A DNA stretch of 38,350 bases from the NCBI GenBank assembly GCA_902806435.1, contig CADCWO010000182.1, positions 1 to 38,350 of the forward strand, read 5' to 3'. The position numbers were made by a program, and so were the translations under genes. Below the pieces are notes generated by a model. It saw nothing but the letters and a program-made list of their open reading frames with translations. It had not been told where the DNA came from and ran no database searches. Source of the DNA: an uncultured Synechococcales cyanobacterium. Its GTDB lineage: Bacteria > Cyanobacteriota > Cyanobacteriia > Thermosynechococcales > Thermosynechococcaceae. This document shows, one piece after another, positions 1 through 38,350 of this stretch (position 1 is its first letter; the number at the start of each line of letters is the position of its first letter).

Positions 1-1037
1 ATGAGAATCTTGTAGGTCTCTGGCCCTGGAGCGACGGCGCGTTCCACGGCAGCATCTAAGTCCCGTAAGGAGTAGCGATCGCTGATCAGGGCATCTACAT
101 CAATTTGTTTTTTAAACACAATGTCGGCAGCGAGAGACTGAACCCGGTAAGAAGAACTGTAACTACCCATCAGATCAATTTCCCGGCGGTAGAGCAGGTT
201 GGGGTTAATCGGTATTTCCATCTCGTCCGGGAACTCGGCAAAAAAGAGAATCTTTCCCCCTTTGCGGGTGCAGTCTAAAGCCTGAAAGAAGGCTTTGTCA
301 CTGGGAACGGCCAGGAGGCTGGTATCCACCCCCATGCCCCCCGTCAGTGCGTGGATTTTGCTCACCAGCTCAGGATCGCGAGCATCAAACGCGGCTTCTG
401 CACCGACACTGAGCGCTTTTTCAATTCGGGTGGGTAGTAAATCGGTTGCGATCGCCCGCGCCCCAAAATACTTAACTAGCATGATAAACATCAACCCAAT
501 GGGACCGGCTCCCGTGACTAGAACCGTCTGCCCGGGGGCAATTTGGGCCTTTTTCACCGCTTTCAGACAACAGTTGGTCGGTTCCACAAAGCTGGCCTGC
601 TCAAAGGTGACAGCTTCCGGAATCGGAATTAGGCCACCGTGCTGCACAATGTGAGCAGGCACTTTAACGTATTCCGCGAATCCCCCGCCACTGGGAATAA
701 ACCCAGCCGTCGTCGTGATGTTTTTATAAACCTCACACATCGAGAAATTGTCATTCAGGCAGTAGCCACAGTGCATACAGGGAATATGATGCAGTACCAC
801 TACTCGTTGCCCCACTTGCCAATTTTGAATTTCTGCGCCCACGGCAGCAATTGTGCCGGCAGTCTCGTGCCCGAAAATTCGGGGTGGGTTGTACAGGGGA
901 TAGCGAATTTTTTTGATATCAGACTGGCATAAGCCAACCACATTAACCCGAACTAAAACTTCGTCAGGCATAATGTCAGGGACAGGAACCTCTTCATAGC
1001 TGAGTTGATTGACGCCCCGGAAGACCTGTGCTTTCAT
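1..1037 (-). CDS. Zinc-dependent medium-chain alcohol dehydrogenase, 3' end beyond window
   Basis: Predicted cytosolic NAD(P)-dependent alcohol/polyol dehydrogenase of the medium-chain (sorbitol/threonine dehydrogenase-like) family. Reading from ATG at 1037, the frame is open to the window edge (about 345 residues, so nearly complete). Visible landmarks are a catalytic-zinc cysteine at C37 (GLCQSD), the GHE motif at H57-E58, four structural-zinc cysteines C87, C90, C93 and C101 (CMHCGYC then C), a glutamate in VEPTNCC near residue 152, and the Rossmann glycine motif VTGAGPIGLM near 174-183. Both zinc sites look intact. No clear ribosome binding site precedes the ATG. The substrate cannot be told from sequence. 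It points away from the recombinase remnant that ends 46 bases upstream of its start. Confidence 0.9.
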   Translation of the reverse strand, partial: MKAQVFRGVNQLSYEEVPVPDIMPDEVLVRVNVVGLCQSDIKKIRYPLYNPPRIFGHETAGTIAAVGAEIQNWQVGQRVVVLHHIPCMHCGYCLNDNFSMCEVYKNITTTAGFIPSGGGFAEYVKVPAHIVQHGGLIPIPEAVTFEQASFVEPTNCCLKAVKKAQIAPGQTVLVTGAGPIGLMFIMLVKYFGARAIATDLLPTRIEKALSVGAEAAFDARDPELVSKIHALTGGMGVDTSLLAVPSDKAFFQALDCTRKGGKILFFAEFPDEMEIPINPNLLYRREIDLMGSYSSSYRVQSLAADIVFKKQIDVDALISDRYSLRDLDAAVERAVAPGPETYKIL

Positions 1038-1083
1038 AATCGTTTACTAAATCAACACTATAGATTTAACACTTGCAACTGGT

Positions 1084-1266
1084 TCATCGCTTGTTAATCT
1101 TCACTAGCTTTTTGATCAAGCCAAACTTTGTGAATTCACTTAGACAGCTGATTGTGTTACGAATTAAGCGGCTTTCTACCCCCCTGGCACCCCGATTGAA
1201 CTTATGGGTATAGCTCATCGTTGTTTTCACATCTTTGTGCCCTAACAACCGAATTGCACAATCAAC
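1084..1266 (-). pseudogene. C-terminal remnant of a tyrosine recombinase (integron-integrase-like)
   Basis: A 60-codon minus-strand frame, bounded upstream by an in-frame TAG (1267-1269) and ending in TGA (1084-1086), reads CAIRLLGHKDVKTTMSYTHK followed by FNRGARGVESRL. LLGHKDVxTTMxYTH holds the box II His and the catalytic Tyr of tyrosine recombinases, and the RGxRGVxS tail is typical of integron integrases (IntI) and close relatives. No N-terminal half, core-binding domain or first catalytic Arg is present and there is no start codon, so this is a dead fragment. It suggests that an integron or integrase-bearing element once occupied this site. I saw no attC or attI site nearby, though short degenerate ones could be missed by eye. 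Confidence 0.75.
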
Positions 1267-1368
1267 CTAATATACGAATATAGCTAGGCGATCGCTCACG
1301 GGCCTTGCCTGTAGTTGGCCAACATCTGGCTAGTGACACTGATTCTTAGGAGCGAATGCAAGAAGGTC

Positions 1369-1761
1369 ATGAACTCACAGCCAAACGACTCCAAGAAGCA
1401 ACTGTGCACACAGGCACAGCACCAAGACGCTGAGGAGAGGCGGCAATCCTCTGAGGAACAGCGACAACTCGCTGAGGAGTTGCGACAGAGTGGCGAAGCA
1501 ATACGCAGGCTTGCCGAGCGACAGCGGGAGGAGGAAGCGCTTCTGCAGCAGGAGGAGAATATCCGGAGCGAGGAGGAGAACCGAAGACTCATTTCTGAAG
1601 CAAGGCAACAATTTGCCGATGAGCAGCACCGGCTTTTGGAAGAACAGCGGCAAATGGTGGCAGAGCAAAGGCAAGCTACCGATAAAATGCGAAGAGCAGC
1701 CGAGGAAGCATCGCAAGCTGTTGAGGAATTGTGGCAGGTAACGGAAGAAGCTCGGCGCTAA
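1369..1761 (+). CDS. Small Glu/Gln/Arg-rich coiled-coil protein
   Basis: From ATG at 1369 this encodes 130 residues. After a short polar N-terminus (MNSQPNDSKK) almost the whole chain is a charged helix built on repeated heptad-like units such as EEQRQLAEELRQ and EEQRQMVAEQRQ, with no membrane segment, cysteine motif or recognisable enzyme domain. The frame is open further upstream to a start at 1315, but a purine-rich AGAAGG sits just before 1369 and the coiled coil starts shortly after, so I prefer 1369. The function is unknown; a structural or scaffolding role is only an inference. The TAA stop lies in the loop of a strong hairpin. Heptad-rich reading frames can arise in low-complexity DNA, so expression is not certain. 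Confidence 0.55.
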   Translation: MNSQPNDSKKQLCTQAQHQDAEERRQSSEEQRQLAEELRQSGEAIRRLAERQREEEALLQQEENIRSEEENRRLISEARQQFADEQHRLLEEQRQMVAEQRQATDKMRRAAEEASQAVEELWQVTEEARR

Positions 1762-1774
1762 AGCGCCGAGCTTC
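1747..1774 (+). terminator. Perfect 13-bp hairpin containing the stop codon of the coiled-coil gene
   Basis: GAAGCTCGGCGCT (1747-1759) is followed by AA and its exact reverse complement (1762-1774). The stem is GC-rich and the upstream gene's TAA stop (1759-1761) lies at the apex. There is no T-tract downstream, so this is a hairpin-type terminator or mRNA 3'-end stabiliser, not a canonical Rho-independent terminator. Confidence 0.5.
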
Positions 1775-1921
1775 GGGAAAGTCTGACGGAGCTCTTTGAG
1801 CAGCTGCGTGAGCAGCCAAGATCACACGACTGAGACCCTGCTGCAGAGCGGTTTTAGTAGTGGTGTAATAGCCAGAAGCACCTAGCTGATAAGCGATGAG
1901 GGCAGTCGAGTTTGTCTCTAA

Positions 1922-1935
1922 AGTGATATATCACT
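1922..1935. promoter_or_regulatory. 14-bp perfect palindrome upstream of the DUF790 gene
   Basis: AGTGATATATCACT is a perfect palindrome about 50 bases before the ATG at 1987, followed by a partial echo (GGGTGATCTATC). Its position suits an operator for a dimeric regulator. The rest of 1775-1986 shows no convincing gene: an open minus-strand frame lacks a start codon and runs antisense into the coiled-coil gene. Confidence 0.3.
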
Positions 1936-1986
1936 CTAGTGGGTGATCTATCTCTATAGACTTTCAGGCAATAGGATTTTCAATTC

Positions 1987-3213
1987 ATGTTACCGACTGA
2001 CCTTTTGATCCATCGCTATAGCGGCGAGGAAGTTGTACCCAAGCGGTTGCCGATCAATCGCAGCAATTTGGCGATCGCCACAGATTTGATTACGCTGTTC
2101 CAGTCATCAAAAGGGACAACACGGGGTGAACTGAATCGGCTACTGCAAGAGCTAGAAGGGGAAAGTACCGACTACCGGATCAAGCGGGGGCTAGCACATT
2201 TACTGAACAGTGCCTTTAGCAATTTTGAAGTGGTTAGTCCGCTAGAGCCCCAAATGTTACGGCAGCGAATTTTTGCGCAAGCGGCTGGCCTCAACAGTGC
2301 ACCACCGAGTAGCCAAACTACTCAGCTCACCCTGAATCGCATCGCAGATGCCCTGAGCCAGGAGTTAGGCCGAGCAGTACTCGTCGATCAACTCAAGGCC
2401 GGACTTTACGCTGACCTACCGGAAAACCAAATCCTCACCGAGTTTGAAGTACCAACCCCAGAGGAATTACTGCATCGCTACAACCTATCCCAGTTTCAAG
2501 GGGCGTTCTATCGCGCCAGTCACATGATTCTCAATGCTCACCGTAATGACCCCGGTGAGTACAAGTTGCTGTTCCGCTACCTAAAATTGTTTGGTCTGAT
2601 GACCTACATCGAAGGCGATGCCGACCACGGTTTTACCCTCACGATTGATGGCCCCACCAGTTTGTTTCAACCCAGTACTCGCTACGGTTTGGCCCTAGCA
2701 AAGCTATTACCAGCGCTGCTACACGTAACAAAGTGGAGTTTAACCGCTACCCTGCAAATGCGTGATGCCTACGGAGGCACGCCTCGAACGGGTCGCTTCA
2801 CTCTAGACTCCAACTGTGGACTGGTCACTCACTATCCCCCCGGAAAAACCTATGACAGCCTAGTGGAAGAAGGGTTTGCAGAGCGCTGGGGTAAGACGAA
2901 AACGGAGTGGGTACTGGAGCGCGAAGTTGATCTAATTCCTATCCCCGGTAGTGTAATGATTCCCGATTTCCGCCTAGTGCATCCGGATGGCCGTACCTTT
3001 TTACTGGAAATTGTTGGCTACTGGCGGCCTGAATACTTGAAGAAGAAGTTTTCTCAAGTGCGTCAAGCCAATCGAGAAGATCTCGTCTTGGCGATTTCTG
3101 AGCGGCTGAACTTAGAGAAAGCTGGCGTTAAATTTCATGAAACACCAGCACGACTTGTTTGGTTCAAGGACAAGTTATTGCCAAAGGCAGTCCTAGATGT
3201 TTTAAAGGAGTAA
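1987..3213 (+). CDS. DUF790 family protein, Bax1-like PD-(D/E)XK endonuclease
   Basis: A 408-residue protein starting MLPTDLLIHRYSGEEVVPKR, the N-terminus typical of DUF790. In archaea the family member Bax1 is a structure-specific endonuclease that partners the XPB helicase; bacterial relatives are often encoded next to an XPB-like DEAD/DEAH helicase. The C-terminal third carries the likely nuclease core: IPDFRL with D327, then LLEIVGYW with E341, followed by a lysine-rich stretch (EYLKKK), matching a PD-(D/E)XK arrangement. The length is normal for the family. No helicase gene lies on either side: upstream is the coiled-coil ORF and downstream a convergent RTX gene. It may therefore act with a distant partner or be an orphan. 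Domain assignment is strong; the role in DNA repair is inferred from the family. Confidence 0.85.
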   Translation: MLPTDLLIHRYSGEEVVPKRLPINRSNLAIATDLITLFQSSKGTTRGELNRLLQELEGESTDYRIKRGLAHLLNSAFSNFEVVSPLEPQMLRQRIFAQAAGLNSAPPSSQTTQLTLNRIADALSQELGRAVLVDQLKAGLYADLPENQILTEFEVPTPEELLHRYNLSQFQGAFYRASHMILNAHRNDPGEYKLLFRYLKLFGLMTYIEGDADHGFTLTIDGPTSLFQPSTRYGLALAKLLPALLHVTKWSLTATLQMRDAYGGTPRTGRFTLDSNCGLVTHYPPGKTYDSLVEEGFAERWGKTKTEWVLEREVDLIPIPGSVMIPDFRLVHPDGRTFLLEIVGYWRPEYLKKKFSQVRQANREDLVLAISERLNLEKAGVKFHETPARLVWFKDKLLPKAVLDVLKE

Positions 3214-3314
3214 CTTTATTGACTTGTTTACAAACGCGATCGCCTGGAAAAAGGTTGGCAAAGAGTAGCACTTATAGCCCTAATCACCCTTCTCAAGTAT
3301 TGCTTAACCAAGAA

Positions 3315-3338
3315 AGCTTTTGAGCCAGGGTCAAAGCT
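3315..3338. terminator. Imperfect hairpin between convergent DUF790 and RTX genes
   Basis: AGCTTTTGA (3315-3323) pairs with TCAAAGCT (3331-3338) with one bulged base, in the 131-base gap between the two convergent stop codons. No T-tract follows. It is a weak candidate for a shared 3'-end hairpin. Confidence 0.25.
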
Positions 3339-3344
3339 CAGCCC

Positions 3345-4826
3345 CTAAACGACGTAGATGTCATTATTTGTCATTGATAATCCTCCAACCAGGGTAGTTA
3401 AGTCACCCTGCTCAGCGGCCCCGGTCCCATCTACGTCGAAATATAGGACACCTGTACTACTCTCGTAGATAAACCGATCGCTAGCATCTTGCGCACTTGC
3501 CCCTAGCCGGAATTGTTCTGCGGTAATTGACGCTCCAGAAACTAGCCCACCCCCAAACTGGGTGCCCGAAACATCAATTCGGTCTAAGGCTACATCGAAG
3601 TCATCTATATAAACACTGTACCTTCCGCCTGGGTTACCGAAGATGAAGCGATCGCTACCCCCACCCCCAGAGGCTTCAAAATTATCCACGCCAGCGAGGT
3701 TAATACTGTCATTCCCTTCACCACCCCCATAGGAAAACGCCGAACCGGTCAGGGTGTCATTTCCGTTGCCGCCAAACATCGAAGCATAATACCCTCTGCC
3801 CTCGAGGATGTCATCGCCATCACCCCCATCCAGGCCGCTATCTCTCATCCCACTATAGAGAACATCATTGCCAATCCCGCCATCTAGCCTGGACTCTCTA
3901 CCCCCATACAGGGTGTCATTACCAGCTCCGCCGAGCAGGTCAGCACGTTCCCCCAAGTATTCGTAAGTATCGGCCACCGAGAGAATATCATTACCTCCCC
4001 CACCATCGATAGTGTCATTACCCTGATTCCCATCTATGGTGTCATTCCCCAGACCCCCATTGATCACGTTGGCCGCATCATTGCCAATAATCTGGTTGCC
4101 AAGGGTGTTACCTGTGCCGTTGATTGTCCTACTCCCAGTCAGAGTCAGGTTCTCTACCGTTGAACCAAGGGTGTAGCTGACAGAAGATTGGACTGAATCT
4201 GTCCCTGCCTCATCAACAATCGCATCGGTGGTGCTGTCCACAATGTAGAGGTCGTTACCTGTGCCAGCCCTCAAGGAGTCAATTCCTCCACCTCCATCCA
4301 GAGTGTCACTACCAGCACTGCCATACAGGGTGTTGTTAGCACTATTGCCGGTAATTCTGTTGTTGAAGGTGTTACCTGTGCCGTTAATCGCTCCACTACC
4401 GGTCAGAGTCAGGTTCTCTACCGTTGAGCCAAGGGCGTAGCTGATGGAAGATCGAACCGTATCCGTACCAGCACCGGAGGCTTCTTCGATCAGGTCAGTG
4501 CCCTCTCTGCTAATCAGATAGGTATCGTTGCCAGTACCCCCCATGAGGGTATCGTTACCTGTCCCTCCATAGAGGGTGTCATTGCCAGACTCACCCAGCA
4601 AAGAATCATTCTCTGCCCCCCCACTCAGGTAGTCAGTTCCAAAGCCCCCATAAAGGGTGTCAGCGCCGAAGTCACCGTAGAGGGTGTCGTTGTTGCTGCC
4701 TCCATATAGGGTGTCGCTGCCCAGCTTGCCATCAAGGGTGTCATTGCCGCCGTAGCCATATATTAAGTCACTTTCGGAAGTGCCGGTCCGGCTGTCGTTG
4801 CCACTCGTCCCTTTAATTGTTGCCAT
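3345..4826 (-). CDS. RTX-type (hemolysin-repeat) calcium-binding protein, paralogue 1
   Basis: From ATG at 4826 (MATIKGTSGND) this gives 493 residues made of glycine/aspartate nonapeptide RTX repeats such as GGTGNDTLMG and GGAGNDTLYG, interrupted twice by an ENLTLTGS-type segment. These repeats form calcium-binding parallel beta-rolls. There is no N-terminal signal peptide. The C-terminus (FIYESSTGVLYFDVDG to NNDIYVV) resembles the serralysin-like C-terminal domain carrying an uncleaved type I secretion signal, so export by a TolC-type system is inferred; no exporter is in the window. The frame extends upstream to a TTG at 4871, but the paralogue also starts MATIKGTSGND, which supports 4826. 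A TATAAT-like box lies at 4877-4882 on this strand. No catalytic domain is visible; a surface or extracellular structural role is likely. Confidence 0.85.
   Translation of the reverse strand: MATIKGTSGNDSRTGTSESDLIYGYGGNDTLDGKLGSDTLYGGSNNDTLYGDFGADTLYGGFGTDYLSGGAENDSLLGESGNDTLYGGTGNDTLMGGTGNDTYLISREGTDLIEEASGAGTDTVRSSISYALGSTVENLTLTGSGAINGTGNTFNNRITGNSANNTLYGSAGSDTLDGGGGIDSLRAGTGNDLYIVDSTTDAIVDEAGTDSVQSSVSYTLGSTVENLTLTGSRTINGTGNTLGNQIIGNDAANVINGGLGNDTIDGNQGNDTIDGGGGNDILSVADTYEYLGERADLLGGAGNDTLYGGRESRLDGGIGNDVLYSGMRDSGLDGGDGDDILEGRGYYASMFGGNGNDTLTGSAFSYGGGEGNDSINLAGVDNFEASGGGGSDRFIFGNPGGRYSVYIDDFDVALDRIDVSGTQFGGGLVSGASITAEQFRLGASAQDASDRFIYESSTGVLYFDVDGTGAAEQGDLTTLVGGLSMTNNDIYVV
4420..4826 (-). 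repeat. 407-bp near-identical block shared with 6205-6611 (copy 1)
   Basis: The 5' coding part of this RTX gene matches 6205-6611 at a constant offset of 1785 bases with no indel. Positions 4420-4622 are identical to 6205-6407. Roughly 20 substitutions occur in the remainder, most in 4690-4760. The 3' parts of the two genes are far more diverged. Confidence 0.9.
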
Positions 4827-4976
4827 TTCTGATGTTCCCCGCAGTGTATGTAAGTTTTTTGCCTCTATCAAGAGGGATTATAGATAGCTGTGCTGAGGAT
4901 AGCCTTCAGGCTTTCTACCCCTTATAAACTGTTTGCACAAAATGCTGATGAGCCTTTTTTACTTCGAACTCGCACT

Positions 4977-6620
4977 CTAGACTGCAAGAATGTCATGGTT
5001 GGTCAGTTCAAGACCAGCCGATAGGGTAGCCAACTGCACCTGGCCGGCTGTGCCTGTGCCATCACGATCAAAGAATAGCCCACCAGTACTGGTGTTGTAG
5101 ATAAACCTGTCACTGGTATCAACTGCTGCTGCACCAAGCTTGAACTGGTGTGGTGTAATAACCGCCCCCGCAGTCAACCCACCTCCGAAGCCACTTGCAG
5201 AAACCTGGATAGTATTACTAGAAACTGAGAACCCGTTAATGGTATCAATTCCTTCAGTGGGGTTATTGAAAGCAAAAACACTGCTGAAGTAATCATTATC
5301 ACCACCATCAAGGGTGTCATTGCCAGCTCCACCTTCTAAATAAGAATCAGCGCTGTTGTAAGCAGTGAGATAGTCGTTGCCAGCTCCACCAATCAGCCTG
5401 TTACCTGTGCCAAGTTCGCAAAATAGGGTGTCGTTGCCATCACCGCCATTTAACTGGCTACGCCCACGAAAGGTAGACAAGCTATCGTCACCAGCTCCTC
5501 CGTAGGCACTAATGTAGTCCTCATAGGAACCACCAATCAAAGTGTCATTGCCAGCTCCACCATCTAAAGATGCGCCATCACTGCCATTGCCGCTCAAATA
5601 GTCATTGCCAGATTCGCCGTTTAAAGAATCGTTGCTGTTGTATCCACCACCAAACAGGTTGTCATCATCATTGCCCCCATTCAGCAGGTTGGTACCCTCT
5701 GCCTCACCATATAAAATATCGTTACCATCACCACCAGTGAGAGTATTGCTACCCCCATAGATATCAAAGTTGTCAGGACTACTGCCTCCATATAGGGTGT
5801 CGCTGCCGGCATTCCCTGATATCGTGTCATTGCCAGCATTGCCGTAAAGAGTGTTGTTAGCAGCATTGCCAGCGATAGTGTTATTCAGGGCATTGCCAGT
5901 GCCATTGATCGCCCGGCTACCCGTAAGGGTTAGGTTCTCTACCGCTTCACCAAGTGTGTAGCTGCCAGAAGAGCGGACCATATCTGTCCCCGCCTCGTCG
6001 ACAATTACATCCGTGGTACTGTCCACGATATAGACATCGTTACCAATGCCAGCTCTCAAGGAGTCAATCCCAGCACCGCCGTTCAGCGTGTCGCTGCCAG
6101 CCCCTCCGTAGAGAATGTTATTCGCACTGTTACCAGTAAGCCGATTATTGAGAGAATTGCCTGCCCCAGTAATTTCACTACTCCCAGCCAGCGTTAGGTT
6201 CTCCACCGTTGAGCCAAGGGCGTAGCTGATGGAAGATCGAACCGTATCCGTACCAGCACCGGAGGCTTCTTCGATCAGGTCAGTGCCCTCTCTGCTAATC
6301 AGATAGGTATCGTTGCCAGTACCCCCCATGAGGGTATCGTTACCTGTCCCTCCATAGAGGGTGTCATTGCCAGACTCACCCAGCAAAGAATCATTCTCTG
6401 CCCCCCCGCTCAGGTAGTCAGTTCCAAAGCCCCCATAAAGGGTGTCAGCGCCGAAGTCACCGTAGAGGGTGTCGTTGTTGCCGCCGCCATATAGGGTGTC
6501 GCCACCCTCTCTGCCATCGAGAGTATCGTTGCCGTCGTAGCCATATATTAAGTCACTTTCAGAAGTACCGGTCCGGCTGTCGTTGCCACTCGTCCCCTTA
6601 ATCGTTGCCATAGCAGTCAT
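4977..6620 (-). CDS. RTX-type (hemolysin-repeat) calcium-binding protein, paralogue 2
   Basis: A 547-residue protein (MTAMATIKGTSGND) built from RTX nonapeptides, with the same architecture as the downstream gene: repeat block, ENLTLAGS/ENLTLTGS interruptions, further repeats, and a C-terminal domain ending FIYNTSTGGLFFDRDG to LTNHDILAV that probably holds a type I secretion signal. Two starts are possible, ATG at 6620 or at 6611. A GGGAG lies two bases before the first and 11 before the second, so 6611 (MATIKG, as in the paralogue) is as likely. The pair is tandem on the same strand with about 150 bases between. The centre contains more repeat units than paralogue 1, consistent with repeat gain or loss after duplication. 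Calcium binding is a family inference. Confidence 0.85.
   Translation of the reverse strand: MTAMATIKGTSGNDSRTGTSESDLIYGYDGNDTLDGREGGDTLYGGGNNDTLYGDFGADTLYGGFGTDYLSGGAENDSLLGESGNDTLYGGTGNDTLMGGTGNDTYLISREGTDLIEEASGAGTDTVRSSISYALGSTVENLTLAGSSEITGAGNSLNNRLTGNSANNILYGGAGSDTLNGGAGIDSLRAGIGNDVYIVDSTTDVIVDEAGTDMVRSSGSYTLGEAVENLTLTGSRAINGTGNALNNTIAGNAANNTLYGNAGNDTISGNAGSDTLYGGSSPDNFDIYGGSNTLTGGDGNDILYGEAEGTNLLNGGNDDDNLFGGGYNSNDSLNGESGNDYLSGNGSDGASLDGGAGNDTLIGGSYEDYISAYGGAGDDSLSTFRGRSQLNGGDGNDTLFCELGTGNRLIGGAGNDYLTAYNSADSYLEGGAGNDTLDGGDNDYFSSVFAFNNPTEGIDTINGFSVSSNTIQVSASGFGGGLTAGAVITPHQFKLGAAAVDTSDRFIYNTSTGGLFFDRDGTGTAGQVQLATLSAGLELTNHDILAV
6205..6611 (-). repeat. 407-bp near-identical block shared with 4420-4826 (copy 2)
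   Basis: Partner of the block in the downstream RTX gene. The first 203 bases are identical, followed by a single mismatch at 6408 (4623 in the other copy) and then a more divergent stretch towards the start codons. Confidence 0.9.
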
Positions 6621-7144
6621 TGCTCCCAGTGTATGTGCTCTCTATTCGTCATTACGACAGGGAGAAATACAATAAATACGAGGCCAGCTCGTGACCTCAT
6701 ATCCCCCCTTAAAAGTCGTTCACAGCAAAAACTCAAAGCCCCTATCTAACTCACAATCGCCAGGCTTTAGCTTATGAAAATCGCTATACTCCTTTCAGGC
6801 AAAAGCCCAAGAGTAATCGAGTAAATTACAGAAAAACCTTGTTTGAGTATTGGAATGCGAACCTACCTGCTCTAAGAGCAGACGAGAACTCCCTGGCATT
6901 TCAATAAAACTGAACAGCTATCTACCAGCTTAAGAGATAAAAAACCTAACCACAATAGACAATTTTTCGGTTGGATTGGTGTTTTTGCTTTCTTTTGGAA
7001 ATGGTATCAATTCTTTAACCTAGCTTCTATTAGTTTCTAACCCAAGCAAATCTAATAGGTAGTGGTGGCCTCTAACTGGGATGATGATGCCTCTAGAGCA
7101 TTGCTGCTTATAGTTATTGCCCCGGATTACTCTAGATGCGCCCA
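6621..7144. other. Intergenic region, no gene seen
   Basis: 524 bases between the start of RTX paralogue 2 and the 3' end of the next minus-strand gene. I see no protein of reasonable length and no RNA gene. It must contain the RTX promoter, but I cannot single out a clear -35/-10 pair. Confidence 0.5.
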
Positions 7145-7606
7145 TCATCCAACCTGAAAACCAAGGGAAGCATAGTGGGTGCTTGAGCGTAACGACAACC
7201 GCAGCAGCAGGAATTCATCATAGAGGCCGGGCGCGACGGTTGTATCAACGCGAACCCGAACGCTCAAGAATTTGATGCCTTCAGTGCTTGAAGGACGAAG
7301 CTGGATCGTGTCTGCTTTAAATCTTTCTGTTAAAAGCTCTACTTCCTGCCAGCGGGGTGGGTCAGACTCAGGTATTTGCTGATAGCCGATGAGTGTGATT
7401 TGATGCCCCGGATAGGGGTCATAAACCTGAACTTCCGCTGTATTGAGAACTAGTTCAATATCATCTTTAGGCTCGCTGCTAAACTTTGTGACGGTAATCG
7501 GAAACTCCGTGCAAAGCCCAGCATATGCGGCATCTCCATACACTCCCGGATCGTCACCTAGGTGAATGCGACCCGCCCAAATCAACTCTCTCTGCTGGCT
7601 TGCCAT
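7145..7606 (-). CDS. Hypothetical protein, 153 residues
   Basis: Begins MASQQRELIWAGRIHLGDDP at ATG 7606, preceded by GAGGG at seven-base spacing, a good ribosome binding site. The sequence is soluble, mixed alpha/beta in feel, with no signal peptide, membrane span or cysteine motif. The second half has alternating hydrophobic strands (IKFLSVRVRVD, DEFLLLRLSLRS) suggesting a beta-sandwich. I do not recognise the family. It stands alone between the RTX genes and the glycosyltransferase, both on the same strand, with 118 bases to the latter's stop. The good ribosome binding site and normal composition argue for a real gene; the function is unknown. Confidence 0.65.
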   Translation of the reverse strand: MASQQRELIWAGRIHLGDDPGVYGDAAYAGLCTEFPITVTKFSSEPKDDIELVLNTAEVQVYDPYPGHQITLIGYQQIPESDPPRWQEVELLTERFKADTIQLRPSSTEGIKFLSVRVRVDTTVAPGLYDEFLLLRLSLRSSTHYASLGFQVG

Positions 7607-7724
7607 TGACTATCCCTCAGCACACGCTGCACACCTATTCCTACCATAGGTGCGATACCTGTTGCAGAACAAAAGACTTACCGGAGCCAAATTTGAAATA
7701 GAGAATAGTTGGCGATCGCTTTTC

Positions 7725-9497
7725 TTAAAGCTTTGGCTGACAGTGGTAAAGCTGGTAAGGAACACCAAAAGCCTGGTGATACTGGTTGAATGCCAGAGTG
7801 CAAGTTTGGGTTCTGCTGATCGAGGACTGGTCAGATAGGGTTAGCCGTTGAGGGTAATCGCTCTGTTGATGTTGAGGACTGATCACCCAAAGATTAAGCG
7901 GTAATTCTCTGGTAAAGCTTTGAGCTAGGGAAGGGAGTGTCCAGGGCTGGCTCCCACGTGACTGCTTGAAGAAAGCAACGGCAACTTTTGCAGAAGACTG
8001 CCTGCCCAGATGTTGATTGTGAAGTTCGACCGCATAGCTCAATCCTAGAGCAACATCCTGGTAAGAGTCATACCCAACCATGACCGCAAGGGGTAAAGGT
8101 TCTTGGCTAATATCTTTGGCAACTTGGCGCGGCGCGAAGGGTTTTTGAAACGCTAAATCATTAACAACGAATAGACAACTGAGTATACCAACCAGGACTA
8201 CGCTAGCCTGAACTCGACGGGGAGAGCCCCTCAAGCGACCCCAACCAGTCTTGAGCCGCCGGTAGAAAGGACTGGGTATGCTTACTAAGGCCGCTCCTAG
8301 TAAGGCACAAATACTGGGATAGTAGGTGAAGTTATACCGAGGAGCAATGGTGATGTCTTTACCAAAGATATAGACGAGCACAAAGAACTGCAACAGCACA
8401 CAAACGGTAAAGCTGAGCAGGGTTAGGGTTGGCAAATGCGTTTGAGAATTTCGCCAAAGTTGTTTTATCCCCGGCAAGATTTGCCTCACTAACCAGCCAG
8501 AAAAGGCGATCATCACTAGGCCAGCTGGGATTGTCAACCAAAGGGGCTGGTTTTCTACTGGTAGGGCGATCGCCATAATCACCCAACCTGCCAGGAGTTG
8601 ATACAAGGGAGCAATACTATCGCTCCATCTATTGCTAGACAGGGTTAGCCACTCCGTCTCTGGCCGCCCAAAATGACTGACCAACGTTGGTAGCCAGGGG
8701 AGGTAGCTCAACACAATAGCTGTAATTGCCAGCCCAGCCGCCATCCAAGTGCGAGGAGGCGTTTGAGGCGCTTGCCACATTAACCCGAGTAGCGTTACCA
8801 CTTGGGCCACAAAAGCAAGGAGGAAGAAGTAGTGGACATAAAACCCAACACTATTAACAACCATCCATCCCAGCCAAGTTAGCCAGTGAGCTGAAGGTCT
8901 GTAACCAGGCCGTGACGTATGCTGCGGGCTCTGAGCTTGAAGAACCCGGGTCAACCCTGATAGCGCCAGGATCACCAGGAGCATGGGTAAAGTATAGTGA
9001 CGTGCTTCTTGAGATAGGTAAACGGCAAAGGGAGAAACTGCCATGACAGCGGCAGCCATCAACCCAGCCGCCGGAGAAAAGGCAACCCGACTTAGATCGT
9101 AAGTGGCGGCGATCGCCCCAACCCCAATCAAAGCGGGTAAGGTTCGCACTTCCCATGCCAGGGAGCCAGCACCCAAGTTAAGCCAGCCCAACCAACCATG
9201 CATCAGACAAAAAAATAGCGGCGGATGCACAGACTCACTAGCAATGGTTTGGGCAATTTGAGGACAGCTAGCCGCTGGTTGCAGGGTTAAGATTTGTGGC
9301 AAGCGGGAAAGGGGAAAAACCTCATTCAAAGGCACATCTAGGTAACTGTGGCCCAAGCTGAATAAAGCAGTAATAATCTCATCCGGCCACAGTGGTTTGA
9401 GGTCAAGCTGCCAAAAGCGTAGAATGGCTCCTAGAAGAAGGATGCCAGCCAACCCTAGGTAATGCAGCAAAGCAGAATTTAGTGGTTTAGCGCTCAA
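7725..9497 (-). CDS. GT39-type integral membrane glycosyltransferase, paralogue 1
   Basis: A 590-residue polytopic membrane protein of the GT-C/GT39 (ArnT/PMT-like) superfamily, expected to move a sugar from a polyprenyl-phosphate donor to an acceptor on the outer face of the cytoplasmic membrane. The first helix (about 11-28) is followed by KPLWPDEIITALFSLG with the acidic pair D39-E40 typical of the first external loop; VHPPLFF and [11 protein letters not shown] follow, then many hydrophobic helices and a soluble C-terminal tail of about 150 residues. The only start at the N-terminus is TTG at 9497 (an in-frame TAA lies just upstream); no ATG fits before the first helix. A clear paralogue lies at 12810-14609 on the other strand. 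Acceptor and donor cannot be told from sequence. Confidence 0.82.
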   Translation of the reverse strand: MSAKPLNSALLHYLGLAGILLLGAILRFWQLDLKPLWPDEIITALFSLGHSYLDVPLNEVFPLSRLPQILTLQPAASCPQIAQTIASESVHPPLFFCLMHGWLGWLNLGAGSLAWEVRTLPALIGVGAIAATYDLSRVAFSPAAGLMAAAVMAVSPFAVYLSQEARHYTLPMLLVILALSGLTRVLQAQSPQHTSRPGYRPSAHWLTWLGWMVVNSVGFYVHYFFLLAFVAQVVTLLGLMWQAPQTPPRTWMAAGLAITAIVLSYLPWLPTLVSHFGRPETEWLTLSSNRWSDSIAPLYQLLAGWVIMAIALPVENQPLWLTIPAGLVMIAFSGWLVRQILPGIKQLWRNSQTHLPTLTLLSFTVCVLLQFFVLVYIFGKDITIAPRYNFTYYPSICALLGAALVSIPSPFYRRLKTGWGRLRGSPRRVQASVVLVGILSCLFVVNDLAFQKPFAPRQVAKDISQEPLPLAVMVGYDSYQDVALGLSYAVELHNQHLGRQSSAKVAVAFFKQSRGSQPWTLPSLAQSFTRELPLNLWVISPQHQQSDYPQRLTLSDQSSISRTQTCTLAFNQYHQAFGVPYQLYHCQPKL

Positions 9498-9883
9498 GCC
9501 GTTAACTCTTTAACTATGGCTTCTTGACTATCTCAGGCTGGCGGAATATCACCAATTTACCCCCATCATTACCCCAATATTTTTGGTAGTGGCCAAGCAT
9601 CAATTGGGCTGCCCAATCCTTGCCAGCCTTATACTGAGGGAAATACAAACTGCTAGCGGTTATAGGTGGAAATGTCGAGTGTCATATTATTTGACCACTT
9701 GCCAAATTAACTGGCAACTTATGATTTCACTGTAAAACCTTTGTATTATAAGGTTTTAATTTTTTCTAGGATGTTGGTTAAATCCTATGAGACCCTTTCC
9801 TCAAAAACTTTTCTACCTTTTTGTCCTGTACTGAGCAGTTTGGTAGCCTAAGCGAGTCTTGCAAGATGAGGAAATAGCCGCTC
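9498..9883. other. Intergenic region without a gene
   Basis: 386 bases between the glycosyltransferase start and the IS630 remnant. Apart from a terminator-like hairpin (listed separately) and a short palindrome ATTGGGC-T-GCCCAAT at 9603-9617, nothing recognisable is present. Confidence 0.5.
9734..9766 (+). terminator. Hairpin plus T-tract, terminator-like, with no gene to serve
   Basis: AAAACCTT (9734-9741) pairs with AAGGTTTT (9750-9757) over an 8-base loop and is followed by AATTTTTTC. This is the form of a Rho-independent terminator on the plus strand, but no plus-strand gene lies upstream. It could be left over from a lost gene or protect the IS630 fragment from readthrough. The stem is AT-rich and weak. 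Confidence 0.35.
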
Positions 9884-10279
9884 ATGCTTGCCCCAGTGTC
9901 TGTTGATTTACGGCAACGGATTCTTAGAGCCTATGAGGCGAAAGAAGGATCACAACCTCAACTGGCAAAGCGTTTCAAGGTGAGTTTATCGTTTATCCGA
10001 GACCTGATGCGACACCATCGGGAAACAGGAGCTGTGCAACCCAAACCTCGTGGAGGAGGAGCCGTTGCCAAGTTGGGAAAAGAGCAGTTACCTATCGCTG
10101 AAGCCCTGGCCAAGGCTAAACCAGATGCCCTTTTGATAGAAATGTGTGAACGCTTTGCCCAACAAACGGGGATAGAGGTGAGTGTATCGACGATGCAACG
10201 AGCCGTGTGTCAGCTCAAGTTAAGCGTCAAATTGCCGAACATCACTTGGCAAGAATTCGAGTGCAAATGTTCAGCCTAA
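9884..10279 (+). pseudogene. IS630-family transposase, N-terminal fragment
   Basis: 131 codons starting MLAPVSVDLRQRILRAYEAK, the helix-turn-helix N-terminus (QLAKRFKVSLSFIRDLMRHH, then QPKPRGGG) common to IS630-type transposases. The family protein continues into a DDE catalytic domain and reaches about 300 or more residues. Here homology stops near residue 112 (MQRAVCQLKLS) and a short unrelated tail (KLPNITWQEFECKCSA) runs to the stop, so the catalytic domain is missing. Some IS630 elements encode the transposase as two frameshifted ORFs, but no second ORF follows: ribokinase's 3' end begins 15 bases later. I could not identify terminal inverted repeats. It is probably an inactive fragment. 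Confidence 0.75.
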
Positions 10280-10293
10280 AAGTTCAATCATAT

Positions 10294-11229
10294 TTAGGAG
10301 TAGCCATTTTTGCACAGAAAAGTATCAAAGATAGCGCGATTAGGCAGTGAAGATTGGGCGCCTGGTTTGGTGGCAGTAAGCGCCCCAGCTGCTGCGCCCC
10401 AGACTACCGCTTGTCGGATTGAAAGTCCTTCAGCTAAAGCAGCGGCTAGTCCTCCATTAAAGGCATCCCCGGCCGCAACGGTATCTACCGCATCAACAGC
10501 GATCGCCGGGATAAAAAAAGTGTCATCGATCGTGGCACAGAAAGCACCCTGAGCACCTAACTTAATAACTACTGTGTTGACACCGCGCTGTCGGAGTAAA
10601 TGGGCTGCCTGAGCAGCTGTTTCTGGATCTTCTACCCGAAAGCCAACGAGCTGTTCCACTTCAATCGCGTTAGGGGTAATGATATCTACTAGTGAATAAA
10701 GCTCAATGGGCAGCTCGCAGGTGATCGGTGCTGGATCGAGAATAACCCTTACCCCTGTTTTTCGAGCGGCTTGAGCTGCTAGCTGCACTGCTGCAATAGG
10801 AACTTCAAACTGTAATAGCAATGCTGAGGCTCCTGATAGCTGATGAGTTAACCGTTCCACATCTTCTTCATTCACCTGTCCATTTACCCCAGGAATAACA
10901 ATGATCTGGTTTTCACTTTGATCATCAACGGTAATCACCGCGATGCCTGAGGAATGTGATTCATCCAAGAACACATCCTTGGTACAAACACCAGCAGACT
11001 GAAGACTAGTCAGCAGCTGTTCCCCAAAGCTGTCTTTACCGACGCGACCCACCATAGTAGTTGGAACACCAAGCCGAGCCACGGCAACTGCCTGGTTGGC
11101 TCCCTTGCCGCCGGGAACTGTGGAAAAACTTTGACCGAGCAGGGTTTCTCCAGGAATTGGTAGCCGATTGGTTTTGGTAACCAAGTCCATATTGATGCTG
11201 CCAAACACGATGACATGTTGATGATGCAT
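10294..11229 (-). CDS. rbsK: Ribokinase (PfkB family)
   Basis: Phosphorylates D-ribose to ribose 5-phosphate with ATP in the cytosol. The 311-residue length is normal. Motifs are the N-terminal GSINMDLV, the substrate-binding glycine pair TVPGGKGANQ at 38-47, and the C-terminal PfkB signature DTVAAGDAFNGG with the catalytic base at about D255. DPAP and TPNAIEVEQL, typical of ribokinases, are also present. The frame is intact. Neighbours suggest a broken ribose-uptake locus: an rbsC-like permease fragment lies head to head about 100 bases beyond the start codon, and an IS630 fragment abuts the 3' end. Whether ribose still enters the cell by another route is unknown; the enzyme could also serve salvage of internal ribose. 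Confidence 0.92.
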   Translation of the reverse strand: MHHQHVIVFGSINMDLVTKTNRLPIPGETLLGQSFSTVPGGKGANQAVAVARLGVPTTMVGRVGKDSFGEQLLTSLQSAGVCTKDVFLDESHSSGIAVITVDDQSENQIIVIPGVNGQVNEEDVERLTHQLSGASALLLQFEVPIAAVQLAAQAARKTGVRVILDPAPITCELPIELYSLVDIITPNAIEVEQLVGFRVEDPETAAQAAHLLRQRGVNTVVIKLGAQGAFCATIDDTFFIPAIAVDAVDTVAAGDAFNGGLAAALAEGLSIRQAVVWGAAAGALTATKPGAQSSLPNRAIFDTFLCKNGYS

Positions 11230-11326
11230 AAGGACTAATAGGATTTAGATGTCTACAATGCTGACAATCAATTACTCTGGCAAGCTTTTACAAGCTGCTA
11301 ATCATTTTGAGGAGATTTACTGGTAG

Positions 11327-11665
11327 GTAGACAGTGTTAATCGGGTGCTGCTGTTTGTGTATGGCGTCAGCGGATTGCTGGCCGGCTTGGCCGGAATTAT
11401 GAGCGCCAGTCGCACTATACAGGCGGCTGGACTGTTGGGCAATGGCTACGAGTTAGATGCGATCGCCGCTGTTATTCTCGGTGGCACTAGCTTCACCGGT
11501 GGGATTGGCACCATGCCCGGAACACTCTTGGGCGCCTTGATCATTGCTGTGTTGAACAATGGCCTCACCTTGCTGAACATGTCTTATTTTTGGCAATTGG
11601 TTGTCAAGGGACTGGTGATTGTAGTGGCCGTGATTATTGATCGACTCCGTCGGCACTCCAGGTAA
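11327..11665 (+). pseudogene. rbsC-like sugar ABC permease, C-terminal fragment
   Basis: The frame begins straight after an in-frame TAG (11324-11326) and reads [20 protein letters not shown] and on through [20 protein letters not shown] and [20 protein letters not shown] to RLRRHSR. This is the C-terminal third of a ribose-type (BPD_transp_2, RbsC) permease, including the conserved [14 protein letters not shown] cytoplasmic-loop signature. A full permease has about 320 residues; the N-terminal two thirds and any ribosome binding site are missing, so this is a remnant. In bacterial ribose operons rbsC and rbsK usually point the same way. Here they diverge, so the locus was rearranged as well as truncated. 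Confidence 0.85.
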
Positions 11666-11693
11666 TAGAAACTTTGACTGTGGACGGGGCACA

Positions 11694-11747
11694 ATGCAAT
11701 GTCCAGACTGTCAATCTACTTTTATCGTCAAACCAAGATTTCATTAA
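11694..11747 (+). pseudogene. Possible IS1-type InsA zinc-ribbon scrap
   Basis: An ATG frame of 17 codons reads MQCPDCQSTFIVKPRFH then stop. CPxCxSTxIVK is the start of the InsA-type zinc-ribbon of IS1-like transposases. It is too short for certainty. It sits among other transposon debris, which makes the reading plausible. Confidence 0.3.
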
Positions 11748-11780
11748 AGACGATGGTAGCTTTGAGCAGTTAATACGATA

Positions 11781-11830
11781 AATCCTGAAAACCTCGTGAT
11801 CTTAACTGGGACCACCAAGTTTTCAGGATT
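11781..11830. repeat. 50-bp inverted repeat between rbsC fragment and heme oxygenase
   Basis: Arms 11781-11801 and 11810-11830 (21 bases each) pair with three mismatches. The outer 12 (AATCCTGAAAAC / GTTTTCAGGATT) are perfect and the loop is 8 bases. It lies about 75 bases past the heme oxygenase stop. It may be a bidirectional terminator or the fused ends of a lost small transposon. Confidence 0.6.
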
Positions 11831-11904
11831 CTGACTGCAACAAATGGCTGCAAGAAAAATCTTAAGCTTTATCCGAAATCCAGCAATTAACAAACACGCT
11901 CAGC

Positions 11905-12621
11905 TTACTCAGCAGTGACCAGCTCCGTGCTACCTTTAATCCGGCGACGGGTCAAAGTGTTGAATAGCATTTGGCCGATCGCTTTGATCAGATTGCCTTC
12001 CAATTCTTGGAACATCTTCATGTTCATACCAAAAGCAGCGTTGGCTTCCTCGACAATTCGCTCTGCTGTTGCCTCATCCACGGGCATCTCATTCAGCGCC
12101 TGACGATAGTTGGCTTTAAATTGCTTTTCATCGGGGATAGATTCAAACCGGTAGAAGGCTGTGCCTTGCCCATCCGATAAGTTCATTGCCCGCTCCGTAA
12201 TTCCTTTGAGAATCTGGCCGCCGGACAAGTCTCCAATATAGCGAGTGTAAGAGTGAGCAACTAGTAGTTCCGGCTGGGTGGATGAAACTTCTTGAAGCCG
12301 TTGCACGTAAGCCTTGGTTGCAGGTGATGGCTCAATTTGGTCTCTCCAGTTTGGACCATAATAAAAAGCTAGATCCTGCTCCAAAGTTGCCTTGCGGTGT
12401 AACTGCGGGAAGTAGATTTTGGAGAGCACTGGGTGGTTGCGATGCCGTTCCATTTCTGCTTCCATGGCAGAATAAACAAAATAAAAATTGGCAACTAGTT
12501 TCCGGTAAGAGTTTTTTTCAACCGTTCCTTTCAAATAGCATTTGATAAAGCCAACGTTTTCGGCCATGGTGTGGGCCTTTTTTGTGCCCTCACGTAGTTT
12601 GGTCGCTAAATTGCTGCTCAT
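11905..12621 (-). CDS. ho1: Heme oxygenase (biliverdin-producing)
   Basis: Ferredoxin-dependent, soluble enzyme that opens heme to biliverdin IXa, iron and CO, the first step to phycobilins. The sequence has the proximal-His segment REGTKKAHTMAENVGF (H17 from the preferred start), the distal-helix signature YTRYIGDLSGGQILKG, and about 238 residues, normal for cyanobacterial HO1. Two adjacent ATGs (12624 and 12621) follow AAGGA. The second has the better seven-base spacing and gives the family-like N-terminus MSSNLATKLREGTKKAH, so I use 12621. No terminal membrane anchor is present, as expected for a cyanobacterial rather than animal enzyme. It is monocistronic here, between the decayed ribose locus and the second glycosyltransferase. 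Confidence 0.95.
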   Translation of the reverse strand: MSSNLATKLREGTKKAHTMAENVGFIKCYLKGTVEKNSYRKLVANFYFVYSAMEAEMERHRNHPVLSKIYFPQLHRKATLEQDLAFYYGPNWRDQIEPSPATKAYVQRLQEVSSTQPELLVAHSYTRYIGDLSGGQILKGITERAMNLSDGQGTAFYRFESIPDEKQFKANYRQALNEMPVDEATAERIVEEANAAFGMNMKMFQELEGNLIKAIGQMLFNTLTRRRIKGSTELVTAE

Positions 12622-12809
12622 CATGAATTCCTTAATATTAAAGCCAGCGTTCAGGTCTTGAAAAGGCGCTATGCCCCCTAAATTACACTAAGCTGGTTTG
12701 GGTGATGTTTCTGTTAAAAATTCTAAAGCCGAGGTTGAGATGTAATGTCTGGTTGGGTTTTCACCAGAGGCATCCCTATCGCCATAGGTTGATCTAGCCT
12801 GCCCTCGCC

Positions 12810-14609
12810 ATGAAACGATTGCCCTTCAATACGCTCAAGCCTTACAACTTACGAGTTTTCTCTCGCAGTCCTTGGTTTCAAGCTTTGTTGCTCTTGATCT
12901 GGATCGTGATTGGAACTGGTTTACGGTTTACCCAGTTGACAGCAAAACCTCCCTGGATGGATGAGGTTGCCACTGTTATTTTTAGCTTAGGTAACAGTTC
13001 TCAGAGTATTCCTTTGGACCAAGCAATTGGGCTTGATACTTTACTGACGCCACTTCAACCTAACCCAGTGACTGGGGTTAGCTCAGTCGTCCAACACTTG
13101 TTTGCGGAAGACAACCATCCGCCCCTTTACTTTATGCTGGCGCATCAGTGGATGCAGTTTTTTCCGGCAGAAGCTGGCGTTGCTTCGGTCTGGGGCGCGC
13201 GATCGCTTCCCGCGCTACTGGGTGCTGCCTCGATTCCCGCAACCTTTGGTTTAGGCTGGCTAGCTTTTCGCTCTCTCTTAGTCGGTCAGTTGTCAGCGGC
13301 ACTGATGGCGGTCTCACCTTACGGCATTTACCTGTCCCAAGAAGCTCGTCACTACACCTTGGCAATTCTAGTAGTCATTGCTTCACTCTGTTGCTTAGCG
13401 ATCGCTAAGCAGGCTATCCACAACCGTAAGCCACTGCCGATTTGGTTAGGTGTACTGTGGGTAACCCTCAACAGTCTGGGCATTGCCATTCATTATTTTT
13501 TTGCCTTGGCCCTTTGTGCTGAAGCCCTCAGTTTAATCGGTCTAAGAGTGTGGTCTTGGCGGCGCAAGCAAGCTTGGATTCAGGAGTGGCGGTTTTACCT
13601 TGTGGGAGCAGGCACTCTGCTTGGAGGGTTGCTCTGGCTACCCGTGTGGGCAAGCTTCTACGGCAGTGAACAGACAAGCTGGCTCAGTATGGGTGAGCAT
13701 CGTTCGCTCTTGGTTTGGATCAACCCGATTTTTCAAAGCTTGGCAGGCTGGATCACCATGCTGATGCTACTACCTGTGGAGAGTGAGAACTTACTGGTTG
13801 TCGTTGCCTCAGTCTTAGTGATGCTAGTTTTGCTGATTTGGATGACGCCAATCCTCAGCCAAGGCCTCAAAATCCAGTTTCAGAAACCTAGTACTCGGCT
13901 AGGAACACAGACGCTGGGTAGCTTTGTCTTGGCCGCGATCGGCCTATTCTTCGCTGTCACCTACAGTTCTGGCCTGGACATCACCCGTGGGTCTCGCTAT
14001 AACTTTGTTTACTTTCCAGGCGTAATCGTTTTAGCCGGGGCAGGTCTTGCCGCCTGTTGGCAGGCCCCAGACCTAGCCCAGCGGCGAGTGCTATTGGGAC
14101 GACTGCGACTGAATGGCAAACAAGCCGTAGCACTAGTTTGGCTGATCGGGTTCTTGAGCGCCATAACTGTCGTCACAAATTTGGGCTTTGCCAAGTTCTA
14201 TAGACCGGAGTGGCTGATTCCGATTATCCAACGGGAGTCAACAGCACCCGTGCTCATTGCTTCTACAGTTCACAAAACTAACCATCCCAGCGTGATTGCC
14301 CCCGATTTTATTGGGGTAGCCTGGGAAATCAAACGTCACTTTAGCGCCGGTTCTCAGAACTGGGTCTCTCCCCCGCAGTTTCTACTAGCACAGTACAAGC
14401 AAGAGCCAGCGATCGCCGCAACTACTTTGGCAAAAGTGATCAGTGACCTCCCCCGCCCCCTGGATTTATGGCTAGTCAACTTCGATGCTGAGGCCGTTAA
14501 TGCCCAAGGTTGTTTGGCAAAGACTCTCGCTGGCAAGGTTAGTAGCTATCACTACCGACATTATCAGTGCCCTGGGCCGACCAAGCCGGATGCAGGAGCA
14601 GAGCGTTGA
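12810..14609 (+). CDS. GT39-type integral membrane glycosyltransferase, paralogue 2
   Basis: A 599-residue polytopic membrane protein, paralogous to the minus-strand gene at 7725-9497. It shares the arrangement: first helix (about 25-40), [20 protein letters not shown] with acidic pair D51-E52, NHPPLYF, and the strongly conserved [11 protein letters not shown], followed by about ten further hydrophobic helices and a soluble C-terminal tail. GT39/ArnT-like enzymes use polyprenyl-phosphate sugars; substrate and acceptor are unknown here. ATG 12810 lacks a clear ribosome binding site. The last 71 bases overlap, on the opposite strand, the 3' end of the GUN4 gene, so the two are convergent and interlocked. 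The two paralogues lie inverted around a 3.3-kb segment of decayed genes. Confidence 0.85.
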
Positions 14610-15084
14610 TCATTCGCACCCCTCGCAGTTGGTTGGACAGTGGTAAGTGACCTTTGGGAGCCGTGAGATCCCAGGTGAATTCTTGCGGATAACGGGTCCA
14701 GTTATTGCCGTTTTTCCAGCCAATTTTTGGCCATAAAGCTTCCCAGTTTTTGCCAACGCTCAACCAGATTTGTCTCTGCACAGAAAAGCCAAACCTTCCC
14801 TGCGAGTGAGCCAGCCATAACTGGTCAACAGTCTGGAGATCTGTGACCGGAAAGCCCTCAACTTCACTGAAGTATACCCATTTCCGTTGAACCGCCGCCG
14901 GACCTGCCAGCTCGCAAAATTGTTGCAGTGTTAGCTGATCGGCAGCTTGAAACTGCTGTTGGGCCAGAAGCTTTTGTAAAGGCGTGTAATCAATGCCGCG
15001 GTCTGAAGCCAGGGTTACACCGAACGGAATTGCAGCGTTTGTCGAGTCAGTCATGAAACCAGTTTGAGGAGGTCGATCCATCAT
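14539..15084 (-). CDS. GUN4 domain-containing protein
   Basis: About 181 residues (ATG 15084; another ATG, MTDSTNA, ten codons later could serve). It carries the GUN4 signature: [20 protein letters not shown] near the start, then [32 protein letters not shown], the aromatic [12 protein letters not shown], and PKGHLPL. GUN4 proteins bind protoporphyrin IX and Mg-protoporphyrin IX and stimulate Mg-chelatase at the chlorophyll branch point. The chain lacks the extra N-terminal helical domain of Synechocystis-type GUN4 (about 230 residues), so it may be one of the shorter GUN4-domain paralogues common in cyanobacteria. Porphyrin binding is therefore likely but not assured. It converges on and overlaps the glycosyltransferase by 71 bases. 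Confidence 0.8.
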
Positions 15085-15271
15085 GAGCTAGCCGGGGAGA
15101 GCAGGAACCGTTTAATAAACTGAGTTGATTCCCTGTTTAAATAGTTTTGCAAAATTCGATGAATAATGTTCGTTGTTGAGCCGGAAACCAGCGATCGCCC
15201 TAGAAATCATGTCCCCGGTCCGATATTAAGTATTGGTGATGATTGGCACCAAACAGCTAACCAGGTTCCAC

Positions 15272-15309
15272 TATAATTCGATCTTAAACAAGCAGCAGGA
15301 TTATTAAGG
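15272..15309 (+). promoter_or_regulatory. TATAAT box and AAGGAG ribosome binding site before the IDH-like gene
   Basis: A perfect TATAAT (15272-15277) lies 40 bases ahead of the GTG start at 15318, and AAGGAG just upstream of it fixes that start. No -35 hexamer sits at standard spacing; a TTGGCA at 15243 is 23 bases away, which is too far. The -10 is a candidate only. Confidence 0.4.
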
Positions 15310-15317
15310 AGATACTA

Positions 15318-16409
15318 GTGGGCTACCCGGTTACTTTGATTCGTGGCGATGGTATTGGGCCGGAAGTGGCTAAGGCGACCCAGACCGCTATTGACGCAAC
15401 GGGTGTCGCCATTGACTGGAAGGTGGTGGATGCGGGTATTGATGTGATGGATAAGTATGGCACACCGCTGCCGGAACATGTTCTAGACTCCATCCGCGAA
15501 ACAAAAGTGGCGATCAAAGGACCGATCACTACGCCAGTTGGCACCGGGTTTCGCTCCGTAAATGTGGAGATTCGTAAGCAGCTTGATCTCTACGCCAATC
15601 TGCGTCCGGCCAAGTCAATTCGCGGTGTCAGGAGTTACTTCAGCGATATAGACCTGGTCATTGTGCGAGAGAATACAGAAGATTTGTACGCTGGGATTGA
15701 GTTTACCCACGATAGCCCAGAAGGCGCGGAAGCACGGGCTTCCCTATCCCAGCTCTCCGGTAAATTTATCCGGGAAGATTCTGCGATCGGAGTCAAGCCT
15801 ATTTCTATTCATGGCAGCCGCCAGATTGTCGAATTTGCCTTCAAGCATGCTCAAGCTTTTAATCGCAAGAAGGTAACGGCGGTCCATAAAGCAAACATCA
15901 TGAAATTTACCGATGGTTTATTTCTAGAAGTGGCGCGGGATGTAGCAAAAAGCTACCCAGAAATAGAGTTTGAAGACCGGATTGTTGACAATATGTGTAT
16001 GCAGTTGATGCAAAAGCCGGAACTTTACGACGTGTTGGTAATGCCCAACCTCTACGGCGACATTCTTTCTGACCTTTGTGCCGGGATGATTGGCGGTTTA
16101 GGAGTTGCTCCCGGTGCCAATATTGGAGCTCAGTATGCAGTGTTTGAGGCGATCCATGGTTCTGCCCCCAAATACGCTGGGCAAAACCGCGCCAACCCCA
16201 CAGCGTTGATTCTTTCAGGCGTCTTAATGCTGCAACACTTAGAAGAAATGGAAGCAGCGTCACGCTTACAGCAAGCGGTGGAATCGGTGATTGCGGAGAA
16301 GAAACACGTCACCTACGACTTAGCACTGCCCAGAACCCAACCTGTGGGGACACAGGAGATGGCGGAGGCGATCGCGCAGCGGTGCGGAACACTATCGCCC
16401 AGCTCCTAA
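15318..16409 (+). CDS. Isocitrate/isopropylmalate-type dehydrogenase (NAD-IDH-like)
   Basis: A 363-residue beta-decarboxylating dehydrogenase with a GTG start fixed by AAGGAG eight bases before it. Landmarks are [11 protein letters not shown], the substrate-arginine segment [27 protein letters not shown], the catalytic lysine in VHKANIMK, the metal aspartates in DNMCMQLM and YGDILSDL, and the coenzyme region [25 protein letters not shown] and the DLYANLRP context resemble NAD-type isocitrate dehydrogenase (IDH3-like) more than LeuB. Cyanobacteria normally use a longer NADP-dependent Icd of about 475 residues, so this short form may be an additional isocitrate or related hydroxyacid dehydrogenase. 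Exact substrate and coenzyme are not decided by sequence alone. Confidence 0.85.
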
Positions 16410-16432
16410 GCTTAGCCAGATCTTTAGCAGGC

Positions 16433-16458
16433 TCTGGCATTCGGTACCGAATGCCAGA
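16433..16458. terminator. 26-bp perfect palindrome after the IDH-like gene
   Basis: Positions 16433-16458 form a perfect palindrome (TCTGGCATTCGGT followed by its exact reverse complement) 24 bases after the stop codon. In RNA it would fold as a strong hairpin. No T-tract follows. A hairpin-type 3' end is most likely; a binding site for a dimeric protein is the alternative. Confidence 0.5.
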
Positions 16459-16550
16459 ACATACAAGGCAAATCGTGTAAGTCTTAGCAAAGCTGAAGCA
16501 GAGCGGTTGCCAAAACTGAAATAACAGCCTGAAATTACGATCCCTTAAAG

Positions 16551-16609
16551 TACCCTGTAGCTAGGGTAAATGGCGCCAAGAAATTGGTCTACCCAGGCTT
16601 TACAGGGTA
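16551..16609 (+). promoter_or_regulatory. Leader with competing inverted repeats over a ribosome binding site
   Basis: TACCCTGTA (16551-16559) can pair with TACAGGGTA (16601-16609), which contains the probable Shine-Dalgarno AGGG for the ATG at 16617. Its first six bases can instead pair with AGGGTA at 16563-16568 over a six-base loop. The two folds exclude each other. Confidence 0.35.
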
Positions 16610-16616
16610 TTGAATC

Positions 16617-18017
16617 ATGAAAATTGCTTCAGCCAGTGTCTTGGCTCAGCTGGGCCTATTAACATCTGGTATCAGTCTATTTTGTGGCTTTGGGGAAGTA
16701 CTTAGTTTGGGTAGGCCTACCATCTCTACTCAGGGTCAGGCGGTAGGCTCAACAGAGACGCCAAAACTTGAGAGTCGAAAATGTATAGCTGCCTCCCAGC
16801 ACTACCAAGAAATGATCAACAAAACGATCGCCATGGTTTCTGATCCGCATATTCAGAGCCTAGTGCAGCAGTTTGGGCTAGATATTCTCAATCTCGCCTG
16901 GGAAGATACGAGTCGTTACAAAAGCTCTGCTGTCGGTCTTAATATCAGCGACATGACCGTTCAGGTGCAGCACCAAGATGCTAAAACCAGAGCGTACAAG
17001 CTGAGCCTGATGCCCGTGATCCGCTACCCCAACTTTTCGGACAAGTCTGCGGATGTGCGGTTAGACCAGCTTTTTCTACTGGTGGGTAATCAGAAAGGCG
17101 AACCGTTGCAGCGGGTATCCCTGAAAAACTTTCTTGGCGATCCACGGCGCTACCTGAGCAAACCAAATTCCTGGAAGGGACAACAAAAATCCCTACTGGC
17201 CAAGCGGGATAGCCACGTGCTTGTGAGTGCCCAAGCCTGCTTCTTGCCAGTCCCCCAAGGCAGGAAGGCTGAGTTTAATCCCGTTCTTTTTAACTATCAA
17301 TCGATAGCAGGTGACCCGGCCGTACTGACGATTTTGGCAACCCGTGAGGGTACTAGCGTTACGGTAATTGATAACAAAAGGGATGCTTTTGCCGCAGGAC
17401 CAACTTGGGGCCAGCGGTTGTTCTTTAACCAGAACGGCGATCGCGCCAGCTTGACAGGCCAACGGATGAGTGACTTCCAGACTAATCGCAAAGATTCCAC
17501 CCAGGAGCCATCGGTGAGGGCTGCTCAGGAAAGTGATTTAAATATGGTGCTGCTGATCCAGGTACCGCTGAAGCAGCAGCAACCAATGCTCAGGCATACA
17601 GCTGCCTACGAAAGCTCGCTGCCGATGTCGGCAGCAGCAGCACCGAGTAATGTCGAAGCAGCAGTGATCGGTCACGGCAAGGTAGAGGGGCCGTTCACCG
17701 AAATTGATGATCTAGAAATTGAGCGAGATACTCGGTTTCCGATCCGAGCAACTGTGCAATTCTACAAGGCCACCAGCAACGGCATTGTCTCTAAACCGGA
17801 TATTCAGGCTATCCAGCAGCAGATTGCCCGAGTGTACGCAGACGCTGACTATGTGGGCAGTTTGGTTACTGAAGCAGAAACGGACCGACCTGCGGAGTCC
17901 GAGGGCACAAAGCAGGAACCACCAAACTGGTGGCGTAATTTTTGGCAGCAGCACAAGACCAACACTGGGCAGTCACGAGAGGATGCCTGGGAGATGCGGC
18001 GCAAGCTAAAGGGATAG
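16617..18017 (+). CDS. Secreted hypothetical protein, 466 residues
   Basis: Starts MKIASASVLAQLGLLTSGIS with a hydrophobic stretch to about residue 30, consistent with a signal peptide or N-terminal anchor. The remainder is soluble: a region around 140-230 with VIRYPNFSDKSADVRLDQLF and VSAQACFLPVPQG, a Gln/Ala-rich low-complexity segment (about 315-345), a segment containing PIRATVQFYKATSNGIVSKP, and a Trp-rich polar tail (NWWRNFWQQH). I do not recognise a catalytic motif or a named domain. Spacing, start and codon use look genuine. It is monocistronic, with a possible SD-sequestering leader upstream and convergent to tadA. The function is unknown; a periplasmic or cell-surface location is inferred only from the N-terminus. 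Confidence 0.7.
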   Translation: MKIASASVLAQLGLLTSGISLFCGFGEVLSLGRPTISTQGQAVGSTETPKLESRKCIAASQHYQEMINKTIAMVSDPHIQSLVQQFGLDILNLAWEDTSRYKSSAVGLNISDMTVQVQHQDAKTRAYKLSLMPVIRYPNFSDKSADVRLDQLFLLVGNQKGEPLQRVSLKNFLGDPRRYLSKPNSWKGQQKSLLAKRDSHVLVSAQACFLPVPQGRKAEFNPVLFNYQSIAGDPAVLTILATREGTSVTVIDNKRDAFAAGPTWGQRLFFNQNGDRASLTGQRMSDFQTNRKDSTQEPSVRAAQESDLNMVLLIQVPLKQQQPMLRHTAAYESSLPMSAAAAPSNVEAAVIGHGKVEGPFTEIDDLEIERDTRFPIRATVQFYKATSNGIVSKPDIQAIQQQIARVYADADYVGSLVTEAETDRPAESEGTKQEPPNWWRNFWQQHKTNTGQSREDAWEMRRKLKG

Positions 18018-18045
18018 GATTGAGTAATTTAGAGGATGAGGACCT

Positions 18046-18083
18046 TTTGCCTTTCCTGCTGAAGCGCGGATATAAAAGGCAAA
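18046..18083. terminator. Inverted repeat between convergent hypothetical gene and tadA
   Basis: TTTGCCTTT (18046-18054) pairs perfectly with AAAGGCAAA (18075-18083) over a 20-base loop in the 91-base gap between two convergent stop codons. It is a candidate bidirectional terminator. Confidence 0.45.
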
Positions 18084-18108
18084 GCGACTCTCGTCTCTAT
18101 AAATCTCC

Positions 18109-18624
18109 CTAGGATGGATTTTGCTTTTGGGCACGATGCTGCTGCCGCCGCTGAGCAAACCAGGCTTGTAGTTGTTCCCGGCAGAGGGGTTCTAAAACCC
18201 CACCCAGTACAGGCAAGCGGTGATAGGAGCAGTCACTATCAGGAATGTTGATCACGGTGCGAATTGCCCCAGTTTTAGGATCAGAGGCCCCATAAACCAG
18301 GAGTCCCAGCCGCGCTTGGAGTAAAGCTCCAGCACACATGGGGCAAGGCTCTAGAGTGACGTAAAGGGTACATTCTTCCAAGTGCCAGGTTTGTAAAGCC
18401 TGACCTGCTGTTCGCAGAGCGAGGATTTCTGCGTGGGCTGTGGGGTCGCGATCGCGTTCCCGCCGGTTCTCCCCTTGAGCAATTTGTTGGTTATTACGGT
18501 CAACAATTACAGCGCCTACAGGCACTTCTCCGGCAGCACCTGCTTGTTGGGCCAGGGAGAGCGCTTTCGCCATCCAGTAGCAGTGATGTGCCAAAGCCTC
18601 TTTGGGGGGCAGTAACGGTTCCAC
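18109..18624 (-). CDS. tadA: tRNA-specific adenosine deaminase
   Basis: Deaminates A34 to inosine in tRNA-Arg(ACG), an essential wobble modification. The 171-residue chain has the cytidine/deoxycytidylate deaminase zinc motif: HAE at H64-E66 (TAHAEILAL) and PCPMC with C94 and C97 (LEPCPMCAGAL), plus GEVPVGAVIVD and the C-terminal DPKTGAIRTVINI typical of TadA. The start is GTG at 18624. The frame is open further upstream without an ATG, so the exact N-terminus is uncertain, but helix 1 (YWMAKALSLAQQAGAAGEVP) is complete. It lies 22 bases downstream of grxC on the same strand, so the two are probably cotranscribed. Zinc ligands and catalytic Glu are all present. Confidence 0.93.
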   Translation of the reverse strand: MEPLLPPKEALAHHCYWMAKALSLAQQAGAAGEVPVGAVIVDRNNQQIAQGENRRERDRDPTAHAEILALRTAGQALQTWHLEECTLYVTLEPCPMCAGALLQARLGLLVYGASDPKTGAIRTVINIPDSDCSYHRLPVLGGVLEPLCREQLQAWFAQRRQQHRAQKQNPS

Positions 18625-18646
18625 CTTCGGTTGAAGAAGTACTGAA

Positions 18647-18961
18647 TCAAGCAGTGGGCTGAACTAACAGTGGATCAAGTTGACCTACCTGGTTAAGCTG
18701 ATCTAGGTCGTCAAAGCCGCCAATGTGTTGATTATTAATGAAAATCTGCGGTACCGTACGACGACCGTTAGCCCGCTGGCTCATTTGATTGCGAGCAGTA
18801 TCATCGCCATCAATTTTGTACTCGGTGTAGTCAACTCCCTTCAGCCAGAGCAACAACTTTGCCCGTAAACAAAAGGGGCAAGTTTGCCAGGTATAGATTT
18901 CTACATTGGCCTTGATGCGCTCTGGGTGACGACCTATTAGAGGATTCAGAAAGTCCAGCAT
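18647..18961 (-). CDS. grxC: Glutaredoxin 3
   Basis: A 104-residue dithiol glutaredoxin that reduces disulfides and glutathione mixed disulfides in the cytosol using glutathione. The active site is CPFC (C28-C31) in the context VEIYTWQTCPFCLRAKLLL. The glutathione-binding TVPQIFIN (cis-Pro) and the GGFDDL helix follow, as in GrxC. A cyanobacterial N-terminal extension of about 17 residues (MLDFLNPLIGRHPERIK) precedes the thioredoxin fold. It is probably the first gene of a grxC-tadA unit. Confidence 0.93.
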   Translation of the reverse strand: MLDFLNPLIGRHPERIKANVEIYTWQTCPFCLRAKLLLWLKGVDYTEYKIDGDDTARNQMSQRANGRRTVPQIFINNQHIGGFDDLDQLNQVGQLDPLLVQPTA

Positions 18962-19046
18962 AATTAAATTTTAGTTCAAGTGAATACTCGTCTAGCCTAA
19001 ATTAGGTTGGTCAAGAATGAAGGCAGGCTTAAGGCTTACTCGCATT

Positions 19047-19721
19047 TCACCATAGGTAGGGAATTAGACGGGCACTCGAGCGCTGGTAGGCAGGAAAGTC
19101 CGCATATTTCGTCACCATCACTTGCTCTTTTTGGTTAATGCGCTGCAAATAAAGTAAAGCGATTACCCCTGGCACTAAATAAGCCCAAGCGGAACCCGCG
19201 ATTACACTGAAACTTAAGTACCGCAGCAGGTCACCAAAATAATTAATGTTGCGGGAAAAGCGCCAAATCCCGTCGCTCACTAAATCGGCCCCTTGCTGCT
19301 TGGCCGTTGTCTTTTGCACATCAGCACTGGCGTTGACTAAACTACCAAAAATGTAGAGGGTCAAGGCCGCAGCGGTGGCCACCAGTGATAGGGGCAGCGG
19401 GTTCGTAAAGGCTAAATAACCGGGTAGCGCATAGAAGATACCAATAAACAGCAGAGCGAAGCTAAACCCTGAAAAGCTAATCGGTTCACTGAAAAGCTGT
19501 TGCCGCCGCTGGGGATAAAACCACTGCCCTAGGAACCACCACAAGCAATAACTGATATGGAGACAAAGGTAAATCACTTGGCGAAGATTCGATACCCCGA
19601 AAGTCAAGCCGAGGGTGCCTAGGCAAATCACGGTTAGTACTTTAGCTGTATTAATAGCCGTCAGTTGAGTGACTTTCAATTCCCCAGTAGAGGCATTATC
19701 CCCAGGTTTAGCATTTTCCAT
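19047..19721 (-). CDS. DUF1295 / isoprenylcysteine-methyltransferase-like membrane protein
   Basis: A 224-residue multi-span membrane protein with about six hydrophobic helices (for example ALLFIGIFYALPGYLAF). The C-terminal signature DGIWRFSRNINYFGDLLRYLSF matches the NAD(P)/SAM-binding end of the DUF1295, ICMT and steroid-5-alpha-reductase-like group, where GxWxxSRxPNYFGE is the conserved core; here NI replaces the usual HP. Members act as lipid methyltransferases or reductases, but the substrate is unknown. It lies 31 bases downstream of the acetoacetate-decarboxylase-like gene on the same strand, so joint transcription, and possibly a shared lipid or secondary-metabolite role, is plausible. 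Confidence 0.75.
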   Translation of the reverse strand: MENAKPGDNASTGELKVTQLTAINTAKVLTVICLGTLGLTFGVSNLRQVIYLCLHISYCLWWFLGQWFYPQRRQQLFSEPISFSGFSFALLFIGIFYALPGYLAFTNPLPLSLVATAAALTLYIFGSLVNASADVQKTTAKQQGADLVSDGIWRFSRNINYFGDLLRYLSFSVIAGSAWAYLVPGVIALLYLQRINQKEQVMVTKYADFPAYQRSSARLIPYLW

Positions 19722-19752
19722 TGGTTGCGTTTATCCCCGCTTGGTGAATGGA

Positions 19753-20427
19753 TCATCCTATCTTTCCGGCAGTGGTAGGCCGCTGGAAGCCCTTACACTT
19801 GTCTACAACCTGTGGAGCACTAGCGACCATATTTAAAGCATCACAATTAACCGCTAGCCAAGGCTGACCGAAGCCTAGAGTGGCGAAGGGACTTTCTTGA
19901 GGAACGTCTAACTTGGCACTGATCAGTCCGATCCGGGCACTAACTTCGCCCCGGAATAACAACAAATCCCTTTTCAACATACTAAAGCTAGGCACTGAAA
20001 AACCCTGTCGCCACCCCCAGGCGGGCTGCTCGTAGCTGAGAGTACAAAGTTGCCGTTCACCTTGGCGGACACTCAACCGGCTGTGTTGTCCCTGTTGCCA
20101 ACTAAACTCTGCTAGTTCCTTCGGCAGCCCCCAAATTTCCCGCCCACCGGCTACGGAGTCAGGGTTATCCACGTAGATGTGAGAAATCCACCCCCCCACT
20201 CCCCCGGAGTGGCGGACTAGGCCAGCAACAACGATCAACTCATGGTATTCCAGGACTGAACCAGGTCCATAGGTAGCCAAATAAACGCCGCCTATCGTTT
20301 TACCAGGCCAAACGGAAATGACATTTAATTCTGAAGGAACTAGGGATTGGGCAAGGCTAGCGTCCACTAACTGTAGGGTTTGACAAGCGTAGCCTTGAAG
20401 CTTCCAAGGTGCAGGTGGATAAGCCAT
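19753..20427 (-). CDS. Acetoacetate decarboxylase family protein
   Basis: 224 residues from ATG 20427 (MAYPPAPWKLQGYACQTLQL). The fold signature is a beta-barrel with GGVYLATYGPGSVLEYHELI followed by a strand ending SHIYVDNPDSVAGGREIWGLPKELAEFSW. In true acetoacetate decarboxylase a lysine in the G-x-P-K motif forms the Schiff base; K103 in WGLPKEL occupies that place. Cyanobacterial and plant homologues of this size are generally uncharacterised and may act on other beta-keto acids or bind pigments or lipids instead, so the name should be read as family only. It is probably the promoter-proximal gene of a two-gene unit with the DUF1295 protein and is divergent from glpX. Confidence 0.75.
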   Translation of the reverse strand: MAYPPAPWKLQGYACQTLQLVDASLAQSLVPSELNVISVWPGKTIGGVYLATYGPGSVLEYHELIVVAGLVRHSGGVGGWISHIYVDNPDSVAGGREIWGLPKELAEFSWQQGQHSRLSVRQGERQLCTLSYEQPAWGWRQGFSVPSFSMLKRDLLLFRGEVSARIGLISAKLDVPQESPFATLGFGQPWLAVNCDALNMVASAPQVVDKCKGFQRPTTAGKIG

Positions 20428-20681
20428 TCAATTGCTTGGTACATAGTTTGGTACTTCCTAGTTTACTAAGCTTTACAAGGTGCGAAGCCTCTCTTAAGGG
20501 AGGGGTGGAGCGGAAGTTCATCCCGTAGTCTTGTTCTTGATCCCTTGCTCCAGCAGGCAGCAAAACTTAACACACGCTCAACCCGGAACTGGCTTCAAGG
20601 GTGCCTCCACCTTCTGATAGACTTGTGTCTGAGTCAGTGCAATCAAACAGCGCAAAATCAGCAGCTTAGGAGGCATTCTTC

Positions 20682-21728
20682 GTGGATAACGTGATCGGTC
20701 TAGAGATCATTGAGGTGGTCGAGCAAGCGGCGATCGCTTCGGCGCGCTGGATGGGTAAAGGCGAAAAAAATATTGCTGACCAGGTGGCCGTAGAAGCGAT
20801 GCGGGAGCGGATGAATAAAATCCACATGCGCGGCCGGATCGTGATTGGCGAAGGCGAACGCGATGATGCCCCGATGCTCTATATCGGTGAAGAAGTGGGG
20901 GTTTGCACCCAGGAGGATGCTCATACATTCTGCAATCCTGACGAACTGGTTGAAATTGACATTGCCGTTGACCCCTGCGAAGGGACTAACCTAGTCGCCT
21001 ATGGTCAGAACGGTTCGATGGCTGTTCTGGCGATTTCGGAAAAAGGCGGTTTATTCGCGGCTCCCGACTTTTACATGAGAAAGCTAGCGGCTCCTCCTGC
21101 GGCCCGGGGCAAAGTTGACATCAACAAATCAGCAACAGAAAACCTGAAAATTTTATCGGAATGCTTGGAGCGTTCCGTTGAAGAAATGGTTGTGGTGGTA
21201 ATGGATCGCTCTCGCCACAAGGAGTTAATTCAAGAGATTCGGGATGCAGGGGCACGGGTACGCCTGATCTCGGACGGGGATGTCTCCGCCGCTATTTCCT
21301 GTGCCTTCTCCGGGACAAACATTCATGCCCTAATGGGTATTGGCGCTGCCCCAGAAGGTGTGATCTCTGCTGCTGCCATGCGAGCTTTAGGGGGTCACTT
21401 CCAAGGCCAGTTAATCTATGATCCAGAGGTTGTCCAGACGGGCTTGATTGGCGAGAGCCGTGAAGGTAACCTAGCTCGGCTGAAGGACATGGGCATTAAC
21501 GACCCTGACAAGGTCTATAACGCGGAAGAATTAGCCTCTGGAGAAACCGTGTTATTTGCCGCCTGTGGGATTACCCCAGGAACGCTAATGGAAGGCGTGC
21601 GCTTCTTTGGCGGGGGAGCTAGGACCCAGTCTCTGATCATTTCTACTCAATCCAGTACAGTCCGGTTTGTGGACACGATTCACATGTTTGAAACACCCCG
21701 AAAGCCGAGAGCTTTGCAGTTGAGATAG
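20682..21728 (+). CDS. glpX: Class II fructose-1,6-/sedoheptulose-1,7-bisphosphatase
   Basis: The dual-function Calvin-cycle bisphosphatase of cyanobacteria (F/SBPase), dephosphorylating fructose 1,6- and sedoheptulose 1,7-bisphosphate in the cytosol. The 348-residue length matches the family. Motifs are [20 protein letters not shown], the metal site [23 protein letters not shown], and [12 protein letters not shown]. The start is GTG at 20682, fixed by a strong TAGGAGG eight bases upstream. It is divergent from the acetoacetate-decarboxylase-like gene across a 254-base region and followed 106 bases later by hemA on the same strand. All recognisable active-site elements are present. Confidence 0.96.
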
Positions 21729-21834
21729 CCGCAATCTGGGCAGCTCATGGGCCATACTGAGATAGGAGCTATGGCCCGATAGAATCTACCAGCCAGTACA
21801 TCTAGAGGGAGAACCTGAAAGCCAGGGAGTAAAC

Positions 21835-23133
21835 ATGAATATTGCCGTTGTGGGTCTTAGCCATAAGACAGCCCCGGTCGAAGTTCGCGAAAAGCTAAGT
21901 ATTGCTGAAGACTCTAAAGCTGGCGCGATCGCCCAGCTCTGTAGCTACCCTCACATCAATGAGGCGGCAGTCCTTAGTACCTGCAATCGCTTAGAGATTT
22001 ATATTGTCGCCAGTGAAACTGAAAATGGAATTCGCGAGGCGACGCAATTCCTCTCAGAGCACAGCGGCTTAGGGTTACACCAACTGCGTCAACACCTGTT
22101 TATCCTCTTGCACCAAGATGCAGTGATGCACCTGATGCGAGTAGCCTCCGGCTTAGACAGCTTGGTGATTGGCGAAGGCCAAATCTTATCTCAAGTCAAA
22201 CATACCTACAAGCTAGGGCAACAGCACAAGGGAATCGGTGTCGTTCTCAACCGGCTGTTTAAGCAGGCAATTTCTGCGGGTAAGCGGGTCAGGGCCGAAA
22301 CTAGTATTGGCACTGGGGCTGTCTCCATTAGTTCTGCTGCTGTGGAATTAGCACAAATGAAAGCACCTAATCTGGCTGCCTGCCGTGTAGCAGTTGTAGG
22401 TGCTGGGAAGATGTCTCGATTATTGGTGAGGCATCTTCTGAGTAAAGGCGCTGGTCAAATTTCAATTCTCAATCGGTCTCCCGAACGGGCGCAGGCTTTA
22501 GTCAACGAGTTTAATGGGGCTAATCTTCGCCTGCATCCCCTCTCCGAAATGTTACCAGTCATAGCCGCCTCTGATTTAGTCTTTACCAGCACGGCGGCAA
22601 CAGATCCCTTGCTGGACCGCGCCAAACTAGAACTGATCTTGGCAACCCAGCAGTCGCTGATGCTGTTTGATATTGCAGTACCCCGCAATGTTCATTCTGA
22701 CGTGAATGAACTCTCCCAGGTGCAGGCGTTTAATGTAGACGACCTGAAGGCTGTGGTTGCCCAAAACCAGGAAAGTCGTCGTCAAATGGCGATGGAGGCA
22801 GAAGCCCTCTTAGAAGAAGAACAAGAGGCATTTGATATCTGGTGGCGATCGCTAGAAACCGTGCCGACGATCAGTAGCTTGCGAGAAAAAATTGAAACTA
22901 TTCGGGAGCAGGAGCTAGAAAAAGCCTTGTCTCGTCTTGGAACTGAGTTCGCTGACAAGCACCAAGAGGTGATTGAAGCGCTAACCCGAGGGATTGTGAA
23001 CAAAATCCTGCATGACCCGATGGTACAACTGCGGGCTCAACAGGATATTGAAGCACGACGCAAAGCAATGCAGGCTTTACAACTGCTTTTCAACCTTAAC
23101 TCCATGGGCAACATAGTAAATCGCAATACCTAG
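21835..23133 (+). CDS. hemA: Glutamyl-tRNA reductase
   Basis: NADPH-dependent reduction of glutamyl-tRNA(Glu) to glutamate-1-semialdehyde, the rate-setting first step of tetrapyrrole (chlorophyll, heme, bilin) synthesis. The 432 residues show the N-terminal catalytic domain with [15 protein letters not shown] and the active-site cysteine C50 in [10 protein letters not shown], then [18 protein letters not shown]. The NADPH domain carries [15 protein letters not shown], and a C-terminal helical dimerisation domain follows. The ATG at 21835 is unambiguous. It converges on purN, with a 21-bp stem inverted repeat between the two. Confidence 0.96.
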
Positions 23134-23173
23134 CGCCAGTACTAAACCACTTTCATGGGTGTACTGCTTTTGT

Positions 23174-23229
23174 GGAGAGTGAATTTTAGCTAGATGAAAC
23201 TTGCTCCCTCTAGCTAAAATTCACTCTCC
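23174..23229. terminator. Bidirectional terminator, 21-bp perfect stem
   Basis: Arms 23174-23194 and 23209-23229 are exact reverse complements (left arm starts GGAGAGTGAATTTTAGC) around a 14-base loop. The right arm covers the stop codon of purN (23221-23223), and the structure lies 40 bases beyond the hemA stop. The symmetry suits termination from both sides. Confidence 0.75.
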
Positions 23230-23949
23230 GCTCATAGGTTCTCCTTGAGCTCTGGCAGCAGCTAAAGCGATCGCTTGGGGCAAAATTTTGTGTTCTTGCT
23301 GCTGAATCCGTGCATGTAACGTCTCTGCTGTGTCGCCAGGCAACACTGGCACCGCTGCCTGCTGGATAATTGGGCCGCTATCAACTTCCAACCGTACCAA
23401 GTGGACGGTGCAGCCTGCAATCTTAACGCCGTACTCCAAGGCTTGCTCTACCCCACGCATGCCGCGAAAACTTGGCAATAAACTGGGATGAATGTTGATA
23501 ATCCGATCCCGAAAGGCATCAATCAGAACCGTAGTGACGCGGCGCATCCAACCAGCCATCACCACCCATTCCACCTCAAACTGCTGGAGAGTTTGGACAA
23601 TATGTTGATCTAGCTCCTCACGAGATTGGTAATCGCGATGGTTTAAGAGACACTGAGGCACACTCCATCTTCTGGCCCGTTCAGCAACTTTGGCTTCTGG
23701 GTTGTTGTAAATCAGCACTGTAACTTGGGCATTCAACTCCCCACTGGCGATCGCCTGGGCTACCGCTTCAAAGTTGCTACCACTCCCAGAGGCCATGATT
23801 CCAAGTTTCAGGGGTGGCTCAGACTGCGAAGCTGGCGGTGGAACGTTCTGGCTTAACAAAGGAGCTACAAGACAAGGTGGCGCGCCGCTGATTGCATTAG
23901 AGGCTAAGTTGCGAGTCATGGAACCAATAGAAACAACGCTGATATTCAC
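23221..23949 (-). CDS. purN: Phosphoribosylglycinamide formyltransferase
   Basis: Transfers the formyl group of 10-formyl-tetrahydrofolate to GAR in de novo purine synthesis. The 242 residues comprise a roughly 47-residue extension rich in Pro/Ser followed by the GART domain: LKLGIMASGSGSNFEAVAQA, then catalytic N152 and H154 in INIHPSLLPSF, and D190 in VDSGPII. All three catalytic residues are present. The longest frame starts with GTG at 23949; an ATG ten codons later (23919) is possible, and the domain itself begins near residue 48, so the N-terminus is uncertain. It is convergent with hemA. The final codons lie inside the inverted repeat listed above. Confidence 0.93.
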   Translation of the reverse strand: MNISVVSIGSMTRNLASNAISGAPPCLVAPLLSQNVPPPASQSEPPLKLGIMASGSGSNFEAVAQAIASGELNAQVTVLIYNNPEAKVAERARRWSVPQCLLNHRDYQSREELDQHIVQTLQQFEVEWVVMAGWMRRVTTVLIDAFRDRIINIHPSLLPSFRGMRGVEQALEYGVKIAGCTVHLVRLEVDSGPIIQQAAVPVLPGDTAETLHARIQQQEHKILPQAIALAAARAQGEPMSGE

Positions 23950-24176
23950 ATTTTGCCCTAACCGGCAAGGCGGGGCGGGAGGCCCACCCTACAATCCAAT
24001 TCATCATGGTGCAATGGGCATTCTGCTTGCATACTTAAAGTTAATCTCAGGCCAGCGGTTTCTGTGCCAATTAGCTTGGAGCAGAAACCGAATAAGTCAG
24101 AATGAAATAATTTTACCGTTTTCGCGCTCAACCCTTTGGAGCGCTCATCTACTGTTCTCCTGCTGACCACTTTTCT

Positions 24177-25046
24177 ATGAAGCAAAACGGATCTTGGTTC
24201 ACCGAGCCTCTCAGTGCCTGGCTATTCCTTACTCCTGCTCTGCTGCTGTTAGGCGTTTTTGTCCTCTGGCCGATCGCCTACTTAGGATATCTCAGCTTCA
24301 CTGCCGGCAACTTTACCTTGACAGGTACTCACTGGATTGGTTTTAGAAACTACTGGCGGCTGTTGAACAGCCCCGATTTTTGGCAGGTACTGGGTAACAC
24401 CGTTTACTTTACCCTGGCAACCGTGCTCCCTAGTTTAGTGATTCCTTTAGGACTAGCGGTGCTGCTCAATCGAACCTTTGGCCTGCGGGATTTACTGCGA
24501 ACAGCCTACTTCATTCCCTCAATTACTTCTATTGTTGCCGTTGGCTTAGGATTCCGCTGGCTTTTTCAAACAACAGGTCCAGTCAATGCCGTACTCTCAT
24601 GGGCTGGGATAGAACCGATCCCCTGGTTAGGTAGTGCCACCTGGGCAATGCCGATTCTCATCTTACTCACGATCTGGAAGCAAATTGGTTTCAACCTGGT
24701 TGTTTATCTAGCAGGGTTGCAAGCCATTCCCACGAGTCGTTACGAAGCAGCGATGCTGGATGGGGCCAACGCTTGGCAACGGTTTTGGCACATTACCCTA
24801 CCTGGACTGCGGCCAACCCTGATCTTTGTCACAGTTACTACCGCTATCTTTACCTTACGCAGTTTTGAGCAGGTGTATATCGTCACTGGCGGCGGGCCAC
24901 TCAACTCGACCAATGTTCTGGTGTATTACATTTATGAGCAAGCCTTTGGGCAACTAGATTTTGGCTATGCTGCTGCAGCGGCAACGGTTTTATTGGCGGT
25001 GACCTTACTTCTCGTCTACCTACAGCTTCAGTGGGAAGAAAGCTAA
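24177..25046 (+). CDS. Sugar ABC transporter permease (MalF/UgpA type)
   Basis: A 289-residue inner-membrane permease with six predicted helices. The first (AWLFLTPALLLLGVFVLWPI) is typical of the carbohydrate uptake CUT1 family. The EAA loop that docks the ATPase is present as EAAMLDGANAWQRFWHITLP, followed by the family's TGGGPLNSTNVLVYYIYEQA. The partner permease, binding protein and ATPase genes are not adjacent, so the transporter is split. Substrate could be a disaccharide, glucosylglycerol or glycerol-3-phosphate; sequence alone does not decide. The upstream gap (23950-24176) holds a GC-rich stretch near 23958-23990 (GGCGGGGCGGGAGGCCCACC) that resembles a dispersed cyanobacterial repeat. 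Confidence 0.88.
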   Translation: MKQNGSWFTEPLSAWLFLTPALLLLGVFVLWPIAYLGYLSFTAGNFTLTGTHWIGFRNYWRLLNSPDFWQVLGNTVYFTLATVLPSLVIPLGLAVLLNRTFGLRDLLRTAYFIPSITSIVAVGLGFRWLFQTTGPVNAVLSWAGIEPIPWLGSATWAMPILILLTIWKQIGFNLVVYLAGLQAIPTSRYEAAMLDGANAWQRFWHITLPGLRPTLIFVTVTTAIFTLRSFEQVYIVTGGGPLNSTNVLVYYIYEQAFGQLDFGYAAAAATVLLAVTLLLVYLQLQWEES

Positions 25047-25058
25047 TAGGGATTAGCT
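25041..25058. terminator. Short hairpin spanning both stop codons of a convergent pair
   Basis: AGCTAAT (25041-25047) and ATTAGCT (25052-25058) pair over AGGG. The left arm contains the permease TAA stop and the right arm touches the TAG stop of the minus-strand gene; only ten bases separate the two genes. Confidence 0.4.
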
Positions 25059-26448
25059 ATGACTTGGGATGACGCCGTAGGTGCAGAAAGGGAAAATCAA
25101 GTTTTAAGTTTTTTAGGAAACTAACGGGTTCTGAGTCATCCAGATGCGGTTCGATCGGCGATTCACCACTTGTCTCACCGGTTGAACTGGTTGCGAACTC
25201 CGAAAAGTTGCGCTCTTTGAGAATCTGCTCTAATAAAGCTTTTAGTTGCAATACACTGTGCTCAGCGCAGAGACACTGGTCTTTCCAATGCTGAACTGCG
25301 GCTTCGTATTCACTGGCCTGTTGCGCCTGCATCAGGATCTGCTCTTGCATTTCCGCAATTTGCTGTTCTAGCTGGTTGATCCGATTTTTGTAGCGATCGC
25401 TCTGGCCTTCCAGTTCTTGGCAAGAGTGTTGCAGTTTTGCTTGCAGCATCAGTTGACTGGAGAACTCTGTTTCCAAAGCTTCAATTTTCGTATGGGCATT
25501 CAGTAAGTTTTTGCTCAGTCCTTGAATCACTTGATTCTTTTCTCGGCCTGGAGCTTGGGTTTTCTGCAGGGCGATCAAAACTTCTTGCTGAGCTGCAAGA
25601 GAGGCTTTCGAACGTTGGAGCTGCAACTCTAGCTCAATAATACTTGCTTGGCGATCGCTCAAATGACCTTGCAAAACTTCTACCTTTTCCTGGGCAGCCC
25701 CAAACTGGTCACTCAAACGACCGGCTAAGCGCTGTGCTAAAGCTTCTTGGGATTCTAGGGTTTGAGTGTGCTGTTGTTGTGCTGCTAGCTGCTCCTGTAG
25801 CTGGTCAATTTGCTGCTCTAGTTGATTTTTGGAAGCTTGCGCTTCTGCCTGTTCTTGATCGAGTTGAACCCTGAGCTGTTCTAGCTCGCCTTGGCGGACT
25901 TGAGCGGTATTTTGGACTTCTAACAAGACAGCCTCTAACGCAAGCTGTTGCTGGTTGACCTCACTAAACTGTGTACCCAGTGCCTCTGTTTCAGCTAACT
26001 GCGTCTTGAGAGCGGTGATTGCTTGCTGTTGAATGTGAGAAATTTCCTCCGTAGCCGCCAGTTGATCCTTGAGAAATTCCTGGTTCATCAGCTGCAATTT
26101 CAACTCGTTGATATACCCTTGGCATTGATCTAGTGCTTGCTCTAGATGGTGGATACGTTCAACTTGATTCAATTCGCAGGGTTGCTCCTGATTTAAAGGT
26201 GCTGACAGCACTGACTTTTTGGTTGCGAGCAGTCTAACCGCTGGAGGGTCTGGAGTATCTAGAGACAAGTGTTTAACAGCTGAATGATTGAAAGCTGGTC
26301 CCCAATCTAGTTCCAACTGCTGATCACAGGCATTGTTTGGTTTTGCAGAGACAGCATAATTGTCATGGGAAGTCTCTCCCAGCCTGTGATCTGGGTTTGA
26401 GTAAGAATTATGATTCACTGTGTCAACATGGTCTAAATCTCCTGACAC
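25057..26448 (-). CDS. Long coiled-coil protein, cyanobacterial hypothetical
   Basis: 463 residues. The start is GTG at 26448, supported by AGGAGG seven bases upstream. An N-terminal polar, apparently disordered stretch of about 95 residues is followed by a nearly continuous coiled coil from about 98 to 410 (for example HHLEQALDQCQGYINELKLQ and QIDQLQEQLAAQQQHTQ) and a Ser/Glu-rich tail ending LDFPFLHLRRHPKS. There is no membrane segment or enzyme motif. Such proteins often act as scaffolds or in cell-envelope or division organisation, but nothing here proves that. It lies downstream of the DUF5340-like gene on the same strand, with a 266-base gap, so it probably has its own promoter. Confidence 0.75.
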   Translation of the reverse strand: MSGDLDHVDTVNHNSYSNPDHRLGETSHDNYAVSAKPNNACDQQLELDWGPAFNHSAVKHLSLDTPDPPAVRLLATKKSVLSAPLNQEQPCELNQVERIHHLEQALDQCQGYINELKLQLMNQEFLKDQLAATEEISHIQQQAITALKTQLAETEALGTQFSEVNQQQLALEAVLLEVQNTAQVRQGELEQLRVQLDQEQAEAQASKNQLEQQIDQLQEQLAAQQQHTQTLESQEALAQRLAGRLSDQFGAAQEKVEVLQGHLSDRQASIIELELQLQRSKASLAAQQEVLIALQKTQAPGREKNQVIQGLSKNLLNAHTKIEALETEFSSQLMLQAKLQHSCQELEGQSDRYKNRINQLEQQIAEMQEQILMQAQQASEYEAAVQHWKDQCLCAEHSVLQLKALLEQILKERNFSEFATSSTGETSGESPIEPHLDDSEPVSFLKNLKLDFPFLHLRRHPKS

Positions 26449-26714
26449 AGGGAGCCTCCTGAAACACTCTATCTCGTGGTTGCTGTATGACTTTTAAGCT
26501 TAGTTCAGATAAAAAATCTATATCGTTATCCCAGCTTACGAAAGTCTCCATTGCAGAATACGTACAGCTTACTGTGTCCCTAAAACTATCACAGCTATCG
26601 AAAAATAGGAAAGGTTAGTCGTCGAAGCGCTCAGTAACTAGCAATTGTTTTGCTTGTACACCAGCTTACTATTGCATTGAACCAAGGAGCCTTAACACTT
26701 CTAGCTGATTGCTG

Positions 26715-27011
26715 TCACAAGCCAGAGGTATTTCCATTAAGTACATCGTTCTGGGGCAGCGGGCCGGTGACAAGCCCATTGGTTGTGCTAGATGCATTAA
26801 GGGACCAACGGTACTCAATTGGCAGGTGGGCTTGGGTACAGCTTGATTCGAGTTGTTTTTGCTGAGCTAAAGCCTTGCGCAGGTTAATCACAATCTGTTG
26901 TACCTGCTCGTGCAGCGGCGAGTTGTGAGTTAAAGCAGGTAGAGTCTGCCGCTCTAGTAACTGTAAGAGCAGCTCGTAATGAATATGCGAGGGAAGGGGA
27001 AGGGATGACAT
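26715..27011 (-). CDS. Small DUF5340-like cyanobacterial protein
   Basis: 98 residues beginning MSSLPLPSHIHYELLLQLLE, then RQTLPALTHNSPLHEQVQQI and VINLRKALAQQKQLE. The IHYELLLQLLERQT start followed by a short helix is how I remember the cyanobacterial DUF5340 family, a small uncharacterised soluble protein. The C-terminal 40 residues are low in order. It lies 30 bases downstream of trpC on the same strand and may be cotranscribed. Function unknown. The assignment rests on memory of the N-terminal pattern. Confidence 0.65.
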   Translation of the reverse strand: MSSLPLPSHIHYELLLQLLERQTLPALTHNSPLHEQVQQIVINLRKALAQQKQLESSCTQAHLPIEYRWSLNASSTTNGLVTGPLPQNDVLNGNTSGL

Positions 27012-27041
27012 GAACAGACTAGGTAGGTTGGAGGAACAGGG

Positions 27042-27971
27042 TCAACCCCTAAAAAGTGATGCGATTTTATATTTCATACGCTCAGTTTCGCTGGTTAATC
27101 CATCATTGGGGTGATCAACGGAGCTAGAGTGCTGCACCAAGGATTCTCCAATCAAGACGGCATCAGCTCCGGCTGCCGCTACTAACTCAATATCGCTAGC
27201 AGTGTGTAACCCAGACTCACTTACCACTAAGATGCCCTGTTTCTGAAACAAACTTGCCTGTGACGCCATGATTTGGCAAGTCGTCTGTAAATCAACAGAA
27301 AAGTCCTCTAGGTTCCGGTTATTGATTCCGACCAGAGTAACGTTCATTAAGGCTAGTACTCGTTCTAGCTCAGCAGCAGTATGAACTTCAATTAGCGGGC
27401 TCATGCCCAGCAGAGTGGCAATCTTGATAAAGTATTGCAAGTCTTTGTCGCAGAGGATAGCAGCAATTAATAAAACGGCATCGGCACCGTTCAACCGCGC
27501 CAGGTACATCTGGTAAGGATAGAGAATAAAATCTTTACACAGCAGCGGCAGATCGACCTGCTGGCGAATCTGCGCCAGGTACTCAAAGCTACCCTGAAAG
27601 AACTTTTGGTCGGTTAATACGGATAAACAGGTCGCCCCCCCTGATGCATAGGCTCTAGCAATCGCCACCGGATCGAAGTCTGGTCGCAGCATCCCTCGGC
27701 TGGGGGAGGCTTTTTTTACTTCTGCAATTAGAGCGGGTCGAGTCTTACCCTGTTGCAGGGCCGCCACGAAATTGCGGGGTGGCGGGGCATTTCTTACCTG
27801 GTGCTGCAACTCAATTAGAGGTAGACGCTCCCGCATTTGGGCTACTTCTATCTCTTTATGCCAAACAATTTCTTCTAATATGTGGCGGGGGGCAGCGTCA
27901 ACCGCCGGAATCTGGTAGCGCAACTCTTGCACTGCTACGGCGGGGTTAGGAGGACGACGACGAATTTGCAT
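27042..27971 (-). CDS. trpC: Indole-3-glycerol phosphate synthase
   Basis: Closes the indole ring from CdRP in tryptophan synthesis. A 309-residue TIM barrel with a cyanobacterial N-terminal extension. Catalytic and phosphate-binding elements are all visible: [14 protein letters not shown], the lysine in [11 protein letters not shown], the lysine in LLCKDFI, the glutamate in [17 protein letters not shown], the serine in SESGLH, and [11 protein letters not shown]. It is monofunctional (no fused TrpF). It starts at ATG 27971, 20 bases after the lpdA stop, so an lpdA-trpC transcript is likely; no other trp genes are in view, as is usual for dispersed cyanobacterial trp genes. Confidence 0.95.
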
Positions 27972-27991
27972 GGGATTAACGAAAAGGGTGA

Positions 27992-29425
27992 TCAGTGAAC
28001 AGCAGCAGCCCGTTTGTAGGCTTCATCCAGTACTTCCGACAGGGTGGGATGGGTGTGGACCAAGAATGCCAGATCATGGACGGAGCTACCTTGGGCGATC
28101 GCATTTGAGGCTTCATGAATTAAGTCCGCAGCATGGTAGCCAAAGATGTGAACTCCCAGAACTTCCCCAGTATCTTGGCGATAAATCACCTTTGCCAGCC
28201 CATCGGTTTCAACTTCAGCTAGGGCTTTGGAGTTGCCCTTGAAGTAGGTGCGAACAATACCCAGTTCAAACCCTTGCTCTTGGGCCAGAGCTTTAGCCGC
28301 CGGCTCTGTCAGACCAACAAAGCTGATCTCCGGGTGGGTAAAGGCCGCAGCGGGGATACTTTGGTAGTTGATTTGACGTTCGCGACCACAGATATTTTCC
28401 ACAGCGGCAACTCCTTGAGCGGAGGCGGCATGGGCTAGCATCACTTTGCCCGTGGCATCACCAATCGCCCAGAGGTGGGGCACAACTTCCCCTTGACTTA
28501 AAACTGCCATCTGCTCGTTGATCACAATAAATCCACGCTGATCCGTTTCCACACCCACGGCGTCTAAACCCAAGTTTTTCGTGGCAGGAACGCGTCCCGT
28601 TGCAACCAGGCAGGCATCCACTTCCAGCACCTCAACCACTTCTTTGGTCTTGGTATCGGCTAACTCAATCACCACCGGGGAGCCAGGAGTAACCTTCTTC
28701 GCTAGCACCCCAACTTTGGTTTCAATATCCCGTGGGGCAATCAGGACTCGCTGTGCCTGTTTGGCGATATCCGGATCAAAGGTTGGCATCAGTTGATCCA
28801 ATGCCTCAATCATCGTGATTTCGCAACCCAAAGCGGAGTAGACATCGGAAAATTCCAGGCCAATATAGCCACTGCCAATAATCGCCACCCAAGGAGGAAG
28901 GGACGCTAGTCTTACTGCTTGGTCGCTGGTGAACACGGTCTTGCCATCGACTTCAATGCCAGGTGGGACCCAGGGGATAGAACCGCTAGCAATCATAATG
29001 TCTTGGGCGGTGACCGTTTTCTCACCCTCTGCCATTGCCACAGTAACTTTTTGTGGAGCAACCACTTTCCCCCAGCCGTTTAGCACATCCACACCCAGGC
29101 GTTTCAGGCTGTTAGTCAAGTCCCCCCGGATTTTATTCACAAGGTTGTCAGCATGGGCAGCAATTTGCTCCCGGTCAAAGTTGACTTCACCCAGTTGAAT
29201 TCCCAGGGCCTGAAGATGCTCTTGCATTTTCAGCTCTCGTACCCTTCCAGTCGCAGCCAGTAAGGCTTTAGAAGGCACACATCCTCGGTTAACGCAGGTG
29301 CCCCCCATCTCCGTGGCCTCTACGATCGCGGTCTTCAGGCCACAGTTCACCGCATGCAGGGCCGCACCGTGTCCGCCAACACCAGCGCCGATAATCACCA
29401 GATCGTAATCAAATTCCTGACTCAC
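27992..29425 (-). CDS. lpdA: Dihydrolipoyl dehydrogenase (E3)
   Basis: The flavoprotein E3 that reoxidises dihydrolipoamide in the pyruvate dehydrogenase complex and the glycine cleavage system. The 477-residue chain shows FAD binding [16 protein letters not shown], the redox-active disulfide C44-C49 in [13 protein letters not shown], the NAD-binding [11 protein letters not shown], the second FAD motif [18 protein letters not shown], and the C-terminal interface dyad HTHPTLSE. All catalytic features are intact. ATG 29425 is preceded by an AGGAGG-like sequence (GGAGGGC on the minus strand). It probably leads a transcript that continues into trpC. Confidence 0.96.
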
Positions 29426-30081
29426 ATTGCCCTCCTGAACTGCATCCCATTCATATTCTCAACTGGACTAGGGACCTTCGACAAGCGCTACATCCTGGTG
29501 CAAACCAAGTAGGGCTCTATCAAAACGCACGTGGTTGAGTATCCTAATTCCTAAAGTCTAATTCTTAACTATTCTGTTCATTGGTAACGTTGCCTATTAG
29601 ATAGCCTTGGAGCAGGGGAAGAAACCTGGAATGCCCGTCTATGCCTTCATTGGTCGAGCTATATTCTAAGGTCCAGATTGCCCAGCCTCGCATTGTCGCT
29701 TCGCCCCTAATCTGTTGAAGGTAGAACCAAAAGCGTGAAAAGTTGGGCTTAGCAGAGTCTAAAATAGAGGGCTCTAGCAGCTCGAGGATTTTGGATTTCA
29801 GGCTGTTGAACCTTTATCTATTATGCGATTGCAATCAACCGAACATTCATAAGTTTAGTGGTTTGATGGCCAGGCAGAAAGTATTCTCTTACCAGCAGCA
29901 ACTGATAAGGCTGTGATCAGCATTTTAGCTAGTCATCACTTTAGTGATCTAGCCAAAACGATGACTAGAGATGCAGGGGATTTTTGAATTGCTTGTGGAG
30001 TTTGAGGCTGTCATGCCGCTGATTGTAGCCAAGACAACAGGTCATTCCTATCAAGGACATAGATAGCCTTGTCAGGTAGAT
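29426..30081. other. Intergenic region with competing inverted repeats
   Basis: 656 bases between lpdA and the TrmH gene with no recognisable protein or tRNA. The one structured part is 29928-29968. ATCAC-TTTA-GTGAT with flanking GCTAG/CTAGC forms one hairpin; CTAGTCATC (29929-29937) can alternatively pair with GATGACTAG (29960-29968). Transcription across it is unproven. Confidence 0.4.
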
Positions 30082-30861
30082 CTAGGCTTTTGTAGTCCTT
30101 TGGCGCTGGGCTTCGTAGAGGATTAAAGCCGCCGAGATCGCCACGTTCAACGACTCCACGCCCTGGCGCAGGGGAATCGTCACCTGCTGGTCTGCTAACC
30201 GGATTAACCGGGAGGATAAACCCGCGCCCTCATTGCCTAGCAAAATCAAGGTGGGGGAACGCAGATCTAAGTCCCAGTAGGTTAAGGGGGCTGCGGGTTG
30301 GGTCGCAACAATTTGCATACCCTGGTCCTTGTATCGTTGAATTTCAGTTTCCAGATCGAGACTGAGCGCGATCGGTAAGCGGAACCACTGACCGGCAGAA
30401 GCCCGTAGCACCTTTGGATGCTCTAGATCAACACTGTCATCGCTCAGGACTATCCCCTCCCCCCCAGCGGCAGCTGTCGTACGGATAATCGTGCCTAAGT
30501 TGCCGGGGTCCTGCACGGTTTCTAAAACCAATCCCAAACTGCTCAAATTGACCAAGCGCTGCCGGGAGCAAGCAGTGGCAACAACCCCATCGGGGTGCAC
30601 GGTTGTAGCGATTGCCTGAAGCACATTCGGGCTGACTAATTCCAGTCGTTGCGCCAGAAAGCTTGCTTGCTGCAACAGGGATGGATATTTTTGTTGCCAG
30701 GCTAGGGTATAGCAAACAGTGCTTAAGGGCCACTGGGTTGCACAGGCTTCGGCCAGTAGATGGGTACCTTCCAACAAAAACAGTTGTTGTTCAACCCGGC
30801 TTTTCGAGCGATGTAACTTACGAATTTGCTTGACTAGAGGGTTTGCAAGGCTAGTCAGCAT
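30082..30861 (-). CDS. TrmH/SpoU-family RNA 2'-O-methyltransferase
   Basis: A SAM-dependent ribose methyltransferase with the trefoil-knot SPOUT fold. The 259 residues include an N-terminal RNA-binding domain (LTSLANPLVKQIRKLHRSKS, LFLLEGTHLL) and the three SpoU motifs: QDPGNLGTIIRT, LLGNEGAGLS and IPLRQGVESLNVAISAALIL. The architecture with an N-terminal substrate-binding domain fits rRNA (RlmB/TsnR-like) methyltransferases; the target nucleotide is not predictable here. The longest frame starts with GTG at 30867, but ATG at 30861 (MLTSLANP) fits the family. The gene begins 24 bases downstream of tRNA-Leu(CAG) on the same strand, suggesting readthrough from the tRNA promoter. Confidence 0.9.
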   Translation of the reverse strand: MLTSLANPLVKQIRKLHRSKSRVEQQLFLLEGTHLLAEACATQWPLSTVCYTLAWQQKYPSLLQQASFLAQRLELVSPNVLQAIATTVHPDGVVATACSRQRLVNLSSLGLVLETVQDPGNLGTIIRTTAAAGGEGIVLSDDSVDLEHPKVLRASAGQWFRLPIALSLDLETEIQRYKDQGMQIVATQPAAPLTYWDLDLRSPTLILLGNEGAGLSSRLIRLADQQVTIPLRQGVESLNVAISAALILYEAQRQRTTKA

Positions 30862-30885
30862 TGGCACTCAATCAAAATTACAAGA

Positions 30886-30969
30886 TGCGGAACCGGGGAC
30901 TTGAACCCCGAAGTCCTTGCGGACACTAGAACCTGAATCTAGCGCGTCTACCAATTCCGCCAGTTCCGC
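30886..30969 (-). tRNA. tRNA-Leu(CAG)
   Basis: 84 nucleotides with a class II long variable arm (TGTCCGCAAGGACT). Acceptor GCGGAAC pairs with GTTCCGC; the anticodon stem CTAGA/TCTAG encloses loop TTCAGGT, giving anticodon CAG (reads CUG). The T-loop is GTTCAAGTC. CCA is not encoded. Confidence 0.95.
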
Positions 30970-31196
30970 CTACAGCAGTTAGGGCTGCGGTCTATAATCA
31001 TCTAGCAATTCCAATTATCCGTCAACTATGTACCAATCAGCAACGTCAGGAAGTGTATAAAGGTAAAGTACAACACGTTCATTAAGTCTATCGAAGGGCA
31101 TTCTCGAAACTGAGAATCTAGCGATAGAATCTATAACACTTCATTCCTGCTGAATTTAGTTCATCGGAGGACAGAAAGATTACTCTCCCCTTAAGC

Positions 31197-32480
31197 TTGA
31201 CTAACACCGGTTCTTCGCCCCAACCCAGTGAATCGGTACTGAATGTCTGGGGTGGAGCGCCCCTACAGGGACATTCCACAATTAGCGGTGCTAAAAACTC
31301 CGCCTTAGCACTAATGGCGGGAGCCTTGCTCTGCTCTGGAGAATGTCGACTGCGTAACGTTCCTTCCCTGGCAGATATCAGCCGCATGGGCAAGGTGTTG
31401 TCGGCTTTGGGCGTAAAGTTGAAGCAAGATGGCGATGCCTTAGAGATTGATGCCAGCCATATTAGTCACTCCAGAGCCCCTTACGATTTGGTGAGTCAGT
31501 TGCGGGCCAGCTTCTTTGTGATTGGCCCCTTGCTGGCTCGGTTGGGGGTTGCCCGCGTTCCTTTACCAGGAGGTTGCGCGATCGGAGCAAGGCCTGTTGA
31601 TCTGCATGTCCGGGGCCTGCAAGCCATGGGAGCGGATGTGCAAAATGAACATGGCGTGATCTTGGCTTATGCCCACAAGCTGAAGGGAGCCAGAATCTAC
31701 TTGGATTGTCCTAGCGTAGGGGCAACAGAAACCCTGATGATGGCGGCGACGCTGGCTGAGGGAGAGACAATTATTGAAAATGCTGCCCAAGAACCTGAAG
31801 TTGTCGATCTGGCTAACTTTTGCATAGCAATGGGTGCGCAGATCCAGGGGGCCGGAACCAACACGATTGTTGTTTCTGGGGTATCTCAGCTCCATAGCGC
31901 AGATTATTCGATCATTCCCGATCGCATTGAAGCCGGGACGCTGCTGATTGCAGGCGCAATCACCCGCTCCGAAATTAGCCTCTCTCCTGTTGTACCTGAG
32001 CATCTAACCGCTGTCATTTCTAAACTACAAGCGATTGGGGTAGATGTCATTCTAGACGCCCCTAACTGTTTAAGGATTGTGCCCAGCCGACCCTATACAG
32101 GTACAGATATTGAAACTTATTTTTATCCCGGTTTCCCAACCGACATGCAAGCGTTGTTCATGCCTTTGCTAGCCCTGAGCGAGGGTGTCAGTGTAATCAC
32201 AGAAACAGTCTTTGAAAAGCGGCTGGGTCATGTGCCGGAATTGATCCGGATGGGAGCAGATATTCAAATTAAAGGTAACCATGCGATTGTCCGGGGTGTA
32301 CCCCAGTTATCTGGGGCACCTGTCGTCGCCACAGACTTGCGGGCTTCTGCGGCGCTGGTTGTAGCCGCTTTGGCTGCGGAGGGTAAAACAACGGTTCAGG
32401 GTTTACATCATCTTGACCGGGGCTACGACAGGCTGGAGTTAAAGCTTCAAGGTTTGGGAGCACGTCTAGAACGGGTTTGA
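31197..32480 (+). CDS. murA: UDP-N-acetylglucosamine 1-carboxyvinyltransferase
   Basis: First committed step of peptidoglycan synthesis: transfers enolpyruvate from PEP to UDP-GlcNAc. About 427 residues with the [17 protein letters not shown] start (K33, N34), the catalytic cysteine C127 in [15 protein letters not shown] (the fosfomycin target position), [10 protein letters not shown] and [12 protein letters not shown]. The frame contains no ATG or GTG start. TTG at 31197 is the only conventional alternative but has no ribosome binding site near it. A GGAGG at 31166-31170 sits eight bases before an in-frame ATT at 31179, which would add six residues. I give the TTG coordinate and flag the ATT as a serious alternative. 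It is monocistronic, downstream of the divergent tRNA-Leu. Confidence 0.94.
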
Positions 32481-32668
32481 TCAGAGTCTCTTACTATTGA
32501 TTTAGTGGCTCACCTATCCCTGGCGGTTTAGGGTTGGACAAATTTCCTGGCTTCTGAGTGTAAAGCACTCGATATACTAAACGTATTACTGGCTATGAGT
32601 GTTGTGGCGATTTGTTTCAGCCCTTGATTTAGCTTGTAGAGTCTTCGGCAGTCCATCCATTCAGTTAC

Positions 32669-33535
32669 ATGTTGTCAAAAACGTTACTAATTGGTCTGAG
32701 GGCAGATCAATTTCGCCATCCGCTTGATTTAGAAGCAACTGCTGCCTTAAAGCAAATGCCAGGCTTAGATGTTGCGGTCCGAAATTTATTAGGACCAGTG
32801 GCCGAACAAGTGTTGTATCTCGACAACATTGCTTCCAGTGTTCTGGTGGGTGAGCAACAACTGCCTCATTTGCATCAGTTATTGCTGGAAGCTTGTCAGG
32901 TTTTGGATCTCGAACCCCCCCAACTTTATGTCCGCCAGCATCCAGCTCCCAATGCTTATACGTTTGCCATGCGTGGTAAGCAGCCGTTTATTGTGATGCA
33001 TACTTCCCTAATTGAGATGCTGAACCCGGCGGAGATTCAAGCGGTGATTGCCCATGAGCTGGGTCATCTCAAATGTGAGCACGGGGTTTACATGACCTTG
33101 GCAAATTTGGTTGTCTTGGCTGCGGGACAGCTGCCGAGGATGGGTGGCTGGATTGCCCAAGGGCTTCAGGCTCAAATGCTGCGCTGGGTGCGTTGTGCAG
33201 AATTTACCTGCGATCGCGCGGCCTTGCTGGTCGCTCAAGACCCCAAAGTTATTGCCTCTGTCCTGATGAAACTGGCAGGTGGCTCACCAAGCTTAGCGCC
33301 TCAACTAAACCTAGAGGCATTTTTAGCCCAGGCAAGATCCTACGATGCGGTGGATGACGAGTTGGGGAAACTACTTAAGCAAGCCCGAACTGCTGAGTTG
33401 ACTCATCCCTTGCCAGTTTTGCGGGCCCGGGAGATTGATCGCTGGGCGAGTAGTCAAGCCTATCAGTCACTCTTCCAGACCTTTACGCACTATAATGGTT
33501 TAGCGGCAACTAAGGGCGGATGGCGGAATTGGTAG
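32669..33535 (+). CDS. M48 family zinc metallopeptidase
   Basis: A 288-residue HtpX/Ste24-like peptidase. The zinc motif HELGH is at H129-H133 (AVIAHELGHLKCEHG), and the third ligand is the glutamate E178 in RCAEFTCDRAA. Other family features are NAYTFAMRGKQPFIV and a hydrophobic helix after the HELGH (MTLANLVVLAAGQLP). Cyanobacterial members are mostly soluble or membrane-associated with unknown substrates. The last six codons and the TAG stop lie within the first 22 bases of tRNA-Leu(CAA), giving the C-terminus KGGWRNW. The core domain ends before that, so activity is probably unaffected by these extra residues. Confidence 0.9.
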   Translation: MLSKTLLIGLRADQFRHPLDLEATAALKQMPGLDVAVRNLLGPVAEQVLYLDNIASSVLVGEQQLPHLHQLLLEACQVLDLEPPQLYVRQHPAPNAYTFAMRGKQPFIVMHTSLIEMLNPAEIQAVIAHELGHLKCEHGVYMTLANLVVLAAGQLPRMGGWIAQGLQAQMLRWVRCAEFTCDRAALLVAQDPKVIASVLMKLAGGSPSLAPQLNLEAFLAQARSYDAVDDELGKLLKQARTAELTHPLPVLRAREIDRWASSQAYQSLFQTFTHYNGLAATKGGWRNW

Positions 33536-33595
33536 ACGCACCACACTCAAAATGTGGCGACTTCGGTCGTGAGAGTTCGAGTCTCTCCCCGCCCA
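33514..33595 (+). tRNA. tRNA-Leu(CAA)
   Basis: 82 nucleotides, class II. Acceptor GGGCGGA pairs with the CCCGCCC region; anticodon stem CCACA/TGTGG around loop CTCAAAA gives anticodon CAA (reads UUG). The long variable arm is CGACTTCGGTCGT and the T-loop GTTCGAGTC. No CCA is encoded. Its 5' end overlaps the M48 peptidase reading frame by 22 bases. Confidence 0.95.
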
Positions 33596-33613
33596 TACTA
33601 AGATACAGCAGCT

Positions 33614-34384
33614 ATGGAAAACTCTTTGCTAGTTGCTCAAATAACTGACCTGCACTTGTTTGCAGAAGTTGATAAGTAGATGTTTGGCTGTACAACGGCT
33701 GACACTTTTCGCTCAGTAATTGAACGTCTAAAACAACTGGAACCGCAACCAGATCTGCTACTGCTGACGGGGGACCTTTCCCAAGATGAAACTACTGCCT
33801 CGTACAAGCAGCTTCAGAATTTGCTTGTTCCCTTGAGCATTCCCGCTTACTGGTTGCCAGGAAATCATGACAGTCTGACTGTGATGGAACCGGTATTAAA
33901 CCAACCGCCAGTTTTCCCTGAAAAAACTTTTTCCGTCGGGGGATGGCAGTTTATCCTTCTCAGCTCTTTAGTACCCGGATGCGTCTATGGTGAGCTTTCG
34001 CAAGCTAGCTTGGCCTGGCTAGAGCAGCAGCTACAACTTAGTACTCAACCGACGCTCGTTAGCCTGCATCATCCCCCTTGTTTCATTCACTCTGAATGGA
34101 TGGATGCGATCGCTCTCAAAAATCCAGCCGAATTTTTGGCTGTTATTGACCACTATCCTCAGGTCAAGCTCGTTGTATTTGGTCATATTCATCAAGCCTT
34201 TGATCAGGAACGCCAGGGTGTGCGTTACTTGGGTTCCCCTTCCACCTGCGTGCAGTTTCAACCTGAAACCCAGGAGTTTGTCATTGATTCAATTCAACCA
34301 GGATTCAGACTTTTAGCGTTATCGCCAGACGGTAGTTACGAAACGAAAATCGAGCGAGTAGGCAGCACTGAATCATTTCACTGA
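33614..34384 (+). pseudogene. CpdA-like metallophosphoesterase interrupted by an in-frame TAG
   Basis: Translation from ATG 33614 gives MENSLLVAQITDLHLFAEVD-K, then TAG (33677-33679), then MFGCTTADTFRSVIERLKQL to the C-terminus with no frameshift. Together this is a class III cyclic-nucleotide phosphodiesterase/calcineurin-like phosphoesterase of normal size (about 256 residues). Metal-site motifs are DLH (D12, H14) before the stop, and GDLSQD, GNHD, LHHPP and GHIHQ after it. TAG is one substitution from CAG. Restart at the ATG directly after the stop (33680) would give 234 residues but lose D12 and H14, two metal ligands, so it would probably be inactive. It is a recent pseudogene unless the stop is read through. 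Confidence 0.8.
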
Positions 34385-34481
34385 TCAGCCGGGACCTAGT
34401 GCTGCTTTGTGCTTGGCGTCTATGAGATTAGTGTTAAACCAGTTGGGGTATAGGGGTGTAAGGGCAGTCAGCTCATCTAGT

Positions 34482-34492
34482 GCTGACACTTC
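34482..34492 (+). repeat. 11-bp target-site duplication, left copy
   Basis: GCTGACACTTC, identical to 35631-35641, borders the IS4-family element. It corresponds to the aldo/keto reductase codons E-V-S-A on the minus strand. Confidence 0.9.
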
Positions 34493-35630
34493 TCAGTACA
34501 GGACAAAAAGCTGGAAATGATTGTAAGGAAAGGGTTTCATGAGATATAAACAACAATTCATGAAACCCAAATGTCTGAGATCAGCTTACTGCAATCAACC
34601 CTCAAATCTCACCTGCCTTGGCATGGTGCACGCCTGAATTGCCTAGCACAACTTTTGATTGCCCTGTTTCGCGTCAAAACAGTGAACTTAGCCGAGATTG
34701 CTACTGCCTTTATCGGACAAGCACAACAAGAGTCTCATTACAAACGGCTACAGCGCTTCTTCCGGCACTTTGAGGTAGATGCGACCCTTGTGGCTAAGGC
34801 AGTTGTGGCTTTGATGGGCTTTCCCTCGCCATGGGTTGTCTGCTTTGAGCGGACGCAGTGGCAGTTTGGACAAACAACCCATAATGTCCTCATGCTGGCA
34901 GTTGCCCATCAAGGAGTTGCCTTTCCCTTGCTGTGGACCCTGTTGCCTAAACGGGGTAACTCCAATACGACGGAACGAATTGATTTAGTAGCACGACTGC
35001 TGAAGCTGTTTGAGCGCCAGCAAATTGCTTATCTCACCGCAGACCGAGAGTTTGTCGGACGTGCTTGGATTAAGTATCTGCTCAAGCAACCCGTGCCATT
35101 TCGCCTCCGCATTCGCCAAAGTGACCGTTTAAGCAATGGCCGAGGCCAAGCCATCAAAGCAAGAGTGTTATTTGCAGACTTGCCACCCGAGCAGATGAGC
35201 ATCCTCCCCAAACGTCGTCGCTTGTGGGGCTACTGGGTCTACGTCGCAGCATTGCGTCTCAAGGACGGGCAACTGCTGGTTGTCGTCACATCCGAATCTC
35301 CTGAAGCTGCTATTGCAGATTATGCCAAGCGCTGGAACATTGAGACGCTTTTCGGTTGCCTTAAGCGTAGAGGCTTCTGCCTGGAATCAACCCATCTGGG
35401 TGATGCGCAGCGCCTCAGCAAACTCTTAGCTGTATTGACCCTGGCGCTGTGCTGGGCTTATCGAACCGGGGACTGGTTGACCCAACTCAAGCCCTTGAAG
35501 CTCAAAAAGCACGGTCACAAAGCTAGGAGTGTGTTTCGCTATGGCTTTGACTATCTGCGCCAAATGGTGCTCAATCTCACTGACAAACAAAGTTTACGCC
35601 TCTTGACTTTCAAGACGGTATCTGTACTTA
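34493..35630 (+). mobile_element. IS4-family insertion sequence, 1138 bp
   Basis: The ends are TCAGTACAG at 34493 and CTGTACTTA at 35630 (reverse complement TAAGTACAG, 8 of 9 matching). Direct repeats of 11 bp flank it, in the usual IS4-family range. It carries one transposase gene on the plus strand and an inverted repeat in its leader. The host gene reading frame on both sides proves the boundaries independently. Confidence 0.88.
34532..34568 (+). promoter_or_regulatory. Leader inverted repeat just before the transposase start
   Basis: GGGTTTCATGA (34532-34542) pairs perfectly with TCATGAAACCC (34558-34568), two bases before the ATG at 34571. In transcripts entering from outside, such a hairpin can block ribosome access, a known way for insertion sequences to avoid activation by readthrough. 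A G-rich AAGGAAAGGG overlaps the left arm. Confidence 0.5.
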
Positions 35631-35635
35631 GCTGA
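34571..35635 (+). CDS. IS4-family DDE transposase
   Basis: 354 residues, cut-and-paste transposase. The RNase H-like core shows CFERTQWQFGQ near 91-101, LTADREFVG with D158, and YAKRWNIETLFGCLK, the Y-(2)-R-(3)-E-(6)-K signature with E258. The first catalytic position, normally Asp in LxxDRTxW, is Glu (E93), which may reduce or abolish activity. The frame is otherwise complete with no premature stop. The TGA stop (35633-35635) lies beyond the element's right end, within the duplicated target sequence, so this copy's stop is probably supplied by the host gene. Whether other copies of this element carry Asp at 93 cannot be seen here. Confidence 0.9.
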   Translation: MSEISLLQSTLKSHLPWHGARLNCLAQLLIALFRVKTVNLAEIATAFIGQAQQESHYKRLQRFFRHFEVDATLVAKAVVALMGFPSPWVVCFERTQWQFGQTTHNVLMLAVAHQGVAFPLLWTLLPKRGNSNTTERIDLVARLLKLFERQQIAYLTADREFVGRAWIKYLLKQPVPFRLRIRQSDRLSNGRGQAIKARVLFADLPPEQMSILPKRRRLWGYWVYVAALRLKDGQLLVVVTSESPEAAIADYAKRWNIETLFGCLKRRGFCLESTHLGDAQRLSKLLAVLTLALCWAYRTGDWLTQLKPLKLKKHGHKARSVFRYGFDYLRQMVLNLTDKQSLRLLTFKTVSVLS

Positions 35636-35641
35636 CACTTC
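35631..35641 (+). repeat. 11-bp target-site duplication, right copy
   Basis: GCTGACACTTC, an exact copy of 34482-34492. Its third to fifth bases supply the TGA stop codon of the transposase frame. Confidence 0.9.
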
Positions 35642-35899
35642 CGCATCGCTCAGTTTTATTTCTGCAGCTTTCAGGTTGTCTTCAAGCTGATGGAGTTTGC
35701 TAGCCCCAACAATGATGCTGGAGACTACTGATTTACTGACGAGCCAAGCGATCGCAATCTGAGCCACGCTGGCATTACGGTGTTGGGCGATGGTCTCCGA
35801 CCGGCCTGCGGCCATCGCACGCATTTGTTCAACAACCATAAAGCCCAATTCTTTGTCAAACGGTAGCAGGTCAAAGCCAGAGAGCCGGTTGTCGCTGTC

Positions 35900-36112
35900 C
35901 TTGAAGGTTCGTGTCCCAGACCTATGAAAAGCGATTGCAATCGTCATCACTTCGCTCAGATACAAGCGGGAGTGGCATCGCCTTTCTCTTGGCATTGAGG
36001 GCAGTTGGGGCTGCTGTTGCTAATGCCGCTCGAAGTGAGTCGCAGAAGTCATCAATCTCACAAAAAATCTTGGTTACATCCAGGTGCGATACGATGGTGT
36101 CCGTAGTTGAGA
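35900..36112 (-). pseudogene. IS982-like transposase, N-terminal fragment, frameshifted
   Basis: On the minus strand one frame reads TKIFCEIDDFCDSLRAALAT and on to LNAKRK, the other continues with SRLYLSEVMTIAIAFHRSGT then RTFK. FCxIDDFC followed by LxLSEVMTIxIAFHxSGxRxFK is the N-terminal pattern of IS982-type transposases. A frameshift near 35990 separates the two halves, and the protein breaks off at about 35900 where aldo/keto reductase sequence begins. The DDE catalytic part is missing. The fusion makes an accidental 133-codon open frame (35594-35995) mixing transposase, reductase and IS4-element sequence; it should not be annotated as a gene. Confidence 0.6.
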
Positions 36113-36208
36113 CTTTGAGTATTAATCTTGAAATTAAGTCTCAGCTTTCTTTTTAGCGATTTCAAGTCCGTCGAGCTGACGTGACGTACGAATACGAAGT
36201 GTAAGTTC

Positions 36209-37309
36209 TTGTATCAGGTCAAACTGAAAACTTGTGTAGTGAAAAACCTTTCTAGTCCAGTAACGATTCAAGCCTCATCTACCCGTAAAACAGAGCTACC
36301 TTTTAGCCTGCAAGATCTGAAGGCTGCAATTCCCGGCCGCTGTTTTAAGCCCTCTACTGGGCGATCGCTTGCTTACCTCTGTCTAGATATTTCCATGATC
36401 GCTGGCCTCTATGCGATCGCTTACCTCCTAGATTCCTGGTTGTTTTTCCCAATCTTTTGGCTAGTTCAGGGAACCATGTTTTGGGCCTTGTTTGTGGTTG
36501 GGCACGACTGCGGTCATGGTTCTTTTTCTCCGCTCAAATGGTTGAACACCCTGGTTGGGCATCTCTGCCACATTCCCATACTTGTGCCCTACCACGGTTG
36601 GCGAATCAGTCACAGAACCCATCACGCCAACACAGGCAACCTTGAAACTGATGAAAGCTGGTATCCGGTCACCCAGAGCAAGTATGAGCAGATGCCCTGG
36701 TATGAAAAGCTCTTCCGCTTCTATTTTCCCCTGCTGGCTTACCCGATTTATTTGTTTAAGCGGTCGCCCGATCGTCAAGGATCGCACTTTCTACCCAACA
36801 GCCCACTGTTCCGTCCCTCAGAAAAATGGGATGTGTTGACCAGTTCTACCCTCTGGATAGCAATGGTAGTTTGGCTAGGCTGGCTGGCCTATCAGTTTAG
36901 TTGGCTATTCCTGCTCAAGTACTACCTAGGTCCCTACGTGGTGTTTGTGATTTGGCTGGATCTGGTCACTTTCTTGCATCACACAGAACCAGATATTCCC
37001 TGGTATCAAGGGGATGACTGGTACTTCCTCAAAGGGGCACTGTCTACAATTGACCGCGACTACGGCTTTGTTAATTTTATCCACCATGACATTGGCACCC
37101 ACGTAGCCCATCACCTCTTCCTCAACATGCCGCACTATCACTTGCAGACGGCAACAGAGGCAATTAAACCCATCCTGGGCAGTTATTACCGCCAGTCAAA
37201 GGAGCCAATTTGGCAAAGCTTTGTTCGCGCTTACCGAACCTGTCATTTTGTCCCAGATCAGGAGTCTGGGGTGTACTACCAGTCATCCAGGCAACAGGGC
37301 TCGCCCTAG
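36209..37309 (+). CDS. desB: Omega-3 (Delta-15) acyl-lipid fatty acid desaturase
   Basis: A membrane di-iron desaturase introducing a double bond into fatty acids esterified to glycerolipids, using ferredoxin; desB-type enzymes raise membrane unsaturation in the cold. The 366 residues have three histidine boxes: HDCGH (H99-H103), HRTHH (H135-H139) and HVAHH (H298-H302), with surrounding HGWRISHRTHHANTGN and TDESWYP close to omega-3 enzymes. Four hydrophobic helices flank the boxes. The open frame begins with TTG at 36209; GTG at 36239 gives MKNLSSP and is equally plausible, since neither has a clear ribosome binding site. The related Delta-12 enzyme (desA) is the alternative. It is immediately downstream of the IS982-like remnant, so its promoter region may have been remodelled. 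Confidence 0.9.
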   Translation: MYQVKLKTCVVKNLSSPVTIQASSTRKTELPFSLQDLKAAIPGRCFKPSTGRSLAYLCLDISMIAGLYAIAYLLDSWLFFPIFWLVQGTMFWALFVVGHDCGHGSFSPLKWLNTLVGHLCHIPILVPYHGWRISHRTHHANTGNLETDESWYPVTQSKYEQMPWYEKLFRFYFPLLAYPIYLFKRSPDRQGSHFLPNSPLFRPSEKWDVLTSSTLWIAMVVWLGWLAYQFSWLFLLKYYLGPYVVFVIWLDLVTFLHHTEPDIPWYQGDDWYFLKGALSTIDRDYGFVNFIHHDIGTHVAHHLFLNMPHYHLQTATEAIKPILGSYYRQSKEPIWQSFVRAYRTCHFVPDQESGVYYQSSRQQGSP

Positions 37310-37736
37310 CTGATTTCATGAACTCAAGGCGATGGCTCTAAACCACTGCTGAAGCTTTATTGGACCAAAGAGCATTACAGGTTAGGGAAGTGAAATACTC
37401 TAAGACCAGGAATTCTTGCTGGGCTACTGATTGCAGGTTCTAATTCCTCAGGGCTGACGCACTTATGAACTAGTTCACAAGCTCAGGCCCTCTGACCTCC
37501 GAACTTGGGTGAGAAGATTCTAATTCTCCCCAAGTTTGTGGGACTTTGGTGAACTGGCAAAGTGGTTGGGCAGGTTCTCCTGAAGAGGTCAGGCTTTTTG
37601 TTGGTTTTTGGCGATCGCGATTGATTTTTGTATCTTCAAAATCTTCTGACATCTAGACTCTCCTTGCCTTTCAAACTTTAATCGTGTCGTTCTCTGCTTT
37701 GAACGAATTGTTGAGTTGAGGGTTCTGAGAACTTGA
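37310..37736. other. Intergenic region with one hairpin, no gene seen
   Basis: 427 bases between desB and the SDR remnant. AACTTGGGTGAGAA (37502-37515) pairs with TTCTCCCCAAGTT (37524-37536) with one bulged base. No T-tract follows directly. Two minus-strand open frames here lack coding character or ribosome binding sites. Confidence 0.45.
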
Positions 37737-38143
37737 TCAAGCGGTGTACCAGGCGTTAGTACCAGCAGCGATGTCGAGCACACGGCTATTAATGTATCGC
37801 GCTTAGTCTGACGTGAGGAAGAGTACTCCATTAGCTACGTCTTTCAGCTCAACGAAGGTAACAGGCATGGCGTTGTAGTTACGCATTGCCTGCTCCTGCT
37901 CCATCCTGGCTTGCATTGGTTTGCTTGAACAGCTACGGAGCGGCGACCCAGTTCCTTAATCATCCGGTCAGTTTCGGCAAGGTCTTGTGGTGTGGCAGGT
38001 AGGTAGTTGATGCTGCCAAACTGCTTTGTAACGTCAAGAATAAATATATCTGCGCCGTCGCTTGCAAGTGCCACGGCCCATGCCCGTCCGATGTCGCGTG
38101 CTGCACTAGTGACGATTACCACCTTGTCTTTGAATCTCTCCAT
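37737..38143 (-). pseudogene. Short-chain dehydrogenase (SDR) with internal deletion, frameshift and stop
   Basis: From ATG 38143 the frame reads MERFKDKVVIVTSAARDIGR, an SDR N-terminus (usual TGxxxGxG appears as TSAARDIG, so the first and last glycines of the motif are altered or shifted), then ATPQDLAETDRMIKELGRRS, a pattern seen in mycofactocin-coupled SDRs. Around residue 73 the central part, including the catalytic YxxxK, is missing. The C-terminal end resumes in another frame (MPVTFVELKDVANGVLFLTS), hits TAA at 37803-37805, and continues ARYINSRVLDIAAGTNAWYT to TGA at 37737. The protein cannot be functional. It is probably a degraded duplicate of the upstream SDR gene, 25 bases away. 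Confidence 0.82.
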
Positions 38144-38168
38144 AGGATTGTTCCTATTGTTGCGAACA

Positions 38169-38350
38169 TTAGGAGTTCCATCTAACATTGGCTCCAGCCG
38201 CAACATCCATCGCCTCACCCGTGATATAAGCCGATTCTGGCATGGCAAAGAACAGCAGCGAGTTCGCTACCTGCTCCGGCTGAAGGAACGAGATCGGGAG
38301 TGTGTTGAATTCCATGAGCGCTTTTTCCAGGTTCTCCTGGGTGGGGTTGG
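38169..38350 (-). CDS. SDR-family oxidoreductase, C-terminal part, 5' end beyond window
   Basis: The minus frame is open from the window edge to TAA at 38169-38171 and reads NPTQENLEKALMEFNTLPIS, FLQPEQVANSLLFFAMPESA, YITGEAMDVAAGANVRWNS. The PEQVANSLLFFAxxESAYITGExxDVAAG pattern is the C-terminal region of short-chain dehydrogenases and is close in kind to the C-terminus of the neighbouring SDR remnant. About 60 residues are visible, so catalytic residues cannot be checked. It is NAD(P)-dependent by family; the substrate is unknown. It is probably the parental or paralogous copy of the broken gene just downstream. Confidence 0.75.
   Translation of the reverse strand, partial: NPTQENLEKALMEFNTLPISFLQPEQVANSLLFFAMPESAYITGEAMDVAAGANVRWNS

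What the first reader, a model, noticed from the sequence alone, without database searches (positions are those of the whole stretch)
34385..35899. IS4-family insertion into an aldo/keto reductase, resolvable to the base
The minus-strand frame reads ...KLSDAEVSA, is broken by a 1138-bp element, and continues EVSALDELTALTPLYPNW to a stop. Deleting the element and one GCTGACACTTC copy restores an uninterrupted C-terminus. This gives the element's boundaries, its 11-bp target duplication and the pre-insertion gene without any database. The perfect duplication implies a recent event.
Basis: seen in the sequence. Interest (0 to 1): 0.55.

Follow-up and report, generated by a model that had tools for sequence, protein, structure and literature searches.

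The report
Jumping gene maimed by RNA-guided one
A bacterial jumping gene (IS4 type) sits in the leftover tail of a broken enzyme gene, and its right end carries the scar of a second jumping gene (IS110 type) that appears to be guided by RNA to the ends of the first; the first part is ordinary, the second adds a new case to a known behaviour.

Summary
In detail: an IS4-family element interrupts an aldo/keto-reductase (AKR) frame, and removing it restores a C-terminus that aligns through the join with two intact AKRs. Three corrections. (2) The AKR is only a C-terminal remnant, fused to an IS982 fragment at about 35897; which insertion came first is unknown. (3) 'Recent' is not shown: the nearest sister is 87% identical, a motif Asp is replaced by Glu, and the right end is not the element's own. 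Bases 35590-35623 are the right end of an IS110-family element that in this assembly is seen only inside the terminal repeat of this IS4 family (5 of 5 junctions). That IS110's left end spells both halves of the repeat in the layout of a bridge-RNA target loop (16 of 18 bases). Best reading: IS4 inserted, IS110 inserted in its right end, probably RNA-guided, then a deletion removed most of IS110 and the IS4 3' end. New member of a known kind.

The parts
34492..35631 (+). IS4-family element, 1140 bp, begins CTCAGTACAGG, ends CTGTACTTAG
   Evidence: Ends set by sister copies L002 and L003; transposase NF033591
34483..34491 (.). Left copy of 9-bp target duplication CTGACACTT
   Evidence: length set
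35632..35640 (.). Right copy of 9-bp target duplication CTGACACTT; it supplies the transposase stop codon TGA (35633-35635)
34492..34509 (+). Whole left terminal repeat CTCAGTACAGGACAAAAA
   Evidence: 0 mismatches
34571..35635 (+). IS4 transposase ORF, 354 aa; residue 93 (codon 34847-34849) is Glu where 5 of 5 other copies showing the motif have Asp; the last 14 or so residues are read from the IS110 remnant and beyond
35590..35623 (+). Right-end remnant of an IS110-family element, about 34 bp including its CT core at 35622-35623; 35590-35628 is 100% identical to the full copy on C21
35624..35631 (+). Outermost 8 bases of the original IS4 right terminal repeat, GTACTTAG
34385..34491 (-). AKR C-terminal remnant, part 3' of the insertion, with stop
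35641..35899 (-). AKR C-terminal remnant, part 5' of the insertion
35787..35819 (.). Short dispersed repeat inside the AKR remnant; overlaps an 8-residue insert (GRSETIAQ, 35783-35806, in the alignment with G041); the G053 alignment also shows an 8-residue gap close by
35897..36183 (-). 5' fragment of an IS982-family element (transposase N-terminal part, frames broken), fused to the AKR remnant
   Evidence: 70% DNA identity to G033 and 68% to a full IS982 copy on C41; NF033520 264.7 bits for the C41 copy

Best explanation
An IS4-family element transposed into an AKR gene or its remnant and made a 9-bp duplication (shown by both flanks and by sister copies). An IS110-family element then inserted between CT and GTACTTAG in the IS4 right terminal repeat (shown by the retained IS110 right end followed by the outer 8 bases of the repeat and the duplication). 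It was most likely steered there by a bridge RNA: its left end carries GTTTTGTCCT...AGTACAG, which fits the left and right halves of the IS4 repeat in the layout of a target-binding loop (sequence match shown; RNA and activity inferred). Later a deletion removed all but about 34 bp of the roughly 1.42-kb IS110 together with about 33 bp of the IS4 3' end (inferred from the junction, with sister L002 as yardstick). The result is a crippled IS4: left terminal repeat whole, right one cut to about 10 bp, transposase with a replaced motif Asp and a foreign C-terminus. It probably cannot move by itself now (inference).
For: The right 39 bp are identical to IS110 right ends on C21 and C48 and do not align to the right ends of sister copies L002 and L003. 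The full IS110 copy on C21 has DEDD_Tnp_IS110 and Transposase_20 domains and NF033542 at 243.7 bits, cut-off 140. The genome holds 4 matches to it at E up to 0.001; their 5 visible junctions all lie at the same point of the IS4 terminal repeat, left end inward, right end outward (on C45 only 11 bases of flank are held). Outer flanks of the three right junctions differ (CCAACAGAC on C21, ACCTTTTTC on C48, CTGACACTT here), so I infer at least three insertions. Guide test: in 14 IS110 elements with both ends read, own guide against own target scored 14.5 on average, mismatched pairs 12.27; 0 of 20,000 permutations did as well; this element scores 16 of 18 (core counted on each side), reached by 1 of 2,000 random targets with the core fixed. 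Left donor guide 9 of 10. The junction GACNGTATCT-GTACTNAG also occurs in 4 of 387 other genomes, 0 control hits.
Against: No RNA was measured, and Rfam gave no relevant match. The donor-guide control is modest (54 of 5,000 shuffles as good) and the right donor guide matches only 6 of 9. Two of the 14 elements (L101, L102) gave their best guide match at an odd spacing. On C21 the two sides of IS110 seem to belong to two IS4 copies: the outer flank CCAACAGAC is the duplication partner of the C178 copy, so that contig is rearranged or misassembled. In the 4 other genomes no IS4 body lies beside the junction, and for G155 the IS110 query itself gave no match, only the 30-bp end of the window element did. 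No undeleted ancestor of this copy is known, so the deletion step rests on one junction.
Confidence: 0.82

Rival explanations
1. Plain IS4 insertion with an 11-bp duplication; the right end is simply this element's own diverged end.
For: The 11-bp direct repeat is exact; the transposase ORF has full length.
Against: Sister copies have 9-bp duplications and a different right end that forms an 18-bp terminal repeat with the left one; the right 39 bp are 100% identical to IS110 right ends.
Confidence: 0.05
2. The chimeric element (IS4 body with IS110 right-end scar) was formed elsewhere and moved here already scarred, so the outer terminal bases suffice for transposition.
For: The duplication directly abuts the scarred end, which fits either order.
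Against: Only one scarred copy in this genome and none among 387 other genomes, where the IS4 body itself matched once (G067, 65%); the motif Asp is lost and the inner part of the right repeat is missing.
Confidence: 0.1
3. Assembly artefact: the right end was joined from reads of another IS110 right end.
For: Contigs C45 and C48 end in or next to IS110, and C21 looks inconsistent.
Against: The 9-bp duplication matches on both sides and the AKR frame continues across; the outer bases here read GTACTTAG, the other two right junctions GTACTAAG, so the join is not a copy of theirs.
Confidence: 0.05

Closest known systems
IS4 family (NCBIfam NF033591 transpos_IS4_2)
   Same: Transposase score over cut-off, Y-(2)-R-(3)-E-(6)-K spacing in YAKRWNIETLFGCLK, terminal repeats starting CT, 9-bp duplication
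   Different: This copy has lost the inner part of its right terminal repeat and its own C-terminus, and has Glu for a conserved Asp
IS110 family with bridge RNA, e.g. IS621 (PMC11208160, passages read)
   Same: IS110-type recombinase, long non-coding left end, CT core, left and right target guides that include the core
   Different: Target is the terminal repeat of an IS4-family element, not a REP element; the RNA here is predicted only
IS4321/IS5075 (IS1111 group) in terminal repeats of Tn21-family transposons; IS1383 in inverted repeats of IS1384 (titles seen in reference lists; papers not read)
   Same: An element of the IS110/IS1111 kind aims at the ends of another transposable element
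   Different: Other victims and target sequences; here the victim is an IS4-family element and the guide can be read beside its target

Membership tests
IS4 family | Transposase matches a curated IS4 model above cut-off | tested here: met
   NF033591 254.4 bits, cut-off 152
IS4 family | YREK spacing Y-(2)-R-(3)-E-(6)-K (motif recalled) | tested here: met
   YAKRWNIETLFGCLK in the ORF
IS4 family | Acidic triad complete (first Asp in the DRTxW motif; assignment recalled) | tested here: not met
   Glu at residue 93 in this copy; Asp in L002, L003, L004, L005/L006 (one copy) and G067. Bears on activity, not on ancestry
IS4 family | Terminal inverted repeats and fixed-length duplication | tested here: met
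   18-bp repeats and 9-bp duplications in sister copies L002 and L003; here the right repeat is cut to about 10 bp
IS110 family (source of the right-end scar) | DEDD and Transposase_20 domains | tested here: met
   for the full copy on C21
IS110 family (source of the right-end scar) | Insertion at a core dinucleotide without target duplication | tested here: inconclusive
   GTC-CT|IS110|CT-GTACT on C21, but the two sides there may come from different IS4 copies
IS110 family (source of the right-end scar) | Bridge RNA with target and donor guides | tested here: inconclusive
   Guide-target match strong, left donor guide 9 of 10, left end folds better than 199 of 200 shuffles; the RNA itself cannot be tested here
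Intact aldo/keto reductase gene as target | Full-length AKR domain | tested here: not met
   Only profile positions 222-289 of 291 remain

The most novel reading that the evidence does not exclude
A lineage of bridge-RNA-guided IS110 elements is dedicated, across several genera of this class, to the terminal repeats of an IS4-type transposon family; by landing in the repeat it disables its victim, and short right-end relics followed by GTACTTAG are fossils of past attacks. This would be a natural RNA-guided parasite of another transposon that also limits its spread.
Probability: 0.33. Interest if true: 0.55.

Novelty: new member of a known kind. Interest (0 to 1): 0.36.

Why it matters
The insertion itself is ordinary. 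The scar at its right end leads to an IS110 element whose guide sequence reads as the end of another transposon. That can be tested directly in a laboratory reporter and would document one mobile element using RNA guidance to exploit, and disable, another. It also shows that a direct repeat read in one copy can misplace element ends by chance matches, and that a perfect 9-bp duplication says little about age.

Tried and rejected
Rejected: 11-bp duplication and 1138-bp element. Rejected: recent insertion argued from a perfect duplication. Rejected: right end as a diverged native IS4 end.

Led nowhere: a DNA search with the right flank for an orthologous or empty AKR site in 57 relatives matched only the IS982 part and a dispersed repeat. 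In G053 an intact AKR lies beside a desaturase-like gene similar to the one right of the window's remnant, but both on one strand, whereas here they point apart, so I do not call it the same locus. Rfam gave one hit in the IS110 stretch, far below its gathering score and irrelevant. No PDB sequence matched sister transposase L002 up to E 10, so the catalytic role of the replaced Asp stays recalled. The left-junction pattern TTTTTGTCCTTGTAT gave 6 hits in other genomes, while the control pattern gave 9; I take the 6 as chance, also because no IS110 or IS4 transposase lay in their loci and by eye none continued as an IS110 left end. I do not claim that this pairing is absent from print.

Dropped before counting: in the guide test 52 loci were given, 48 gave a transposase match, 16 had both ends recognised by my patterns, 2 duplicates (L072, L099) were dropped, 14 were scored, this element included. 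Several of the 14 have similar targets, which raises the mismatched scores.

Full report
What is there. The exact repeat GCTGACACTTC stands at 34482-34492 and 35631-35641. Between the copies lies a 354-aa transposase ORF, 34571-35635, which matches the NCBIfam IS4-family model NF033591 with 254.4 bits against a cut-off of 152, and Pfam DDE_Tnp_1. On the minus strand the AKR frame is interrupted; leaving out the element and one duplication copy gives ...LSDAEVSALDELTALTPLYPNWFN... to a stop at 34385-34387. The joined fragment matches Pfam Aldo_ket_red and aligns straight through the join with two intact AKRs, 58 of 131 identical in G041 and 57 of 117 in G053. These two were the only ones of 57 other genomes with a match at E up to 1e-20.

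Ends and duplication. The genome of the window (G000, 278 contigs; the window is contig C182) holds several related copies, the best 87%, 83% and 82% identical over most of their length. Two have both ends assembled, L002 (C239) and L003 (C8), each 1141 bp, beginning CTCAGTACAGG or CTTAGTACAGG, ending CCTGTACTTAG, with duplications CTCACCGTT and CCCATCTAT. A third pair of flanks, CCAACAGAC, is seen on C178 and C21. By analogy the window element is 34492-35631, 1140 bp, with duplication CTGACACTT; the bases that stretch the repeat to 11 are the element's own last G and first C, matched by host bases. The transposase stop codon lies in the right duplication copy.

The right end is foreign. L002 and L003 end in TTTTTGTCCTGTACTTAG, the reverse complement of their left ends but for one variable base. 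The window element does not: from 35590 it reads 39 bp identical to sequences on C21 and C48. These are right ends of an IS110-family element; the full copy on C21 carries the DEDD and Transposase_20 domains and matches NF033542 with 243.7 bits, cut-off 140. On C21 it stands as TTTTTTTGTC-CT|TGTATG...GGTAT-CT|GTACTAAG, that is, within an IS4 terminal repeat. The genome holds 4 matches to this IS110 at E up to 0.001; their 5 visible junctions are all at this point of the repeat, right end outward. Outer flanks of the three right junctions differ, from which I infer at least three insertions. On C45 only 11 bases of the inner flank are held, and the IS110 left end is cut after 97 bp by another element that I recognise from recall as IS630-like.

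Guidance. [quoted passage not shown] The left end of this IS110 has GTTTTGTCCT-AAGGTCAGTTGAACCTGG-AGTACAG: 9 of 10 and 7 of 8 bases fit TTTTTGTCCT and CTGTACTA of the IS4 repeat. To test this I collected relatives by protein: 22 loci from named genomes and 29 from a search of 388 genomes, own included. With the C21 copy these are 52 loci; 48 gave a transposase match, 16 had both ends recognised, 14 remained after dropping two duplicates. Guides fit their own targets better than others' (means 14.5 and 12.27; 0 of 20,000 permutations as good), and this element scored 16 of 18, which 1 of 2,000 random targets reached. Two elements, L101 and L102, gave best matches at an odd spacing. The left donor guide matches 9 of 10 (54 of 5,000 shuffles as good), the right one 6 of 9. 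The left end folds with z -3.16. Rfam gave no relevant match. No RNA was observed, so guidance remains inferred.

How the scar arose. Left of 35590 the element runs as an IS4 to about its position 1099, where sister L002 continues with its own 3' end. So after IS110 (about 1.42 kb) landed in the right repeat, a deletion seems to have removed all but its last 34 bp or so and about 33 bp of the IS4 3' end. The retained order (IS110 right end, CT core, GTACTTAG, duplication) fits IS4 first, IS110 second, deletion third, unless the scarred element moved here whole. The transposase reads on into the remnant and ends in the duplication. It also has Glu (GAG, 34847-34849) where 5 of 5 other copies showing the motif have Asp; that this Asp is the first catalytic one is recalled. 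Against L002 there are 86 silent and 34 replacement codon differences, mostly at third positions, but only 3 differences in the first 79 bp; over the first 1100 alignment columns identity in windows of 100 swings from 76% to 97%, which suggests exchange between copies.

The AKR is a remnant. Its frame upstream of about 35897 is not AKR: 35897-36182 is 70% identical to DNA of G033 and 68% to C41, and the C41 element is IS982 (NF033520, 264.7 bits). The match ends near 36183, next to a possible IS982 terminal repeat (a weak 13-bp inverted match in the C41 copy). Only AKR profile positions 222-289 of 291 are left. Which came first, IS982 or IS4, cannot be told. Inside the remnant, 35787-35819 is a short dispersed repeat, 85-100% identical in a number of relatives and in four other places of this genome; it overlaps an 8-residue insert in the alignment with the intact AKR of G041, and the G053 alignment has an 8-residue gap close by.

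Wider occurrence. At E up to 1e-50 only G067 of 387 other genomes has a copy of the IS4, 65% identical, with similar ends. The IS110 is not found by DNA in 57 relatives at E up to 0.001, though 29 of 387 other genomes hold protein relatives, those listed being 42-53% identical. The junction GAC-N-GTATCT-GTACT-N-AG occurs in 4 of 387 other genomes (G080, G155, G176, G293) with no control hit, and the DNA beyond differs between the four. In three of them (G080, G176, G293) DNA to the left matches this IS110's right end over 25 to about 350 bp, and G176 still has the last 64 transposase residues, 70% identical; in G155 the IS110 query gave no match and only the 30-bp end of the window element did. 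My pattern required the NAG, so agreement there is partly by construction, and no IS4 body lies beside any of the four in the 6-kb stretches examined.

Comparison. Elements of this kind that aim at the ends of other transposons are known: IS4321/IS5075 in Tn21-family repeats and IS1383 in IS1384 repeats, seen as titles in the reference lists of PMC11187229 and PMC11208160; those papers I did not read. This case differs in victim and target sequence and in that the guide can be read beside its target. I therefore rate it a new member of a known kind. The host is probably a cyanobacterium (inference from four GCGATCGC sites in the 3.3 kb and from named relatives of the IS110, part of which are cyanobacteria).

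Noticed in passing
window 33677-33679: In-frame TAG in a cyclic-AMP phosphodiesterase-like gene (frame from ATG 33614 to 34384); the ATG directly after it gives a 234-aa ORF that still matches NF008359 at 226 bits, cut-off 225. Possibly a decaying gene.
   Followed up: partly
window 9772-9835: Solitary left end of the same IS4 family, 63 bp, 83% identical, minus strand; no longer match follows: a relic or a short derivative.
   Followed up: no
window 35787-35819: Short dispersed repeat, 85-100% identical in relatives such as G008, G012, G017, G019 and G035 and in four other places of this genome, lying in frame in the AKR remnant.
   Followed up: partly
L020 (C21) and L027 (C178): The outer flank of the IS110 junction on C21 (CCAACAGAC) is the duplication partner of the C178 IS4 copy, while its inner flank is the right end of another IS4 copy (L004): recombination between IS110 copies or a misassembly.
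   Followed up: partly
L071 and L072: Two IS110 copies in Methylotenera mobilis 13 sit in sequences that look like integron attC sites (recalled motif), with guides that resemble them.
   Followed up: no
L021 (C45:3498-5099): Nested elements: IS110 left end cut at a TA by an apparent IS630-type element with an apparent IS3-type element further in (recognised from recall).
   Followed up: no
window 34492-35590: Identity to sister IS4 copy L002 is 94-97% near both ends and 76-91% in between: mosaic, suggesting exchange between copies.
   Followed up: partly
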